Position numbers and translations under genes: made by a program. DNA of 64,000 nt from Gloeobacter violaceus PCC 7421 (GTDB taxonomy: Bacteria > Cyanobacteriota > Cyanobacteriia > Gloeobacterales > Gloeobacteraceae): the NCBI RefSeq assembly GCF_000011385.1, contig NC_005125.1, positions 1 through 64,000 of the forward strand, written 5' to 3'. How positions within the stretch are numbered: the stretch's first letter is position 1; every line of letters begins with the position of its first letter. The notes under the pieces were generated by a model. That model saw only the letters and a list, made by a program, of their open reading frames with translations. It made no database searches and was not told the DNA's origin. Positions 1-64,000 of this stretch are shown here, piece by piece.

Positions 1-2
1 AT

Positions 3-33
3 TTAAATCGTTAATCGTCGATCAACGATTTAA
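3..33. promoter_or_regulatory. Putative ArsR operator upstream of arsI
   Basis: Perfect inverted repeat TTAAATCGTT / AACGATTTAA (3-12 and 24-33, 11-base spacer), with a second small palindrome ATCG-T-CGAT inside it. It ends 18 bases before the arsI start. The inner 16 bases at 7-22 recur with one change at 953-968, in front of aqpS, so one regulator probably binds both. The gene for a likely regulator, ArsR, lies at 595. The assignment is inferred from position and symmetry. Confidence 0.7.
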
Positions 34-51
34 CTGATTTTGGAGTCCCCC

Positions 52-525
52 ATGGAATTTCGCCCGCACATCAGCTTGAACGTGACGGACCTCGAAGCGT
101 CGGTGCGCTTTTACCGTGCCGCCTTCGCCGCCGAGCCCACCAAACATTATGCCGATTACGCCAACTTTCGCCTGGAGGAGCCGGCACTGCACCTGGCTCT
201 GGTGGCGCAGCCGGGTCCGGTGCGTGCGCGCTCCGGCGACGAGCACTTCGGTATCGAAATGTTCGATGCCGGGCAACTGGCGCTCTGGCAGTCGCGGGCC
301 AAAGCCGCTGGTTTGCCGATGCGCACCGAGAACGCCGTCACCTGCTGCTACGCGGTGGGGGATAAATTTTGGCTCACCGACCCGGACGGCAATGACTGGG
401 AATTTTGGGTGCGCACCGACGAAGCGGCGGCCATGCACGGCGAGGGCGAGAGCCGGCCCCAGGAGCAAACTTGCTGCGCTCCGGCACCCGCGGCGCTCTC
501 GACTCAGCAAACCTGCTGTGGTTGA
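52..525 (+). CDS. arsI: ArsI-like C-As lyase (glyoxalase/VOC fold)
   Basis: Vicinal-oxygen-chelate protein of 157 residues resembling ArsI, the Fe(II) dioxygenase that splits the carbon-arsenic bond of trivalent organoarsenicals such as methylarsenite. Candidate metal ligands are His6, His65 and Glu117, and the As-binding vicinal cysteines are Cys98-Cys99 in a TCCY motif; spacing agrees with characterised ArsI. Two further Cys pairs sit in the C-terminal tail (TCCAP and TCCG), a common thiol-rich end in this family. The ATG at 52 follows GGAG at 42-45; a TTG at 40 is unlikely. It is the first gene of an arsenic cluster, behind a strong palindrome. CadI-type cadmium-induced proteins are close relatives, but the arsenic context favours ArsI. 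Confidence 0.85.
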   Translation: MEFRPHISLNVTDLEASVRFYRAAFAAEPTKHYADYANFRLEEPALHLALVAQPGPVRARSGDEHFGIEMFDAGQLALWQSRAKAAGLPMRTENAVTCCYAVGDKFWLTDPDGNDWEFWVRTDEAAAMHGEGESRPQEQTCCAPAPAALSTQQTCCG

Positions 526-550
526 AGCGCCGCACGGCCCGGTAGGCGCG

Positions 551-578
551 TTGACGCCGGTCGGTATACTGCTAATAC
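551..578 (+). promoter_or_regulatory. Sigma70-like promoter of arsR1
   Basis: TTGACG at 551-556 and TAATAC at 573-578 with a 16-base spacer, just before the arsR start at 595. The ArsR palindrome seen at 3-33 and 952-969 is absent here, so arsR1 may have its own weakly controlled promoter as well as read-through from arsI. Confidence 0.5.
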
Positions 579-594
579 CGGATGTGACCTGCCG

Positions 595-927
595 ATGAGC
601 CTCCACAGTTGTGCTCCCTGTTTGCCCGCCGAAGCGCCCCTCTTCACACCGCAAGACGAAGAAGAAGAGCGCCAGTTCGCCACCCTTTGCAAAGCGCTCG
701 GCCACCCGATCCGGGTGCGCATTCTCAAGATTCTTGCTACCCGCGCCACCTGCATCTGCGGCGACCTAGTCGAGATGTTGCCGGTGTCGCAGTCGACCGT
801 CTCCGAGCACCTGCGCATCCTCAAGCAGGCGGGGCTGGTGCAGGGGGAGGTGGACGGACCCCGCGTCTGCTACTGCATCGACCCAGCCACCCTCGGGCGC
901 TTCAAAACTCTTGCCGGGTCGCTGTAG
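595..927 (+). CDS. arsR: ArsR-family arsenic-responsive repressor (copy 1)
   Basis: Winged-helix repressor of 110 residues, typical of ArsR/SmtB. The DNA-recognition helix reads SQSTVSEHLRILKQAGLV. A CIC motif (Cys53 and Cys55, in ATCICGDL) sits at the start of that region, as in the arsenite site of classical ArsR, with extra cysteines at 6, 9 and 32 that could complete a site. When As(III) binds, such proteins leave the operator. Candidate operators are the near-identical palindromes at 7-22 and 953-968, which flank the gene and would govern arsI and aqpS-arsC-arsH. No strong ribosome-binding site is seen at the ATG. Confidence 0.9.
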   Translation: MSLHSCAPCLPAEAPLFTPQDEEEERQFATLCKALGHPIRVRILKILATRATCICGDLVEMLPVSQSTVSEHLRILKQAGLVQGEVDGPRVCYCIDPATLGRFKTLAGSL

Positions 928-951
928 CGGCGCTTTGTGCTCTGGCAAACC

Positions 952-978
952 CATCGTTAATCGACGATGCCCTATCAT
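952..978 (+). promoter_or_regulatory. ArsR operator and -10 element of aqpS-arsC-arsH
   Basis: Inverted repeat CATCGT-N6-ACGATG at 952-969, followed at 973-978 by TATCAT, a plausible -10 box. Fifteen of the 16 bases at 953-968 match 7-22 upstream of arsI. The operator lies just upstream of the -10, where a bound repressor would block RNA polymerase. A transcript from here would start near 985, which disfavours the upstream in-frame ATG at 977 as the aqpS start. Confidence 0.65.
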
Positions 979-1007
979 GTTCCCTGTGCTCGCCGACAAG
1001 AGGAGCG

Positions 1008-1046
1008 ATGAACCTATCTCACCCCAGCCAAGCGAGGCAGCCGTGA
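1008..1046 (+). CDS. Possible 12-codon leader ORF before aqpS
   Basis: An ATG at 1008 follows a very good Shine-Dalgarno (AGGAG at 1001-1005). It opens a 12-residue ORF (MNLSHPSQARQP) whose TGA stop at 1044-1046 overlaps a GTG at 1043 in the aqpS frame (GTGA). This is the usual geometry of translational coupling. The peptide has no recognisable feature, and no data show it is made. Alternatively aqpS starts further upstream and this is chance. Confidence 0.35.
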   Translation: MNLSHPSQARQP

Positions 1047-1792
1047 GCCGTCCGGCCTCCGCCCCAGCCCGTGCCCCTTCCGGGAGTGACACCCCGGTCG
1101 AATCGACCTGGCCCCGGCGCGAACTGCTGGCCGAGGCGGTGGGCACTTTTGTACTGGTCTTCGCAGGCACCGGCGCGGTGGTGGTCAACGCCGTCTCGGG
1201 CGGCGCCCTCACCCATCTGGGTATCAGCTTCGTCTTCGGGGCGGTGGTGGCGGCGCTCATCTACACCCTGGGCCACATCAGCGGCGCCCACATCAATCCG
1301 GCGGTCACGCTGACGCTGTGGGCGCTCGGTCGCTTTCCGGCCCGGCGCGTCGTGCCCTATATGCTGGTGCAACTGGCTGGAGCGGCGGCGGCGAGTGTGG
1401 CGGTGCTCGTCTGTTTCGGCAATCAGGCAAAGCTCGGGGCGACGTTGCCCCTGGCGGGCAACTGGGCGCAAGCGTTCGCAGTCGAGTTGCTGCTGACGTT
1501 CATTTTGATGCTGGTCATCTGCGGCTCAGCCCTCGATGCGCGCGCGCCCCGAGGATTCGCGGGACTCGCCATTGGTCTGACCGTCGGACTGGAGGCAGGC
1601 TTCGGTGGACCGATCTCCGGGGCGAGCATGAACCCGGCCCGCTCCTTTGGCCCAGCGCTGGTGGCGGGAGCCTGGGAGGCGCACTGGGTCTACTGGTTGG
1701 CACCCATCGCCGGGGCGCTGCTAGCCGGTTGGGTGTGGCATCAGATGCGCGACCCGCTCGAAGAGACGTCCTCAAGACTCGATGGAGGCTAG
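1043..1792 (+). CDS. aqpS: Aquaglyceroporin (AqpS-like, arsenite channel)
   Basis: MIP-family channel with about six membrane segments and both NPA half-helices: HINPAVTLT near the middle and SMNPARSFGP in the second half. In an ars operon such a channel lets As(III) made by ArsC diffuse out of the cell. The order arsR-aqpS-arsC-arsH matches the Sinorhizobium meliloti operon, where AqpS replaces the ArsB pump. No ArsB or Acr3 gene is present here. The start is uncertain: GTG 1043 leaves a Pro/Ala-rich tail of about 30 residues before helix 1 and overlaps a small upstream ORF; ATG 977 is in frame but lacks a ribosome site and lies before the likely transcript start. It ends six bases before arsC. 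Confidence 0.85.
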   Translation: MSRPASAPARAPSGSDTPVESTWPRRELLAEAVGTFVLVFAGTGAVVVNAVSGGALTHLGISFVFGAVVAALIYTLGHISGAHINPAVTLTLWALGRFPARRVVPYMLVQLAGAAAASVAVLVCFGNQAKLGATLPLAGNWAQAFAVELLLTFILMLVICGSALDARAPRGFAGLAIGLTVGLEAGFGGPISGASMNPARSFGPALVAGAWEAHWVYWLAPIAGALLAGWVWHQMRDPLEETSSRLDGG

Positions 1793-1798
1793 ATCGTC

Positions 1799-2215
1799 GT
1801 GAAGAAAGTGATGTTTGTGTGCAAGCGCAATTCCTGCCGCTCGCAGATGGCCGAAGGCTACGCCCGCACCCTGGGAGCCGGGGTGATCGAGGTGGTCAGC
1901 TCGGGGCTGGAGGCAAGCCGTGTGCACCCGACGGCCGTCCAGGTGATGGCTGCGGCGGGTGTCGATATTGCGGGTCAAATTTCCAAGCCCCTGAGTGATT
2001 TCGGCTCGGAGGATTTTGACGTGGTCATCTCGCTGTGCGGCTGCGGGGTGAATTTGCCGGAGGCGTGGCTGACGCGCGAGATTTTCGAAGACTGGCGCGT
2101 CGAGGACCCGGACGGGCAACCTGTCGAGGTCTTCCACCGGGTACGAGACGAAATCAAACAGCGCGTCCAAAATCTGGTCGATGCGCTGCGCACGCAACCG
2201 GCCACCCGCGCTTGA
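1799..2215 (+). CDS. arsC: Arsenate reductase, Synechocystis type
   Basis: Low-molecular-weight-phosphatase fold protein of 138 residues. It carries the P-loop VCKRNSCRS with nucleophile Cys8, and the redox pair Cys80 and Cys82 in SLCGCG. These three positions are exactly those used by Synechocystis ArsC, which reduces arsenate to arsenite with glutathione and glutaredoxin. The start is GTG, six bases after aqpS, so the two are probably one transcript. The product arsenite would be the substrate of the neighbouring channel. A protein tyrosine phosphatase role is unlikely given Cys80/82 and the context. Confidence 0.92.
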
Positions 2216-2262
2216 ATGGATACCCGCTTGTACCTGTTGGCCTGTCCTGGCGCGATCTGAGC

Positions 2263-2898
2263 ATGTCCGACTTCGAGCATCCCCCCCGGATTTTGTTTTT
2301 GTACGGTTCGCTGCGCGAGCGCTCCTACAGCCGCCTGCTCGCTGAAGAGGCCGGCCGGATTATCGCCGATATGGGAGCAGAAGTACGCTTTTACGACCCG
2401 CGCACTCTGCCCGTCTACGCCGGCGTCGAGCCCGATCACCCCAAAGTGCAGGAATTGCGCGATCTGAGTCTCTGGTCGGAAGGCCAGGTGTGGTCGAGTC
2501 CTGAGATGCACGGGCAAATCACTGGCATCCTCAAAAATCAGATCGACTGGATCCCGCTGACGTTGGGATCGCTGCGGCCCACCCAGGGGCGTACCCTCGC
2601 CGTCATGCAGGTAAGCGGCGGCTCCCAGTCGTTCAACGCCGTCAACACGCTGCGCTTGCTCGGTCGCTGGATGCGCATGTTCACCATCCCCAACCAGTCG
2701 TCGGTGGCCAAGGCCTATAACGAATTTCATGAGGACGGCACCATGAAGGACTCGCCCTACCGGGATCGGGTGATCGACGTCATGGAAGAACTGTACAAAT
2801 TCACTGTCTTGCTCCGTCCCCACACCGCCCACCTCACCGACCGCTACAGCGAGCGCAAGGAAAAGGCGGCCCAGGCAATGGCCGACCAGAAGCCGTGA
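2263..2898 (+). CDS. arsH: ArsH NADPH-dependent FMN oxidoreductase
   Basis: Flavodoxin-like protein of 211 residues. The FMN phosphate loop is [10 protein letters not shown] near residues 16-25, followed by the ArsH signatures SSPEMHGQ and the later [10 protein letters not shown]. ArsH proteins oxidise trivalent methylarsenicals and reduce quinones or azo dyes; they often accompany arsC. The ATG at 2263 was chosen because it gives the usual ArsH N-terminus, 47 bases after arsC. Together with ArsI it gives this cluster two activities toward organoarsenicals. Confidence 0.93.
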
Positions 2899-2932
2899 TT
2901 CTGTCCCATTCCCCACAAACACGAGCAACCCC

Positions 2933-3379
2933 ATGGAACAGTCGATTACAGAAAATTTGTGGTGGGTCATCCCCGGCAAGCTCGGAGGCGTCCGCAAACC
3001 GACCGAAGCAGAGATCGCCGAGTTGCAGGCGAGCGGTGTCGGAGGGATTGTCTCGGTGATGGACGACCCCGGCAATCTCGACCTGTACGAACGGGCGGGG
3101 CTGCCGTACCGTTGGCTGCCGGTGAAGGGCGGAACAGCCCCAACCCGCGAGCAGATTACCCAGTTGCAGGACTTCGTCGAGGAGCAAAATGCCCTCGGTG
3201 CAGGTGTGGCCGTGCACTGCACCAGCGGCAGACGGCGCACCGGCACTTTCCTCGCGGCCTATTTGATCGCCCAGAGCCATTCGAGCGAGGAAGCACTGCA
3301 AATTGTCCAGACCGCCAATCCCGACGTCGAACTGAGGGAAGCGCAAATCGAGTTTTTGCGGAATTTTGCCCGGCCATGA
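2933..3379 (+). CDS. Dual-specificity/tyrosine-phosphatase-like protein
   Basis: Protein of 148 residues with the cysteine-phosphatase signature HCTSGRRRTGTF (the CX5R loop) near residues 89-100 and an upstream Asp-containing loop (VMDDPGN) that could be the general acid. It resembles small archaeal/bacterial DSP-type phosphatases acting on phosphoproteins or small phosphates. It follows arsH by 34 bases on the same strand and precedes the second arsR. Whether it acts in arsenic handling (arsenate is a phosphate mimic) or is just a passenger cannot be told. Confidence 0.75.
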   Translation: MEQSITENLWWVIPGKLGGVRKPTEAEIAELQASGVGGIVSVMDDPGNLDLYERAGLPYRWLPVKGGTAPTREQITQLQDFVEEQNALGAGVAVHCTSGRRRTGTFLAAYLIAQSHSSEEALQIVQTANPDVELREAQIEFLRNFARP

Positions 3380-3440
3380 CTCGGCCTCGAACGATTGTGC
3401 ATCCGATACGACAAGTCTTGTTCCTGCTCCGGTTACAGTG

Positions 3441-3457
3441 AGTAAAGCGCACTTACT
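3441..3457. promoter_or_regulatory. Inverted repeat upstream of arsR2
   Basis: AGTAA-N7-TTACT, 20 bases before the arsR2 start. A related repeat, AAGTAA-N8-TTACTT, is found at 11560-11579 before pstS5. It may be an autoregulatory operator. The differing spacer lengths make the link uncertain. Confidence 0.4.
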
Positions 3458-3476
3458 GTCTAGCTGAGGTAGACCC

Positions 3477-3824
3477 TTGCTCCAACAGAAATTGATTCAT
3501 AGCGACTGTCTGAGCGCCGAGCAGTTCGCCGCCCAGTTTCACGCGCTCTCCGAACCGCTGCGCCTGCAGGTGCTGGAGGTGCTGCGCGCCCAGGAATTGT
3601 GCGTCTGCGAACTGGGCGAAAAACTGGGGGTGGCCCAGTCTAAACTTTCATTTCATCTCAAAACGCTTAAAGAAGCCGGTCTGGTGCGCACGCGCCAGGA
3701 GAAGCGCTGGGTCTACTACAGTGTCAACTTGCCCGGCCTGGTCGCCGTTGAGCAGTACCTGGCCGACTACCGGCGCTTCAGCCCGCTGCTCCCGGCGCGC
3801 TCCTGCGACGACAGCCCCAAATAA
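3477..3824 (+). CDS. arsR: ArsR-family repressor (copy 2)
   Basis: Repressor of 115 residues with the classical metal-site motif ELCVCEL (Cys42 and Cys44) at the start of the recognition region, followed by GVAQSKLSFHLKTLKEAGLV. This is closer to classical ArsR than the copy at 595. The TTG start at 3477 gives the expected N-terminus. It is immediately followed by an ATCAA-N6-TTGAT palindrome at 3826-3841 and the pst operon, so it is the best candidate for regulating phosphate-binding genes in response to arsenic. Two non-identical ArsR proteins in one island suggest two operator specificities. Confidence 0.9.
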   Translation: MLQQKLIHSDCLSAEQFAAQFHALSEPLRLQVLEVLRAQELCVCELGEKLGVAQSKLSFHLKTLKEAGLVRTRQEKRWVYYSVNLPGLVAVEQYLADYRRFSPLLPARSCDDSPK

Positions 3825-3825
3825 A

Positions 3826-3870
3826 ATCAAGCTTTATTGATATTGACAAAACAAACTATCTTGATACGAT
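3826..3870 (+). promoter_or_regulatory. ArsR-type operator and promoter of pstS1-pstCAB
   Basis: Palindrome ATCAA-N6-TTGAT at 3826-3841 abuts a -35 box TTGACA (3843-3848). A -10 box TACGAT lies at 3865-3870 (16-base spacer) with an extended TG at 3862-3863. ATCAA/TTGAT half-sites with about six bases between them are typical of ArsR/SmtB operators as I recall them. No Pho box is visible here. A leader of about 130 bases would separate the promoter from pstS1. Confidence 0.6.
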
Positions 3871-3978
3871 AGGGCGTGTCCGGGTCCTGCGAGGTGTCCT
3901 ATTGCTTTGATTTGCGGGCTTCTGTGCAACGGTCTGCAGAGCAGGGACATGGAATGTAGGTACCGGATTACAAGGTCC

Positions 3979-3990
3979 ATCAATTTTGAT
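3979..3990. promoter_or_regulatory. ATCAA-N2-TTGAT palindrome before pstS1
   Basis: A perfect 12-base palindrome carrying the same half-sites as 3826-3841 but with a two-base spacer, directly before the pstS1 ribosome site (AGAAGAGGA). It could be a second half-site pair for the same regulator or a chance match. Confidence 0.35.
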
Positions 3991-4004
3991 AGAAGAGGAC
4001 ACCT

Positions 4005-5027
4005 ATGTTATCGGTACGCGCAAAAGCAGCGGCAGCCGGTGTGGCGGCGGCTGGTTTGATTGGCACGTTTTTGAGCATGCCCGCGCACCAGGCGCAGGCC
4101 CAGTCCCAACAGACCATCAAGGTCGACGGTTCGAGCACGGTCTTCCCGATCACCGAGGCGGTGGCCGAGGAATTCCAGAAAAGCAAAAAGGGCGCAGTCA
4201 GGGTGACCGTCGGCGTCTCGGGCACCGGCGGCGGCTTTAAAAAGTTCTGCCGCGGTGAGACCGATATCTCCGACGCTTCGCGTCCGATTCTCAAAAAAGA
4301 AATGGACGCCTGCAAGGAGGCAGCAATTCAATACGTCGAGTTGCCGGTGGCCTACGACGCGCTGACGGTCATGGTCAATCCGTCCAACACCTGGGCGAGC
4401 ACGATGACAGTAGCGGAACTCAAAAAAATCTGGGAACCCGAGGCCCAGGGCAAAGTCACCAACTGGAATCAGGTGCGCTCGTCGTTTCCGAACGCGCCCC
4501 TGAAACTCTACGGCCCCGGTGCCGACTCCGGCACCTTCGACTACTTCACCGAAGCCGTGGTCGGTAAATCCAAAGCCAGCCGCGGCGATTTTACCGCTTC
4601 TGAAGACGACAACGTCCTGGTGCAGGGCATCGCCAACGACAAAAACGCCCTCGGTTACTTTGGCTACGCCTACTACGCCGAAAATAAGAGCAAGCTCAAG
4701 GCGGTGGGCGTCGACGGGGGCAAAGGACCTGTGCTCCCCTCGGACAAGACGGTCGAAGACGGCACCTACAACCCCCTCTCGCGGCCCATCTTCATCTACG
4801 TGAGCAACAAAGCGATGGCCCGGCCCGAGGTCAAGGAGTTCGTCGAGTTCTACCTCAAGAGCGCACCGACCCTGGTTAAGCAAGTCAAGTACGTCCCGCT
4901 GCCCAAAAAAGCCTACGACGTGGCTCTGAGCCACTTCCAGAAGAACCGCATGGGCACCGTCTTCGGCGGAGAGGCGGAGGTGGGCCTCAAGATCGAGGAT
5001 CTGCTGAGCCGCGAAGCGAAGTTCTAA
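4005..5027 (+). CDS. pstS: PstS phosphate-binding protein, paralogue 1
   Basis: Periplasmic binding protein of 340 residues with a signal peptide ending near AQA-QS (about residue 33). It has the PstS anion-binding loops GSSTVFPIT at the mature N-terminus, [11 protein letters not shown], and [10 protein letters not shown]. It would capture phosphate for the PstCAB importer encoded directly downstream. It is closest to paralogue 4 (10503): both read EPEAQ/EPAAQ then [11 protein letters not shown], unlike paralogues 2, 3 and 5. A hairpin with a T-run separates it from pstC, which would favour pstS over the membrane genes. Whether this copy discriminates phosphate from arsenate cannot be read from sequence. 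Confidence 0.92.
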
Positions 5028-5042
5028 ACTTTGGTCTGCGTG

Positions 5043-5077
5043 GGTAGGGCGCGTGCCTTGGCGCGGCCCTGCCTTTT
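5043..5077 (+). terminator. Hairpin attenuator between pstS1 and pstC
   Basis: Left arm 5043-5053 pairs with right arm 5062-5073, about 11 pairs with one bulge, mostly G-C, followed by TTTTCTT. This is a rho-independent terminator in the middle of an operon. Partial read-through would yield many pstS messages per pstCAB message, matching the need for excess binding protein. Confidence 0.7.
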
Positions 5078-5095
5078 CTTGTCACCCTACGCGTC

Positions 5096-6052
5096 ATGGC
5101 ATTGATGGCCACCAGCGATCCTTCCAGTCTTCAGAGCCGGGGCCGCCCCGCGGGCGGTGCCTTGCGCTACCGGCCCCTGCGCAACCTGCGCGAGCGGGCG
5201 ATCGAACTGGTACTGCTGCTTGCCGCCCTCTCCTCGGTGCTCACGACCGCCGGTATCGTCGCGGTGTTGTTGTTCGAGTCGTTCCAGTTTTTCGCCCAGG
5301 TGCCGCTGGGGCAATTTCTCACCGACACCCAGTGGACGCCTTTGTTCGCCAATCCCCGCTACGGCATCCTGCCGCTGGTGGCCGGGACGCTGGTGACCAC
5401 GGTGGTTGCCCTGGTTGTGGCCATTCCCCTGGGCACGATCGCCGCCATCTACCTGAGCGAGTACGCCCCCGCCCAGCTGCGCGAGGTGGCCAAGCCCGTC
5501 CTCGAATTGTTGAGCGCCGTGCCGACGGTGGTTTACGGTTACTTCGCGCTGTTGTTCGTGACGCCGCTGCTGCAGAAAATCTACCCGGATCTGCCCGGCT
5601 TCAACATGCTGAGCGCCGGGCTGGTGATCGGGATCATGATTATCCCCTATGTGTCGTCGCTCAGCGAGGATGCGATGCGCTCGGTGCCGATGGCGATTCG
5701 GGAGGGCTCCTACGCCATGGGGGCGACGCGCATGCAGACCGCCCTGCGCGTCGTGGTGCCTTCGGCCTTCTCAGGAATCGCCTCCGCCTACGTGCTGGGC
5801 TTCTCGCGGGCCATCGGCGAGACGATGATCGTGGCCATCGCCGCGGGCACCCAGCCCAATTTGACCCTTAACCCGACGGAGCCGGCAGCGACGATCACCG
5901 CCTACATCGTTCAGGTGAGCCTAGGCGATTTGCCCCACGGCACACTGGCCTACCAGACGATTTTTGCCGCCGGCCTGATGCTGCTCGCGATGACCCTCAC
6001 GTTCAACATCGCCGGCCATCTGCTGCGCAAGCGCTTCCGGGAGGTCTACTGA
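5096..6052 (+). CDS. pstC: Phosphate ABC transporter permease PstC
   Basis: Inner-membrane permease of 318 residues with about six membrane helices. The EAA-type coupling loop appears as REGSYAMGATRMQT...GFSRAIGETM, which contacts the PstB ATPase. It forms the heterodimeric channel with PstA. The stop TGA overlaps the pstA ATG by one base (TGATG), so they are translationally coupled. The soluble N-terminal stretch of about 35 residues is Arg-rich, as expected for the cytoplasmic side. Confidence 0.93.
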   Translation: MALMATSDPSSLQSRGRPAGGALRYRPLRNLRERAIELVLLLAALSSVLTTAGIVAVLLFESFQFFAQVPLGQFLTDTQWTPLFANPRYGILPLVAGTLVTTVVALVVAIPLGTIAAIYLSEYAPAQLREVAKPVLELLSAVPTVVYGYFALLFVTPLLQKIYPDLPGFNMLSAGLVIGIMIIPYVSSLSEDAMRSVPMAIREGSYAMGATRMQTALRVVVPSAFSGIASAYVLGFSRAIGETMIVAIAAGTQPNLTLNPTEPAATITAYIVQVSLGDLPHGTLAYQTIFAAGLMLLAMTLTFNIAGHLLRKRFREVY

Positions 6053-6966
6053 TGGACGCGGTGCAACTGCGTGAGGCGATCAAAAGCCGCAAGCGCGCCG
6101 ATCTCAGCTTTGCCGCCGCCGGATTGCTGGCGCTGCTGGTCGGGCTGGTGACGCTGACGGCGTTGATGGTGGATCTGGCCGTCGACGGTACCGCCCGGTT
6201 GCGGCCTGAATTTTTTACTTCCTTTCCCTCCCGCTTTGCCGAGCAGGCCGGGATCTTGTCGGCCTGGGTGGGCAGCTGCCTGGTGATGCTGGTGACGGCG
6301 GCGGCGGCGGTGCCTTTGGGGGTGGCGTCGGGCATTTACCTGGAGGAGTACGCCCCCAAAAACTGGTTCACCGAGATTATCGAGGTCAATATCACCAACC
6401 TCGCCGGGGTGCCTTCGATCATCTTCGGGCTGATGGCTTTGGGGTTATTTGTCTACGGTCTGGGATTGGGGGAGAGCATCCTCACTGCCGGGCTCACCCT
6501 GGCACTGCTTATCTTGCCTATCGTGATCGTCTCGACGCGCGAATCGCTGCGGGCGGTGCCCGACTCGATCCGCGAAGCCGCCTACGCCCTCGGGGCCACC
6601 CGCTGGCAGGTGGTGAGCGACCATATCCTGCCCTATTCGACCGGCGGCATCCTGACAGGGATCATCATCGGCCTCTCGCGGGCGATCGGCGAGACGGCCC
6701 CGCTTATCACCATCGGTGCTTTGACCTTTATCGCCTTCTTGCCGGATTTACCCTTGCGGGCCGAGTTTCCGTTTTTCTCCTTCCAGTGGCTTTCCTCGGG
6801 CTTCACGGTGCTGCCCATCCAGATGTTCAACTGGGTGTCGCGCCCCCAAGAGGCTTTTCAGCTCAACGCTGCTGCCGCCGGACTGGTGCTTATCGTGATG
6901 ACCCTCGGCATGAACGCGCTCGCCATCTACTTGCGCTACTCTTTTCGCAAACGCATCAAGTGGTAA
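6052..6966 (+). CDS. pstA: Phosphate ABC transporter permease PstA
   Basis: Second permease subunit, 304 residues, with about six hydrophobic helices. The coupling loop has [14 protein letters not shown]...[11 protein letters not shown], the PstA signature. It begins on the last base of pstC and ends eight bases before pstB, so pstCAB is one operon. Confidence 0.93.
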
Positions 6967-6974
6967 GAAACCCC

Positions 6975-7760
6975 ATGGCTTCTGCTGTTGAATCCACCCT
7001 CAAGACCAAGGCCCAGACCAGCAACCTCAGCTTCTACTACGGGGCGATCCAGGCACTCAAAAATATCCACCTCACCCTCGCCGAGCACCGGGTGACGGCC
7101 CTCATCGGTCCTTCCGGCTGCGGTAAGACCACCTACTTGCGCTGCTTCAACCGCATGCACGATCTGTATCCGGGCAATCGCTACGAAGGGCAGATCCTGC
7201 TCTACCCGGATGAAGTCAACATTGTCGGTCCCGAGGTGGACCCGATCGAGGTGCGCATGCGGGTGAGCATGGTCTTTCAGAAGCCCAACCCCTTTCCCAA
7301 ATCGGTGTACGAAAACGTCGCCTACGGTCTGCGCGTGCGCGGCGTGCGCAACCGCGCGGAACTGGACGAAAAAGTCGAGCGCGCCCTCCGCCAGGCGGCC
7401 CTGTGGGAAGAAGTCAAAGACCGCCTGGCTAGCCTCGCTTTCAACCTCTCGGGGGGACAGCAGCAGCGGCTGTGCATCGCCCGCGCCCTGGCGAGCGAAC
7501 CGGAGATTATCTTATTCGACGAGCCGACCTCCGCCCTCGACCCGCTCGCCACGCTCAAAATCGAGGAGCTGATGGGCAAGCTCAAGCAGTCGATCACCAT
7601 CTTGATCGTCACCCACAACATGCAGCAGGCTGCCCGCATCTCCGATTTCACCGCCTTTATGTACCTGGGTGAGGTGATCGAAAGCGGCCAGACCAACCAG
7701 ATGTTCGACCACCCCACCAACCAGCTGACCGAGCAGTACGTCGCGGGGCACTTCGGGTAA
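6975..7760 (+). CDS. pstB: Phosphate ABC transporter ATPase PstB
   Basis: ATPase of 261 residues with Walker [11 protein letters not shown]-loop [11 protein letters not shown] (diagnostic for PstB), signature LSGGQQQR, Walker [14 protein letters not shown] and H-loop THNMQQA. It powers PstCA. The ATG at 6975 lies eight bases after pstA. No phoU gene follows; instead four stand-alone pstS genes follow, which is unusual. Confidence 0.95.
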
Positions 7761-7765
7761 GTTCA

Positions 7766-7783
7766 AATCAATAAATTTTGATT
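7766..7783. promoter_or_regulatory. ArsR-type palindrome upstream of pstS2
   Basis: AATCAA-N6-TTGATT, a perfect 18-base palindromic site six bases after the pstB stop. It has the same half-sites and spacer as 3826-3841. A second copy with one mismatch follows at 7921-7936. It is a candidate operator for arsenic control of pstS2. Confidence 0.6.
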
Positions 7784-7920
7784 AATAAATCTGAGAGCAA
7801 CATATATTTCCTGAGCAATTTTCAGGCTTCAAATGCCTCGCTAGCTTCTGGATAGGATTCTTGGCGAGAAGCTGTCGTGATGCAGGTATGCGAGAAGGCG
7901 CGGCCGGCCTGCTTTTATAA

Positions 7921-7936
7921 ATCAACAATTTTTGAA
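7921..7936. promoter_or_regulatory. Second ATCAA-N6-TTGAa site upstream of pstS2
   Basis: ATCAA-N6-TTGAA matches nine of ten symmetric positions of the site at 7767-7782. It lies 48 bases before the pstS2 start. Two spaced sites could allow cooperative binding. Confidence 0.45.
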
Positions 7937-7983
7937 ATAATGAAGTTGTCCAGAAAGCAGTAGCGATAGAAAGGATTTTCAAA

Positions 7984-8997
7984 ATGAAGAATAAACCACT
8001 TGCTGTCGCCGCCAGTATCGTGGCGCTTGCTGCGGGTGCGACCCTGGCGCAGGGGCTTCCCGCGCAGGCACCGTCCGTTAAGATCGATGGATCGAGCACG
8101 GTCTACCCGATCACCCGCGCCGCCGTCAAAGCCTTCGAGGCCGAACACAAGCAATTCCAGGGCAAAATCGCCGTCAACTTCTCCGGCACCGGCGGTGGAT
8201 TTCGCAAGTTCTGCAGCGGTGAGACCGATATTTCCGACGCTTCGCGGCCGATCCTCCAAAGGGAGATGGATGAGTGCCGACGGGCAAACGTCGCCTTTAT
8301 GGAACTGCCGGTGGCCTTCGACGCGCTCACGGTCGTCGTCCACCCCAAAAATACCTGGGCTAGCGAGATCACCGTCGCCGAGCTCAAAAAAATCTGGGAG
8401 CGCGCCTCCCAGGGCAAAATCACCCGCTGGAGTCAGGTGCGCCCCGGCTTTCCCGACCGGCCGCTCAGGCTGTATGGCCCCGGGCGCGACTCAGGGACGT
8501 ATGACTACTTTGCTGAAGCCATTCTGGGCTCCGCCGACACCGACACCCGCAGCGATTACGAGGCATCTGAGGACGACGACGTGCTGGTAGAAGGAGTAGC
8601 TGCGGATCCCAACGCGCTGGGTTATTTTGGCTACGCCTACTACGAAGCGAACCTGAACAGACTGAAGACCCTGGCCGTCGATAGCGGCAAAGGCCCGGTA
8701 GCCCCTACCGACAAAAACGTCGAGAAGGGCACCTATGCTCCGCTGTCGCGACCGCTGTTCATCTACGTCAACATCGTCTCGGCGCAAAAAAAAGCGGAAG
8801 TGCGCGAATTTGTAGACTTTTACCTTGAAAACGGCGCGAAGCTCGCTTCCTTGGTGGGCTATGTACCCTTACCGGCGGAAGGCTATCACATCGCCAACAA
8901 CCACTTCCATCGGGGCAAGCGCGGCACGGTGTACGGTGGGCGGGCCTACCTGGGGCTGACCATCCGCGAGGTGCTCCTCAAAACCGCCAGCTTCTAG
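7984..8997 (+). CDS. pstS: PstS-like phosphate-binding protein, paralogue 2
   Basis: Secreted binding protein of 337 residues with signal peptide, then KIDGSSTVYPIT, FSGTGGGFRKFC, and DSGTYDYFAE loops. It belongs with paralogues 3 and 5 (ERASQGKITRWSQVR; C-terminus ending LLKTASF), separate from 1 and 4. About 160 bases at 8291-8449 are almost identical to 9674-9832 in paralogue 3. It has its own upstream region with two ArsR-type palindromes, so it is probably a separate transcript. It could present ligand to the single PstCAB encoded here. Confidence 0.88.
   Translation: MKNKPLAVAASIVALAAGATLAQGLPAQAPSVKIDGSSTVYPITRAAVKAFEAEHKQFQGKIAVNFSGTGGGFRKFCSGETDISDASRPILQREMDECRRANVAFMELPVAFDALTVVVHPKNTWASEITVAELKKIWERASQGKITRWSQVRPGFPDRPLRLYGPGRDSGTYDYFAEAILGSADTDTRSDYEASEDDDVLVEGVAADPNALGYFGYAYYEANLNRLKTLAVDSGKGPVAPTDKNVEKGTYAPLSRPLFIYVNIVSAQKKAEVREFVDFYLENGAKLASLVGYVPLPAEGYHIANNHFHRGKRGTVYGGRAYLGLTIREVLLKTASF
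8291..8449 (+). repeat. Near-identical block shared by pstS2, pstS3 and pstS5
   Basis: This 159-base stretch matches 9674-9832 (pstS3) with one mismatch, and about 140 bases of it match 11921-12062 (pstS5) with a few changes, including at silent codon positions. The 5' flanks of the three genes are much more divergent, a pattern expected from gene conversion or recent recombination. Confidence 0.75.
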
Positions 8998-9357
8998 CCG
9001 TCGAGGTGTATCTTGTCGGTTTCGAGGCTCGCGGTTGTTGTGAGAATTTCCATCTTTTCAGTCGATATTATGTCTTACGATTGTAATTGCCAGCAATAAG
9101 ATTGACGCTTGAAAGTCGTACTGGGAGATTGTTTGGCAAAAGCCGACCGAATAGCTGTATATAAAGGCTGCAAGAACTTGAAGGTCGCAAGCTGCGGAGG
9201 GTTCCCGGGCGTACTGCATAAGGGGAAAGCGACGTCTCTACGGAAATAATGTGGGCAGAGGACGTCAGCCGGCGTCTGAAATTTGTCGGCAGTCACACCT
9301 AACGCCTCGAATGATGCGGCTGCCAACGATCTTAAGGTTTTCGCTGAAGTGGAGAGC
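8998..9357. other. Intergenic region upstream of pstS3
   Basis: No convincing gene. It contains an imperfect inverted repeat, GACGTCTCT (9231-9239) against AGAGGACGTC (9257-9266), about 90 bases before the pstS3 start. No ATCAA-N6-TTGAT site or Pho box is seen. The region is more AT-rich in its first half, so a promoter is likely but not identifiable. Confidence 0.4.
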
Positions 9358-10380
9358 ATGATGAAAAAGTCAGTTGTTGTCGGTATTTCTGTCGCAGTAC
9401 TCGCCGCAGCCAGCATGGTGCTTGCGGCTCAAAACACCACCGCCCGCCCTTCACAGGTCAGCATCGACGGTTCGAGCACGGTCCACCCGATCACCCGGAC
9501 CGCTGTCGAGGAGTTTCTATCGCGCAACCCGCAGATCGCCAAAGGTGCATTCGCCGTTGGCTTTTCCGGAACCGGGGGCGGTTTGAAAAAGCTTTGCACC
9601 GGCGAAATCGACATCGCCGGTGCTTCTCGGCCCATTTCGCGGCAAGAAATTCAGTCTTGCCGCAACAACAATATCGCCTTTATGGAACTGCCGGTGGCCT
9701 TCGACGCGCTCACGGTCGTCGTCCACCCCAAAAATACCTGGGCTAGCGAGATCACCGTCGCCGAACTCAAAAAAATCTGGGAGCGCGCCTCCCAGGGCAA
9801 AATCACCCGCTGGAGTCAGGTGCGCCCCGGCTGGCCTGACCGGCCACTCAAGCTCTACGGACCCGGCCGCGACTCGGGCACTTATGACTACTTTGCCGAG
9901 GCGATTTTGGGCTCCGCCAACACCGACACCCGCAGCGACTATGTCGACAGCGAGGACGACGACGTGCTGGTCAGAGGGGTCAGCGAAGATCCCGACGCCC
10001 TGAGCTACTTTGGCTACGCCTACTACGAAGCGAGCCGTGGACGCCTCAAAGCGCTTGCGGTGGCAAACGGCCTGGGAGCTGTTGCGCCCTCCCGGCAGGC
10101 TGTCGAGAAAAACCTCTACCAACCCTTGGCGCGGCCGCTGTTTCTCTACGTCAACATGGTCTCCAGCCAGACAAAACCCCCGGTGCGGGAGTTCGTCGGA
10201 TTTTATCTGCAACATGCCGGACGGATCGTGAACGCCGTCGGGTATGTTCCCCTGCCGCCGGAGGGTTACCACATCGCCAACAATCACTTCTGGCGGGGCA
10301 AGCGCGGCACGGTGTACGGCGGGAAGGCCCAGATAGGATTGACCCTGCGCCAGATGCTCCTCAAAACCGCCAGTTTCTAG
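9358..10380 (+). CDS. pstS: PstS-like phosphate-binding protein, paralogue 3
   Basis: Secreted binding protein of 340 residues. The start is the ATG at 9358, with GGAG nearby; the double Met opens a typical signal peptide ending near LAA. Ligand loops are SIDGSSTVHPIT (His instead of Phe/Tyr before PIT), FSGTGGGLKKLC, and DSGTYDYFAE. The loop normally reading DISDASRPI reads DIAGASRPI here. These changes near the anion pocket could alter affinity or selectivity. Its middle shares a near-identical DNA block with paralogues 2 and 5. Confidence 0.87.
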   Translation: MMKKSVVVGISVAVLAAASMVLAAQNTTARPSQVSIDGSSTVHPITRTAVEEFLSRNPQIAKGAFAVGFSGTGGGLKKLCTGEIDIAGASRPISRQEIQSCRNNNIAFMELPVAFDALTVVVHPKNTWASEITVAELKKIWERASQGKITRWSQVRPGWPDRPLKLYGPGRDSGTYDYFAEAILGSANTDTRSDYVDSEDDDVLVRGVSEDPDALSYFGYAYYEASRGRLKALAVANGLGAVAPSRQAVEKNLYQPLARPLFLYVNMVSSQTKPPVREFVGFYLQHAGRIVNAVGYVPLPPEGYHIANNHFWRGKRGTVYGGKAQIGLTLRQMLLKTASF

Positions 10381-10402
10381 CCCTTTGCGCCGATCCGCCT
10401 CA

Positions 10403-10421
10403 ATTAATCCGGCTTTAACCT
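10403..10421 (+). promoter_or_regulatory. Pho-box-like tandem repeat upstream of pstS4
   Basis: ATTAATCC (10403-10410), three-base spacer, TTTAACCT (10414-10421). This fits the cyanobacterial Pho box pattern of PyTTAAPyPy-type octamers repeated every 11 bases, bound by SphR/PhoB. It lies 82 bases before the pstS4 start. The other pstS upstream regions show no such pair. Confidence 0.5.
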
Positions 10422-10502
10422 TGCCGCAAAGAATGCTTGTTAGGATGCTGGCTGTCCCCATGTCTGGCCCATCCCCGGTACGGTAAAAGTCAGAGGGTAT
10501 CC

Positions 10503-11510
10503 ATGGTGTCGGTCCGCAAAGAGGCAGGATTAGGCCTGATCGCGGCGGCTTTGTTTGGTGCAATTGCCGCCGTCGGTGCCGCTGCCCAGTCGCTCATCCA
10601 AATCGATGGCTCCAGCACAGTCTTCCCGATCACCGAAGCCGCCGCTGAAGCCTTTCAAAAAAGCAAACAGGGAGCGGTAAAGGTCACCGTCGAGGTCTCG
10701 GGCACCGGCGGCGGCTTTAAAAAGTTCTGCCGCGGTGAGACCGATATTTCCGACGCTTCGCGGCCGATTCTCAAAAAAGAAATGGATGCCTGCAAAAAAA
10801 TGGGCATTCAGTACATCGAACTGCCGGTGGCCTTCGACGCGCTCACCGTCATGGTGCACCCATCCAACACTTGGGCCGGCGACCTCACCGTCGCCGAACT
10901 GAAAACCATCTGGGAACCGGCGGCCCAGATCAAAATCACCAACTGGAATCAGGTGCGTTCATCGTTTCCGAACGTACCTTTGAAGCTCTACGGCCCCGGC
11001 ACCGACTCCGGCACCTTCGACTACTTCACCGAGGCGGTGGTCGGCAAAGCCAAAGCCAGCCGCGGCGACTTTACCGCCTCCGAAGACGACAACGTCCTGG
11101 TGCAGGGCATCGCCAACGACAAGAACGCTTTGGGCTACTTCGGCTACGCCTACTACGCCGAGAACAAGAACAAGCTCAAGGCAGTGGGCATCGACGGCGG
11201 TAAAGGTCCTGTACTGCCCTCGGAGAAGACGGTCGAAGACGGCAGCTACAGTCCCCTTTCGCGGCCCATTTTCATCTACGTCAATGCTGCGGCAGCGGTC
11301 GAGAAGCCCGAACTGCGCCAGTTCGTCGAGTTCTACCTCAAAAACGCACCGACCCTCGCCAAACAGGTCAAGTACGTGCCACTGCCGACGACAGCTTACA
11401 ACGTCTCCCTGGGCCACTTCCAACAAAATCGCATCGGCACCGTCTTTGGCGGTCAGGCGGAGGTGGGTTCCAAGATCGAAGACCTGCTCGCCCGCAAACC
11501 CCAGTACTGA
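10503..11510 (+). CDS. pstS: PstS phosphate-binding protein, paralogue 4
   Basis: Secreted binding protein of 335 residues, close to paralogue 1: [36 protein letters not shown] and [14 protein letters not shown] are shared. DNA in the second loop (10696-10795) is nearly identical to 4216-4315. The ATG at 10503 was chosen because it begins the signal peptide. It is the only paralogue with a Pho-box-like element upstream, so it may be the phosphate-starvation copy, while paralogue 1 sits behind an ArsR-type site. Confidence 0.9.
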
Positions 11511-11559
11511 GCGTCCGCGCAGTGGGCAGAGACAAGCGTAGCGCACTCTCAAACGCATC

Positions 11560-11579
11560 AAGTAAACTTGAACTTACTT
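11560..11579. promoter_or_regulatory. Inverted repeat upstream of pstS5
   Basis: AAGTAA-N8-TTACTT, 31 bases before the pstS5 start. It resembles AGTAA-N7-TTACT at 3441-3457 before arsR2. It may be an operator; the regulator is unknown. Confidence 0.4.
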
Positions 11580-11610
11580 TGTTATCCCGGCTACAGCAAG
11601 AGGCAGACCA

Positions 11611-12627
11611 ATGAACATGTCAAAAAACCTGTTGGCCACTGCTGCGCTCGCGGTGGGCGCGGTGGGCGCGGCCCTGGCCCAGAACGCTTCCGACGAGCAA
11701 GTCAAAGTCAAAATTGATGGATCGAGCACGGTCTACCCGATCACCCGCGCTGCCGCCAAGGCCTTCGAGGAGCAAAACAAGCCGTACCAGGGGACGATTG
11801 CCGTCGCCTTTTCCGGTACCGGCGGGGGCTTCAAAAAGTTCTGCGCCGGCACAACCGATATCAGCGACGCCTCGCGGCCGATACTCCAAAAAGAAATCGA
11901 CGCCTGCCGCAACAACAACGTCGCCTTTATGGAACTGCCGGTGGCCTTCGACGCGCTCACGGTCGTCGTCCACCCCAAAAATACCTGGGCTAGCGAGATC
12001 ACCGTCGCCGAACTCAAAAAAATCTGGGAGCGCGCCTCCCAGGGCAAAGTCACCCGCTGGAGCCAGGTGCGAGCGGGCTTTCCCGACCGGCCGCTCAAGC
12101 TCTACGGACCCGGCCGCGACTCGGGCACCTACGATTACTTTGCCGAGGCGATTTTGGGCTCCGCCAACACCGACACCCGCAGCGACTATGTCGACAGCGA
12201 GGACGACGATGTGCTGGTCAAAGGGGTCAGCGAAGATCCCGACGCCCTGGGCTACTTCGGCTACGCCTACTACGAAGCGAACAAAGATAAATTGAAGGCG
12301 CTCGCCGTCGACGGCGGCAAAGGCCCGGTGCCTCCTACCGACAAGAATGTTGAGAAGGGGACCTACGCCCCGCTCTCGCGGCCGCTGTTCATTTACGTCA
12401 ACATCGTCTCGACCCAGAAAAAGCCCGAAGTGCGCGAATTTGTAAAGTATTATCTGGACAACGGCGAGAAGCTCGCGGCTTCAGTGGGCTACGTGCCCTT
12501 GCCGGAGGAGGGCTACCACATCGCGAGCAACCACTTTTTCCGCGGCAAGCGTGGCACGGTCTACGGCGGGCGGGCCTATCTGGGGCTGAGTATCCGCGAG
12601 GTGCTCCTCAAGACCGCCAGTTTCTGA
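11611..12627 (+). CDS. pstS: PstS-like phosphate-binding protein, paralogue 5
   Basis: Secreted binding protein of 338 residues of the 2/3/5 subgroup: [35 protein letters not shown]-terminus LLKTASF. The signal peptide ends near LAQ. A ribosome site AAGAGG precedes the ATG. It shares the conserved DNA block with paralogues 2 and 3, and 12105-12260 is also very close to paralogue 3. No transporter genes follow, so it would feed PstCAB or act as a scavenger or sensor. Confidence 0.88.
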   Translation: MNMSKNLLATAALAVGAVGAALAQNASDEQVKVKIDGSSTVYPITRAAAKAFEEQNKPYQGTIAVAFSGTGGGFKKFCAGTTDISDASRPILQKEIDACRNNNVAFMELPVAFDALTVVVHPKNTWASEITVAELKKIWERASQGKVTRWSQVRAGFPDRPLKLYGPGRDSGTYDYFAEAILGSANTDTRSDYVDSEDDDVLVKGVSEDPDALGYFGYAYYEANKDKLKALAVDGGKGPVPPTDKNVEKGTYAPLSRPLFIYVNIVSTQKKPEVREFVKYYLDNGEKLAASVGYVPLPEEGYHIASNHFFRGKRGTVYGGRAYLGLSIREVLLKTASF

Positions 12628-12819
12628 AGGTACCAGCTGTCGGTAAGCGCACTCTGACACTTGAGCGCGCCCGATCATCTAAAATATGTAAATTTGCCGC
12701 CGTTTTATCCCGAGACTGTAGGGAGTTCGGGGCTTGCCGCCCGCTGTCGAGAGCAGCCGAGGGGCCGGCTCCTGTTGCGTGTGGGACACCTTCTCATCCA
12801 CCGAGGCCCCAAAACAGTC

Positions 12820-13944
12820 ATGAAAACCCAGAACACAGCCGTTCGATGCTCCAAATGCGGCTACAACAACAATCCCGGCACCGCTGCCGCCTGTCTGGTT
12901 TGCGGCAAGCCGTTGCGGGATCCGGCCGGTGTGCCCTGGCGGATCTGGCTGGGGGCCGTGGCCGGATTGCTCACGGTCGGAGGCATCTTGTTTATCCTGC
13001 GCAGCAGTTTGGATGAAGGGGTGAGCACCAGCGCCCCGCTCGCAGCCCAAATCGACCGTTACCCGAGCCGCTTTGAGCGCATCAAACTCTACAGCCAGAT
13101 GGCCGAGGTGCCAAACGTGCCGACGGGACTGTTCAATTACGGGGGGTCAACGACGCTGGCTCCCCTGCGCGGCCCGGCGATCCTCGATGCCCTTGCCGTC
13201 GCCCACCCCAGCTTCCGGCTGCGCTACGTCGACCCGCTTGACGGCGCTCCCGGTTCGGGGACGGGGATAGCGATGCTGCTGCGCGGGGAATTGAGCTTCA
13301 GCCAGTCCTCCCGTCCGCTCAAAGATTCCGAATTCGTCCGGGCCGCCACCCGCGGCTTCAAGCTCGAACAATTGCCCATCGCCATTGACGGCATCGCTGT
13401 ATTCACCCACCCCGGAGTACCGCTCACCGGGCTTAGCATCGTCCAGTTGCGCGATATCTTTACCGGCAAACTCACCAACTGGCAGCAGGTGGGCGGACCG
13501 AATCTGCCCATTGTGCCTTTTAGTCGCAATCTGCGCGACGGGGGCACCGTCGACTTTTTCAACGAGAACGTGCTGCGCAGCCGCGGATTCGGCCCGCGCG
13601 TGCGCGTGGTTCGCGACACCACCGACGCGCTGCGCAGTGTGGCCGCTACCCCGGGCGGCATCGGCTACGCGAGCGCCTCGGAAGTGGTCAGCCAGCGCAC
13701 CGTGCGTACCCTTGCCCTCTCGAAGGGCAACGGCCGCCAGTACGTCAGACCGTTCACCGCCGGGGGCACCGTCGATGCCGAAGCCTTCCGCAACGGCAGC
13801 TACCCGATTACCCGTCGGCTATTTATTCTGGTGCGCCGCGACGACGGCCTCGACGAGCAAGCCGGGGCCGCCTACACCAATTTGCTGCTGTCGGGCCAAG
13901 GGCAGCGCCTCGTCGAAGAGGCGGGCTTCGTAGCCATCCGCTAA
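12820..13944 (+). CDS. Zinc-ribbon, membrane-anchored PstS-like protein
   Basis: Protein of 374 residues. It begins with a four-cysteine zinc ribbon, CSKCGY...CLVCGKPL (about residues 10-33), then one transmembrane helix (about 43-63, IWLGAVAGLLTVGGILFILR), then a PstS-like binding domain with GGSTTLAPLRGP, SFSQSSRPLKD and IAIDGIAVFTHP. The ribbon should be cytoplasmic and the binding domain periplasmic. It lacks a cleavable signal, unlike the five PstS paralogues upstream, and is much more divergent. The ATG at 12820 was chosen because upstream in-frame sequence lacks protein character. It may be an anchored receptor or sensor rather than a transport component. Confidence 0.75.
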   Translation: MKTQNTAVRCSKCGYNNNPGTAAACLVCGKPLRDPAGVPWRIWLGAVAGLLTVGGILFILRSSLDEGVSTSAPLAAQIDRYPSRFERIKLYSQMAEVPNVPTGLFNYGGSTTLAPLRGPAILDALAVAHPSFRLRYVDPLDGAPGSGTGIAMLLRGELSFSQSSRPLKDSEFVRAATRGFKLEQLPIAIDGIAVFTHPGVPLTGLSIVQLRDIFTGKLTNWQQVGGPNLPIVPFSRNLRDGGTVDFFNENVLRSRGFGPRVRVVRDTTDALRSVAATPGGIGYASASEVVSQRTVRTLALSKGNGRQYVRPFTAGGTVDAEAFRNGSYPITRRLFILVRRDDGLDEQAGAAYTNLLLSGQGQRLVEEAGFVAIR

Positions 13945-14328
13945 CCGGGCGGCGATTTTAGCAATCTTAATCCCAGCTGAGTGCCCTGAAGTGTGCCCAG
14001 CAGATTCGATGATGAAATTGTAAAAAAATATATCGCAACAATTGGATGCTTGCGCAGCGCAGCGCCTGCCAATCCTCGCGTCCGTGAAACGCCAAATCGG
14101 TTGGTGAACATCAATACAGACTTTGGTGGCCATGTGACCCTTTTGACTTTATTGATAACTAATTAGATAACAAAAAGCTTTTGTAGCAAGCATTTTGGCT
14201 TGGCAAACAATCTTCTGAGAAATGTTGGGTCGAGTACCAATAAAAACATGCATACTCTGGTATCCTCCTTTGTCGTAGGGCTTCAAGCGCCGTTCGCTTG
14301 AGTCCGTCTCCTTCTGTGAGGAATCATT
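13945..14328. other. Intergenic region, AT-rich 5' leader of next gene
   Basis: 384 bases without a convincing gene. It is markedly AT-rich between 14020 and 14250. A hairpin, TCAAGCG (14283-14289) with CGCTTGA (14295-14301), lies in the presumed leader of the gene at 14329. GAGGA precedes that ATG. No tRNA-like structure was noticed. Confidence 0.4.
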
Positions 14329-14934
14329 ATGCGATACGCTTCCATGTTTGCGGCTGCGCTTGCGGCCTTGATGATCGCGGCTCCCAGCCACGCCGGTGTG
14401 CTTGAAATTGCCATTCCTGTTTCGGACGCGGATCCGACCAACGGCTTTACCTACGTCGACAGCATCGGCGGGGTAGCGAGCGGTGTTGCTCTCAACAACG
14501 GCCCCGGCGACTTCAATGTCTTCGGCAATGTCTTTCAGAGCGACTACGGCCTGCTCGGCGCCGGGGAATCCGGCGGTTCGTTCATCGATTACATCGGTTC
14601 GTTTACCGCCAGTGCCAGCAGCGGCGCCGGTCCGTTTCTGGATGCGACGTTGATTTCAAGCTTTAAATTCGTGACCCTCGGGGTCAACTTTGTCTCCAGC
14701 GGCTCAAGCATCGATGTGATTATCACCAATGTCACCACCGGGGGCACCAAGGTGATCGGCGACCTTGACCCGACGCTGTCGAAAACCTCGCTGACGCGGG
14801 TCTTCGACATCACCTCCGCCATTCGCACCCTGGGAGAAGGCCAGTACACCGTCACCTTTTCCTACAAAGAGTCCGGCGCCCGCCGCACCTACTTCGGCTT
14901 CAACAATGTGCAGCTGACGATCGTGACGCCCTAA
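14329..14934 (+). CDS. Secreted protein of unknown function
   Basis: Protein of 201 residues with a clear signal peptide (cleavage about residue 22, SHA-GV) and a mature part rich in Gly, Ser, Thr and alternating beta pattern, ending in strands TYFGFNNVQLTIVTP. It looks like a small beta-sandwich extracellular protein. There is no PEP-CTERM tail or membrane anchor at the C-terminus. It is followed by a hairpin terminator. I do not recognise a family. Confidence 0.75.
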   Translation: MRYASMFAAALAALMIAAPSHAGVLEIAIPVSDADPTNGFTYVDSIGGVASGVALNNGPGDFNVFGNVFQSDYGLLGAGESGGSFIDYIGSFTASASSGAGPFLDATLISSFKFVTLGVNFVSSGSSIDVIITNVTTGGTKVIGDLDPTLSKTSLTRVFDITSAIRTLGEGQYTVTFSYKESGARRTYFGFNNVQLTIVTP

Positions 14935-14938
14935 GCGT

Positions 14939-15508
14939 CTAGACGGCGATCCGCCCGCCCTGCCGCCGGTGGGGCGGGCATTTTGCGTCGGCGGGTTGCC
15001 GGCGCGCCTCAAGCCAACACATCCGCTCGAACAGTCGCCAACAGTAGGACTCAGAAAGGCCGCAGGTGAGCGCTCCGCGCAAAACGACGCTGCTGTACCA
15101 TTCGTTGGGCGCCAATTCCTCGCTGAGCTTGTCGACGACAGTATAGGTGCGCACCTCCCGGTGCACCCGTCCCCGGCAGCTCACTTCGACAAATTCGTGG
15201 CGGTAGTCGCCCTGGGCAACCCCCTCGCGCCCATCGAGCAGGCCCCCCAGGTGCCACGGCAACCGGTAGAGTACCCCTTCGACTTCGCCGCGCGGGTCGA
15301 GCACGATGTCGAGGGCACCGCAATCGCGCCGCTGCAGATAATGAAAAAAACCGAGCCGGTATCCAGACAGGCGCGCCACTCCGACGACGCGGCCGTGCAC
15401 ATCCTCACCCAGAGAACGCTTCAGATCGACCGGGCACATGCACGAGCCGTAGGCAAAATACAAAAACGTCGATTCGCCGTCGCCAGGGTCGCAGCGGTAC
15501 AAGCTCAT
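14939..15508 (-). CDS. Gamma-glutamylcyclotransferase-like protein
   Basis: Protein of 189 residues. FLYFAYGSCMCP near the N-terminus is the substrate-loop motif (YGSN/C type) of the GGCT fold, followed by GYRLGFF and GEVEGVLYRL, the usual second and third signatures. Members form 5-oxoproline from gamma-glutamyl compounds or trim gamma-glutamylamines. The C-terminal 60 residues are Arg/Cys-rich and not typical. The ATG at 15508 is preferred over an upstream TTG. It converges with the gene at 14329. Confidence 0.7.
   Translation of the reverse strand: MSLYRCDPGDGESTFLYFAYGSCMCPVDLKRSLGEDVHGRVVGVARLSGYRLGFFHYLQRRDCGALDIVLDPRGEVEGVLYRLPWHLGGLLDGREGVAQGDYRHEFVEVSCRGRVHREVRTYTVVDKLSEELAPNEWYSSVVLRGALTCGLSESYCWRLFERMCWLEARRQPADAKCPPHRRQGGRIAV
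14953..14985. terminator. Terminator after the 14329 gene
   Basis: GCCCGCCC (14953-14960) pairs with GGGCGGGC (14972-14979), then ATTTT. It serves the plus-strand gene ending at 14934 and overlaps the 3' coding end of the convergent gene. Confidence 0.65.
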
Positions 15509-15607
15509 TGCAAGCGCAGGGAGACTGGAACTCCACAAATCCTAGCAACTGGCCGCCGAGAATACAACAAAAAATCGGTGGGCTTGCCGTAGATTGTTTC
15601 GATGGCC

Positions 15608-17092
15608 TTAAAACTGGCCGGTGACGGCCCGGAAGGTGGCAAGCGCCCGTTCGTATTCGGCCTGGGAGTCGATCTGTTTGGTGCGGGCGGAGGCGTAGCC
15701 GCGCTCGCGCTGGTTGACCAGAAACACGGTGCTGTCGCCCAGCACGAAGCGGTCGCGCTCGCCCTGTTCGAGCCGACGGGCAAACTGGGTTTCCTGGGTG
15801 GCGTTCTCGTAGCGCCGGTAGGCCGCATCGACGGCGGAGACCGCGTCGATTACATCGGTGAGGATACGCTGGCGCTCGCCGAGCGAATCGAGGTCGACTT
15901 TCTGCATCTTCAGGCGGGCTTGCTCGATGAGGCCGTCGGCGGTGCGCTGAGCGAGGGGCAGAGTGACGGCGACGCCGAATTTGAGCGTGCCGCCGACTGA
16001 AAAATTGCCGGTATCGAGCCCAGGGCTCACGTAGAGATCTAACCCCGGCAGGCGTTGGTTTTCGGCGAGGGCCAGATCCAACCGGGCACTGTCGCGCTGC
16101 AGTGCCAGCCGCTGCAGTTCGGGGCGGCGCTCGATGGCTTCGCGCTGGGCCGCTGCGAGAATGCTCGGGTCGATTGCCGTGGGCGGAGACGATTCGGCGG
16201 GCAGGCGCGCCAGCGACGGCGGCGGTCCCTGGCGACCGTCCTCCTGCCAGAAGTAGAGCGAGAGCTTGAAGGCTTCTTTTTGGACGTCGCGCTCGGCTTT
16301 GACCAGTTCCCCCCGGCGCAACCGCACCTCCTGCTCGGCCTCCACCGCGTCGATGGCCGGCAAATCTCCGGAACCGGCCCGGTTATTGATCGCCGCCAAC
16401 CGCACCTGCGCCAGGTCGAGCACCTCGCGGGCCACCGTGAGCCGCCGTCCTGCCGCCACCCAGTCCCAGTAGCTGGTGGCCGCCTTGAGCTTGAGCTCCT
16501 GGCGCGTCTGCACCAATTCGGCCTGGGCAAGCGGCTCGCCCAGTTGCGCCTGCTGCTCGGCCAGGGCTTTTTCATTGATGCCCAGCCCGCGCAACAGCGG
16601 CACCGAGAAGCTCACAAAGTACTCCCCGGTGTCGCCGGTGGAGGACAAGGGCGATTTGACGTTCCCGACGTTGTAGCGGGCGCCGAAGTCGTACTTGATG
16701 CCGGAGCGGGTCGGAAATTCGACTTTGAGCTCGTTTTGGAAGGCGGCGCTGAACCTACCGCGCGCCGAGGTGCTGTTGTACTCGATCGATTCACTGTAGG
16801 CGCGAAAGACCGGGTCGAAGGCTCCTTGCTTCTCCAGCAGCTTGGCTGAGGCGATGCGCCGGGCGACAAAGGCACCCAACAGCTTCGGGTGGTAGCGCTC
16901 GACGCGCGAGAGCAATTCATCGAGCGAGAGGGGACCGCCCACATCCACCGCCGCTCCCCCCTGGAGCGGGTCTGAAAGGGCCGGGGGCACTTCGGGCTGG
17001 GCCAGGGCAGCGGCAGGCAGAGCGAGTGCGAAGGTGAGGGCGAGGCTAAGGGCACAGCGACGCTTCGCCCGGGGACACATCGGGATGGACAT
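15608..17092 (-). CDS. TolC-family outer-membrane channel protein
   Basis: Outer-membrane efflux protein of 494 residues: signal peptide (about 1-31), then two repeats of TolC/OEP type rich in long amphipathic helices (for example ELVQTRQELKLKAATSYWDW) and Gly/aromatic beta strands. It would form the exit duct for the ABC exporter and HlyD adaptor encoded just upstream on the same strand (27-base gap). Together they make a complete tripartite type I secretion or export machine. Confidence 0.88.
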   Translation of the reverse strand: MSIPMCPRAKRRCALSLALTFALALPAAALAQPEVPPALSDPLQGGAAVDVGGPLSLDELLSRVERYHPKLLGAFVARRIASAKLLEKQGAFDPVFRAYSESIEYNSTSARGRFSAAFQNELKVEFPTRSGIKYDFGARYNVGNVKSPLSSTGDTGEYFVSFSVPLLRGLGINEKALAEQQAQLGEPLAQAELVQTRQELKLKAATSYWDWVAAGRRLTVAREVLDLAQVRLAAINNRAGSGDLPAIDAVEAEQEVRLRRGELVKAERDVQKEAFKLSLYFWQEDGRQGPPPSLARLPAESSPPTAIDPSILAAAQREAIERRPELQRLALQRDSARLDLALAENQRLPGLDLYVSPGLDTGNFSVGGTLKFGVAVTLPLAQRTADGLIEQARLKMQKVDLDSLGERQRILTDVIDAVSAVDAAYRRYENATQETQFARRLEQGERDRFVLGDSTVFLVNQRERGYASARTKQIDSQAEYERALATFRAVTGQF

Positions 17093-17119
17093 GGCGAGGG
17101 CTTGGTGGCGGGTGGTGGG

Positions 17120-18490
17120 TTACTCTTTTTTGGCTTTGAGCTTGACCGGTTCCGCCTGGAGGGTAGGCGGGAAGGCGTTAAATTGCCGCCACAACTCGAA
17201 GCCCAGGGAGACCGTATCGAGCATGATCCAGCCGGTGGCCTCGGTGCCGGGACGCAGGTACTGGGGACCGGGCCAGGGTTGCTCGGTGCGCTGGGCCTGC
17301 TCGTCGGGGACCACGATCACCCGATAGCGGCTGGTGCCGTCGTCGACCGCGTCGATCACCGCCACGCGGCCGGCAAAGGTGCCCACCGCCACCGATGGCC
17401 AACCCACGAACTGTACCGCCGGCCAGCCGGCAAACTGCAGCCGGACCGGGCGACCCTCGGCCACCAGCGGCGCGTCGTTGTCGGAAAGATAAATTTCGAC
17501 CGCCCGGTCGGTGGTGGCGGGGGCGACCACCGCGAGCACGTCGCCCGCTTTGACCGTCTCGCCGGAGCCGACTTTGAGCAGGCGCACCACGACGCCGTCG
17601 CTCGGGGCGCGCACGATGCGCTGCTCGGTGCGCGAGCGCAAATTCTCGATATCGACATCGAGCTTGAGGATGTCGCCTTCGATGGTGGCCAAAGTCTCAC
17701 GCGCCGAGGCGAGGGAGGCGCGGGAACTGGCCAGGCTTGCGGCGGTGTCGAAGACGACTTTGTCCTGGTCGAAGCGGCCCACGCTCACCTCGCGGCGGGC
17801 GGCATCTAAAGCGGCACCGGCGCGGTCGCGCTCGGTGCGCGCTTTGACAAAGTCATTCTCGGCCACTTCGAGATCGCGGGTGGAGCGCAGGCCCTTGCTG
17901 TGCAGTTCGCGCAGACGTTTGACGTTGAGGCCGGCGGTGGTGAGATTGGTTTCGGCCGCCTCCAGGCTCTGGCGGGAGGCGCGCTCGCGATCGACGCTCT
18001 GAGCAGCTTTTTGCTGGGCGGCCGGAATGGCGAGACCGCGTGAACCTTCGAGGGCCGTCACCTGAGCGGCGATCGAGCCGATGCGGCTTTGGGCGGCGGC
18101 GCGTTTGGCGACCAGCACGCGCTTTTGCTGTTCGAGGCGGGCAAGCTGGTTGCTGTCGAGAAACTTCGCATCGAGGTCGGCAAGCTCGGCCACGACCGCG
18201 CCTTTTTGAACCTGCTGACCCTCCCGGATATTCCAGCGCACCAGCCGACCGGGAATCTGCGCCTCGATATTTTGGGGCCGCTGCATCGGCGAGAGCACCA
18301 TCACCTTGCCCTTGCCCACCACCGACTGCTGCCAGGGAATAAAACTCAGCCCCAGACCAGTCAGGAGCGTCAGCAGCAGCAAGATAGTCCCCAGCGAGAA
18401 GAGCGGTGCCGGGGTGACAAGCTGGGCGAGCGAGCGGAGCGAGGTCGGCTCGTAGTTAGAAACTCTGCGGCGATCGACGTATCCGGACAT
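17120..18490 (-). CDS. HlyD-type membrane fusion (adaptor) protein
   Basis: Protein of 456 residues with an N-terminal cytoplasmic stretch, one membrane helix near residues 31-52, a biotinyl-lipoyl-like half ([23 protein letters not shown]), a long coiled coil of about 200 residues, and the second lipoyl half ([21 protein letters not shown]). It bridges the inner-membrane ABC exporter to the TolC-like protein. It lies between those two genes with 45- and 27-base gaps, so they form an operon. Confidence 0.9.
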
Positions 18491-18535
18491 GGCGGTTCCT
18501 GGCGGGTAGGCGGGATAGGAGCGGCACGATTCAAG

Positions 18536-20353
18536 TTAGGCGACCAGTTCGGCGCGCAGGCTGGGAAAGAGCGCAGCGAAGCGGCCTGCGGGGCGCGCGG
18601 CCATCTCCAGGGGCGAACCGGTCTCCACGATGCGGCCGTCGGCAAGCACATGCACGATGTCCGAGCGCATCACCACCTCCGGGTCGTGGGAGATGTTGAG
18701 AATGGTCCAGTTGTGATCGCCGCTGTAGATGTTGTCGAGGATGGCGAGTTTGTCCTTTTCGTCGATGCCGGTAAAGGCCTCGTCGAGGATCAACAGCTGC
18801 GGCTGGGCGACCAGGGCGCGGGCGATCAAAATCCGCTGCACCTGACCGCGGGAGAGGTTGCGCCCTCCGCTAATCAGCATCGTCTTGAGACCGTCGGGCA
18901 AAGTGGCCAGCTCGTCGGCCAACTGCGAGACTTCCAGAGCCAACACGAGATCTTCGTAGGGCGTATCGGTGCGGCCCAGCAAAATATTCTGCTCGATGGT
19001 GCCCTCGAACACTTCGTCGTTGGTGTCACTCACCAGTCCCACCACCTGGCGCAGGTCGTGGAGTTTGGCGTCGCGCACATCGACGCTGTTGACGGCCACC
19101 GCGCCGTGGTTCGGTTCGAGCAAGCCGCACAACAAGGCACTCAAAGTCGATTTGCCGGCGCCGCTGTTGCCCACCAGGCTCACCCGCTCGCCGGGCTTGA
19201 GACTCAAATAGAGGCCGTTTAAGACCTCCATGCCGGGGCGGTAGGCAAAGCGCACGTTGCGGCAAGTGATGCTTGCCCCCCGGTGCGAGCGCAACATCGG
19301 CTTGCCGCCCTGGCGCTCGACGGGTAGTTCGGTGGCCTGGCTGAGCTTTTCGAGGCTGGTCAGCAGGTCGTAGAATTCTTCGAGGGTGCGGATGAGCTTG
19401 TCGAGGGCAGCAAGCACCGTGAGCACGATCAGTTCGGCCGCCACCAATTGGCCCAGGGTGAGCTGGCCGTTGATCACCAGCCAGCCGCCGATGGCGAGGA
19501 TGCCGGCGTTGGCCACCGCACTAAATAGATAGTTGCCCACCGCCTGGCGAAAGAGCACCCGAAAGTGCAGCCGGCGCGCTTTGATGTATTCGAGCACCAG
19601 CGCGTCGGTGCGCTCAAGCGGGAAGGAGGGCACCCCGCTCATCTTGAAACCGGTCTGGCAGCGGCCCAATTCTTCGAGCCACTCAGCCACGCGGTACTTT
19701 TTGGAGGATTCTTTGATGCTCGTCTCCAGACCGCCGTTGCCGAGCCCCACCCAGACCAGCACGATAAACACAATCAAGAACAAATCGAACGCCAGCAGGT
19801 AGGGGCTGTAGATGGCCATCAGCACCATGCCGACCAGGATCGACAACAGAGCCGAGGGTGCCGTGAGCAACATCTTCGCCAGCGTCTTCTGGGCGGTGAC
19901 CACGTCGAAGAAGCGGTTGACCAGCTGCGGCGCGTACTCGTTGAGCAACGCCGACTGGCGGATAAACGGCAACCGCACAGCCAGCCTGAGGGCGATGCGC
20001 GCAAAAATGCGCTGCTGCAGGCGCTCAGCCAGCACCAACTGCATCAGCTTCAGCACCCCGGCGAAGGTCAGACACCCGAGTACCAGCAGCGTCAGGACGA
20101 CCAGCGGCTGCATGTAGACGCCGGTGGCGATGGTGTTGACCAGGGCGGAGGCCGCAAGCGGCACCGCCAGCGACAACAGCCCGACCATGACCGTGTAGGC
20201 GCCCAGCGCCACCAGATCCCACAAGTCCTCGCGCAACAGCCTGACCAACTTGCCGTAAGGACTGAGGTTGTCCTCCGTCTCCTCGTGCAAGAACTCCGAA
20301 GAGGGACCCTGGGTGGGCGGAACGATGAGCGGCAGTGTCTTCAGCAATGACAT
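18536..20353 (-). CDS. ABC exporter with fused permease and ATPase
   Basis: Protein of 605 residues: N-terminal six-helix exporter domain (about 45-330) and C-terminal ATPase with Walker A GNSGAGKSTL, signature LSRGQVQR, Walker B LLILDEAFTGIDE and H-loop ISHDPE. There is no C39 peptidase domain, so a double-Gly leader is not expected to be cleaved by it. In type I secretion such a protein exports a polypeptide or small compound with HlyD and TolC partners, encoded immediately downstream. The substrate is not evident. Confidence 0.88.
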   Translation of the reverse strand: MSLLKTLPLIVPPTQGPSSEFLHEETEDNLSPYGKLVRLLREDLWDLVALGAYTVMVGLLSLAVPLAASALVNTIATGVYMQPLVVLTLLVLGCLTFAGVLKLMQLVLAERLQQRIFARIALRLAVRLPFIRQSALLNEYAPQLVNRFFDVVTAQKTLAKMLLTAPSALLSILVGMVLMAIYSPYLLAFDLFLIVFIVLVWVGLGNGGLETSIKESSKKYRVAEWLEELGRCQTGFKMSGVPSFPLERTDALVLEYIKARRLHFRVLFRQAVGNYLFSAVANAGILAIGGWLVINGQLTLGQLVAAELIVLTVLAALDKLIRTLEEFYDLLTSLEKLSQATELPVERQGGKPMLRSHRGASITCRNVRFAYRPGMEVLNGLYLSLKPGERVSLVGNSGAGKSTLSALLCGLLEPNHGAVAVNSVDVRDAKLHDLRQVVGLVSDTNDEVFEGTIEQNILLGRTDTPYEDLVLALEVSQLADELATLPDGLKTMLISGGRNLSRGQVQRILIARALVAQPQLLILDEAFTGIDEKDKLAILDNIYSGDHNWTILNISHDPEVVMRSDIVHVLADGRIVETGSPLEMAARPAGRFAALFPSLRAELVA

Positions 20354-20422
20354 CGGGCGGTCTCCAGGGCTGAAAGGTTCTCCTGAGATCGATCTTCAAA
20401 AATCTTTGTAAAGCAGCGATGA

Positions 20423-20443
20423 GTGAACCATGAGAAAGTTCAC
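20423..20443. promoter_or_regulatory. GTGAAC-N9-GTTCAC inverted repeat before exporter operon
   Basis: A symmetric site between the response-regulator stop and the ABC exporter start, 70 bases upstream of the latter. Its half-site contains TTCAC, the core of the repeats at 22847-22872 and 22977-23003. It is a candidate site for the adjacent OmpR-type regulator or an internal promoter operator. Confidence 0.5.
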
Positions 20444-20456
20444 ATCCGCCCGCCCC

Positions 20457-21125
20457 TCAGGCGCGCAGGCGGTAGCCCATGCCGCGCACCGTCTCGATAC
20501 GGTCGGTGTTGAGCTTGCGGCGCAAGTAACCCACGTAGACATCGACGATGTTGGAGCCCGGATCGTAGTCGTAGCCCCAGACGCGGCTCAACAGATGCTC
20601 GCGGCTCATCACCTGGCCCGGGTGGCGCATAAACGTCTCCGCCAGCGTGAATTCGCGCGCCGACAACTCGACGGTGCGCCCCCCGGCGCTCACCTTGCGC
20701 GTGCGCAGATCGAGGCTGATTTCTCCCGAGCGCAAGACCAGTTGCTCCTGGGTGCGGCCGTTGCCGGTGTCGCGCAGGCGGGCGCGCACGCGGGCGAGCA
20801 ATTCTTCAAAGCGAAAGGGTTTGGTCACATAATCGTCCGCCCCCGATTCGAGTCCCGCCACTTTATCGGCAATGTCGTCGCGGGCGGTCAGGATAATCAC
20901 CGGCAGCCGCTCGCCGCGGCCACGCATCTCCTCGAGCACCACGAGCCCTGCTTTGCCCGGTAGCCCCAAATCGAGAATCATCAGGTCAAAGTCGTCGCAG
21001 GAGGCCATCTGGGCCGCTTCGACGCCGTTGCGCACGACGATGGTGGTGTAGCCGTTGGCGCGCAGACCTTTTTCTAGAAATGCGGCAATGCGCGTCTCAT
21101 CCTCGGCAATCAAAATCCGGTTCAT
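20457..21125 (-). CDS. OmpR/PhoB-family response regulator
   Basis: Protein of 222 residues. Receiver domain has the acidic pair EDE near residues 8-10, phospho-acceptor Asp in LMILDLGLPG (about residue 51), Thr in ILTARDD and Lys in YVTKPF. The C-terminal winged helix ends with VDVYVGYLRRKL...RGMGYRLRA. Its cognate kinase gene lies 25 bases upstream on the same strand. The exporter operon follows, so the system probably controls secretion. Confidence 0.93.
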   Translation of the reverse strand: MNRILIAEDETRIAAFLEKGLRANGYTTIVVRNGVEAAQMASCDDFDLMILDLGLPGKAGLVVLEEMRGRGERLPVIILTARDDIADKVAGLESGADDYVTKPFRFEELLARVRARLRDTGNGRTQEQLVLRSGEISLDLRTRKVSAGGRTVELSAREFTLAETFMRHPGQVMSREHLLSRVWGYDYDPGSNIVDVYVGYLRRKLNTDRIETVRGMGYRLRA

Positions 21126-21150
21126 GGCGGTTCTCCAAATTTGAGGGAGT

Positions 21151-22677
21151 TCAGTGCGAATAGACCGAGAGCACCGTCGAGCAGCTCTGACCTGCGAGTT
21201 GATTGTGCAATTGCAGTTCCTGGGGCGGGTCGAGGGGCAGCACCAGCGTAAAGGTCGCCCCTGCGCCCGGTACGCTTGTCAGTTGGATGCTGCCGCCGTG
21301 GGTGGTGGCGATCGCCTGTACGATGGCGAGTCCCAGGCCGCTGCCCTCGTAGCGGCTATGGCTGCCGCGCTCGAAGCGCTCGAAGATGCGCCGCTGATCT
21401 TCCGGCGCAATGCCCGGCCCGCAGTCGCTCACCCACAGATACACCCACACCCCCCGCAGGGCCGAGCCGATGGCGATGCGATCGCCCGGGGCAGTGTGCT
21501 GCACGGCGTTTTGGGCCAGATTGATCACCGCCTGGGTCAACCGCTGGCGATCGGCGACCATCCGGCCGCTGCCGCGCGCCTCGATGGACCACTCGCGCGG
21601 GGCGAGGGCACGGGCCTTTGCGTACAGTTCGTCGGTCAGTTCGCCGACATCGAACAGCTCAAAGAACAAAAAGTCCGGTCGCTCGGCCCTGGCCAAAAGC
21701 AGCAGGTCGTCGACAAAGCGGTTCATGCGATCGAGTTCGTCGTACACGATCGCCATCGTCTCGGCCCGCTCGCCGGGATCGTCTCCCAACAACTCCAAGT
21801 GACCCCGGACAATCGTAATCGGCGTGCGCAGTTCGTGGCCTGCGTCGCTGATAAAGTTGCGCTGGCTCGCGAAGGCCGCCTCCAGACGATCGAGCATCTG
21901 GTTGAAGGTGGCGGCCAGTTCGCCCAACTCGCCGCGGTCGCCCGCCGGGATGCGCCGGGTCAGATCCGATTCGCCAATCGATCGGGCCGTCTCGGCGAGC
22001 AGCCGCAAAGGCGCCAGCACCCGGCCGGCGGCGATCCAGGCCAATAGCGAAGCGAGCAGCGTCGCCCCAATAAAGACCTGGGCCACCACCATCACCGACC
22101 GCTCCACCTCGCGGCGCTCGCAGGAGACACAATAAGCCGCCACCAACAGTCCGCGCGGCTCGCCGCCCAGGCGCAACGGCTCGGCGATGTACAAAAACTT
22201 CTCGCCGCTCGAGCCCGTGCGCTCGTCGCGCTCCGGCGCGCGCAAATGCGACCAGCGGGAGGTGAGCTTGCCGTTGGCGCGCATGGTGCCGTCGAGCTTC
22301 TGGGGCATCGTCCGGTAGAGTTCGCCGTCGATGTAGGCGAGCATGAACTCGTTGTCGTGCGGGACGTAGCGGTAAAAAAAACGATCGAAGATGTGGGCGG
22401 CGCGTTCGCGCATCGGCTGCTCCTGCACAACCGGCTCCTCGGCGCTCAAAAGCTCAAAAAGCCGCACCTCCCGCACCAACGAGGTCTCCAGCCGCTCCTG
22501 CAATTGCATAAACAGAATCTCGCGCACCGCCAGGACCGAGGTCACTCCGCACAGGGCGATCAACAGCACGTACCAGGCGAGGATGCGCGTGCGCACTCCC
22601 CCGAAGGTTCGCCGCCAGAGCCGTGCGACGGATGGGTTCAATTGCTTGTCCCAATCTGAAAAACGCCCTGCGCCCAC
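21151..22677 (-). CDS. Sensor histidine kinase, HAMP-containing
   Basis: Membrane kinase of 508 residues: helix 1 (about 30-52), a periplasmic sensor domain of about 130 residues with a Cys pair near its end (YCVSCERRE), helix 2, HAMP (GRVLAPLRLLAETARS), H-box DAGHELRTPITIV, N-box NLAQNAVQHT, and G-boxes. It should phosphorylate the regulator encoded just downstream. The GTG start is a prediction. Domain order is like CusS/heavy-metal or envelope-stress sensors; the two cysteines before helix 2 might sense redox or metal, but that is inference. Confidence 0.9.
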   Translation of the reverse strand: MGAGRFSDWDKQLNPSVARLWRRTFGGVRTRILAWYVLLIALCGVTSVLAVREILFMQLQERLETSLVREVRLFELLSAEEPVVQEQPMRERAAHIFDRFFYRYVPHDNEFMLAYIDGELYRTMPQKLDGTMRANGKLTSRWSHLRAPERDERTGSSGEKFLYIAEPLRLGGEPRGLLVAAYCVSCERREVERSVMVVAQVFIGATLLASLLAWIAAGRVLAPLRLLAETARSIGESDLTRRIPAGDRGELGELAATFNQMLDRLEAAFASQRNFISDAGHELRTPITIVRGHLELLGDDPGERAETMAIVYDELDRMNRFVDDLLLLARAERPDFLFFELFDVGELTDELYAKARALAPREWSIEARGSGRMVADRQRLTQAVINLAQNAVQHTAPGDRIAIGSALRGVWVYLWVSDCGPGIAPEDQRRIFERFERGSHSRYEGSGLGLAIVQAIATTHGGSIQLTSVPGAGATFTLVLPLDPPQELQLHNQLAGQSCSTVLSVYSH

Positions 22678-22846
22678 GGTACTCTCTCTGGTAACGCCGA
22701 TTTGCTGAGGAGGCAGCTCCGCCTGCGCCTAGCGCAAAACCCGACGGGCCTGCACGCGCCAGGCGGCATGTATCGAAGTCAATCTCTTTAATTTTGATGA
22801 TAATCCAGATCATTTCTTTACAGAATTAGAGCCTTCTCATAAGGTT

Positions 22847-22872
22847 TTCACGATCGTCTCACGGGCCTTCAC
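22847..22872 (+). promoter_or_regulatory. Three phased TTCAC-type repeats, array 1
   Basis: TTCAC at 22847, CTCAC at 22858 and TTCAC at 22868, spaced 11 and 10 bases. Direct repeats on one helix face are typical of OmpR-family binding sites. The nearest such regulator is encoded at 20457-21125. Confidence 0.55.
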
Positions 22873-22976
22873 AGCATGATCCCAGCGTCCGGGCGCCGGC
22901 GATGCAAGGGCAAAGATTTTCGGGATCCCGCCGGGAGGTTCGCCTTGTGCAGGGTTGTTTCCTGCATGAGACATCT

Positions 22977-23003
22977 CTCACTTTTGTTTAACGAACGCTT
23001 CAC
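22977..23003 (+). promoter_or_regulatory. Three phased TTCAC-type repeats, array 2
   Basis: CTCAC at 22977, TTAAC at 22988 and TTCAC at 22999, exactly 11 bases apart, and 74 bases before the gene at 23077. It repeats the pattern of array 1 and could activate that gene. Confidence 0.5.
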
Positions 23004-23076
23004 AAAAGGTCGCGAAACTCATCATTAAGCCTGCAGTGAACGCAGTGCAGGGTCACGAAACTTTCAGGAGACCGCC

Positions 23077-23634
23077 ATGAACCGCTTGTTCGTCAGTGCT
23101 TTGTTGGGTATCGCCCTGGTTGCCCCGACGGCCGCCTTGGCCGGGGAAGTCGCCGGCGGCGGCAGCATCGTCTTTGCCTCCGGCCAGAGCCGGCCGGCCG
23201 AGCTGTGGGAGCGCGCCAACACCTATGTGCGCGACAAGAGCGTGCGCACCCACATCCCCGGCCGGACGATCGCCGAAGTTGTCGATTTGCAGAAGCAGGT
23301 GAAGGCCAGTCAGGTGCAGCCGGTCGCGAGCGCCCCGACCGCCGCAGTGGCTGAGGCCGAGCCTGCCAAGGCCCAGTTCCTGGGCAACACCATCGCCGCC
23401 GAGCCGATTGCCCAGGCCGCCCAGCCCAAGCAGGACACCAAAACCGCCGAGCTCGACGAACTGGCCACCAGCGGCAGCATCATTTTCTCGCCCGGTAAGC
23501 AGCAGCCCTGCATCGACAACCCGCGCTTCAACCCGGACAACGACGAGAGCGGCCCGCGCGCCTCTGAGCCCTACTCCGACTCCACGCCCTACGCCGGCAC
23601 TCCCGCGGTGGCCTCCGGCGCGGCCTGCCGCTAA
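23077..23634 (+). CDS. Small secreted protein with duplicated motif
   Basis: Protein of 185 residues with a signal peptide ending near ALA-GE (about residue 22). The mature chain contains two versions of one motif: GGGSIVFASGQ near its start and TSGSIIFSPGKQQP near residue 132, joined by an Ala/Pro/Gln-rich linker. The last third is polar with DNPRFNPDNDESG and two Cys. No known family recognised. It is divergent from the two-component and exporter block and has the repeat arrays upstream, so it may belong to the same regulon. Its classical signal peptide argues against export by that ABC system. Confidence 0.7.
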   Translation: MNRLFVSALLGIALVAPTAALAGEVAGGGSIVFASGQSRPAELWERANTYVRDKSVRTHIPGRTIAEVVDLQKQVKASQVQPVASAPTAAVAEAEPAKAQFLGNTIAAEPIAQAAQPKQDTKTAELDELATSGSIIFSPGKQQPCIDNPRFNPDNDESGPRASEPYSDSTPYAGTPAVASGAACR

Positions 23635-23639
23635 AGCCT

Positions 23640-23841
23640 GCGTGCTGCGGGGTGTGTGGGTTTATCCCGCCCCGCGGCCGGTATGGATCGTTTCCAAGCG
23701 CCACTTCAGGTTTCGGGGAGAGATGCGCTCCCTGGAACCTGAAGCCTATGTACAAGCTTGTCCCGGCAGACGGCAAGCCGGACTTCCGGTGCTGAAAGGA
23801 GCGGGTGAGGCTATCCCTGGCGGTCGGCCTCACTTTTTTTT
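23640..23841 (+). ncRNA. Structured 3' region or candidate small RNA with terminator
   Basis: The 200 bases after the 23077 gene contain a row of stable hairpins: GCGGGG/CCCCGC (23647-23675), a long stem CTTCAGGTT/AACCTGAAG with inner GGGAG/CTCCC (23704-23744), a CCGGC/GCCGG hairpin (23760-23783), and an intrinsic terminator GTGAGGC/GCCTCAC followed by eight Ts (23805-23841). This is more structure than a terminator needs. It may be a processed 3' UTR or an independent small RNA. The length is near that of 6S RNA, but I could not match the 6S fold. Confidence 0.45.
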
Positions 23842-23845
23842 GTCG

Positions 23846-26275
23846 TTAGAGCAACCGCAGCGGATCGACATCCACCGCCACCGTCACTCCCGCGCAGGGC
23901 ACAAACTGGGTGAGCAAGGCCCGCAGGCTGGCGCGGCCTGCCTCACCGTTCGGATTTTTGATGAGCAGCTGCCAGCGGTAGCGGCCTGCGACCCGCTCGA
24001 CGGTGCAGGGGGCCGGACCCAAAAGCCGACCTTCAAAATCCGCCGAGCCGTCGAGGCGGCGAGCGAGGGCTTCGGCCGACTCGACGACGCTCTGTTGCTC
24101 CGCTGCGCTCAGTTGCAGGGCGACCAGCTGGACAAAAGGCGGATAGCCCAGGGCCCGGCGCTGGGTGAGTTCGGCGGCGGCGTAGCGGCGAAAATCGTGG
24201 GTGCTGGCAGCTTCGACCACTGGATGCTCGGGGGCGTAGGTCTGAAGGATCACCCGGCCGGGTTCGCTGCCGCGCCCGGCACGCCCGGCCACCTGGGTGA
24301 GCAGCTGAAAAGCCCGCTCACTGGCTCGAAAATCCGGCAAATTGAGCAGTCCATCGGCGGCCAGGATTCCCACCAGGGTCACCTGGGGCAGATCGAGGCC
24401 CTTGGTGAGCATTTGGGTGCCTACCAAGACATCGGCCTCCCCGCGGCCGAACTGCTCAAGAATCTGGCGGTGGGCGTCCTTGCGGGCGGTGGTGTCGCGG
24501 TCGAAGCGCAGCACCCGCAGGGTGGGAAATTGCTCGCTCAATTGGGCGGCGATGCGCTGGGTACCGGCCCCGAAGTAGCGCAGGTTGGGGGAGGTGCAGT
24601 GGGGACAGGCGCGCGGCTGGGGGGCTCCGTGGTTGCAGTAGTGGCAGCGCAGATGGTCGCCCGCTTCGAGGCGGTGGTAGGTGAGCGAGACGGCGCAGTG
24701 GGGACAGCGCAGCGTCTCGCCGCAGTTGCGGCACAGCACAAAGGTGCTGTAGCCGCGGCGGTTGATGAACAAGATGCCCTGGCGGCCCGCCCCATGCATC
24801 TCGGCCACCGCCCGCTGCAGCGTGGCGCTAAAGGGAGTGAAGTTGCCCCGGTTCAGTTCCTCGCGCATGTCGACCACCTCGACGGCGGGCAAAGGCCGCC
24901 CGGCCACCCGCTCGGGCATCTCCAGGTGCAGGTAGCGGCCTGCGGTGGCGCGATCGAAACTTTCGAGATCCGGGGTGGCCGAACCCAACAGCACCGGGCA
25001 CCCTGCCAGTTCGCCCCGCCACAGCGCCACAGTCCGGGCGTGGTAGCAGGGGGCGGGACGGTCCTGCTTGTAGGAGCCGTCGTGCTCCTCATCAAGCACA
25101 ATCAGCCCCAGCTTGGGTAAGGGCGCAAAAACCGCCGAGCGGGTGCCGACGACGACCTGCGCTTCACCTGTGAGCATCTGCCGCCAGCAGTCGAAGCGCT
25201 CGCCCTCCGAAAGGGCCGAGTGGTAGACACGCACCCTTGCCCCGAAGCGGGCGGCGAAGCGGTCGGTCAACTGCGGGGTGAGGCCAATTTCAGGCACCAG
25301 CACCAGAGCCGACTCGCCGCGGTCCAGCACCGGGGCAATCGCCTGCAAGTAGACCTCGGTTTTGCCGGAACCGGTCACCCCTTCGAGCAGCACCGGACCG
25401 GGAGTCGCCCCCTGCAGGCGGTCCAGCACCTGCTTCTGGGCGTCGGTGAGCAGCTTTGGCGCATCGGCGGACGCCGTCGGAGCGGCAAGGCGCAAAATCT
25501 GGCGCTCGTAGATGCGCACGTGGCCCCCGGCGTCCAACTTCTGCAATAGCGCGCGGGTGGTGCGCGCTTCGGCGAGCAGTTGCTCGACGCTCACCTCTCC
25601 CCCGAGCCGACGCAAACACTGCACCACCGCCGCCGAACGGCCGCAGAGATCGGCACCGGCTCCTGCGAGCACGACAAATTGCTGCGTGCGCGGCCGGGCC
25701 GTCTCACCGAAGACGTAGTAACTCTCAAGTAACCGGCGCGCCTGCAGTTCTCTCAGGGAGGACACTCCTCCACTCAGCCGCTGCACACAAAAGCGCCAGC
25801 TGAAATCCGCGTGGGCCTGAGAGCGCAAAAAATCGAACGCGCTTTTGGCTGCCGCACTGAGCCCCCACTGGGCCATCGGAGCGGCATCGGCCACAAGACG
25901 CACCCGCCGCCGGGCACGGCTCAAGATGCCCGGCGGCAAAGCCGTCTCGAGCACCCGCGCCAGCGGCACCAGATAATAGTCGGCCACCCGCACCAGCAGC
26001 GGCCAGAAGCCTGGCGCAAACAGCCCCGTCCCCACGACCGACTCGACGGTTTTGAGCCGCCCAGGATCGAGGCCCGTCGGCAATTGGTCGAGACAACCGA
26101 GGACGATACCTCCAACCAACTGGCTGCCGAAGGGCACGCACACCACATCGCCCCCGGCGGCGGTCATGCCGTCGGCCAGTCGGTAGGTGTAGGTGCGCTC
26201 CCGGGCCGGTGCGTCGACGAGCACCTGCACCCAGGCCGCGGGCCGCAGCAGGGGACCCGGCCGGAAAGTTTCCAT
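23846..26275 (-). CDS. priA: Primosomal replication restart helicase PriA
   Basis: Helicase of 809 residues. Walker A is GVTGSGKTEVYL, the DEAH-type box is DEEHDGSYKQ, and the zinc domain has paired Cys motifs (CRNCGETLRCPHC, CHYC, CPHC). It restarts stalled replication forks by loading DnaB, which is also encoded in this window. Length and motif order are normal. The terminator at 23805-23841 lies just beyond its stop, in the convergent direction. Confidence 0.96.
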   Translation of the reverse strand: METFRPGPLLRPAAWVQVLVDAPARERTYTYRLADGMTAAGGDVVCVPFGSQLVGGIVLGCLDQLPTGLDPGRLKTVESVVGTGLFAPGFWPLLVRVADYYLVPLARVLETALPPGILSRARRRVRLVADAAPMAQWGLSAAAKSAFDFLRSQAHADFSWRFCVQRLSGGVSSLRELQARRLLESYYVFGETARPRTQQFVVLAGAGADLCGRSAAVVQCLRRLGGEVSVEQLLAEARTTRALLQKLDAGGHVRIYERQILRLAAPTASADAPKLLTDAQKQVLDRLQGATPGPVLLEGVTGSGKTEVYLQAIAPVLDRGESALVLVPEIGLTPQLTDRFAARFGARVRVYHSALSEGERFDCWRQMLTGEAQVVVGTRSAVFAPLPKLGLIVLDEEHDGSYKQDRPAPCYHARTVALWRGELAGCPVLLGSATPDLESFDRATAGRYLHLEMPERVAGRPLPAVEVVDMREELNRGNFTPFSATLQRAVAEMHGAGRQGILFINRRGYSTFVLCRNCGETLRCPHCAVSLTYHRLEAGDHLRCHYCNHGAPQPRACPHCTSPNLRYFGAGTQRIAAQLSEQFPTLRVLRFDRDTTARKDAHRQILEQFGRGEADVLVGTQMLTKGLDLPQVTLVGILAADGLLNLPDFRASERAFQLLTQVAGRAGRGSEPGRVILQTYAPEHPVVEAASTHDFRRYAAAELTQRRALGYPPFVQLVALQLSAAEQQSVVESAEALARRLDGSADFEGRLLGPAPCTVERVAGRYRWQLLIKNPNGEAGRASLRALLTQFVPCAGVTVAVDVDPLRLL

Positions 26276-26349
26276 GCTCTCGATCCAGACTTAGCTTATG
26301 GTACCTGTCGGCACGCTAAATCTGGAGTGCCGCACACCGCCGGACGGCT

Positions 26350-26910
26350 TTACGCCCGAGTGTGCCGCAGGTCGAGGCGGTTGACGGCCAGCGCGTAGGG
26401 GCCGCCCGCGGCCTCGACGGCGAACACCAACCGCACCACCGGTACCTGTAAACAGTGAAAGCCGACGAAAATGGCCGAGCCGTCACAGGCGGTGGTGCTC
26501 AGTCCCGCGCGGCGCACCGAGGCCACCGGGCGGTCCTGGTCGTCGAAAGCTTCGAGCACCCCGGTAAAGGCGCCCGGATAGTCCGGCTGGATCTGCGCCC
26601 CAGCCCCCCAGACGGGTTCTGAGAGCACCAGGACAATCGGGCCGGGGTTTTGCTCCAGACCCGTGAAGAGCACCATCTCACCCAGGACGAAGTTGGTGTG
26701 GTTGGCGGGGCAGCTTTCGAGCACCAGAGGCGGGGCTTTGTGCCCCGCCACCTGGACCTGCACTGCCATTCCACCGATCGAGCGCGCGACGAAGCTTCTC
26801 TCCAGGCGCGTATAGGGGGCGCCCAGGCCGGCCCAGTCGATACCGTCGTCGGCCCCCAGTCCGGCGCGCTCCTCGATGGCAGTGGCCGTAGTCAGGACGG
26901 GTGCGCTCAT
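26350..26910 (-). CDS. Unknown protein coupled to a Rieske oxygenase
   Basis: Protein of 186 residues without signal peptide or membrane helix, rich in beta pattern (for example PIVLVLSEPVWGAGAQIQPDYPG and SAIFVGFHC). I do not recognise a family. The ATG at 26910 has an excellent ribosome site (AAGGAG) and overlaps the stop of the upstream oxygenase gene (ATGA), so the two proteins are probably made together. It may be an accessory or substrate-binding partner, but this is inference from coupling only. Confidence 0.7.
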   Translation of the reverse strand: MSAPVLTTATAIEERAGLGADDGIDWAGLGAPYTRLERSFVARSIGGMAVQVQVAGHKAPPLVLESCPANHTNFVLGEMVLFTGLEQNPGPIVLVLSEPVWGAGAQIQPDYPGAFTGVLEAFDDQDRPVASVRRAGLSTTACDGSAIFVGFHCLQVPVVRLVFAVEAAGGPYALAVNRLDLRHTRA

Positions 26911-27926
26911 GGCGAAGCTCCTTCGGTGATGCGTGGGTTCTGGGTTGGGGAAGCCCACTCCAGCCGCCCGCACAGCCTGCGCAGGCGGCGGTAGGCTACC
27001 TCCAGGCCGTCGGAGGGGGCGTGGACCTCTGCGTTCAACTGCTCAGGCACCGGGCCGGGCGGTTGCAGGCGCACGACACTGTCGTCCTGGCGGAAGGTGC
27101 GCACGACGTCGCGGTGCATAAACGGGTCCGCCCAGGCGTGGGTGACGAAGTTGCGCAGGTGCAGCCAGCAGGTATGGGTGGTCCGTTCGTCCACCGGCAC
27201 ATGAACCAAAAACAGAATGAACTGGATGCGGCCGAAGCGGTGGTGGACCTGGGTGACGTTGGGCAGGTGGAAGGTGGAGGTGATGCTGCCGTCGGGGGGC
27301 GTCTTGCCGAGCACCAACTTCAAGAAGTAGGCCGGTTTGGTTTTGAACTGGATGGAGGCACTGCCGCGCCAGCGCTCCGACTCGATATGGTAGGTCTGGA
27401 TGCGGGGCGCTTCTTTGCGGCCGAAGGCGGCGGCGTGCACAAAAGGGGCGTGGGACATATCCACGGTGTTGGCGATAACGCGCGTGTAGTGCCCACTCCA
27501 GGTAAATTCGCCGCGCACCGCCCGCCAGCCGGGGGCCGCGTACTCCGGCAGCGACGGCAGTTCCGGGCGCTGGGCCTCGGGCAGCTCTCCCAAAAACACC
27601 CACACCAGACCATGGCGCTCCTGCACCGGGAATGTTTCCACTTTGGCAAGGCGCGAGATGGCCACCCCCGGTTGGTTGGCCGGAATTTCCGTGCACCCGC
27701 CGTCGGGCGCGTAGCGCCAGCCGTGGTACGGACAGCGCAGGCAATTGCCCTCCACCCAGCCGCCGGAAAGGGCGGTATCCCGGTGGGCGCAGCGGTCCTC
27801 CAGGGCGACGACCCGCCCCCCGACCGTGCGGTAGAGCACCAGTGGGCGGCCCATCACCACCACCTGCCGGGGTATCGATGTGATGGCCGGGCTGTGGGCC
27901 AGACCATACCAGAAGTTGTTCAACAC
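26907..27926 (-). CDS. Rieske non-haem iron oxygenase (PaO-like)
   Basis: Protein of 339 residues with a Rieske [2Fe-2S] site, CAHRD then CPYHGW, and a mononuclear iron site DMSHAPFVH. Layout and fold resemble the pheophorbide a oxygenase/Tic55/choline-monooxygenase-like group of cyanobacteria and plastids. It hydroxylates or opens a ring using O2 and electrons from a reductase not found here. The GTG at 27926 was chosen since AAGGGGAG sits eight bases before it; upstream in-frame sequence is Cys/Arg-rich and unlike protein. The stop overlaps the next gene. Substrate unknown. Confidence 0.82.
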   Translation of the reverse strand: MLNNFWYGLAHSPAITSIPRQVVVMGRPLVLYRTVGGRVVALEDRCAHRDTALSGGWVEGNCLRCPYHGWRYAPDGGCTEIPANQPGVAISRLAKVETFPVQERHGLVWVFLGELPEAQRPELPSLPEYAAPGWRAVRGEFTWSGHYTRVIANTVDMSHAPFVHAAAFGRKEAPRIQTYHIESERWRGSASIQFKTKPAYFLKLVLGKTPPDGSITSTFHLPNVTQVHHRFGRIQFILFLVHVPVDERTTHTCWLHLRNFVTHAWADPFMHRDVVRTFRQDDSVVRLQPPGPVPEQLNAEVHAPSDGLEVAYRRLRRLCGRLEWASPTQNPRITEGASP

Positions 27927-28213
27927 GGCGCAACTCCCCTTCACAGTAAGACAAAAGCCGCAGCGTTCGCAGCACAATGCTCCGCGCACCGCAGCGCGAC
28001 AAATCGAACCGTCGTATACACCAAAACCCCGGCGGGGCAAAACTTTCCCCGCGATCACCCCGAAGCCGAAACCCGATTGCCGACCCCAAAAAGCCAGCTT
28101 ACAGGTGGAGACAGCTTATCGCATGCGAAAGAGCAGTCGATATAAATTCTCGATGAATTTTTGTGAATTGCGGCCGCGGCCTACAATCGCGGTGTTGCTG
28201 GTTTGGCAGGCGG

Positions 28214-28672
28214 GTGGTGGAAATTTTTGAGCAGCAGATTCGCATCGCAGCCTCGCTGGGCGCCGCTGAGCGCTGCTTGAGCGATCCCGGCTTGATGCGC
28301 CGCTGGCTCAATCCCCTGCTCGAATGCCGCAGCGTCGGGGAGTGGTCGACGGCGGTGGGCAGCCGCTTTCGCTTTTATCTGCGCCTGCCGCCGGTGTATC
28401 CCCATCTGGAGTGTGAGGTGGTCGAGCGCGCCCTTGGGTTGGTACAGTGGCAATTTACGGGATTTTTCGAAGGCACCGACCGTTGGGAAGCCACCGGGCC
28501 GGACGGCGCTGTGCTTCTGGTCAACCGCTTTTGTTTCGACATTCCCAACCCGGTGGTGCGCTTTGGATTTGCACTCTTCGCTCAAGCGCTCACCCGTGCC
28601 GACATGCACGCCCAATTGCAAAGGCTTAAAGCGGTCGCGGAGAGCCTCGAAGCGCCGGGTGGGCTATCTTGA
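28214..28672 (+). CDS. SRPBCC-superfamily (START-like) protein
   Basis: Protein of about 152 residues with the pattern of a helix-grip hydrophobic-pocket protein: N-terminal strand VEIFEQQIRI, helix AAERCLSDPGLMRRW, several strands (GSRFRFYLRL, VQWQFTGFFEG, AVLLVNRFCF) and a long C-terminal helix. Such proteins bind lipids or polyketide-like ligands. The start is probably one of two adjacent GTG codons at 28214 and 28217. It precedes a peroxiredoxin-like gene by 24 bases on the same strand. Confidence 0.6.
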   Translation: MVEIFEQQIRIAASLGAAERCLSDPGLMRRWLNPLLECRSVGEWSTAVGSRFRFYLRLPPVYPHLECEVVERALGLVQWQFTGFFEGTDRWEATGPDGAVLLVNRFCFDIPNPVVRFGFALFAQALTRADMHAQLQRLKAVAESLEAPGGLS

Positions 28673-28696
28673 AATCAGGTAACTTCATAAAACGCA

Positions 28697-29236
28697 ATGA
28701 CCGCCGACACCAGATTATTCAACCAGCGCTTTGCGAAAAACTTTTTGCCCTTACCGGGTTTCAGCGTCCCCGCAGTTGGAGAGGCAGCCCCCGACTTTGT
28801 CCTGCCGCGCGTCGGCGGCGCACCGGTGCGCCTGTCGGATTATCGGGGACGGATGCCGGTGGTGATCGCCTTTACGCGAATCTTTACGGAAAAACTTTTC
28901 TGCCCGTTTTGCTACCCGCACCTCCAGGACCTCAAAAATCGTTACGGCGAAATCCGCCAAGCCGGAGCCGAATTGCTGATGGTGACGAGCACCGACCCGG
29001 TGCAGAGCGCCCAGGTGGTTGCGGATCTGGCGCTGCCCTATCCGTTTTTGTTTGATCCCGGCTGCACGCTCTTTCAGGCCTACGGCGCGGGACAGGCGCT
29101 CGGCGCCCCCTTGCCGGCCCAATACATCGTCGATATGACCGGCACGATCGTCTATCGGCACCTGTTCTCGTTTATCGACAGCAACGCCTCGACCGACGAG
29201 GTACTCGCGGTGCTCAAGGCGCTGCAGAAGGTGTGA
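28697..29236 (+). CDS. Peroxiredoxin-like thioredoxin-fold protein
   Basis: AhpC/TSA-like protein of 179 residues: [14 protein letters not shown] at the start of the thioredoxin fold, then the active-site region [17 protein letters not shown] with two Cys in a CPFC arrangement, and [14 protein letters not shown] later. Such proteins reduce peroxides or act as thiol oxidoreductases. The CXXC arrangement differs from the usual peroxiredoxin PxxxTxxC motif. Its 3' end overlaps the convergent rpiA by 23 bases. Confidence 0.75.
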
Positions 29237-29906
29237 GCACTTCGATACCCCCCTCGTCGGCTACGATCACCGCGCTTGCCATGCCGACAAACAGACCGCT
29301 TTCCACCACCCCCGGGATACGGTCGATGGCCGCTTCGAGTTCGGCCGGCCGGGCGATCGGTCCAAAACGACAATCAAGGATGTAGTGGCCGCCGTCGGTG
29401 AGAAACGCTTGTCCATGCTGGGCTCGCAGATTCACCTCGGCACCGAGCCGCTCCAGGGCGCGGGCGGTCGCCTGCCAGCCAAACGGCGCCACCTCCACCG
29501 GCAGCGGGCCGTGGCTACCAAGCTGTTCGACGAGCTTGGTGGCATCGACGATGATAATCAGCCTCTCGCTCGCGGCAGCGACAATCTTTTCGCGCAACAA
29601 AGCACCACCCAGGCCCTTGATAAGGGCCAGCTCCCCCAGGGCCACCTCGTCCGCCCCATCGATGGTGAGATCGACCCTGGATTGCTCCGCCAGTGTCCCC
29701 AGAACAATACCCTCCGCCTCAGCTTGGCGGGCGGTGCGCTCCGAGGTGGGGATCCCCACCACCCGCAGCCCCAGGCGCACTCGCTCGGCGAGGACGCTCA
29801 CTGCAAATGCGGCGGTCGAGCCGGTGCCCAGCCCGACCACCATGCCATCTTCGACAAGCTCGACAGCGCGCCGAGCCGCCGTTTGCTTGAGGATATCGAG
29901 GTCCAC
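29214..29906 (-). CDS. rpiA: Ribose-5-phosphate isomerase A
   Basis: Enzyme of 230 residues with phosphate loop [31 protein letters not shown] (catalytic region) and the C-terminal GVVESGLF. It interconverts ribose 5-phosphate and ribulose 5-phosphate in the pentose phosphate and Calvin cycles. It starts 22 bases after the borosin precursor on the same strand, so read-through from that cluster is possible, though a metabolic link is not expected. Confidence 0.95.
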
Positions 29907-29928
29907 CGCTCAGTCTGGCTTCGATGCG

Positions 29929-30165
29929 CTAGAAAGGGCCGTTGGGAACGATGATGGCGACAATCATCATGGCGGGCAAACCGCTTACGCCCAAGATCTT
30001 GGCAATGCGGCCCTCGTCGCGGCTTTCGAGCGCCTCGCGCGTGGAGGCATCGAAGTCCGCTGCCTCCAGCATCGCCCGACGCTGCTCGGGATCTTGACGA
30101 AAGCGCTGCGCCAGGAAAGGATCCTGCGTCAGCCTGATAAGAAAAGATCTGGCTTTGTCGTTCAT
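29929..30165 (-). CDS. Borosin precursor peptide (split type)
   Basis: Protein of 78 residues. Residues 5-59 form a predicted helical leader with the pattern seen in split borosin precursors such as SonA: RLTQDPFLAQRF, then DPEQRRAML, then a further helix to RIAKILG. A Gly/Ser/Pro hinge (GVSGLP) is followed by a hydrophobic C-terminus, AMMIVAIIVPNGPF (residues 65-78), the proposed core. Similar leaders are annotated as LigA-like domains, but no dioxygenase partner exists here. It lies 53 bases after the methyltransferase gene on the same strand. The leader would bind the enzyme while core backbone nitrogens are methylated. Which residues are modified, and whether the core is cut free, cannot be told. 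Confidence 0.8.
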   Translation of the reverse strand: MNDKARSFLIRLTQDPFLAQRFRQDPEQRRAMLEAADFDASTREALESRDEGRIAKILGVSGLPAMMIVAIIVPNGPF

Positions 30166-30218
30166 AAGATAACTGCTTCCAACTTTTCTACATCATTACA
30201 CTGCCATGGACAGTTTCT

Positions 30219-31022
30219 CTAGCCTTCGGTTCCCCGAAATGTCGCAATATCGAATTTTTTAAGCACTTGTGAATCGATTGCAGGCACCAACAGCGGGGGG
30301 ATGTATAGCGTCGAGACGGCGGTGATGCTGGCCTTGAGCATCTCAGCAATGGCAACGCATTCAACGATCGGATCACACATGGCAAAGTGCGCCGCCTGGT
30401 AGACGACCACTTCGTGTTCCGGCGGATAGAACGCCAGCAAAGCCTCTACCAGCATCGGTATGTAGCGCAGGTCGTATCCGCTGCCCTGATAATCCCCATG
30501 ACCGACGCAACCAATTTGCCACAGTACCACGCCACAGGCTGTGTCAAGGTGACGACGACGCAACAAAAAATCGGTAGCCTCCAGCATCTGGCAGCCCGCC
30601 GTGGCCGGGTCTACGCCCAGATCGGCAAACAGACAATCGACCGCCGAAATTCCCGGCAGCATCTCGGCCGGGTAGCCCTCCGCACGGGCTTGGCGAATCG
30701 ATTCGTGGGAGGGATAGGCGAAAACCCCCGGATGGCCGTAAAAGACGGCCGCCACCTGCAAGTCCAGGCGCACCAGTTCCAGGATTCGGGCCACCATCTG
30801 GTGGTAGGTCTGCGTTCTAGGCTTGCCATCGGCGTAAAAACGGTGCAGATCTTCGGCGACGGGCTTGGCAGCTTCTTTGCGAAGCTCATCGACCAATAGG
30901 CGAGTAAGCGGTTCGGCAATGCAGTAAGCAACAGCATCGGCTGTCCGAACAGCACTGATGGCTTCCTGGGAGAGGTGCCCAGCCCGGATGCCGGTGCCCA
31001 CCACGATCAGAGACCCTGACAT
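30219..31022 (-). CDS. Borosin peptide backbone alpha-N-methyltransferase
   Basis: SAM-dependent tetrapyrrole-methylase-fold enzyme of 267 residues: VGTGI near the N-terminus, FYADGKPRTQTYHQM (61-75), FYGHPGVFAYPSH (94-106), MLPGISAVDCLFADLG (121-136), EATDFLL and WQIGCVG. These strings match fungal OphMA far better than cobalamin-pathway methylases. From memory, OphMA catalytic residues Tyr66, Arg72, Tyr76 and Tyr98 correspond to Tyr63, Arg69, Tyr73 and Tyr95, and OphMA Tyr63 to His60. No core peptide is fused at the C-terminus; the precursor is the next gene. The ATG at 31022 has AAGGAG seven bases upstream. Confidence 0.9.
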   Translation of the reverse strand: MSGSLIVVGTGIRAGHLSQEAISAVRTADAVAYCIAEPLTRLLVDELRKEAAKPVAEDLHRFYADGKPRTQTYHQMVARILELVRLDLQVAAVFYGHPGVFAYPSHESIRQARAEGYPAEMLPGISAVDCLFADLGVDPATAGCQMLEATDFLLRRRHLDTACGVVLWQIGCVGHGDYQGSGYDLRYIPMLVEALLAFYPPEHEVVVYQAAHFAMCDPIVECVAIAEMLKASITAVSTLYIPPLLVPAIDSQVLKKFDIATFRGTEG

Positions 31023-31129
31023 TTTTGACTCCTTGACAGCGGTTCTAAGTTCGAAATATCGATTTAGCGGTATGCTACTTTTGTGGAAAATATCTACCAT
31101 ACCAAACTTTTATTTTCGGATTCGAGCCA

Positions 31130-33247
31130 TTGCTACCCGCAGAATTCCTTGGGAAGATAACCTCACTGGTGCGCGAAGCCCTCGCCCTGTCGACCGCTCA
31201 GATTTGTATCAATAATTACCAAAACTTTGCTGTTGATCCCCTGCTTCGCAGGCAGCCTCCCGTTCAGGTACTCAGAGTGCTGTCCAGCGCTGAACTAGAA
31301 GCATGCTTCAGCCGGTCACCCTGGAAATTCGTGGCGGCGGTGCCGATTTTCTGCAACGGGACGCTGGCGGGCAACCTCTGGATCTGCGATGAGCAAGAGC
31401 GGTTGCTGAGCGCAGCACAGAGCGCGCTACTGGAGCACGCCGCCGGGCTGGTGGGCGAGCGTTTGGAGGCGGAGGAGCGTCTTGACGAGATTCATCAACG
31501 CAACTTGATGTACGAAAAGTACATCGAGATGGCCCCCGATCAAATTGGGCTGCTAGACAGCGAGCTGCGCACTTTGACCGTCAACGCTGCTTTATCCCGT
31601 TTTTCGGGAATGCCCAAAGAATGGATCCTGGGCAAGAGCCTATGGGAGATGGGCATTCCCGAGTCGATCCTTGCCCAGATGGCCGATTGGGAGCAGCTGA
31701 TCCGCAGGGTATTCGAGACCGGCGAGCCGGGCACTACCAGCTTTGCCTACAGTGTGGGGGACGCAAGCTGCAAGCTTTACTGCTACAGTCTCGCGGTGCC
31801 CCAGTTCAACTGTCGAGGCGAGGTGGTGGCAGTACTGAACATCACCTACGATCGCGCCGCCCTCGAGATGCCCTTCAATCCGGAGGATTGGGCGGGCATG
31901 GGGGAGCAGTTGATGCGCGAGGTGGCGGCCCACCGGGTCACCCAGGAGGAACTCGCCAGGTTGAATGCCGAACTGGAGGAGCGCGTCAGGGAACGGACCG
32001 TTCGCTACAAGTTGCTCAACCAGAAACTGCGGGCGGAAATCGGCGAACGGCAGCGCATCGAAGTTGAGTTGCAGGCGGCCCAGGCGCGGGCGGAGGCCGC
32101 CGCCAGGGCCAAAAGCGATTTTCTTGCCGCCGCAAGCCATGAATTGCGCACGCCGATGCACGGAATCATCAGCATGACCGATCTGCTGCTGGAAAGCGAT
32201 TTAGGAGCCGAGCAGCGAGAACTGGCCGCCATTATCGGTTACTGCGGTGAGACGATGCTGAGTTTGATCAACAACATCCTCGATATATCTAAAATCGAGG
32301 CGGGCCGCATGGAACTCGACGTCGTTCCCTTCGAGTTGCCTCGGTTGATCGATTCGGTGGTGGCCATGTTTGCCGAGCAGTTGCGCAGCAAAGACCTGCG
32401 ATTGCAGGTGCTCATCGACCCCGAGGTGCCGGCACAACTGGAGGGCGATCCGGTGCGGCTGGCGCAGGTTCTGACCAATCTGGTGGGTAACTCCTTGAAA
32501 TTTACACCGCGCGGCCAGATAGCCATTCGGGTCCACCCTGCGGCGCAGGGGGGCGACGATTTGCGGCTGCGCTTTGAAGTCGTCGACACGGGGATCGGCA
32601 TGGCTCCGGAGACGACCGGCCGCCTGTTCCAGTCGTTTTTTCAAGCCGATACTTCCACCACCCGCAAGTACGGCGGCACGGGATTAGGACTTGCCATCTC
32701 CAGGCAGCTCGTCGAGTTGATGGGCGGGCAGATCGGTGTCGAGAGCCGTCTGGAGCAAGGTTCGACGTTTTGGTTTGTGTTGCCGCTCAAAGTTTCGGCT
32801 CCGGTCGAACCGCCGCCGCCGAGCGCACCCATGACGGTGCGGCTGCCCCAGTACGGGCCGATTTTGATCGTCGAAGACAACGCCGTCAATCAAAAGGTGC
32901 TGCTGCGGCACCTCGAGCGGCTCGGCTGCGGGGCGGAGGTGGCCGAGACCGGCGCGGAGGCCCTCACCGTGCTGGCGAGCCGCTCCTTTGCGCTGGTGCT
33001 GATGGATTGCCAGATGCCGGTCATGGACGGCTTCCAGGCCACCGCCGAGATCCGCAGACGCGAAGACTCGGCCCGGCGCACCCCCATCGTGGGCATCACC
33101 GCCAACGCCAGCGCCGGGGTGTACGATCTGTGTCTGGCGGCGGGTATGGACGACTGTTTGATCAAGCCGGTACGCCGCGATCAGTTGACCGCCGCCATCG
33201 AGCGCTGGGCGCTTCCGGTGGTGGGGACTGAGTGGGCCACCGGCTGA
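31130..33247 (+). CDS. Hybrid histidine kinase with GAF/PAS sensor and receiver
   Basis: Protein of about 705 residues with no membrane helix, hence cytoplasmic. Order: GAF-like N-terminus (1-120), PAS domain (about 125-245), coiled coil (about 265-330), HisKA with H-box [12 protein letters not shown], ATPase domain (NSLKF, DTGIGM, GGTGLGL), and a C-terminal receiver with Asp in [13 protein letters not shown] and Lys in CLIKP. The first residues are uncertain: the TTG at 31130 lacks a strong ribosome site. It is divergent from the borosin genes with 107 bases between, so the promoters may be shared; a regulatory link is only inference. Confidence 0.88.
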
Positions 33248-33258
33248 CATCCCTGCTG

Positions 33259-35388
33259 TCAGTGGTTGCCGGAAGTCAGGTTTAAAAACCGGGTGAACTG
33301 ATTTTCGAAGAGCAATTTCACGGTACCGGTGGGACCGTTGCGATGTTTGACGATATTGACTTCTGCAATGTTGCGATCCGGTGAGTCGGGGTTGTAGTAG
33401 TCGTCGCGGTAGAGCATTAAGACGATATCGGCGTCTTGTTCTATGGACCCCGATTCTCTCAAGTCCGACAACATGGGCCGCTTGTTTGTGCGCGCTTCGA
33501 CGCTGCGCGATAGCTGCGAGAGGGCCATTACCGGCACGCGCAACTCGCGGGCTAGGCCCTTGAGACCGCGGGTGATTTTCGACAGCTCCTGGACGCGGTT
33601 GTCGGATCCTGCCCCTTCCATCAATTGCAAGTAATCGATCATCACCAGTCCCAATCGTCCGCCCTGCTCGGCCTGCAGGCGACGGGCCTTGGAGCGGATT
33701 TCGGTGACGGTTGCGTTCGGAGAATCGTCGATGTAGAGGGGAATACTGGCCAGTTCACCGATGGCCTGGCCGATGCGTTGCCATTCGTTTTCGCTGATGC
33801 GCGCCGCCCGCAGCCGATGGCTTTCGACACCCGCTTCCGAGCACAGCAGGCGCTGGACGAGTTGTTCTTTGGACATTTCCAGACTGAAGACCACCGCCGG
33901 CAAACCGGCTTTTTGGGCGATACGCTGGGCGATCGATAGGGAAAAGGCGGTGTTGTGCAGACAGATATCGGCTGCGACAAAGTTGTGGGTGACGGGCACC
34001 GTCAGGTCGTAGACCTGCTCGTTTCCCACATACTCGATGGACGCAATTTCATCCCAGTGGAGGTCGCAATGGTGAGCGAGATCCTGGCTCCAAAGGCTGG
34101 CGGGTTTGATTGGCGTTTCAGCGGCGGGTTTGATATCCAGATAAAATATCCCGGACACCTCGCGCAGAGCCGAGAGCACCCCGAGGCGCAACAGCAGATG
34201 CTGCAGTTGGTGGCAAAAAGACTTGGAGGGTGAAGTAAATTCGACGGTCCGGTCGCTCACCCGGGCGGAGTCGGCGGTGATGCAGAGCTGCTTCAAAAAA
34301 GCGACCAGTTGCGCCCTCGGCAGCCGAAAAACCGGGTCGGGGATGCGGTTATCCCGGGTGGCCCGGCTGCACAACAGCGAGATTTCTTTGGGCGGCAGAC
34401 TCTCGCTGCCGAAAACCGGGATGCGGCAGGGCACAGCAATGCGCGCCCCGGCGGCGATTTCGGCGAGGGGCTTCCAGCCGGTCGGGGTCAGGTAGGGGTG
34501 GGTCAGGGTCGTCTTCACCTCGCGCCCGAGGCCGGTGCGCACGCGGTAGACCGGCTTGATGCCGTCGTCTACGAAGTGACTCGGTTCGACGCGGGCCAGT
34601 CTGCCGTCGCCCAACAGCGTCAGCACTTCCACCAATTTTCCGGCCTCACCGCGGCGGTAGATTTCTTCGATGGTGACCAGCGCGCCGGTGACCGGATCGG
34701 CGATGGGGGTATCGGCTGCGCAGCACTTGCCCATGCCGGGGCGGCCCGCGACGATAATCAGATCGGACGGCTGCAGGCCCTGGGTGTAGTTGTCGAGATC
34801 GTAGAAGTGGGTGGGGATGCCGAAGACGTTGCTGCCGTCCTGGTAGCGGGTCTCCAGTTGCTCGAAGATGTTCATGAGCACTTCGGAGGCGGGCACCAGC
34901 GAGCGTTGCACCCGCTCCTGGGTAACGGCAAAGAGCGTTTGTTCGGCTCGATCGAGCAGCTTTGGAATCTCGGTGGCGCTATCGAAACCGAGGGCGGCGA
35001 TTTCCTGGCCGGCGCGGATGAGCATGCGCAGGGCGTACTTGTCCGATACCAGGCGGCCGTAGCCGTCGATGTTGATCGTATTGATGGCGGCGTCGGTGAG
35101 GCGGCGCAGGTAGGTGCGGCCCCCGATCTTTTCGGTGAGCTTGTTATCTTCGAGCCAGGCACTCAGGGTGAGCAGGTCGGTGGGTCTTCCCTGAGCGTGC
35201 AGCGCCAGGGCGGCGCGGTAGATGATCTGGTGCGACTCGACGTAGAACGCCTCGGGTCTCAGGTGTTCGACGACGCGGGTGAGCGCCTCCGGATCCATCA
35301 TCAGTCCCCCCAGAATCGTCTCCTCCGCATCGATGTTTTGGGGCGGCAGGCGCTCTTCGATGCGCAGGTCGAGTTCGGATGAGGTCAT
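33259..35388 (-). CDS. dnaB: Replicative helicase DnaB, intein-containing
   Basis: Precursor of 709 residues; removal of a 258-residue intein leaves 451 residues, the usual DnaB length. Domains: N-terminal primase-interacting domain (about 10-115), linker, RecA-like ATPase. The intein interrupts the Walker A loop exactly, GRPGMGK / TAFSL, so the helicase is inactive until splicing. Later motifs are VFSLEMSKEQ, VMIDYLQLM and LSQLSRSVE. The hexamer unwinds DNA at the replication fork. Confidence 0.95.
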   Translation of the reverse strand: MTSSELDLRIEERLPPQNIDAEETILGGLMMDPEALTRVVEHLRPEAFYVESHQIIYRAALALHAQGRPTDLLTLSAWLEDNKLTEKIGGRTYLRRLTDAAINTINIDGYGRLVSDKYALRMLIRAGQEIAALGFDSATEIPKLLDRAEQTLFAVTQERVQRSLVPASEVLMNIFEQLETRYQDGSNVFGIPTHFYDLDNYTQGLQPSDLIIVAGRPGMGKCCAADTPIADPVTGALVTIEEIYRRGEAGKLVEVLTLLGDGRLARVEPSHFVDDGIKPVYRVRTGLGREVKTTLTHPYLTPTGWKPLAEIAAGARIAVPCRIPVFGSESLPPKEISLLCSRATRDNRIPDPVFRLPRAQLVAFLKQLCITADSARVSDRTVEFTSPSKSFCHQLQHLLLRLGVLSALREVSGIFYLDIKPAAETPIKPASLWSQDLAHHCDLHWDEIASIEYVGNEQVYDLTVPVTHNFVAADICLHNTAFSLSIAQRIAQKAGLPAVVFSLEMSKEQLVQRLLCSEAGVESHRLRAARISENEWQRIGQAIGELASIPLYIDDSPNATVTEIRSKARRLQAEQGGRLGLVMIDYLQLMEGAGSDNRVQELSKITRGLKGLARELRVPVMALSQLSRSVEARTNKRPMLSDLRESGSIEQDADIVLMLYRDDYYNPDSPDRNIAEVNIVKHRNGPTGTVKLLFENQFTRFLNLTSGNH
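33952..34725 (-). other. Intein in DnaB with decayed endonuclease
   Basis: Residues 222-479 of the precursor. Splice signatures: N-terminal Cys at 222 (CCAADTPI), block B TLTHPYLTPTGW, block F VYDLTVPVTHNFVA and C-terminal His-Asn followed by Thr. All residues needed for splicing appear intact. Its 258 residues lie between mini-inteins and full-size ones. The middle (about 110 residues) has fragments resembling a LAGLIDADG endonuclease, such as RAQLVAFLKQLCI and HLLLRLGV, but the acidic catalytic motifs are missing. It has probably lost homing activity and is kept because it still splices. Confidence 0.88.
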
Positions 35389-35537
35389 GGAGCCGGGCCT
35401 TCGTTTCAGTTCGCCATATTACTCTATATCTAGCGCCCAGATGCAAAGCTTCGCCTCCGAAAGCCCCGATCCTTGCGCCGGACCTCCGGTGCCGTCCCCC
35501 AGCCCGTAAGATAAGCAAAGCAAAAAGGAGCGAGAAG

Positions 35538-36401
35538 ATGCCACGGCCAGGACTGATTATTCATGGTGGACTTGGGGCGACCGAGGCGGAGCAATCGAGC
35601 CGACAGGTGCGCCGCGAGGCGCTGCAGGAGATTCTCAAAGACGCCCATGAGGTGCTCAAAAACGGCGGTGCCCGCCAGGCGGTGGTGCGCGCCTGTGAAC
35701 TCCTCGAAGATTGCCCGCTCTTTAACGCGGGTACCGGCGCCACCATCCAGCGCGACGGCCAGATTCGCCTCAGTTGCGCGCTGATGGACGGTCGGGAGCA
35801 CCGCTTCAGCGGCCTGGTCAACGCCCGTTACCTCAAAAACCCGATTCGCCTGGCCGAGCAGCTGCAAAACCGCGTCGACCGGCTTCTCGATCCGCAGGGT
35901 GCCGAGCTATTGGCCCGCGCCCTCGGAGAAGCGGTGCACGAACCGGCCTTACCGGAGGTGATCCGGCGCTGGGCGGACGAGCGCTTCGAGGGGCAGTACG
36001 CGGGCACCCACGGCACGGTGGGGGCGGCGGCGGTGGACGGCGAAGGCGGGCTTGCCGCCGCTACTTCCACGGGCGGTCGCTTCATGGCCGGGGTGGGGCG
36101 GGTGAGCGATTCGTGCACACCGGCGGGCAACTACGCCACCGACCGCTGCGCGGTGAGCTGCACCGGCCACGGCGAGGACATCCTCGACGAAGCGCTCGCC
36201 GCGCGCATCGCCATCCGGGTGGACGACGGGATGAGCCTTCAGCGAGCTTTCGAGCGCTCCTTCGCCGAGGCCGAATCGCGCGGGCGCGACTTTGCCGCCA
36301 TCGCCGTCGACAGCGACGGCCATACATGCTGGTCGGTCACCATGGGCATCCTGGTGGCGGCGTACTTCGATGGCAAGGGAGAGTTTCGGGCGACATTCTG
36401 A
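35538..36401 (+). CDS. Isoaspartyl peptidase/L-asparaginase (Ntn type)
   Basis: Plant-type asparaginase of 287 residues. It starts with LIIHGGLGA, has FNAGTGATIQRDG in the alpha part, and a cleavage site GTHGTVGAAAVD, where the Thr after HG becomes the nucleophile after autocleavage. The beta part continues with ATSTGG and later GDN-like contacts (NYATDRCAVSCTGHGE). It removes isoaspartyl residues from degraded proteins or hydrolyses asparagine. The ATG at 35538 follows AAAGGAG. It is a single gene in its direction. Confidence 0.85.
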   Translation: MPRPGLIIHGGLGATEAEQSSRQVRREALQEILKDAHEVLKNGGARQAVVRACELLEDCPLFNAGTGATIQRDGQIRLSCALMDGREHRFSGLVNARYLKNPIRLAEQLQNRVDRLLDPQGAELLARALGEAVHEPALPEVIRRWADERFEGQYAGTHGTVGAAAVDGEGGLAAATSTGGRFMAGVGRVSDSCTPAGNYATDRCAVSCTGHGEDILDEALAARIAIRVDDGMSLQRAFERSFAEAESRGRDFAAIAVDSDGHTCWSVTMGILVAAYFDGKGEFRATF

Positions 36402-36492
36402 CCGTCAGATGGGGTACCGGTGTGTCGGATGGCCGGCTTCGCCCGCGCGGTGGACGGAGAATGAGCTTTCTGAGGGCAAATTTTGGGAAAAG

Positions 36493-37110
36493 TCAGGCTT
36501 TACGCGGAAAATTCGCTTTGATGTTGTTCGCAGCCAGTTCAATAGTTTCAGCGATGCGCTTGCGCCGGGTTTCCTCGCGTTTGGCGCTTTGGATCCACTG
36601 CAATATGCCTTTTTTTGACGAGGGACTGAAGGCCGCGAAGTAGACCGCCGCCTGGGAATTTTCCGCCAGGGCCGCCGCTAAATCGCTCGGGATCACCAGC
36701 GACTCCACCCCGTCGAGTACTGACCAGGAGCTGTCGGCCTGAGCCTGCTCGATTTTTTGCATTCCCACAGCGGTCATCAAGCCCTGCTCGATAAGTCGCT
36801 CCACCCGCGCTTTGTTGATTTTTGACCAGGGACTGCCCGAACGACGCGGCGAGAGCAACAGCATGCTGCGCCGCTCGTCCAGTTTGCCGGGGCGGCTGTC
36901 GATCCAACCGAAGCACAGCGCCTCCTCGACGACGACGTCGTAGGGCACATGGGGCATGCCGCTGCGTTTTTTGTAGGTGACCAGCCAAATGCTTTTGGTA
37001 CGGGTGTGGTTATCGGTAAGCCACCCCCGCCATTCCGCGCGGCTGGTGACCAGCACCCTCTCGAAATCGACCATCTTTGAACGCCCCGAGGAGGGTGAGG
37101 CGGAAGTCAT
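36493..37110 (-). CDS. YdeI/OmpD-associated family protein
   Basis: Protein of 205 residues with the family features: EEALCFGWIDSRPGKLDERRS in the middle, SPRRSGSPWSKINKARVERL, and a C-terminal helix-rich YdeI tail (WIQSAKREETRRKRIAETIELAANN). Members are annotated as bacteriocin-protection or OmpD-associated proteins, with no firm biochemistry. The ATG at 37110 overlaps the stop of the upstream dockerin-domain gene (ATGA); a later Met at 37074 is an alternative start. Confidence 0.75.
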   Translation of the reverse strand: MTSASPSSGRSKMVDFERVLVTSRAEWRGWLTDNHTRTKSIWLVTYKKRSGMPHVPYDVVVEEALCFGWIDSRPGKLDERRSMLLLSPRRSGSPWSKINKARVERLIEQGLMTAVGMQKIEQAQADSSWSVLDGVESLVIPSDLAAALAENSQAAVYFAAFSPSSKKGILQWIQSAKREETRRKRIAETIELAANNIKANFPRKA

Positions 37111-38261
37111 GGACGCACCTGGGGAGTATAGACCTCGCCCCCGCGGGGAGTCTCGCCGCCGTAGACCCGGCCGCGGGAACTGAATTCCTGGGGACGGCCG
37201 GCGCTGTCTTCGAGCACCAGGTGGGCAAATTCAAGGTCGTCGTGATCGACAATGCCTGCTCCCGCCATCATGCCCATGCCGCCGATGCCAAAGGCGCCCA
37301 ACAATCCCGCCAATCCCCCGGCGGACATGAAAGCGGGCTGGTTGAAGGCGTGGGTCTCGATGCGCAGTTCGTTCTTGCCGGAGTTGAGCAGCCAGCGCGG
37401 CAACTTGACGGGGATGTTGTCGCCATTGATATAGATTTGTTTGATCATGTTGCCGTTGAGGTAGACGCGCAGGCCGTCCTGTTCGGTGCCGAAGAAGGCT
37501 ACCTGGGTCTGACCCGCGGCGGCGGACTGCGGCGTATCGAGGCCGATCACCGAGCCGATGCGCAAAATCATGTCGCCGGTGGGCTGGTTTTTGAGGGTGA
37601 AAGTGCGCACGTAGGCGATCCCCTCGGCGCGCAGGCGAAAATCGGTGGCGTTGGCCGAACCGCTGCCGAAGCGGTCGTCGCCCAGGTGGTGCAATTCGTC
37701 GTCGATTACCTGCAGTCTGGGAGACAGGCGCTCCAGCTCCAGGTTGAAACCGCCGCCGGGAGAACCGGTGGCCGCCGAGAGCGAAAAAGGCGCGTAGTTG
37801 TTGGCCTTGGCGGTGAGGATCTTGCCGCCGGTCGCCTTGGGCAGCTTGAAGCGGCCCTCGCTGTCGGTGCGCACGGTAATCCCTTCGTCGGGCAGCGACA
37901 CGTCCACCCCGGCGAGGGGCCGGCCGGTCTCCTTGTCGGTGACCACGCCACTGTCGGCGCTGGTGAGATCGATCTTGCCGCCGCCGCCGTCGCCCACGCG
38001 GGCCTCACCCTTGAGGGCCACCCCATCGACGCGGCGCTTGAGCAGGTCGCGGTCGCGCCGGGTGATCTTGCCGTCCCCGTCGGCGTCAGCACTTGCTATC
38101 TGGCTGTCCTGCAGGACGACAGCACCTTCAAGGTAGGCGTCGATAGCCTGGATGTCCCCGGCATCGACGCGGCCGTCGCCGTCGATGTCACCGGCTTCGG
38201 CAGCCAAAGCCGCACCGGGCGGCAGGGCCAGCAGAGCAATCAAAAGGAGAATCCGGAACAT
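37107..38261 (-). CDS. Secreted dockerin/regulatory-domain protein, paralogue A
   Basis: Protein of 384 residues. Signal peptide (about 1-21), then two dockerin-like Ca-binding loops, DIDGDGRVDAGDI and DADGDGKITRRDRDLL, then a carboxypeptidase-regulatory-like domain (GVVTDKETGRPLAGVDVSLP...ILTAKANNYAP), then a conserved C-terminal domain with LRIGSVIGLDTPQSAAAGQ and DDLEFAHLVLED. Three paralogues lie at 60314-63699. No cohesin partner was seen. It seems to be an extracellular Ca-dependent assembly or binding protein. The ATG at 38261 follows GGGAG. Confidence 0.78.
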   Translation of the reverse strand: MFRILLLIALLALPPGAALAAEAGDIDGDGRVDAGDIQAIDAYLEGAVVLQDSQIASADADGDGKITRRDRDLLKRRVDGVALKGEARVGDGGGGKIDLTSADSGVVTDKETGRPLAGVDVSLPDEGITVRTDSEGRFKLPKATGGKILTAKANNYAPFSLSAATGSPGGGFNLELERLSPRLQVIDDELHHLGDDRFGSGSANATDFRLRAEGIAYVRTFTLKNQPTGDMILRIGSVIGLDTPQSAAAGQTQVAFFGTEQDGLRVYLNGNMIKQIYINGDNIPVKLPRWLLNSGKNELRIETHAFNQPAFMSAGGLAGLLGAFGIGGMGMMAGAGIVDHDDLEFAHLVLEDSAGRPQEFSSRGRVYGGETPRGGEVYTPQVRP

Positions 38262-38378
38262 TGTCAACTCCCGACCGGGCTTGAGCGAGGGGGCACAGCC
38301 CATTGACGAGGCGGCGGCCGAACAGTTCCTGAGGCCAAAAGCTTATCCCGCAGCGGGCGGTTGTTCAAGGGTAGGCCT

Positions 38379-38750
38379 TCAGGGTCTCTGTTCCGCATAG
38401 CCCGCTTCGCGCCAGCCGCGCATGCCGCCGTCCATCGAGACGACCGCGGTGTAGCCCATTTTTTGCAGGCTGTCCGCCGCCAACGCCGAGCGGTAGCCGC
38501 CGCCGCAGTAGAGCACAATCGGCGCGGCGCGCTCGGGAATCGCCTGTTCGATGTCGCGTTCGATCACGCCTTTGCCGATGTGCCTGGCGCCGGGAATATG
38601 TCCCGCCTGCCATTCAGAATCTTCGCGCACATCCACCAGGTGAAAATTTTCGCCCCGCGCCTGCCGCTCGCGCACCTCGGCAATCTTGCATTCGCGGACG
38701 CGGGTTTTGGCGTCGGCCACCAGTTTCATAAAGTCCGGGGAATGATCCAT
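38379..38750 (-). CDS. Rhodanese-domain sulfurtransferase
   Basis: Single-domain rhodanese of 123 residues with HLVDVREDSEWQAGHIPGA and active-site loop YCGGGYRSA, whose Cys would carry the persulfide. An N-terminal helical extension of about 30 residues precedes the domain. Such proteins move sulfur or detoxify cyanide or thiols. No sulfur operon is nearby. Confidence 0.88.
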   Translation of the reverse strand: MDHSPDFMKLVADAKTRVRECKIAEVRERQARGENFHLVDVREDSEWQAGHIPGARHIGKGVIERDIEQAIPERAAPIVLYCGGGYRSALAADSLQKMGYTAVVSMDGGMRGWREAGYAEQRP

Positions 38751-38783
38751 AAAGTCCTAGCCAGACGAACCTTCGAATTAATT

Positions 38784-39500
38784 TTAGAGCTTATCCGGGT
38801 CGATACCCAGAGTGCGCAGTTGCTCGGCAAGGCGCTCGGCGCGCAGCCGTTCGAGATTGGCCCGTTGGCGCTCCTCCTCCAGTTGCTGCAATGCCAGGGC
38901 GCGCTCGTGCTCCCGTTGCGCCTCAGCGGCGATTGGCGCGCCGCCGGGAAGCAGCAGCGTCAGTCCCTCGCGGGTGATCTCGAAACGCAAGCCCAGGCGC
39001 GGGCTCAGCCAGCCTTGCACAGGATCGATGACTTCCAGCCGGTTTTCGTAGCGCAACCAGCCGCAGATGTCCTCTTTGAGCGGGTCGTAAAGGTAGTACT
39101 CCTCGACGCCGTGGCGGTCGTAGAAGGCGAATTCTTTGGCCGCCTGGGTGAGCGATTCGACCGGCGAGACCAGCTCGAAGACCACCTGGGGAGCGATATG
39201 GTCCTCCTGCCACTGGTAGTACGCCCCACGCGAACCCGCCGGGCGACCGAAGACCACAAACAGGTCAGGGACAATGCGCACCGCCGGGTCGTCCGCGAGC
39301 GGGAACCAGGTAAGGTCGCTTGCCACCAGTATCTGTGCGCTGTCGCCCAGAGCGGCGGTGAGCCCCCCGCTCATCGTCGCAATCCAGCGCTGAGGGTCAA
39401 AGGGGGCCGCAGCGTCGTTTGCAATCTCGATGGTGTTGCGCCTGGGCGGATTGGGGACAACGGACACGGCGGCACTTCCAGCAGAGCTCGGCGCCCCCAT
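38784..39500 (-). CDS. Uma2 (DUF820) family endonuclease-like protein
   Basis: Protein of 238 residues: PD-(D/E)XK-like core with VRIVPDLFVVFG (the conserved PD), APQVVFELVSP (E), FYDRHGVEEYYLYDP, then a C-terminal coiled coil rich in Glu/Arg/Leu (EREQ-type helix, REHERALALQQLEEERQR). The family is greatly expanded in cyanobacteria and its role is unknown. The start is uncertain: ATG 39500, or GTG 39467 with GGAAG before it. Confidence 0.8.
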   Translation of the reverse strand: MGAPSSAGSAAVSVVPNPPRRNTIEIANDAAAPFDPQRWIATMSGGLTAALGDSAQILVASDLTWFPLADDPAVRIVPDLFVVFGRPAGSRGAYYQWQEDHIAPQVVFELVSPVESLTQAAKEFAFYDRHGVEEYYLYDPLKEDICGWLRYENRLEVIDPVQGWLSPRLGLRFEITREGLTLLLPGGAPIAAEAQREHERALALQQLEEERQRANLERLRAERLAEQLRTLGIDPDKL

Positions 39501-39754
39501 CCTAGCCCCGAAACCACCGAGGCCCGAACCCGGAAAAGAATGGACGTCTTGATGCTCATTGCATCCCAGCGGATTGTGAGCGGGACAGTATCGGCGTTGC
39601 CACACGGACGTATCGGCAGGCCGCTCAACCTCTCTTTTTGCGTAGCCTGCAACGTGTCCGCAGGTAGAGGCGGTTAACCCGGCATCTACCGAATATAGAT
39701 GTAGCGACGCAAGTCGAGCCACAACGATTCACATCGCGGGAGGAAGAGGAAGTC

Positions 39755-39943
39755 ATGGGAATTGACAAACGTGCCGAAGCGACCGCCAAGGATGTGCAAG
39801 GCAAGGCTCAGGAAGCCTGGGGCGACCTGACCGACGATCCGAAGCTGGAGCTTGAGGGTAAGGCCAAGCAGGTGGAAGCTTCGGCTGAGCACAAGAAAGA
39901 AGATCTCAAAGATCAGGCCCACCGGACGATCGATAACGTCTGA
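39755..39943 (+). CDS. CsbD-family stress protein
   Basis: Small protein of 62 residues, very rich in Lys, Glu, Ala and Asp, with the CsbD pattern GKAQEAWGDLTDDPKLELEGKA. It is hydrophilic and probably partly disordered. CsbD proteins accumulate in general stress in many bacteria; function unknown. GAGGAAG precedes the ATG and a strong terminator follows at 40004-40038. Confidence 0.88.
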   Translation: MGIDKRAEATAKDVQGKAQEAWGDLTDDPKLELEGKAKQVEASAEHKKEDLKDQAHRTIDNV

Positions 39944-40003
39944 TCCCTATCGATCTAGTGGTGCTCCGTTGCACTGCATACTTCAATACCTTGTTTCAAT
40001 ACC

Positions 40004-40038
40004 GGCAGGGCAGCTTCGATAGGAGCCCTGCCTTTTTT
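40004..40038 (+). terminator. Intrinsic terminator after csbD
   Basis: GGCAGGGC (40004-40011) pairs perfectly with GCCCTGCC (40025-40032), followed by six Ts. It also insulates the recJ gene downstream. Confidence 0.85.
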
Positions 40039-40111
40039 ATCGTCCGGCGGCGGCGGCCGTTGGCTGAGGGGACCGCATCCGCTAAGATCTGTGCCAATAG
40101 GTTTGTCCTCG

Positions 40112-42412
40112 ATGCTCCCCAAACAGCGCTGGCGGATTGCTCAAGAAGATCCGGTGCAGGCCCGGCAACTGGCCGAGGCGTTCGGCCTCTCGCCGCTGAT
40201 TGCCCAGGTGCTGATCAACCGCGGCCTCACCACCTGCGAATTGGCGGAGCATTTTCTGGCCCCCGAAAGCTGGGTACTGCCCTCAGCAGGCGAAGCGTTC
40301 GACCAACTACCCCGGGCGCTCGACCTGCTGGCGCAAGCTATCGAGTCGGGCACGGCAATCGCCATCTGCGGCGACTACGACTGCGACGGCATGACCAGCA
40401 CGGCGCTACTGCTGCGGGCGGTGCGCAGCCTGGGGGGACACATCGAGTATGCAATCCCAAGCCGCCTGCAGGAAGGCTACGGTATCAACCTGCGCATCGT
40501 CGAAGCCTTTTATGAACGGGGCATTGGGCTGATTTTGACGGTGGACAACGGCATCTGCGCCTATGCGCCCATCGCCCGGGCAGTGGAACTGGGCATGGGC
40601 GTCATCATCACCGATCACCACGACCTGCCCGAGCGCCTCCCCCCCGCCGACGCCATTCTCAACCCCAAGATGATTCCCAGAACTTCGCCCTACGCGGCCC
40701 TGGCCGGGGTGGGGGTAGCCTACGTGCTGGCCGGAGAATTGGCCCGGCGTCTGGGGAGAACCGGCCTCGCCGATTGTCTGCTGGAACTGTTTACCCTGGG
40801 AACCGTGGCCGACCTGGCGCCTTTGGTAGGGGTCAACCGCGCCTGGGTGCTCTCGGGACTCGCAAAAATCCCCGGCTCGTCCAATACCGGGGTGCAGGCC
40901 CTGCTTGCCGCCTCGGGCCTGGCCGGTCGAAGCGACCTCAAGCCCGAGGCCATCGGCTTCGCCCTCGGGCCGCGCATCAACGCCGTGGGCCGCATCGGCG
41001 ATCCGGTGACAGTCATCGAGCTGTTGACCACCGACGATCCGGCCGTGGCCGCCGAGCGGGCCGCCGAGTGTGAACTGGCCAACCAGCACCGCCAAGCACT
41101 ATGCGCGCAGATCGAGGCGGAGGCGGCCCGGATGCTCGAAGTCGAGCAAGCCGGGGGGCTGGATCTCGGATGCGAGCGGGTGATTGTGCTGGCGCGCGAG
41201 GGCTGGCACCACGGCGTGATCGGCATCGTGGCAAGCCGCCTCAAGGACCGCCACGGCGCGCCGGTGTTTATCGCCGCCATCGAAGGCGAACACGCCCGCG
41301 GCTCGGCCCGGGGTACCCCCGAATTCCACGTCTACGAAGCGCTCAAAGACAGCGCTGAATTGCTCACAGGCTTTGGCGGCCACCCGATGGCGGGCGGCTT
41401 TTCGCTGCTTGCCGCCAACTTGCCGGCCTTTCGGGAGCGGCTTGTACAATTTGCCCGCGCCCGGCTTGCCCCTGAGCAGGTCGCCCCCCTCGTCGAGGTG
41501 GACGCCCAGGTGCAACTTGCCCGGGTCGATCGTCGGCTGCTGGGGGAGATCGACCGGTTGCAACCTTGCGGTCTGGGTAACGCCGAACCGGTCTTTTGGG
41601 TGGCAGGAGCGCGCGTCGTCGAGCAAAAGGCGATGGGCAAGACCCGCACCCACCTCAATCTCACCGTGAGCGACGGCACCGCCGAGCGGCGGGCGGTGGG
41701 CTGGCGGATGGCCGAGTGGCTGCCACTGCCGCCGTTTGTCGATATCGCCTTTCAGGTCAAAGAGAACAACTGGCAGGGCCATTCAAAAGTTGAACTGGAG
41801 TTGGTGGGCCTGCGCGCCGCCCACCCCGCCCCCATCGAACTACCGGAACCGCCCCCATTGGACCGGCCGATCCGCTGGCATGACCATCGGCACTGCGAAG
41901 CTGCAGCCTTTTTGCACGCATTCGTCGCTGCCCAAGCTTCCCCGGTGCTGCTCTACGGCCACGCAAGGCCGCAGTTGCCTCGCGGGCTGCCGGTGCACTA
42001 CGACCGGCCGCAACCGGCCCATGACTACGAACACTTGCTGCTGTGGAGCCTGCCGCCCTCGCCTTTGCACCTGCGCTGGCTGATCGCCGCCACCCGACCG
42101 AATTGCGTGCATCTGTTCGCCCAAGCTGTGCCCACCGCGCACGCCTGGACATTACAGCGCCACTTGAGAGCGACCTACTTGCCCGAGCGGCCCGTGGAAA
42201 TCTTGCGTCTTGCCCAGCTGTGGTGGGTCTCCCCCCGCGCCTTGTGCGAAGCGCTCGTCGAGGCGGGCTATCTCGCCGACTGGCGCTCCGTCGTGGCCGA
42301 CGAGTGGCACGACTGGCTCGGGGCGGAACTGGCGGGTCTCGCCGCCTGGTACGCTAGCCCGGTTGAGGTGCTCGAAGCGCTGTTGGCCCCTCAGCCGACG
42401 CTCAAGCGATAG
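40112..42412 (+). CDS. recJ: Single-stranded-DNA exonuclease RecJ
   Basis: DHH-family nuclease of 766 residues. Metal motifs: ICGDYDCDGMTST, LTVDNGI, TDHHDLP, and the DHHA1 portion with GFGGHPMAGGFS. It degrades single-stranded DNA 5' to 3' in recombination and repair. The C-terminal 200 residues are the longer, less conserved cyanobacterial extension. The ATG at 40112 is favoured over GTG 40091. Its last 22 bases overlap the convergent small gene at 42391. Confidence 0.93.
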   Translation: MLPKQRWRIAQEDPVQARQLAEAFGLSPLIAQVLINRGLTTCELAEHFLAPESWVLPSAGEAFDQLPRALDLLAQAIESGTAIAICGDYDCDGMTSTALLLRAVRSLGGHIEYAIPSRLQEGYGINLRIVEAFYERGIGLILTVDNGICAYAPIARAVELGMGVIITDHHDLPERLPPADAILNPKMIPRTSPYAALAGVGVAYVLAGELARRLGRTGLADCLLELFTLGTVADLAPLVGVNRAWVLSGLAKIPGSSNTGVQALLAASGLAGRSDLKPEAIGFALGPRINAVGRIGDPVTVIELLTTDDPAVAAERAAECELANQHRQALCAQIEAEAARMLEVEQAGGLDLGCERVIVLAREGWHHGVIGIVASRLKDRHGAPVFIAAIEGEHARGSARGTPEFHVYEALKDSAELLTGFGGHPMAGGFSLLAANLPAFRERLVQFARARLAPEQVAPLVEVDAQVQLARVDRRLLGEIDRLQPCGLGNAEPVFWVAGARVVEQKAMGKTRTHLNLTVSDGTAERRAVGWRMAEWLPLPPFVDIAFQVKENNWQGHSKVELELVGLRAAHPAPIELPEPPPLDRPIRWHDHRHCEAAAFLHAFVAAQASPVLLYGHARPQLPRGLPVHYDRPQPAHDYEHLLLWSLPPSPLHLRWLIAATRPNCVHLFAQAVPTAHAWTLQRHLRATYLPERPVEILRLAQLWWVSPRALCEALVEAGYLADWRSVVADEWHDWLGAELAGLAAWYASPVEVLEALLAPQPTLKR

Positions 42413-42624
42413 TCCGCGTCTATCCAACAGCGCGGCAGCGCCTCGCCGGACGGAAAGACCAGATCCGCCTTGGCGAACATCTCGGGATTTTGCTCCTCCT
42501 CACCGGCCTGGTTCTGGGCCTTTACCCGCTCCGCGACCGGGTTGACCAGTTGAGCGATGTCGTTGATTTCGACAAGGCTGTCGGTGGTTTTGTTCTTGAG
42601 CAGCACGGCGATACTCCAGCGCAC
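42391..42624 (-). CDS. Small conserved-looking protein of unknown function
   Basis: Protein of 77 residues, acidic, with no membrane segment: it begins with a short strand and ends FAKADLVFPSGEALPRCW. The GTG at 42624 lies five bases after GGAG, a good ribosome site, and marks where protein-like composition begins; upstream in-frame sequence is not protein-like. I recall similar C-termini in other cyanobacterial small proteins but cannot name a family. It overlaps the 3' end of recJ. Confidence 0.6.
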   Translation of the reverse strand: MRWSIAVLLKNKTTDSLVEINDIAQLVNPVAERVKAQNQAGEEEQNPEMFAKADLVFPSGEALPRCWIDADYRLSVG

Positions 42625-42832
42625 TTCGACTCCATTGAGACCCGACCCGCACCCGCTGCACCTGTGCACCCGGACAGATGCAGCGGGTACTGTCGCAAAA
42701 AATACGAAAAAGTGGACCGGATTCCCCAAAAGGGCTTGACAGACCCGCGAAGTGTCTCTAAGTTAAGAATTATTGCATCTGTTAAGCTTTTTAACTCGCC
42801 CCATATCTTGCACTCACGCCAGGAGCAACCTT

Positions 42833-42976
42833 ATGAAACCCTTGGAAAGTCGATCCTTCGACGTGCAGGAACTCAAGCAATACTTCTTCGGCGATATCCA
42901 GCCGGTGGAGGAGTTCGATGTGGACGCGATGCGCCGGCGCTTCGAGGAATTGCTGAGCCTTGATGCGGCCCGCTGA
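42833..42976 (+). CDS. Small acidic protein of unknown function
   Basis: 47-residue protein with an AGGAG ribosome site and a possible promoter (TTGACA at 42736-42741). It contains FDVQELKQYFFGDIQPVEEF and then a helix-forming VDAMRRRFEELL. No cysteine, signal or membrane segment. It lies 65 bases before purB on the same strand. I do not recognise it. Confidence 0.6.
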   Translation: MKPLESRSFDVQELKQYFFGDIQPVEEFDVDAMRRRFEELLSLDAAR

Positions 42977-43041
42977 GTCTGTCCGGTCTGCGGCAACCTC
43001 TTGGTACAATGTGAGGCTGTCGCCTTTGGACGGAACAGACT

Positions 43042-44337
43042 GTGATCGAGCGCTATACCCTGCCCGAGATGGGCGCTCTGTGGACTGAGGAGCAGAAGTA
43101 TCGCAACTGGTTAAAGGTAGAACTGGCCGCCTGCGAGGCAATGGTGGAGTTGGGTGAGATTCCGCAGGGGGCGTGGCAGGAGATCCGCACCAAGGCCGGC
43201 TTCGACGTCGGGCGCATCGCTGAATTGGAAGCCGAAGTGCGCCACGATGTGATCGCGTTTTTGACGAGTGTCAACGAGCATGTCGGCCCGGCAGGAAGAT
43301 TCATCCACCTGGGGCTCACCAGTTCGGACGTACTCGATACGGCCCTGGCGCTGCAGCTGGTGCAGACGCTCGATGTCCTTGCTCTAAGACTGGAGGAACT
43401 GATCGCCGCCACGCGCGCAAAGGCGCGCGAGCACCGAGACACCGTGATGATCGGCCGCACCCACGGCATCCACGCCGAGCCCATCACCTTCGGCTTCAAG
43501 CTCGCGGGTTGGCTTGCAGAACTCGCCCGCCACGCCGAGCGCCTGCGCGCCCTCAGACCGCGTCTGGCAGCGGGCAAGCTCTCCGGAGCGGTGGGCACCT
43601 ATGCCAATCTCGATCCGCGCGTCGAAGCGCGCGCCTGCGAGCTATTGGGTTTGGTTCCCGACACCGCCTCCACCCAGGTGATCAGCCGCGACCGCCACGC
43701 CGAATTTGTGCAGGCCCTGGCGCTGACGGCCGGGTCGATCGAACGCTTTGCCGTCGAGATCCGCAACTTGCAGCGCACCGACGTGCTCGAAGTGGAGGAA
43801 TACTTCGCCGCGGGCCAGAAAGGTTCCTCGGCCATGCCCCACAAGCGCAATCCGATCGCCTCCGAGCAACTGACCGGGCTGGCGCGCATCGTGCGCTCCA
43901 ACGCCACGGCGGCCCTGGAGAATATGGCCCTCTGGCACGAGCGCGACATCTCCCACTCGTCTGTGGAACGGGTGATTCTACCGGACAGTGCGATCCTCGT
44001 GCACTACATGCTCGTCAAATTCACCGCTCTGGTCGAAAAGCTTGCGGTCTACCCCGAGAACATGGCACGCAACCTGCATCGCTATGGCGGCGTCGTCTTC
44101 AGCCAACGGGTGCTCCTGGCACTGGTAGCAAAAGGTCTCACCCGCGAGGAAGCCTACCGCATCGTACAGACCAACGCTCACAAAGCCTGGAACCGCGAGG
44201 GAGGCGATTTTCGAGCCCTGATCGAGGCCGATCCTGAGGTGCAGATCCTCCTGGCCCCGGCCGAATTGGCAGCCTGCTTCGAGCCGAGGCACCACCTGAA
44301 GCACTTGGATACCATCTTTGCCCGGCTGGAAATCTAG
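43042..44337 (+). CDS. purB: Adenylosuccinate lyase
   Basis: Fumarase/aspartase superfamily enzyme of 431 residues. Motifs: HVGPAGRFIHLGLTSSDVLDTA, RTHGIHAEP, and the signature loop GSSAMPHKRNP containing the catalytic Ser. It cleaves SAICAR and adenylosuccinate in purine synthesis. The start is GTG at 43042. Length is standard for the bacterial short form. Confidence 0.96.
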   Translation: MIERYTLPEMGALWTEEQKYRNWLKVELAACEAMVELGEIPQGAWQEIRTKAGFDVGRIAELEAEVRHDVIAFLTSVNEHVGPAGRFIHLGLTSSDVLDTALALQLVQTLDVLALRLEELIAATRAKAREHRDTVMIGRTHGIHAEPITFGFKLAGWLAELARHAERLRALRPRLAAGKLSGAVGTYANLDPRVEARACELLGLVPDTASTQVISRDRHAEFVQALALTAGSIERFAVEIRNLQRTDVLEVEEYFAAGQKGSSAMPHKRNPIASEQLTGLARIVRSNATAALENMALWHERDISHSSVERVILPDSAILVHYMLVKFTALVEKLAVYPENMARNLHRYGGVVFSQRVLLALVAKGLTREEAYRIVQTNAHKAWNREGGDFRALIEADPEVQILLAPAELAACFEPRHHLKHLDTIFARLEI

Positions 44338-44493
44338 AGAATCGGTCAGAACCCGTAGTTGACGGTAGAAGCTGCATCCTCGACTAACGATCGATTTTCG
44401 TCGGCAACTCGGCCGGATCCGCGTCCGGCCACAGAGCACAGCGCATCCGCAGCCACTCGCATCGGCCGGCCGGGTGCACAGAACGGACGCCCA

Positions 44494-44904
44494 TCAGCCG
44501 GGATATTCGGCGCTTCGGGCGGCAGTCGCGCCGCACAGGAGGTTCAGCTTTTCGCCGAGGGCGGTGGGCACGTGCCGGGCCACCTGAATACTGCTGCGGC
44601 TCCAGCTCCACGGCCAACCCCAGACGAACAAATTGCCCTCAATGACCTCGAAGCGGCCGCTGCGCTGGATCTTGCCGGGGGGACGGCGGGTGTGAAAATC
44701 TTTGCCGTCCAAGATGGCGTTGATAGCCTCGATGAGCCAGACCGTCAGCGCCCAGGAGTCGGTCTGAACCACAGCAATACCCGTACGGGGCACAACCTGC
44801 GAGGTCGTGCCGACGCTCAGGGGCCAATCGCGGTGAGCAGCAAGGTAAACCATCTGAGGTCTGCGCTCCCCCAACGTCGCTCGGCTGAGCAGTTGTTGTG
44901 GCAT
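44494..44904 (-). CDS. Hypothetical protein, uncertain
   Basis: Predicted protein of 136 residues, Trp-rich in its middle (FVWGWPWSWSRSS), with a plausible core SWALTVWLIEAINAILDGKDF. Composition looks more protein-like than the opposite strand. The ribosome site is weak; a Met at 44853 is an alternative start. No family recognised. It may be a diverged or non-functional gene. Confidence 0.4.
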   Translation of the reverse strand: MPQQLLSRATLGERRPQMVYLAAHRDWPLSVGTTSQVVPRTGIAVVQTDSWALTVWLIEAINAILDGKDFHTRRPPGKIQRSGRFEVIEGNLFVWGWPWSWSRSSIQVARHVPTALGEKLNLLCGATAARSAEYPG

Positions 44905-45174
44905 GGCCGTATTTCTGCAGAATGTTACAGAAAGGTAATGGGATAAGTCGCTGACATCAGCTTAAATGCCCATACCCGACGCCACAGAAAAGCTTGCAAA
45001 AAGACATCAATGGGTGAGTATTCACTTCAAGTACTGGCAGGCAGCCCACGGCGATCCGGGCCGGCAGCCCCGCCGCACCCCGCCCGGACACGCAGTACAG
45101 CATTGCTGATCTGAAGGATGGACCCACTGGTAGACTGAATCCACACCGGTTGCTCTCCTGCAGGTGGAACGCCC

Positions 45175-45621
45175 GTGAAACGTCTGCTGTACGAAAATTC
45201 GGTCTCGCACCGGGGCTTTTTGATCGTGCCGTTTCGCTACGGTGCCATGGTCGGTAAGGAGATTTATTCGTACTGGTTGCTTTCTGCCCTCGCCTATCGC
45301 AGTCGCTGGCACCGCACCGAAAATCCCGCCGGTCTTTACTCGTCCACCCTTACGGGCATTGTCGAGATCGCCCATGAGCACCTCGACCGCCACGGCGATA
45401 CGCCGATCGCCGACGATCATTTTGCGCGGCGCTACGTTTACTGCGACAACCTAATTGTCGTCTGCCGGATCGGGGACAGGATTTTTTACGATCACTATCT
45501 GCCGGGCGGCCTCGACAATATTGCCGCCCCGAAGCTGTTTGCCTCAGAGACGCAGTGCCTCGCCTGGATCAAAGCGGGCATCGATCGCCTGCAGGTCAAA
45601 ACCGGCCAGGATAGTTTTTGA
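45175..45621 (+). CDS. Hypothetical protein
   Basis: Protein of 148 residues beginning KRLLYENSVSHRGFLIVPF and containing DNLIVVCRIGDRIFYDHYLPGG and ETQCLAWIKAGID. It appears to be a compact alpha/beta cytoplasmic protein without signal or membrane segment. GTG start. The upstream ORF-free stretch 44905-45174 shows no recognised site. Function unknown. Confidence 0.65.
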   Translation: MKRLLYENSVSHRGFLIVPFRYGAMVGKEIYSYWLLSALAYRSRWHRTENPAGLYSSTLTGIVEIAHEHLDRHGDTPIADDHFARRYVYCDNLIVVCRIGDRIFYDHYLPGGLDNIAAPKLFASETQCLAWIKAGIDRLQVKTGQDSF

Positions 45622-45640
45622 AGACCGGGCTGACCTGCTG

Positions 45641-47422
45641 CTAGCGCGGTCCGCGGATTTGCCATTTTGAGTCGGCGACTGGAGGCAGGGTGGCGGAGAC
45701 GCCCAGGACCGTATCGTTCATCAACCAGACGGCGTTGGCGCCGGTGGCGGTGTTGCGCCAGAGAATATCGGGACGGTTGTCGGCATCGTAGTCGCCCACC
45801 CCGCCGATTTGCCAATCAAGCCCCACGGCCGGCAGTGCGGCGGTGTTTTTCAGAGTGGTCTGATCCATCAGCCAGAGGCTGTTGACCCCCGTGACGGTAT
45901 TGCGCCAGAGAACGTCGGTGCGCCCGTCGAAATCAAAATCGCCGGTGCCGCCGATCTGCCAGGCGAGATCCCCCACCGCCGGCAGGGGCACCGAGGCGAT
46001 GAAGGTCGTGCGATTCATCAACCAGACGGTGTTGGCACCAGTCGAGTGGTTGCGCCAGAGAATATCCGCACTGCCGTCGAAATCAAAATCGCCCGTGCCG
46101 CCAATGTGCCAGCCCAAATCCCCTACCGCAGGCAAAGCGACCGTCGAAGCGAGGACGGTGCCGTTCATCAGCCAGACGGTGTTGGCACCCGTGGCGGTGT
46201 TGCGCCAGAGGATGTCCGCCTTGGTATCGAAATTGAAGTCGCCGGTGCCGACAATCTTCCAGTTCGGGTCGCCGACCGCAGGCAGAGCAATCGCTTGTGC
46301 GCTAAAGGAGGCCGCAGAACCGAGGGTGTCGCTCTGCACTGTCCAGAGGGTGTTGGCGCCCGTCTGGCCGTTGCGCCAGAGGAGATTCGACAAGCCGCCG
46401 CCGCTGAAATGGGCGGGGGGAATCGGCCTGGCGTTGCGCACGACAAAGACGAGATCTTGAAAGTCAAAACTGGTGGTGATCCCTTCGAGCGCTACGACAA
46501 AGGCGTTGAGTTCGACGGTGCCGTCGCTTTTTTTGAGGGGATAGACCCGCATATGGTGCGGCAGGGCGTCGGTGAACGTGTTCAACCCGTCCTCGAGGAA
46601 GACTTCGCGGTTGCCCTGGAAGGGCAAAATGGCATAAAAGCCAAAACTTCCCACTCCCGGATCGAACTCGCGCTTGCCCGTCACCGGCGGGGCAAGGGTT
46701 TGGTGGTTGGCGTCGGCGACGGTGAACAGTTCGCTTTTGGCGGCCGGGTTGCCCGACGGATGATGCCCGACGCGAAAGACGAGCCCCGAGTTGCTTTGGG
46801 GAGCAAAGACCGCCAAAGGCTCGACGGTGACCGGTCCCGAACCGGCTTTGAGAAAGCGCTGAATACTCATTTCCCCACCCAGGGGGACCGACCCCGCCAG
46901 ATCGGTCTCGGCGGGGTCTGGGTCGCCTACATCGACCGCGATCAAGTACGTATCGAAAATCCACTGCAGCGAGGGTTCGAGGTTGCCGCCGATGCCTTTG
47001 GTGCCCAGGCCCTGCAGCGACATCGAGGCCGTGGGAGTGGCCGGGGCATCGGTGGCAATGTCGAGGCGGGCAATGGCCGGTCCGGCCGCCGTCGGGTTAA
47101 AGACGATCCCGACGCTCACGGAGGTGCCGGGTGCGACCGTCGCAGGCAGCGTCGGCTGTGAAGCAATCTGAAATTGACCGGGGGTACCGTCGATGGTGAC
47201 GATGGTAAGACTCTGGATGCTCAAGCCGGTCGAACCGCCGTTGGCGATCGTCACAGTTTGAGGGGTGCTTGCAGTCCCGCCCAACACGTCGTTGACGACC
47301 AGTTGGGCGGGGGTGGCGTTGACAATCGGCTCTGCCCTCAGCGGCCCGTTCCAGCAAAGCGCAGATCCCCCCGCCCATGCCAGGGCAATCGCAGCGAGCC
47401 GAACCGATTTGATTAAATGCAC
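45641..47422 (-). CDS. Secreted FG-GAP/DUF4114 protein, copy A
   Basis: Protein of 593 residues: signal peptide (about 1-30), an ASH-like beta domain (choice-of-anchor type, about 35-130; for example NGGSTGLSIQSLTI), a DUF4114-like domain (about 215-345, with FGFYAILPF and SFDFQDLVFVVRNARP) and five FG-GAP-like repeats (about 350-590), each with a DILWRN-TGANTVWLMN core. Such repeats form Ca-binding beta-propellers in adhesion-type proteins. GTG start. The paralogue at 47532 lies directly upstream on the same strand. Probably exported or cell-surface. Confidence 0.82.
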   Translation of the reverse strand: MHLIKSVRLAAIALAWAGGSALCWNGPLRAEPIVNATPAQLVVNDVLGGTASTPQTVTIANGGSTGLSIQSLTIVTIDGTPGQFQIASQPTLPATVAPGTSVSVGIVFNPTAAGPAIARLDIATDAPATPTASMSLQGLGTKGIGGNLEPSLQWIFDTYLIAVDVGDPDPAETDLAGSVPLGGEMSIQRFLKAGSGPVTVEPLAVFAPQSNSGLVFRVGHHPSGNPAAKSELFTVADANHQTLAPPVTGKREFDPGVGSFGFYAILPFQGNREVFLEDGLNTFTDALPHHMRVYPLKKSDGTVELNAFVVALEGITTSFDFQDLVFVVRNARPIPPAHFSGGGLSNLLWRNGQTGANTLWTVQSDTLGSAASFSAQAIALPAVGDPNWKIVGTGDFNFDTKADILWRNTATGANTVWLMNGTVLASTVALPAVGDLGWHIGGTGDFDFDGSADILWRNHSTGANTVWLMNRTTFIASVPLPAVGDLAWQIGGTGDFDFDGRTDVLWRNTVTGVNSLWLMDQTTLKNTAALPAVGLDWQIGGVGDYDADNRPDILWRNTATGANAVWLMNDTVLGVSATLPPVADSKWQIRGPR

Positions 47423-47531
47423 AGGCCGATTCCAAGAAATGTTACCCGTTCTATGGGCAGTCTTCCAGGATTAGTGCCCGTTGGCAAGGTCCACAAGGGG
47501 ACGGGGCCACCCAAGTGGCCCCGTCCCAGCG

Positions 47532-49289
47532 CTAGCGGGGGCCGCGGATCTGCCAGTTGAGATCCTCCAGGGCAGGGATTGCCACCGAAGAACTCAGCGT
47601 CGTCCCGTTCATCCTCCAGATGCTGTTGACGCCGGTGGTCTGGTTGTGCCAGAGAATGTCCGGTTTGTTGTCGGAGTTGTAGTCTCCCACCCCGCCGATC
47701 AGCCAACCCGGATCGCTCACTGAGGCAATGGCCACGGCGGCCCCAAAGGTGGTGCCGCTCATCCTCCAGACGGTGTTGGCGCCGGTGGTCTGGTTGCGCC
47801 AGAGAATGTCCGGCCGACTGTCGCCGGTAAAATCGCCCGCTCCGACAATTTGCCAGCCCAGGTCCGCCACCGCCGGCAGGGCTACGGAGGAGACGAAGGC
47901 GCTGCCGTTCATCAGCCAGACGCTGTTGGCACCGGTGACTTTGTTGCGCCAGAGGATATCCACTTTGCCGTCGAAGTTCAAATCGCCCGTCCCGGCTATC
48001 TGCCAGTTCAGATCGCCCACCGACGCCAGGACTACGGAGGAGACGAAGGCGGTGCCGTTCATCAGCCAGACGCTATTGGCGCCGGTGGCTTTGTTGCGCC
48101 AGAGGATATCCACTTTGCCGTCGAAGTTCAAATCGGGGGTACCGACGATTTCCCAGTTGGCATCACCAACAGGTGCGACAGGGAAAGCCTCCAGAAAAGC
48201 CGCGTCGTTCATCTGCCAGACGGTATTTTCCCCCGTCACCGGGTTGCGCAAAAGAATGTCCGACTTGCCGACGTTGCCGTAGAAATCACCTGGGGGCACG
48301 GGTTTGACATTGCGCACGATCAAGACGAGGTCTTGAAAGTCGAAGTTGATAGTAGTCTCCTCGATAGACACCACATAAGCGTTCGGCTCGCGCGTGCCGT
48401 CGGATTTTTTGAGAGGGTAGATGCGCGTCTGGTGCGGGATAGCCCCTGAAAACGTGTTCAGACGCTCTTCGCTGTAGACCGTCCGATTAGAAAGAAACGG
48501 CCAGACTGAGTAGAGACCGAAGCTGTTGTTTCCCGGATCGAAGCTCAAGGTGCCGGTGGTGGCCGGGGCGAGCGATTGGTAGTTTGCGTTGGGTACGGTA
48601 AACAGCTGGGTCTTGGCGTTGGGGTTGCCGGCGGTGTAGTAGCCGAGGCTCACCACATAGCCGGGGGCACCCTGACCGCTGAATACCGCGAGCGCCTCGA
48701 CGGTGACCGGGGAAGAACTGGCCTTGCGAAACTGCGGCGGGCTGATTTCTTCACCCAGCGGCACCGTGGCTGGCAGTGCATCGGTGGCCGGATTGGTATC
48801 CCCGACGTTGACGGGAATCAAATAAGTGTCGAGGACCCACTGCAGCGACGGCTCTTTGCCGGTGCCGATACCTAGGGTACCCAGACCCTGCAGCGAGACG
48901 GAAACCGAAGCGTTGTTGGCGGCATCGCTGGTCAAACCCAGCCGGGCGATCACCGGCCCGGCCACCGTCGGGTTGAAGACGACCCCCACGGTGGTCGAGG
49001 CCCCGGGTGTCAATACGAGCGGCAGGGGTTGAGCGGGAGTGAGCTGAAACTGGGTCTCCTCGCCGCCGCTGACGCCAGTGAGCGTCAGACCGGAGAGGTT
49101 CAAAGCGGCATTGCCGTTGTTGGTGATCGTGACATTGCGGGGGGTGCCGGGCGCACCTCCAATAATGTCGTTGGTCACGACGCGGGTGGAGCCGAACGCG
49201 ACATTCGCCTGGGCGGCGACGGGGGAGGCTGGGGCCAGATTCAGCGCCAGTACAGCCAGAGGGACGATTGCAGGAAGGTTGCGCAGCAT
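47532..49289 (-). CDS. Secreted FG-GAP/DUF4114 protein, copy B
   Basis: Protein of 585 residues with the same domain order as copy A: signal peptide (about 1-27), ASH-like domain, DUF4114-like domain (FDFQDLVLIVRNVKPVPP) and five repeats with DILWRN-TGANSVWLMN cores spaced 50 residues apart. Two adjacent repeats are nearly identical in DNA, showing recent internal duplication. GGAAG precedes the ATG at 49289. It lies 109 bases upstream of copy A. Confidence 0.82.
   Translation of the reverse strand: MLRNLPAIVPLAVLALNLAPASPVAAQANVAFGSTRVVTNDIIGGAPGTPRNVTITNNGNAALNLSGLTLTGVSGGEETQFQLTPAQPLPLVLTPGASTTVGVVFNPTVAGPVIARLGLTSDAANNASVSVSLQGLGTLGIGTGKEPSLQWVLDTYLIPVNVGDTNPATDALPATVPLGEEISPPQFRKASSSPVTVEALAVFSGQGAPGYVVSLGYYTAGNPNAKTQLFTVPNANYQSLAPATTGTLSFDPGNNSFGLYSVWPFLSNRTVYSEERLNTFSGAIPHQTRIYPLKKSDGTREPNAYVVSIEETTINFDFQDLVLIVRNVKPVPPGDFYGNVGKSDILLRNPVTGENTVWQMNDAAFLEAFPVAPVGDANWEIVGTPDLNFDGKVDILWRNKATGANSVWLMNGTAFVSSVVLASVGDLNWQIAGTGDLNFDGKVDILWRNKVTGANSVWLMNGSAFVSSVALPAVADLGWQIVGAGDFTGDSRPDILWRNQTTGANTVWRMSGTTFGAAVAIASVSDPGWLIGGVGDYNSDNKPDILWHNQTTGVNSIWRMNGTTLSSSVAIPALEDLNWQIRGPR
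47881..48130 (-). repeat. Recently duplicated 150-bp FG-GAP unit
   Basis: Within copy B two adjacent 150-base units (start points 47881 and about 48031) share about 100 bases with only a few differences. One 50-residue propeller blade has been copied. Other blades in copies A and B are more diverged. Confidence 0.75.
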
Positions 49290-49483
49290 AGTCGATCTTC
49301 CGGGAAAAAGTGAAATGTGCTACAAAAATCGTTCCAGTTTTCACCTTTTTGAACAAGGGTGAAAAAGCCAATCGCTGTGCAGATTACTCGCAGATTTTCT
49401 GCGCAATTCACTGAGTCGCGCTTCGAGCATGTTGCCGGGAGAACAGTTATGGCATACGTTGAACGGGAAGACATCCGACGACT

Positions 49484-49807
49484 ATGGCCTCCGAAGTACG
49501 TCCAAGCCTGCCCACCAGCCCGACGGGCACTACCCACACCCACGATCCCGTTCACACCAAGGTGCTGCTCGACCGACTGGCGCGCATTGAGGGCCACGTG
49601 CGGGGCATCGGAAACATGGTGCGCGAGGATCGGCCCTGCCCGGACGTGCTGGTGCAGATCTCGGCGGTGCGCGCCGCCCTCAATCAGGTGGCCAAACTCG
49701 TTTTGAAAGAACACCTGAGCGACTGCGTCGTGCACGCGGTCGAAAACGGGGGTGCGCACGAAGAAATCCAGGCGCTCAATCAGGCCATCGACCGCTACAT
49801 CGACTGA
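49484..49807 (+). CDS. CsoR/RcnR-family metal-responsive repressor
   Basis: Protein of 107 residues in the all-helical CsoR/RcnR/FrmR fold: LLDRLARIEGHVRGIGNMV, then Cys in DRPCPDVLVQ, then KEHLSDCVV giving His and a second Cys. The Cys-His-Cys set fits copper-type CsoR. An N-terminal tail THTHDPVH with extra His could add a ligand. No copper exporter is adjacent, so its target is elsewhere. The start could also be an upstream codon; ATG 49484 gives the normal length. Confidence 0.85.
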   Translation: MASEVRPSLPTSPTGTTHTHDPVHTKVLLDRLARIEGHVRGIGNMVREDRPCPDVLVQISAVRAALNQVAKLVLKEHLSDCVVHAVENGGAHEEIQALNQAIDRYID

Positions 49808-49831
49808 GGACAGTGCCCGCGCAACGCCAAA

Positions 49832-49859
49832 GGAGCCTGCACGCATGCGTGCAGGCTCC
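49832..49859. terminator. 28-base perfect palindrome between convergent genes
   Basis: A perfect 28-base palindrome centred on GCATGC (49842-49847), with arms starting GGAGCC and ending GGCTCC. It separates the CsoR gene (stop 49807) from the minus-strand gene ending at 49883. As RNA it forms a 12-pair GC-rich hairpin in either direction. No T-run follows, so termination efficiency is uncertain; it could also be an operator. Confidence 0.6.
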
Positions 49860-49882
49860 AACGTACGGCCAATTTGAGGTGC

Positions 49883-50044
49883 TTAGCCCTGCGTGCGCAG
49901 CTTGTCGGCTCCGAGCTTTTTGACCCAACCCGGCGTCTCGGCACCTTCCCAGCCTACCGGCCGCTTGGAGGCATACCAGGCCACCGAACCGATTACAACA
50001 CAGGCGGCAAATCCTACACCGATCAAGCTCAAGTACAGCAGCAT
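49883..50044 (-). CDS. Small single-helix membrane protein
   Basis: 53-residue protein with one N-terminal membrane helix (LYLSLIGVGFAACVVIGSVAWY) followed by a polar tail, KRPVGWEGAETPGWVKKLG. Ribosome site AAAGGA lies seven bases before the ATG, and a good promoter sits upstream (50086-50114). It resembles photosystem or thylakoid accessory small proteins in architecture, but I cannot assign one. It is divergent from the OCP gene. Confidence 0.7.
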   Translation of the reverse strand: MLLYLSLIGVGFAACVVIGSVAWYASKRPVGWEGAETPGWVKKLGADKLRTQG

Positions 50045-50392
50045 GGCGCGTCCTTTGCTAAGCAGTCTTAAATGTTTCTACACAAAACTTAACATTAATA
50101 GGCAAAACTGTCAACCGAAGTGGAATCAAGGCCGATTTTAACGAAGTTTTGTAAAGTAAAGCAAAGAAAAATTCCGCATCTTCTGGCTGCTCCGCGCAAG
50201 AGTGGTTATACGATGATGACAGGTGCGGTTGTGCGCCTCTCCCGAGCGAGCAGCCCCTTGTCGGGCATGCATCTTTTTTTTCGCTCCCCTGTTTAGCTGC
50301 AGGAGCAGCCGTTGCCGGCTGTCCTCCTTTGTTTTGGTGCGCTCTGTCTAGATATTGCAACTTCAATCCCGAATCACTCCGGAGGTTCTTCC
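50045..50392. other. Divergent intergenic region before OCP
   Basis: 348 bases without a gene between the small membrane protein (minus) and ocp (plus). It contains a clear minus-strand promoter (listed separately), an AT-rich stretch at 50060-50180, and GGAGG before the ocp ATG. No certain ocp promoter was found. Confidence 0.5.
50086..50114 (-). promoter_or_regulatory. Sigma70 promoter of the small membrane protein gene
   Basis: On the minus strand, TTGACA (50114-50109), a 17-base spacer, then TAAGTT (50091-50086). It lies about 42 bases before the start codon at 50044. Confidence 0.6.
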
Positions 50393-51367
50393 ATGGCGTT
50401 TACCCTTGAATCGGCCCAGGCGATATTTGCCGAGACCGGCAAGCCCAGCCCCATTCCGGGCATCCTGGCCGATTTCAACCGGCTCAGCCTTGAAGATCGG
50501 CTCGCGTTGCTCTGGTACGCTTACACCGAGACCGGGCGCACGATCACCCGTGCCGCCCTGGGTGCGGCGAGCATGGCCCTAGTCGAAGGCATGCTCGACC
50601 AGATCAAGCAGATGCCCCCCGCCGAGCAGACGCGGGTGATGTTCGACCTTGCCCGCCGGGCCGACACACCCATCAGCCGCTCCTACGGCTACTTCAGCGT
50701 CAACACCAAACTGGGATTTTGGTACCAGCTGGCCGAGTGGATGGCCCAGGGGACTGTTGCCCCCATCCCGGCCAACTACCAAATGTCCACCGACGCGCAG
50801 CTGTTGTTCGAGAGCATCAAAAACCTGGACGGCGGCCAGCAGATCCAGGTACTGCGCGACATCGTGCTCAACATGGGCTTCGACCCGTCGGTCGTTCCCG
50901 ATGAGGCTCCGGAGGCGGAGGATTTCCAGTTCGAGCGCACCGAGCCCGTTTCCACCGAGCGCATCGATGTCAAAGGGGTGGATGACCCGACGCCCCTCAG
51001 GTACTTCGAGGCGATGAACAGCGACAACTTCGAGGCGGCTGTCGCCCTGTTCGAGCCCGAGGGCGCCCTGCAGCCGCCCTTTCAAAAGCCGATCGTCGGC
51101 CGCGAGGCGATTGCCGCCTACATGCGCGAGGAGGCCCAGGGGCTCACGATGAAGCCGATCGAAGGCATCACCGAAGTGCTGCCGGACGGCTCCAAAAAGC
51201 TCAAGGTGACCGGCAAAGTCCAGACCCCGTGGTTCGGCGTCAACGTGGCGATGAATATCGCCTGGCGCTTCGCCCTCAATCCGAAGGGCGAGATCTTCTT
51301 CGTGGCCATCGACATGCTCGCTTCGCCCGAGGAACTGGTCAATCTGCGCCCTCCCAGCTACCGGTAA
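50393..51367 (+). CDS. ocp: Orange carotenoid protein
   Basis: Full-length OCP of 324 residues: N-terminal helical carotenoid domain (about 1-165), linker, C-terminal NTF2-like domain (about 195-315). It binds a ketocarotenoid and, on blue-green light, quenches phycobilisome energy. The carotenoid contacts are intact: Trp41, Tyr44 and Trp110 in the N-terminal half, and Tyr204 and Trp291 in the C-terminal half (equivalents of Tyr201 and Trp288). The salt-bridge Arg155 is also present. No fluorescence recovery protein gene lies nearby. The ATG at 50393 follows GGAGG. Confidence 0.96.
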   Translation: MAFTLESAQAIFAETGKPSPIPGILADFNRLSLEDRLALLWYAYTETGRTITRAALGAASMALVEGMLDQIKQMPPAEQTRVMFDLARRADTPISRSYGYFSVNTKLGFWYQLAEWMAQGTVAPIPANYQMSTDAQLLFESIKNLDGGQQIQVLRDIVLNMGFDPSVVPDEAPEAEDFQFERTEPVSTERIDVKGVDDPTPLRYFEAMNSDNFEAAVALFEPEGALQPPFQKPIVGREAIAAYMREEAQGLTMKPIEGITEVLPDGSKKLKVTGKVQTPWFGVNVAMNIAWRFALNPKGEIFFVAIDMLASPEELVNLRPPSYR

Positions 51368-51373
51368 ATTCAG

Positions 51374-51413
51374 GTGTCGGGTGTCAGAGCGCGCTCCGAC
51401 ACCCGACACTTTT
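51374..51413. terminator. Strong terminator after ocp
   Basis: GTGTCGGGTGTC (51374-51385) pairs with GACACCCGACAC (51398-51409), with a further GAGC/GCTC inside, and TTTT follows. It is the 3' end of ocp and, read the other way, of the convergent ABC permease gene. Confidence 0.85.
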
Positions 51414-52609
51414 CAAACCACCGACTCGCGGTCGAAGATGCGCGTGGCAAGCCAGACAAGCACCCCACCCACTACCAGGGTAAACAGCGAAGAGACGGCG
51501 GCGAACCCCCCGTTCACCGCCTCGCCTTTGATAATCTGGCTCATCAACAGCAACTGGCTGTAGATGGGCACAAATGCCGCCCATCCTTCCGCTTTGAGCG
51601 GCAGCAGGGCCACCAGCAAACTGGGGAACGTCGGTACCAAAATGATCGGCGTCAGATAATTCTGGGCCTCTTTGAAGCTGCGGGCGTAGGAGGCGAGGAT
51701 CGTGAGGACCGCTCCCGCCAACAGCACCACCGGCAGGCAGAGCAAAAATAGACCCACAAACATCGACGGGTTGAAGCTGTAGCGCAATCCGAACTGCTCG
51801 AGGGGGACAACCGCGAGCACCGCCGCCAGTCCGACGAGCGTTTCGGCCACCACCACCAGCGCAAACAGCAGCGTGGCCGCCAGTTTGCCGACAATCAGCT
51901 CCCAGCGGGCGACGGGGTTGATCACCAGTGGTTCAAGCGAACCGCGTTCGCGCTCGCCGGTGGTGGTGTCGATAGCCACGTAGAAGCCGCCGATAAAGGC
52001 CGCGAACATCAGGTAAAAAGGCATCAGTCCGAGGATAAAAGCCGCCCGTCCCTCGGAGGAGGCCACATCGACGCTCTCGACTGCCACCGCCTGCTGGATG
52101 GCCGGGTTGATCCCCCGGGCCAAAAGCCGCAGCGAAGCAATCTGGCGGCTGTAGGCGGCTAGGAGCGCGCGCACCCGTGCCAGGGCGCCGCTGGTCTGCC
52201 GGCGCCCCGTATCGACGATCAGACGCACCGCGGCCGGTCGGCCGGCACGCCACTCGCGGCCGAATTCGGGTGGGATCACCAGGGCAAAGTCGTACTGACC
52301 ACTGCGCACCTGCGCTTCGTCTACGGCGACCAGGGGCCGCACTTCGACCCCCGGCTGGCTTTCTAGAAACGCCACCAGCTGCGGTGCATTTTGGGTTCCG
52401 GCCACCGGTAGGGTAACGGGCTTCTCCGCCTCCTGGGAAATCACCTGTCCAGCCAAGATCACCGTTGCCGCCAGGATCAGCGGGCCGGTCAGGGGAGTGA
52501 GCAGTGCCGTGAGCAGCGTGCGCCGGTCGCGCAGGTTGTCGATCACCTCTTTGCAGAAAACGACACCGATGCGATCGAGCGCATCTTGCCGGCGGGCAGA
52601 TGGTTTCAT
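51413..52609 (-). CDS. ABC-2-type exporter permease (NatB/DrrB-like)
   Basis: Permease of 398 residues with one N-terminal membrane helix, a large extracytoplasmic loop of about 150 residues, and five or six C-terminal helices (including FILGLMPFYLMFAAFIGGFYVAID and a Glu-rich stretch TTGERERGSLEPL). The ATG at 52609 overlaps the stop of the upstream ATPase gene (ATGA). The pair resembles NatAB sodium or drug exporters. Substrate unknown. Confidence 0.85.
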   Translation of the reverse strand: MKPSARRQDALDRIGVVFCKEVIDNLRDRRTLLTALLTPLTGPLILAATVILAGQVISQEAEKPVTLPVAGTQNAPQLVAFLESQPGVEVRPLVAVDEAQVRSGQYDFALVIPPEFGREWRAGRPAAVRLIVDTGRRQTSGALARVRALLAAYSRQIASLRLLARGINPAIQQAVAVESVDVASSEGRAAFILGLMPFYLMFAAFIGGFYVAIDTTTGERERGSLEPLVINPVARWELIVGKLAATLLFALVVVAETLVGLAAVLAVVPLEQFGLRYSFNPSMFVGLFLLCLPVVLLAGAVLTILASYARSFKEAQNYLTPIILVPTFPSLLVALLPLKAEGWAAFVPIYSQLLLMSQIIKGEAVNGGFAAVSSLFTLVVGGVLVWLATRIFDRESVV

Positions 52610-53349
52610 AACAACAAGCCTTCTTCGCTGCCGATCACAGCCACGAAGGCGTCTTCGAGGCTCGCTTTGCCGGTGGCGGCGAGCAGTTGCTCCGCGGTGC
52701 CCTCCGCGGCAACCGCTCCGTCGGCGATGATCACGATCCGATCGCACAGAGAGGCAATTTCCTGCATGACGTGGCTTGAAAACAGCACGCAGCAACCCTC
52801 GTCGCGCAACCGGCGCAGGATCTGGCGCAGGGCACGGGTGCTCATCACATCGAGGCCGTTGGTGGGCTCGTCGAGCAGCAGGTTGCCGGGGGCATGGACC
52901 AGGGCGCGGGCGATGGCGACTTTGAGGCGCTGGCCCTGGGAGAAGCCCTCGGTGCGCCGCTCGATAAATTCGCCCATCTCCAGCAACCCGGCCAACTCGT
53001 CGATGCGCCCTTCGAGAGCGTCGCCTTTGAGCCCGTGCAGCCGGCCGTAGTAGCGGACATTTTCGCGGGCCGTCAGGCGCGCATAAAGACCACGGTTATC
53101 CGGCAGCACGCCGATGCGGCTTTGCACTTCGCGTGGGGAACTTGCTGCAGCGAATCCATCCACCAGGGCACTGCCGCCGTCAGGTTTGAAAACCGTGGCG
53201 AGGATGCGCAGCAGCGTCGTCTTGCCCGCCCCGTTGGGTCCCAATAGCCCGGTTATCTGCCCGTCGGGGGCGGTAAAGCTCACCCCCCGCACCGCCGCCA
53301 CCGCGCCGAACGATTTATAAATCTCCCGCGCTTCGATCACACGCTTCAA
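52606..53349 (-). CDS. ABC exporter ATPase (NatA/CcmA-like)
   Basis: ATPase of 247 residues: Walker A GPNGAGKTTLL, Q-loop IGVLPDNRGLYARLT, signature FSQGQRLKVAIARAL, Walker B LLLDEPTNGLDV and H-loop SSHVMQEI. It drives the permease encoded downstream. Its ATG at 53349 overlaps the stop of the upstream hydrolase gene, so three proteins are coupled. Confidence 0.92.
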   Translation of the reverse strand: MKRVIEAREIYKSFGAVAAVRGVSFTAPDGQITGLLGPNGAGKTTLLRILATVFKPDGGSALVDGFAAASSPREVQSRIGVLPDNRGLYARLTARENVRYYGRLHGLKGDALEGRIDELAGLLEMGEFIERRTEGFSQGQRLKVAIARALVHAPGNLLLDEPTNGLDVMSTRALRQILRRLRDEGCCVLFSSHVMQEIASLCDRIVIIADGAVAAEGTAEQLLAATGKASLEDAFVAVIGSEEGLLL

Positions 53350-54809
53350 GCCTCCGGTCCGCTCGGATCGACAAAAAAAGGGAGCGCCCGGTTTTTTTTC
53401 AAGCAGGCGGTATCCAGACCGCGCGCACGGCCCGCCGCCAGAAAATCCGCCACGATCCGAGGGGTGCAGCCGCGAAACGCGGTGATGTGGCCCGCACCCG
53501 GCACCACCAGGGCGAGGGCGTTCGGCAGGGTGCGCCGGGCGCGCTCGGCGTTGCGCGGTGGGGTGATAGGGTCCGCCTCGCCCGAGAGCAAGAGCACCGG
53601 AACATTGGAGGTGACAGGCCGTTTAAAATCGGCCGGGATCGCCCCCCGGGGCCAGACGCTGCACGTCTCGCGCAGGGCCTGCACCCAGGCATTTCCCAGG
53701 TAGGTACGACCCGCCTCCTTGCTGCTAATAAATGGAATGTCCTCGGCGCACAGCACCGAGAGGCGCATCCCGAGGCTCACCTGATCGCCGATGTTGCCCA
53801 CCGTCAGTTGCAACTGGGCCGCCAAGGGCCGCCAGTCGCCGCTTTGGTGGGCCGTGTGAATCAATAGCGGCAGCAGACTCACTGTCTCCGGGGCGTAGCT
53901 TAGCGACTGGATAGTGAGGGCCAGAACCGTCCTGTCGAGCTTTACCGAGCGGGGCAGGCCGCTGGTCGGGTCGGCGACGGTGACGGTGAGCGGCTCCCGG
54001 TCCAGACGTGCCAGTAGGGCTTTAAATTTGCTGCCTAGGCTCGGGAACGCTTTGTTGCAGGCGTTGTCGGCCCGGCAGCGGGCAAAGGCTATCTCCAGGA
54101 CGCGCTGGGCATCGGCTGCGACCGTTTCCCCCAGGCTGGTGTCGGGCGGATTGACGCCGTCGAGGACCGCCGTGCGCACGCGCTCGGGGTGCCGGCGCAG
54201 GTAGGCCAGCGCCAGGCGGGTGCCGTAGGAGCCGCCGTAAAGATTGATGCGCCCATAGCCTAAGGCGGAGCGGACTGCGTCGAGGTCATCCGCGGCGATG
54301 GCGGTCGTGTAGAGCTTTAGATTTGCCTGGAGTGACTTTGCGCAATCGGCCGCGCTTGCCAGTGCCCGCTCGGGTGTCGCGGTATTCGGATCGATCGGGC
54401 AGTCGAGGGGGTTGGATCGGCCCGTGCCGCGCTGGTCTATCAGCACGATGTCCCGCCTGCGGTTGACGCGCTCGAAGGCTTTGATGAGCGGCACGAACGC
54501 TTCGGTGGCCGCCTGACCGGGGCCGCCCGCGAGCATGAACAGCGGATCAGAGTCGACTTGCCGCCCGGTGGCGGGCAAGACTGCCAAATGCAAAGCGATC
54601 TGCCGCCCGGAGCGCGCCGCGCGATCCTCGTAGACCCCAAGCCGCCCGCAACGCGCTTCGACCCGCTCCGCTTGAGCAGGCGCTGCCAATCGGCAATCGG
54701 AAAGTTGAATGTTCGCTTCGGTTCGCTTACCCGGAGGACCTGAGCATCCAGCGAGCGGAACCATACCCAAAAGCACTGCAGAAGCGAAACGCCATGACAC
54801 CAATGCCAT
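53346..54809 (-). CDS. Lipoprotein alpha/beta hydrolase (TAP-like peptidase)
   Basis: Hydrolase of 487 residues with a lipoprotein signal (VPLAGC, acylated Cys near residue 22), GGPGQAA oxyanion region, nucleophile Ser in GGSYGTRLA, Asp in GEADPITPP and His in GAGHITAFRGC. This is the tripeptidyl-peptidase/proline-iminopeptidase C-terminal-TAP class. It should be anchored in the membrane facing the periplasm. It heads an operon with an ABC-2 exporter by ATGA overlap, suggesting a role on the exported molecule. Confidence 0.85.
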   Translation of the reverse strand: MALVSWRFASAVLLGMVPLAGCSGPPGKRTEANIQLSDCRLAAPAQAERVEARCGRLGVYEDRAARSGRQIALHLAVLPATGRQVDSDPLFMLAGGPGQAATEAFVPLIKAFERVNRRRDIVLIDQRGTGRSNPLDCPIDPNTATPERALASAADCAKSLQANLKLYTTAIAADDLDAVRSALGYGRINLYGGSYGTRLALAYLRRHPERVRTAVLDGVNPPDTSLGETVAADAQRVLEIAFARCRADNACNKAFPSLGSKFKALLARLDREPLTVTVADPTSGLPRSVKLDRTVLALTIQSLSYAPETVSLLPLLIHTAHQSGDWRPLAAQLQLTVGNIGDQVSLGMRLSVLCAEDIPFISSKEAGRTYLGNAWVQALRETCSVWPRGAIPADFKRPVTSNVPVLLLSGEADPITPPRNAERARRTLPNALALVVPGAGHITAFRGCTPRIVADFLAAGRARGLDTACLKKNRALPFFVDPSGPEA

Positions 54810-54892
54810 GCCTATCAGTATACGACGCGATTCGGCAGGGTCGACAGCAGCGCGCCTGAACGGCTCCTTGCGCTGTCATAAAACCGGGCCAT

Positions 54893-55915
<1,023 letters not shown>

Positions 55916-55983
55916 CCCCTACCTGCCCGCTCCTTTGCAAAGCTTATAGATTCAGTAGGGAAGGGACGTTCGCCAAAAGGTGC

Positions 55984-57918
55984 TCAGATCACTTCTTCCT
56001 GCTCGCGTCGGGGCCACTCGCAGGTTTCCATGTAGGCTTCGACGTCGAACCAGAAGGTCGAACCTTGGCCCACTTCGCTTTCGATGTGGACCTGGGCGTT
56101 GTGCTTCTTGACGATATTGTCGACGATCGAAAGCCCCAGGCCCGTGCCCTCCAGGGTGTGCACCCGGTTTTCGACCCGAAAGAAGCGCTCGAAAATGCGG
56201 CGCTGGTCCTCCTCGGAGATGCCGATGCCGGTGTCGGTGACGGCGACGCGCACTTTGGCCGGGTCGTCGGTGCGGCGGGCCGAGAGGGTGACCCGCCCCC
56301 CCGGCTCGGTAAATTTGAGGGCGTTTCCGACCAGGTTGGAGAAGACCTGCTGCAGCAGGTCGTAATTGCCCAGGACCAGCGGCAGGTCGGTGGCGATGTC
56401 GCTCACCAGTTCAATCTCGCGGTCGCGGGCGGTGAGGCGGTGGGTACGCAGGGTCTGCTCGATGGGCTGGACGAGGTCCACCGGCTCAAAGTGATACTCG
56501 CGGCCCGATTCCAGGCGCGAAAGATCCAGTACGTCGTTGACCAGGCGCGTCAACCGGTCGGTCTCCTGATTGGCGGTTTTGAGAAATTCGTTCTTGGTCG
56601 AATCATCCAGGCTGTCGCCAAACTCGTACACCGTCTCGATGTAGGACTTGATGCTCGAAAGCGGCGTGCGCAACTCGTGGGAGACGTTGCTGATGAACTG
56701 GCTTTTGGCCTGGTTGAGTTCGGCTTCTTTGGAGAGATCCTGAACCGTGAGCACCACGCCCTTGAGCAGGTTGTCGCCCCGGGGGGCGAGCACCGGCGAG
56801 ATGAGCACCCGCAGCGTGCGCTTGTCCAGGACGACCCGGCACTCGGCCTGCTCCAGGATGTTGCGCGAGACGGAGTCGAGGGGCTCCTCCACCTCGGCGC
56901 GCATGCCCACCGGCAACAGATCCAGGATGTTCTTGCCCACCACCCTGGATCCCCACCCAAAGATGCGCAGCATCGCCGGGTTGACCAGCAGGATGCGCAG
57001 CGACGAATCGAGCAGGATGCCGCCGTCGGCGATCGTGGCGATGAACGTTTCGAGCTTGGCCTTCTCGGCGGTGATCTCTTCGATATTTTGTTCTTCGTAG
57101 CTTTGCAGGCGCTGGGCCATCAGGTTGAAGCTGGTGATCAGTTCACCGATTTCTCCCGGGTAAGCCAGGGTGACCCGCTGCTTGAAGTTGCCCTGGGCGA
57201 TGCGCTGTACCCCCTGCACCAACTCTTTGAGCGGCTGGGTGATCGTGAGCGCGTTGAAGACCGAACCCAGAATGGCGATGATCCAGACCAGGACGAACAC
57301 GGCGACGGTCACATCGCGCGTCAGGTCGGAGCGGCTCACCAGGTTGGCCTCCGGGTTGATGCCCACCAGCACGACGCCCAGTTGGCGCTCGCCGTACTCG
57401 ATGGGCACAAAAATATCGGTCACCAGACCCCGGGGGGTGCGGTGCTGGCGCTTGGCCGGAAGCACCGGCGGCAGTTCGATGTGGCGGATGAGGGCGGGTA
57501 CGGGGGCGTTGGCCCGGGTGTCGTTGGTATTGAAGGGACTGCCGTAGAGAATGTCGCCTTTGGAATCGGCGTAAAGGACATAGAGGATGTTGTCGGCGTT
57601 GCTGGCCAGGAATTCTTCGGTAAATTCGCCCAGTTGGGGGTATTGATCGAGGGCGATGAGCGGGGCGGCGGTGGCGGCGAGCAAATTGCCCACCGCTTCG
57701 CCAAAGCGCTGGTCGCTGCGGCGGGCGTCCTCCTGGATGTAATTAAGCGCCCAGAAAGTAAAGCTTGCCAGCACCAGCGAAATAATCAGCGCCGCCGCCG
57801 CGAGCAGACGGGTCTGGATACGGAATTCACTGAACCAGCGCTGGAGATTCTTAGAAAAATTCAAGGCCGATGCGTTTGTGATGTCCACTGCAATGACGTC
57901 ATTCTGCCATATCCCCAT
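55984..57918 (-). CDS. nblS: Sensor kinase NblS/Hik33/DspA
   Basis: Membrane kinase of about 644 residues with the lineage-specific N-terminus (NFSKNLQRWFSEFRIQTRLL), helix 1 (about 38-60), periplasmic region, helix 2 (about 203-223), HAMP (TITQPLKELVQGV...GNFKQR), coiled coil EEQNIEEITAEKAKLETF, PAS, H-box VSHELRTPLSSIKSY (His near 414) and ATPase domain. NblS controls high-light, nutrient and cold responses, including phycobilisome turnover, and is usually essential. The start at ATG 57918 is uncertain. It is divergent from a phosphoesterase gene. Confidence 0.93.
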   Translation of the reverse strand: MGIWQNDVIAVDITNASALNFSKNLQRWFSEFRIQTRLLAAAALIISLVLASFTFWALNYIQEDARRSDQRFGEAVGNLLAATAAPLIALDQYPQLGEFTEEFLASNADNILYVLYADSKGDILYGSPFNTNDTRANAPVPALIRHIELPPVLPAKRQHRTPRGLVTDIFVPIEYGERQLGVVLVGINPEANLVSRSDLTRDVTVAVFVLVWIIAILGSVFNALTITQPLKELVQGVQRIAQGNFKQRVTLAYPGEIGELITSFNLMAQRLQSYEEQNIEEITAEKAKLETFIATIADGGILLDSSLRILLVNPAMLRIFGWGSRVVGKNILDLLPVGMRAEVEEPLDSVSRNILEQAECRVVLDKRTLRVLISPVLAPRGDNLLKGVVLTVQDLSKEAELNQAKSQFISNVSHELRTPLSSIKSYIETVYEFGDSLDDSTKNEFLKTANQETDRLTRLVNDVLDLSRLESGREYHFEPVDLVQPIEQTLRTHRLTARDREIELVSDIATDLPLVLGNYDLLQQVFSNLVGNALKFTEPGGRVTLSARRTDDPAKVRVAVTDTGIGISEEDQRRIFERFFRVENRVHTLEGTGLGLSIVDNIVKKHNAQVHIESEVGQGSTFWFDVEAYMETCEWPRREQEEVI

Positions 57919-57985
57919 CGGTCGGATCGCACCTGGCCGGACGGGCGCCAATACTGCTATTCTCTTGCGGGAACAGGGAATCGCA

Positions 57986-59155
57986 ATGAGTATTGTACGG
58001 CGTCGATTGCTGCTGTTGGGGGGATTCAGTCTGGGGGCGGTGGGCGTGGGCGTCGCTGCGGCCAGGCTGTGGCCCGCCGGAGGAGCTCGACCTACTACCA
58101 CCCCCGGTGCCGACAACGCCCAGGCCGCCCTCCCCCGGCCTGTCGGCCCCCAGGGCATGTTTGCCCCGCCGCGGGGCGATGTGCGGCTGGTGGTGATTAG
58201 CGACCTGAACAGCTACTACGGCTCGGTGGAGTACGAACCGCAGGTCACCCGCGCGATCGCCCTGATCCCGGGCTGGAAGCCCGACATCGTGCTGTGCGGG
58301 GGCGACCTGGTGGCGGGACAGTCGCCGTCGCTCAAGCGCGAGCGGCTGCTTGCGATGTGGGCCGCCTACGACCGGCTCATCGGTGCACCGCTGCGCAAGG
58401 CACGCCTGCCCTTCGGCTTCACCGTCGGCAACCACGACGCCTCCTGCGAGCGGGCCATCCGGGGCAACTATCTCTACAAACTGGAGCGCGACGTCACCGC
58501 GGGCTACTGGCGCGACCCCGCCCACGACTCGGGGCTCGCCTTTATCGACCGGGGCGAATTTCCGTTCTACTACACCTTCGCCGCCAACGATATTTTCTAT
58601 CTGGTCTGGGACGCCTCCTGCGCCCGCATCCCGGCCGAGCAACTGGCCTGGGCCGAAAAAGCCCTGGCAAGCGCCCCCGCCCAGAACGCGAAGTTGCGCG
58701 TCGCCATCGGCCATCTGCCTTTGTACGCGGTGGCGGTAGGCCGCGACGAACCGGGCGAAATTCTTGATAATGCCGAGAAACTGCGGATGCTATTGGAGCG
58801 CTACCGCGTGCACACCTACATCAGCGGCCACCACCACTCCTACTACCCCGCCTACCGGGGGCAACTGCAACTGCTCCACGCCGGTGCCCTGGGTTCCGGT
58901 CCCCGCCCGCTTATCGACGGCAACCTCCGGCCCTGGCACCCGCTCACAGTCATCGACATCGACATGGCCACTCTCGCAACGACTTACACCACCTACGACA
59001 TGGAAACCCTCAAAGTCTTTGACATCGCCCGGCTGCCCCGGATGCTCAGCGGACCCACCGGCGCCGTCTTCCGCCGCGACGTGCGCTGGGAAGATCTCAG
59101 CGCCGCCGAGCGCAAGCGCTGCCTCGATCAGCTGGGCGAAAAAGGGTGCCGCTAG
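57986..59155 (+). CDS. Exported metallophosphoesterase
   Basis: Protein of 389 residues: N-terminal signal or anchor with RRR and a hydrophobic run (MSIVRRRLLLLGGFSLGAV), Tat-like, then calcineurin-fold metal motifs: ISDLNSYYG (D), GGDLVAG, GNHDASCE, GHLPLYA and GHHHSYY. It should hydrolyse a phosphoester outside the cytoplasm. The ATG at 57986 follows AGGGA. The family spans nucleotidases to phospholipases; substrate unknown. Confidence 0.85.
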   Translation: MSIVRRRLLLLGGFSLGAVGVGVAAARLWPAGGARPTTTPGADNAQAALPRPVGPQGMFAPPRGDVRLVVISDLNSYYGSVEYEPQVTRAIALIPGWKPDIVLCGGDLVAGQSPSLKRERLLAMWAAYDRLIGAPLRKARLPFGFTVGNHDASCERAIRGNYLYKLERDVTAGYWRDPAHDSGLAFIDRGEFPFYYTFAANDIFYLVWDASCARIPAEQLAWAEKALASAPAQNAKLRVAIGHLPLYAVAVGRDEPGEILDNAEKLRMLLERYRVHTYISGHHHSYYPAYRGQLQLLHAGALGSGPRPLIDGNLRPWHPLTVIDIDMATLATTYTTYDMETLKVFDIARLPRMLSGPTGAVFRRDVRWEDLSAAERKRCLDQLGEKGCR

Positions 59156-59232
59156 GGCCATTTTGCCGGAGGGGTCAACCGTTATAATGCGGCGAGATTG
59201 AAGCGATGCGCGTGCGCCACCAAAGCCGGGTC
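59156..59232 (+). repeat. 77-bp direct repeat with promoter, copy 1
   Basis: Matches 60264-60340 with 72 of 77 bases identical. It includes a TATAAT box (59183-59188) and the start codon plus first codons of the following gene (ATG 59206, MRVRH). The two copies flank the AbiEii-like pair. Confidence 0.9.
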
Positions 59233-59895
59233 TTCATCCCCAATCTAGCTATGCTGCCCCCGCCACAACGCTCCTTGTGGCCGGAGCTGGGCGCCACGCC
59301 AGAAGCCTTCGCGCTCTACGGAGGCACAGCACTCGCGCTGCACCTGGGGCATCGCACATCGGTCGATTTCGATTTTTTCTGCAATGTCCCCTTCGATCCC
59401 GATCAGCTCGCTTACGCGCTGCCCTATCTTAAGGGCGCGGAACGGGTTCAGCTTGCCCCCAACACGCTGACCTGCCGCGTCGAGCGCGGCGGCCCGGTGC
59501 TGGTGTCCTTTTTCGGCGGCCTCGGCCTGGGTCAGGTAGCACTGCACGAGCAAGTGCAGGCGATGCCGCTGCAGGTAGCTTCGCTGCTGGATATTGCCGG
59601 TACCAAAGTGGCCGTGGTGCAAAAGCGAGCGGAAATCAAGGATTATCTTGATATCGACGCTCTGCTGCAGCACGGAATTGACCTGCCAACAGCACTGGCA
59701 GCCGGTGCGGTCGTGTATGGGCGCAGCTTCAACCCGCTGATAGCACTCAAGGCGCTGAGCTACTTCGACGATCTGCCCACCTTACCCGCCGCAGTCCGGG
59801 CGCGGCTCAGTGCAGCAGTCACGGCGGTCAATGTAAACCAATTGCCAGTACTGACCCCCTATATCGAACGACCGAATCAGGAGTTTAGGCGATGA
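59206..59895 (+). CDS. AbiEii/AbiGii-family nucleotidyltransferase
   Basis: Protein of 229 residues with the nucleotidyltransferase core YGGTALALHLGHRTSVDFDFF (Gly-Gly and Asp-x-Asp motifs), the later KVAVVQKRAEIKDYLDIDALL typical of AbiEii, and a C-terminal helical tail. Members are toxins that transfer NMPs to tRNA or act in phage abortive infection. Residues 1-9 (MRVRHQSRV) derive from the flanking repeat; the true start may be the Met at 59251. The next gene overlaps by four bases, as in toxin-antitoxin pairs. Confidence 0.8.
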   Translation: MRVRHQSRVFIPNLAMLPPPQRSLWPELGATPEAFALYGGTALALHLGHRTSVDFDFFCNVPFDPDQLAYALPYLKGAERVQLAPNTLTCRVERGGPVLVSFFGGLGLGQVALHEQVQAMPLQVASLLDIAGTKVAVVQKRAEIKDYLDIDALLQHGIDLPTALAAGAVVYGRSFNPLIALKALSYFDDLPTLPAAVRARLSAAVTAVNVNQLPVLTPYIERPNQEFRR

Positions 59896-60203
59896 AACCA
59901 TTGCCACAGACACCGGAATTGCTGGCGGTCGCTGAGCGCGTGGTGTGGTTCAAGCCCCCAGCCGAGGCCTTGGGGGAGCCATTGCATTTTCTGGCGCACG
60001 TCATGACTTACGGTACGCCCGAGGACTTACGGGCACTGCAGGGCACTGTGGGGCTGAACGAGTACTGTGAAGTCCTCGACAATACACCGCCGGGTGTGTT
60101 CGATGCTCGTTCCTGGGCCTACTGGAACCTCATATGCGGGCGCGACCCCGCACCGCCCTTGCCTTTGCGGCAGGGCTTGCACCCATCCCGCCCAAAAACC
60201 TAG
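59892..60203 (+). CDS. Partner of the nucleotidyltransferase, putative antitoxin
   Basis: Protein of 103 residues, overlapping the toxin-like gene by ATGA. It contains VVWFKPPAEALGEPLHFLAHVMTYG and a second half with LNEYCEVLDNTPPGVFDARSWAYW. No DNA-binding motif was recognised, so antitoxin is inferred from position. The last 15 residues (LRQGLHPSRPKT) are low in protein character and may be a chance extension. Confidence 0.65.
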   Translation: MKPLPQTPELLAVAERVVWFKPPAEALGEPLHFLAHVMTYGTPEDLRALQGTVGLNEYCEVLDNTPPGVFDARSWAYWNLICGRDPAPPLPLRQGLHPSRPKT

Positions 60204-60263
60204 CTGCGCCCACAATGGCGTGGGTGGCAGGGCTTTCTGTTTGTTCAATCGTGGCGCCTTTTA

Positions 60264-60340
60264 GGCCGTTTTGCCGGAGGGGTCAACCGTTATAATGCGG
60301 CGAGATTGAAGCAATGCGCGTGCGCCACCGAAGCCAAGTC
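60264..60340 (+). repeat. 77-bp direct repeat with promoter, copy 2
   Basis: Second copy of the sequence at 59156-59232; it supplies promoter and first codons to the dockerin-domain gene at 60314. The five differences include two adjacent bases near its end. Confidence 0.9.
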
Positions 60341-61408
60341 CTCTTCATTACTGCCGCCAGCCTGTTACTTTTGGCCCAGAGCCTGCCTGCTGCCAGCGGC
60401 GACGTCAACAGCGACGGTCGCGTGGACGATCTCGATATACGTATCGTCGAGCAGTACCTGCGCGGCGATCTGCTGTTGCAAAACGATCAGATCAAAGCCG
60501 CCGACGCCGACGGCGACGGTAAGGTGACCCGCAACGACCGCGACCTGCTCAAGCGGCGGCTCGAAGGCATTACCGTCAAATCCGGTCCGGCAAGCCAACT
60601 GGAATTGCAGAGCGTCAGCGGCGGCGTCGTGCTCGACAAGGCCACCGGCAAACCGCTCGCCGGTGTGGAAGTCTCGCTGCCCGACGAAGGGATCACCGTG
60701 CGCACCGACGCCCAGGGCCGTTTCAAGCTCGCCCGCGCCCCGGCGGGCAAGATCCTCACCGCCAAAGCTTCCAGCTACGCACCCCAGTCGATCACCCTCG
60801 CCCGCGGCGGCAGCGGCGGCTACCGGCTGTTGCTCGAACAGTTGAACCCCCAGTTGATGGTGGTCGACGACAACCTCTACCATCTGGGCAACGACGACTT
60901 TGATCCCAATTCGGCAGGGGCTTTGCAATTCAACCTGCGCAGCATCGGCGGCCGGTTCGAGAAAACCTTCGAACTGACGAGCTTTCCGCGCGAGGATCTG
61001 ACGCTGCGCATCGGCTCGCTGATCGGCCTCGACACGCCCGAATCGGTGGCGGCGGGCCAGTCGGGCCTCACCGACCGCATCCTGCCCAGAGGCGGCCTGC
61101 GCATCTTCCTCAACGGCTCGGCCATCGAGCGGCTGGTCCTCAACGGCGACGACCTCGAAGTCAAACTGCCCCGCTGGCTGTTGCAGCGCGGCACCAACCG
61201 GCTGATGCTGAGCGTCGATCCTTACGATCAGAACAATATATCTATATCCAAGCCCGTCACCGGCCTGTACGGCACGGCGACCCGCAGCAGCTTCGATCTG
61301 GATGATATAGAATTTGCCCATCTAGTGATCGTCGATCCGACCGGATCGCTCGTCGACGGCAAGCTGGAGGGCGAACTCGGTAAAAAGCCGTCGCCGCCCG
61401 GTCCCTGA
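60314..61408 (+). CDS. Secreted dockerin/regulatory-domain protein, paralogue B
   Basis: Protein of 364 residues: signal peptide (about 1-25), dockerin loops DVNSDGRVDDLDI and DADGDGKVTRNDRDLL, carboxypeptidase-regulatory-like domain (GVVLDKATGKPLAGVEVSLP...ILTAKASSYAP), and the C-terminal domain with LRIGSLIGLDTPESVAAGQ and DDIEFAHLVIVD. It is the first of three tandem paralogues. Its promoter and first codons lie in the 77-bp repeat copy 2. C-terminal end is Lys/Pro-rich without an anchor. Confidence 0.8.
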   Translation: MRVRHRSQVLFITAASLLLLAQSLPAASGDVNSDGRVDDLDIRIVEQYLRGDLLLQNDQIKAADADGDGKVTRNDRDLLKRRLEGITVKSGPASQLELQSVSGGVVLDKATGKPLAGVEVSLPDEGITVRTDAQGRFKLARAPAGKILTAKASSYAPQSITLARGGSGGYRLLLEQLNPQLMVVDDNLYHLGNDDFDPNSAGALQFNLRSIGGRFEKTFELTSFPREDLTLRIGSLIGLDTPESVAAGQSGLTDRILPRGGLRIFLNGSAIERLVLNGDDLEVKLPRWLLQRGTNRLMLSVDPYDQNNISISKPVTGLYGTATRSSFDLDDIEFAHLVIVDPTGSLVDGKLEGELGKKPSPPGP

Positions 61409-61424
61409 ACTCGGGAGGTGCCCC

Positions 61425-64000: not shown

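Follow-up and report, generated by a model that had tools for sequence, protein, structure and literature searches.

A toxin–antitoxin-like gene pair between 77-bp repeats in Gloeobacter violaceus PCC 7421, probably inserted with duplication of the start of a dockerin gene

How does a two-gene cassette come to lie between a phosphoesterase gene and a dockerin gene, bracketed on both sides by the sequence from which the dockerin gene itself starts? The question is raised by a locus near the end of the analysed stretch of DNA (hereafter the window), which comprises bases 1-64000 of the single contig (4,659,019 bp; 4.66 Mb) of the Gloeobacter violaceus PCC 7421 genome. In agreement with the original prediction, the two direct repeats are identical at 72 of 77 bases and each contains TTATAATGCGGCGAGA, an ATG and the codons for MRVRH; copy 2 starts the dockerin gene, and copy 1 is fused to an AbiEii-like gene (Table 1). 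The copies are offset by 1108 bp. The repeat begins with the first base after the phosphoesterase stop codon TAG (59153-59155) and extends through codon 9 of the dockerin gene, comprising 50 intergenic and 27 coding nucleotides, i.e., the entire intergenic region and nine codons. A dispersed repeat family had been considered from the outset. A search of the whole genome, however, recovered two copies only (E values of 1.2e-95 for the query itself and 1.3e-27 for the other copy, and at least 0.77 for the remaining matches), and the repeat is therefore neither a chance match nor a member of a dispersed family. As for the surroundings, three dockerin/carboxypeptidase-regulatory-like genes are arranged in tandem at 60314-63699. 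Elsewhere in the window, a repetitive gene region at 4179-10033 contains several long repeats with 85-97% identity and spacings of 1.4-6.5 kb, and the region 45700-48270 is rich in repeats spaced by about 150 bp.

Table 1. Features of the locus in the window and of further repeat-bracketed loci in the same genome (contig coordinates; for the latter, positions of the left and right repeat copies).
Feature	Position	Strand	Remarks
Calcineurin-like phosphoesterase (left flank)	57956..59155	+	In G001, directly followed by the single repeat copy
Direct repeat copy 1	59156..59232	+	Probable target duplication; holds the -10-like box and what is now the start codon of the toxin-like gene; one copy only at the G001 empty site
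TATAATGCGGCGAGA box (15-mer) in copy 1	59183..59197	+	Other copy at 60291-60305
MenT/AbiEii-like nucleotidyltransferase (predicted), 229 aa	59206..59895	+	ORF starts in copy 1; Pfam AbiEii (PF08843) 1.6e-16
Partner gene, 103 aa, putative antitoxin	59892..60203	+	Overlaps the toxin-like gene by ATGA; small protein, predicted all-helical
Inserted segment, 1031 bp	59233..60263	.	Equal length in G003; missing from G001
Direct repeat copy 2	60264..60340	+	Promoter-like box, start codon and first 9 dockerin codons
Dockerin/carboxypeptidase-regulatory-like protein, 364 aa, signal peptide	60314..61408	+	Starts in copy 2; Dockerin_1 1.3e-14; probable target gene, of cell-surface type, intact
PIN-domain gene and membrane-protein gene	109309-109509/111458-111658		201-bp repeats; PIN_3 5.5e-9
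BrnT and BrnA	1189434-1189544/1190222-1190332		111-bp repeats at a gene end; BrnT 1.3e-24, BrnA 9.9e-15
MNT nucleotidyltransferase and HEPN	1529559-1529708/1530761-1530909		Repeats of ~150 bp at the end of an ABC-transporter gene; HEPN 7.4e-16
Insert without toxin–antitoxin genes (393-aa and 89-aa ORFs)	1883243-1883306/1884924-1884988		65-bp repeats
ParE-like toxin and RHH antitoxin	1942882-1942974/1943808-1943900		93-bp repeats, 98% identical; ParE 6.3e-15

The larger gene of the pair is predicted to encode a MenT/AbiEii-like nucleotidyltransferase, as indicated by the DUF1814/AbiEii profile, the intact nucleotidyltransferase motifs GGTALALHLGHRTSVDFDFF and KVAVVQKRAEIKDYLDID, and the AlphaFold model (pLDDT 94.5), whose best folds are H. 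pylori nucleotidyltransferase 4ok0, MenT4 (6y56) and MenT1 (8an4). The pair had been described as a nucleotidyltransferase pair, which holds for one member; the other is an unnamed small protein with no match in Pfam, NCBIfam or PADLOC. Its model (pLDDT 93.5) is all-helical, and its gene lies beside the toxin homologue in 32 of 33 homologous loci. The operon structure points to a putative antitoxin. Comparisons with PDB sequences, Foldseek and VIA-align gave no match, and the sole lead on the identity of the partner is DUF6922, weakly matched by three of 28 family members (best E value 0.054). The fold following the pair is no better than those of shuffled sequences (z 0.55), and a terminator is not claimed there.

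The origin of the repeat was traced by comparison with homologous loci and with genomes of the same genus, namely G001, G002 and the nearly closed G003. In G002, where the pair is absent, the 15-mer TATAATGCGGCGAGA precedes the dockerin orthologue by 30 bp, and its only exact copies in 2.46 Mb of the PCC 7421 genome are the two in the repeats. Homologues of the toxin-like protein, found at 33 loci in distant phyla (Acidobacteria, Chlorobi, Geobacter and others) with up to 75% identity, mostly start with M-x-F(I/N/S)P at the very position where the repeat-encoded part of the Gloeobacter protein ends. The MRVRH leader is present in none of these 33 loci. The first nine codons of the toxin-like gene (MRVRHQSRV) are repeat sequence, the MRVRHQSR of the dockerin gene replacing the M-x-F start. 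The repeat is thus target sequence rather than cargo: it belongs to the dockerin gene, to which the -10-like box appears to be native, and the start of the toxin gene is foreign. Capture of a promoter and a start codon had been proposed initially. The assignment of the box to the dockerin gene stands, but the promoter is reduced to a conserved -10-like box, since a consensus scan detected neither a sigma-70 site nor a -35 consensus there. The captured box would nevertheless drive transcription of the toxin-like gene, and translation probably starts at 59206. The junction at codon two or three of the toxin gene may be the original boundary or may result from later in-frame trimming, so that 77 bp represents a lower bound on the original duplication. 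A donor sequence close enough for reading the junctions was not found. Around the homologous cassettes (about 30 other loci) there are no flanking repeats comparable to the 77-bp ones; the sole match over 20 bp is one of 26 bp at locus L071.

The state of the site differs among the relatives. In G001, a draft of about 100 contigs, a kind of assembly in which repeats can be mis-joined, the phosphoesterase stop codon is followed by one 77-bp copy leading directly into the dockerin gene, and the alignments of the two flanks share exactly 77 bases. No relative of the AbiEii/nucleotidyltransferase gene is present anywhere in this genome. A pair-free relative with one repeat copy, by which the original prediction was to be checked, is therefore available, with the reservation that this draft genome may have lost the pair. 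G003 contains the pair and both repeat copies, 76 of their 77 bases being identical, and the insert is again 1031 bp long. The single difference between the G003 copies indicates that the common ancestor had identical or almost identical copies. Between PCC 7421 and G003 the dS values of the toxin (0.151) and dockerin (0.157) genes are equal, indicating that the insert is older than the split of the two lineages. With dN/dS of 0.020/0.151 for the toxin and 0.013/0.098 for its partner, dN is about one seventh of dS in both genes; both are under purifying selection and have been kept by it.

The single-copy site of G001 and the MRVRH-free toxin homologues support the earlier proposal that the pair was inserted at the 5' end of the dockerin gene with duplication of about 77 bp. 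We consider it probable that a toxin–antitoxin-like cassette was inserted here without a transposase, with a 77-bp target duplication, capturing the dockerin start and leaving the dockerin gene intact. According to this scheme, a cassette consisting of a MenT/AbiEii-type gene and its small helical partner would have been acquired horizontally from a distant bacterium and inserted, with no transposase involved, between the phosphoesterase and dockerin genes by an event of the kind termed insertion with long target duplication. Seventy-seven target bases, the entire intergenic region with nine dockerin codons, would have been duplicated. Copy 1, joined in frame, would have formed a new 5' end for the toxin-like gene, whose original start codon would have given way to the -10-like box and start of the dockerin gene; copy 2 would have left the latter intact. 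Possible founding routes are a template switch with the incoming fragment, repair of a staggered break (widely staggered nicks) and a circle with one repeat copy; either template switching or nick repair would yield the arrangement left flank–repeat–insert–repeat–right flank. Once formed, the repeats would make the cassette removable and amplifiable through ordinary homologous recombination.

Similar arrangements occur elsewhere in the genome. A scan for isolated direct repeats, blind to their cargo, was performed on 2.464 Mb; a repeat internal to a gene, repeats in multiple copies and a repetitive gene cluster were set aside, and the last steps of candidate filtering were done by eye. Among the rejected candidates were 93722 (both repeat copies within one ORF), 451-455 kb (the repetitive gene cluster), 363938/365867 (tandem regulator-receptor modules), and 372698 and 665532 (no colinearity of the flanks, or similarity running past the repeat). 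This left eight loci with two repeat copies each, the inserts measuring 0.25-8 kb. Two of them, 231545 and 1202395, are weak (84% identity) and were also set aside, the former having a 5.6-kb insert and the latter a gene that is present in G003, where the second copy has no match. Five of the eight loci, including the one described here, carry toxin–antitoxin-type genes (Table 1). By way of baseline, 24 random 1.2-kb intervals contained one possible antitoxin and no recognised toxin family (20 of 40 ORFs scanned); against this rough baseline the difference, five of eight loci versus one of 24 intervals, gives p = 0.0015, a comparison that is indicative only because the filtering was finished by eye.

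Single-copy sites were found at three further loci, with the same architecture as at the dockerin gene. At the BrnTA locus, G003 has one repeat copy and no insert, the flank alignments overlapping by 110 bp (by alignment coordinates). The repeats of the PIN locus are the 3' end of an ADP-ribosylglycohydrolase-like gene; the PIN-domain gene contains one in-frame stop codon in PCC 7421 and is open in G001. The site is empty in G003, with an overlap of 201 bp, and the single copy there is a chimera, its left part corresponding to the left copy and its right part to the right copy. Such a chimera is a crossover product, arising by loss or by Campbell-type integration, and homologous recombination thus most likely acts on these repeats. 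The insert at 1883243 is missing from G001 (overlap of 62 bp), and in G003 the locus comprises two tandem inserts and three repeat copies (by alignment coordinates), which is the amplification expected of such repeats. The ParE/RHH and MNT/HEPN loci have no colinear relative among the compared genomes and hence no informative empty site; for the latter, a second, partial repeat copy is located about 0.9 kb away in G003. That several toxin–antitoxin modules of one genome are bracketed alike hints at a recurrent transposase-free route of movement. More broadly, it is conceivable, although we hold this only tentatively and at somewhat less than even odds, that in Gloeobacter unrelated toxin–antitoxin families (MenT-like, BrnTA, PIN, and probably ParE/RHH and MNT/HEPN) have repeatedly been inserted without transposases, duplicating 65-200 bp of the target, and that the host-derived repeats serve as attachment sites based on homology, through which modules are precisely lost, amplified in tandem or re-integrated.

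The strongest alternative concerns when the insertion took place rather than how: all three species may have inherited it, the pair having been lost from G001 by recombination between the 77-bp repeats. The probability of this falls just short of one half. In the count of shared derived sites in core genes, from which one paralogous gene was left out, the grouping of the two pair-bearing genomes, PCC 7421 and G003, is the least supported of the three (33 sites, versus 60 for PCC 7421 with G001 and 41 for G001 with G003). The respective counts are 17, 17 and 21 in the left flank and 13, 11 and 56 in the dockerin block. These data indicate that the three genomes form a near-trichotomy, nearly equidistant and affected by recombination; the excess shared by G001 and G003 to the right of the insert (56 versus 13 and 11), compared with 21 versus 17 and 17 to the left, suggests recombination between strains. 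As the trichotomy does not join the pair-bearing genomes, G001 may be a deletion derivative rather than ancestrally pair-free. Long direct repeats lend themselves to such loss, and the single PIN-locus copy of G003, left-type on the left and right-type on the right, is what a crossover would produce. At the dockerin gene itself, however, there is one diagnostic site only (repeat base 5, where G001 has the copy-1 letter), and so no positive sign of a crossover. An origin by insertion with duplication holds either way, whether G001 lost the pair or never had it.

A Campbell-type event is less likely, at perhaps half the probability of loss, and would alter the reading of the repeats themselves: a circle or fragment carrying the cassette and one target copy, excised from the same site in another strain, would have crossed into the resident copy, and the repeats would be homology arms rather than a duplication made on the spot. 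It would produce exactly the observed L-X-insert-X-R structure, the chimera at the PIN locus is also expected from integration of a diverged circle, and a circle model has been proposed for repeat-flanked genes of Arabidopsis. The equality of dS in the insert and the neighbouring gene argues against recent transfer between the PCC 7421 and G003 lineages, and the first insertion is left unexplained, so that a founding event is still required.

Two further explanations are both very improbable. Tandem duplication of the dockerin gene, followed by replacement of the body of the upstream copy by the pair so that copy 1 is the surviving 5' end, fits an array of three paralogues in which unequal crossing-over happens, but it invokes two events where one suffices, no dockerin remnant is seen between the partner gene and copy 2, the repeat stops at codon 9, it would not account for the other loci, where no tandem gene families are involved, and it is made unnecessary by the relative G001, which has a single repeat copy and lacks an additional dockerin gene. 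Insertion by an integrase or transposase since lost or acting in trans, with the 77 bp as attachment site, would accord with the use and restoration of gene ends by some integrases, but the insert contains no recombinase gene, the six inserts have neither shared ends nor terminal inverted repeats over 7 bp, the repeats (65-201 bp) differ in sequence at each locus, and the 77-bp repeat has just its two genomic copies.

Insertion with long target duplication, the reading preferred here, has a named precedent. It was reportedly described for restriction-modification genes by Nobusato and co-workers in 2000. According to a later summary, the cases came to light between two H. pylori strains (PMC1643837); another paper refers to the target duplications as long and variable (PMC3031569), and a review, in which restriction-modification systems are discussed jointly with toxin–antitoxin systems, puts their length at about 100 bp (PMC3874152). 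This precedent qualifies the original prediction, which named no mobile element with such an outcome. The present locus shares with the precedent the direct repeats, derived from the target and roughly 100 bp long, the single-copy site in a relative, a selfish two-gene cargo and the lack of a transposase. It differs in its cargo, an AbiEii-like gene and its partner here and BrnTA and PIN modules at other loci, and in that the duplication spans the 5' end of a gene and supplies the start codon of the cargo. As the cargo is not a restriction-modification system, the locus is a variant of this class and not a strict member. No report of insertion with long target duplication of toxin–antitoxin modules was found in the literature searched, which left out most subscription papers, including the founding ones.

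Other known systems fit less well. The toxin fold, the motifs and the two-gene operon resemble MenAT and AbiE (DUF1814 nucleotidyltransferase) systems, but the partner is located downstream, is about 100 aa long and matches neither AbiEi nor MenA; assignment to type IV AbiE was rejected, since there the AbiEi antitoxin is encoded upstream of the toxin. A DDE/IS transposon is contradicted by the lack of a transposase ORF in the 1031 bp and a longest terminal inverted match of 6 bp, and an integron cassette by the lack of an integrase in the insert and of shared attC-like repeats, the 77-bp repeat being unique to its locus and the others different. SXT/R391-type elements use the 5' end of a host gene as their integration site and supply the gene with a new promoter and N-terminus. 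They resemble the present locus in inserting where a gene begins while both ends stay functional, but there an integrase-bearing element rewrites the host gene, whereas here a 1-kb integrase-free cassette takes the 5' end of the host gene.

How chromosomal toxin–antitoxin modules enter genomes without a carrier mobile element is an old question. In Gloeobacter a single genome offers several such loci, with several toxin families, and comparison of close relatives reveals the states before and after at single-base resolution, which makes this question testable. The in-frame capture of a start indicates in addition how a cassette that brings no start codon can arrive at a position allowing its expression without harm to its neighbour. 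If the reading of repeated insertion is true, toxin–antitoxin modules would themselves be minimal mobile units, as has been proposed for restriction-modification genes.
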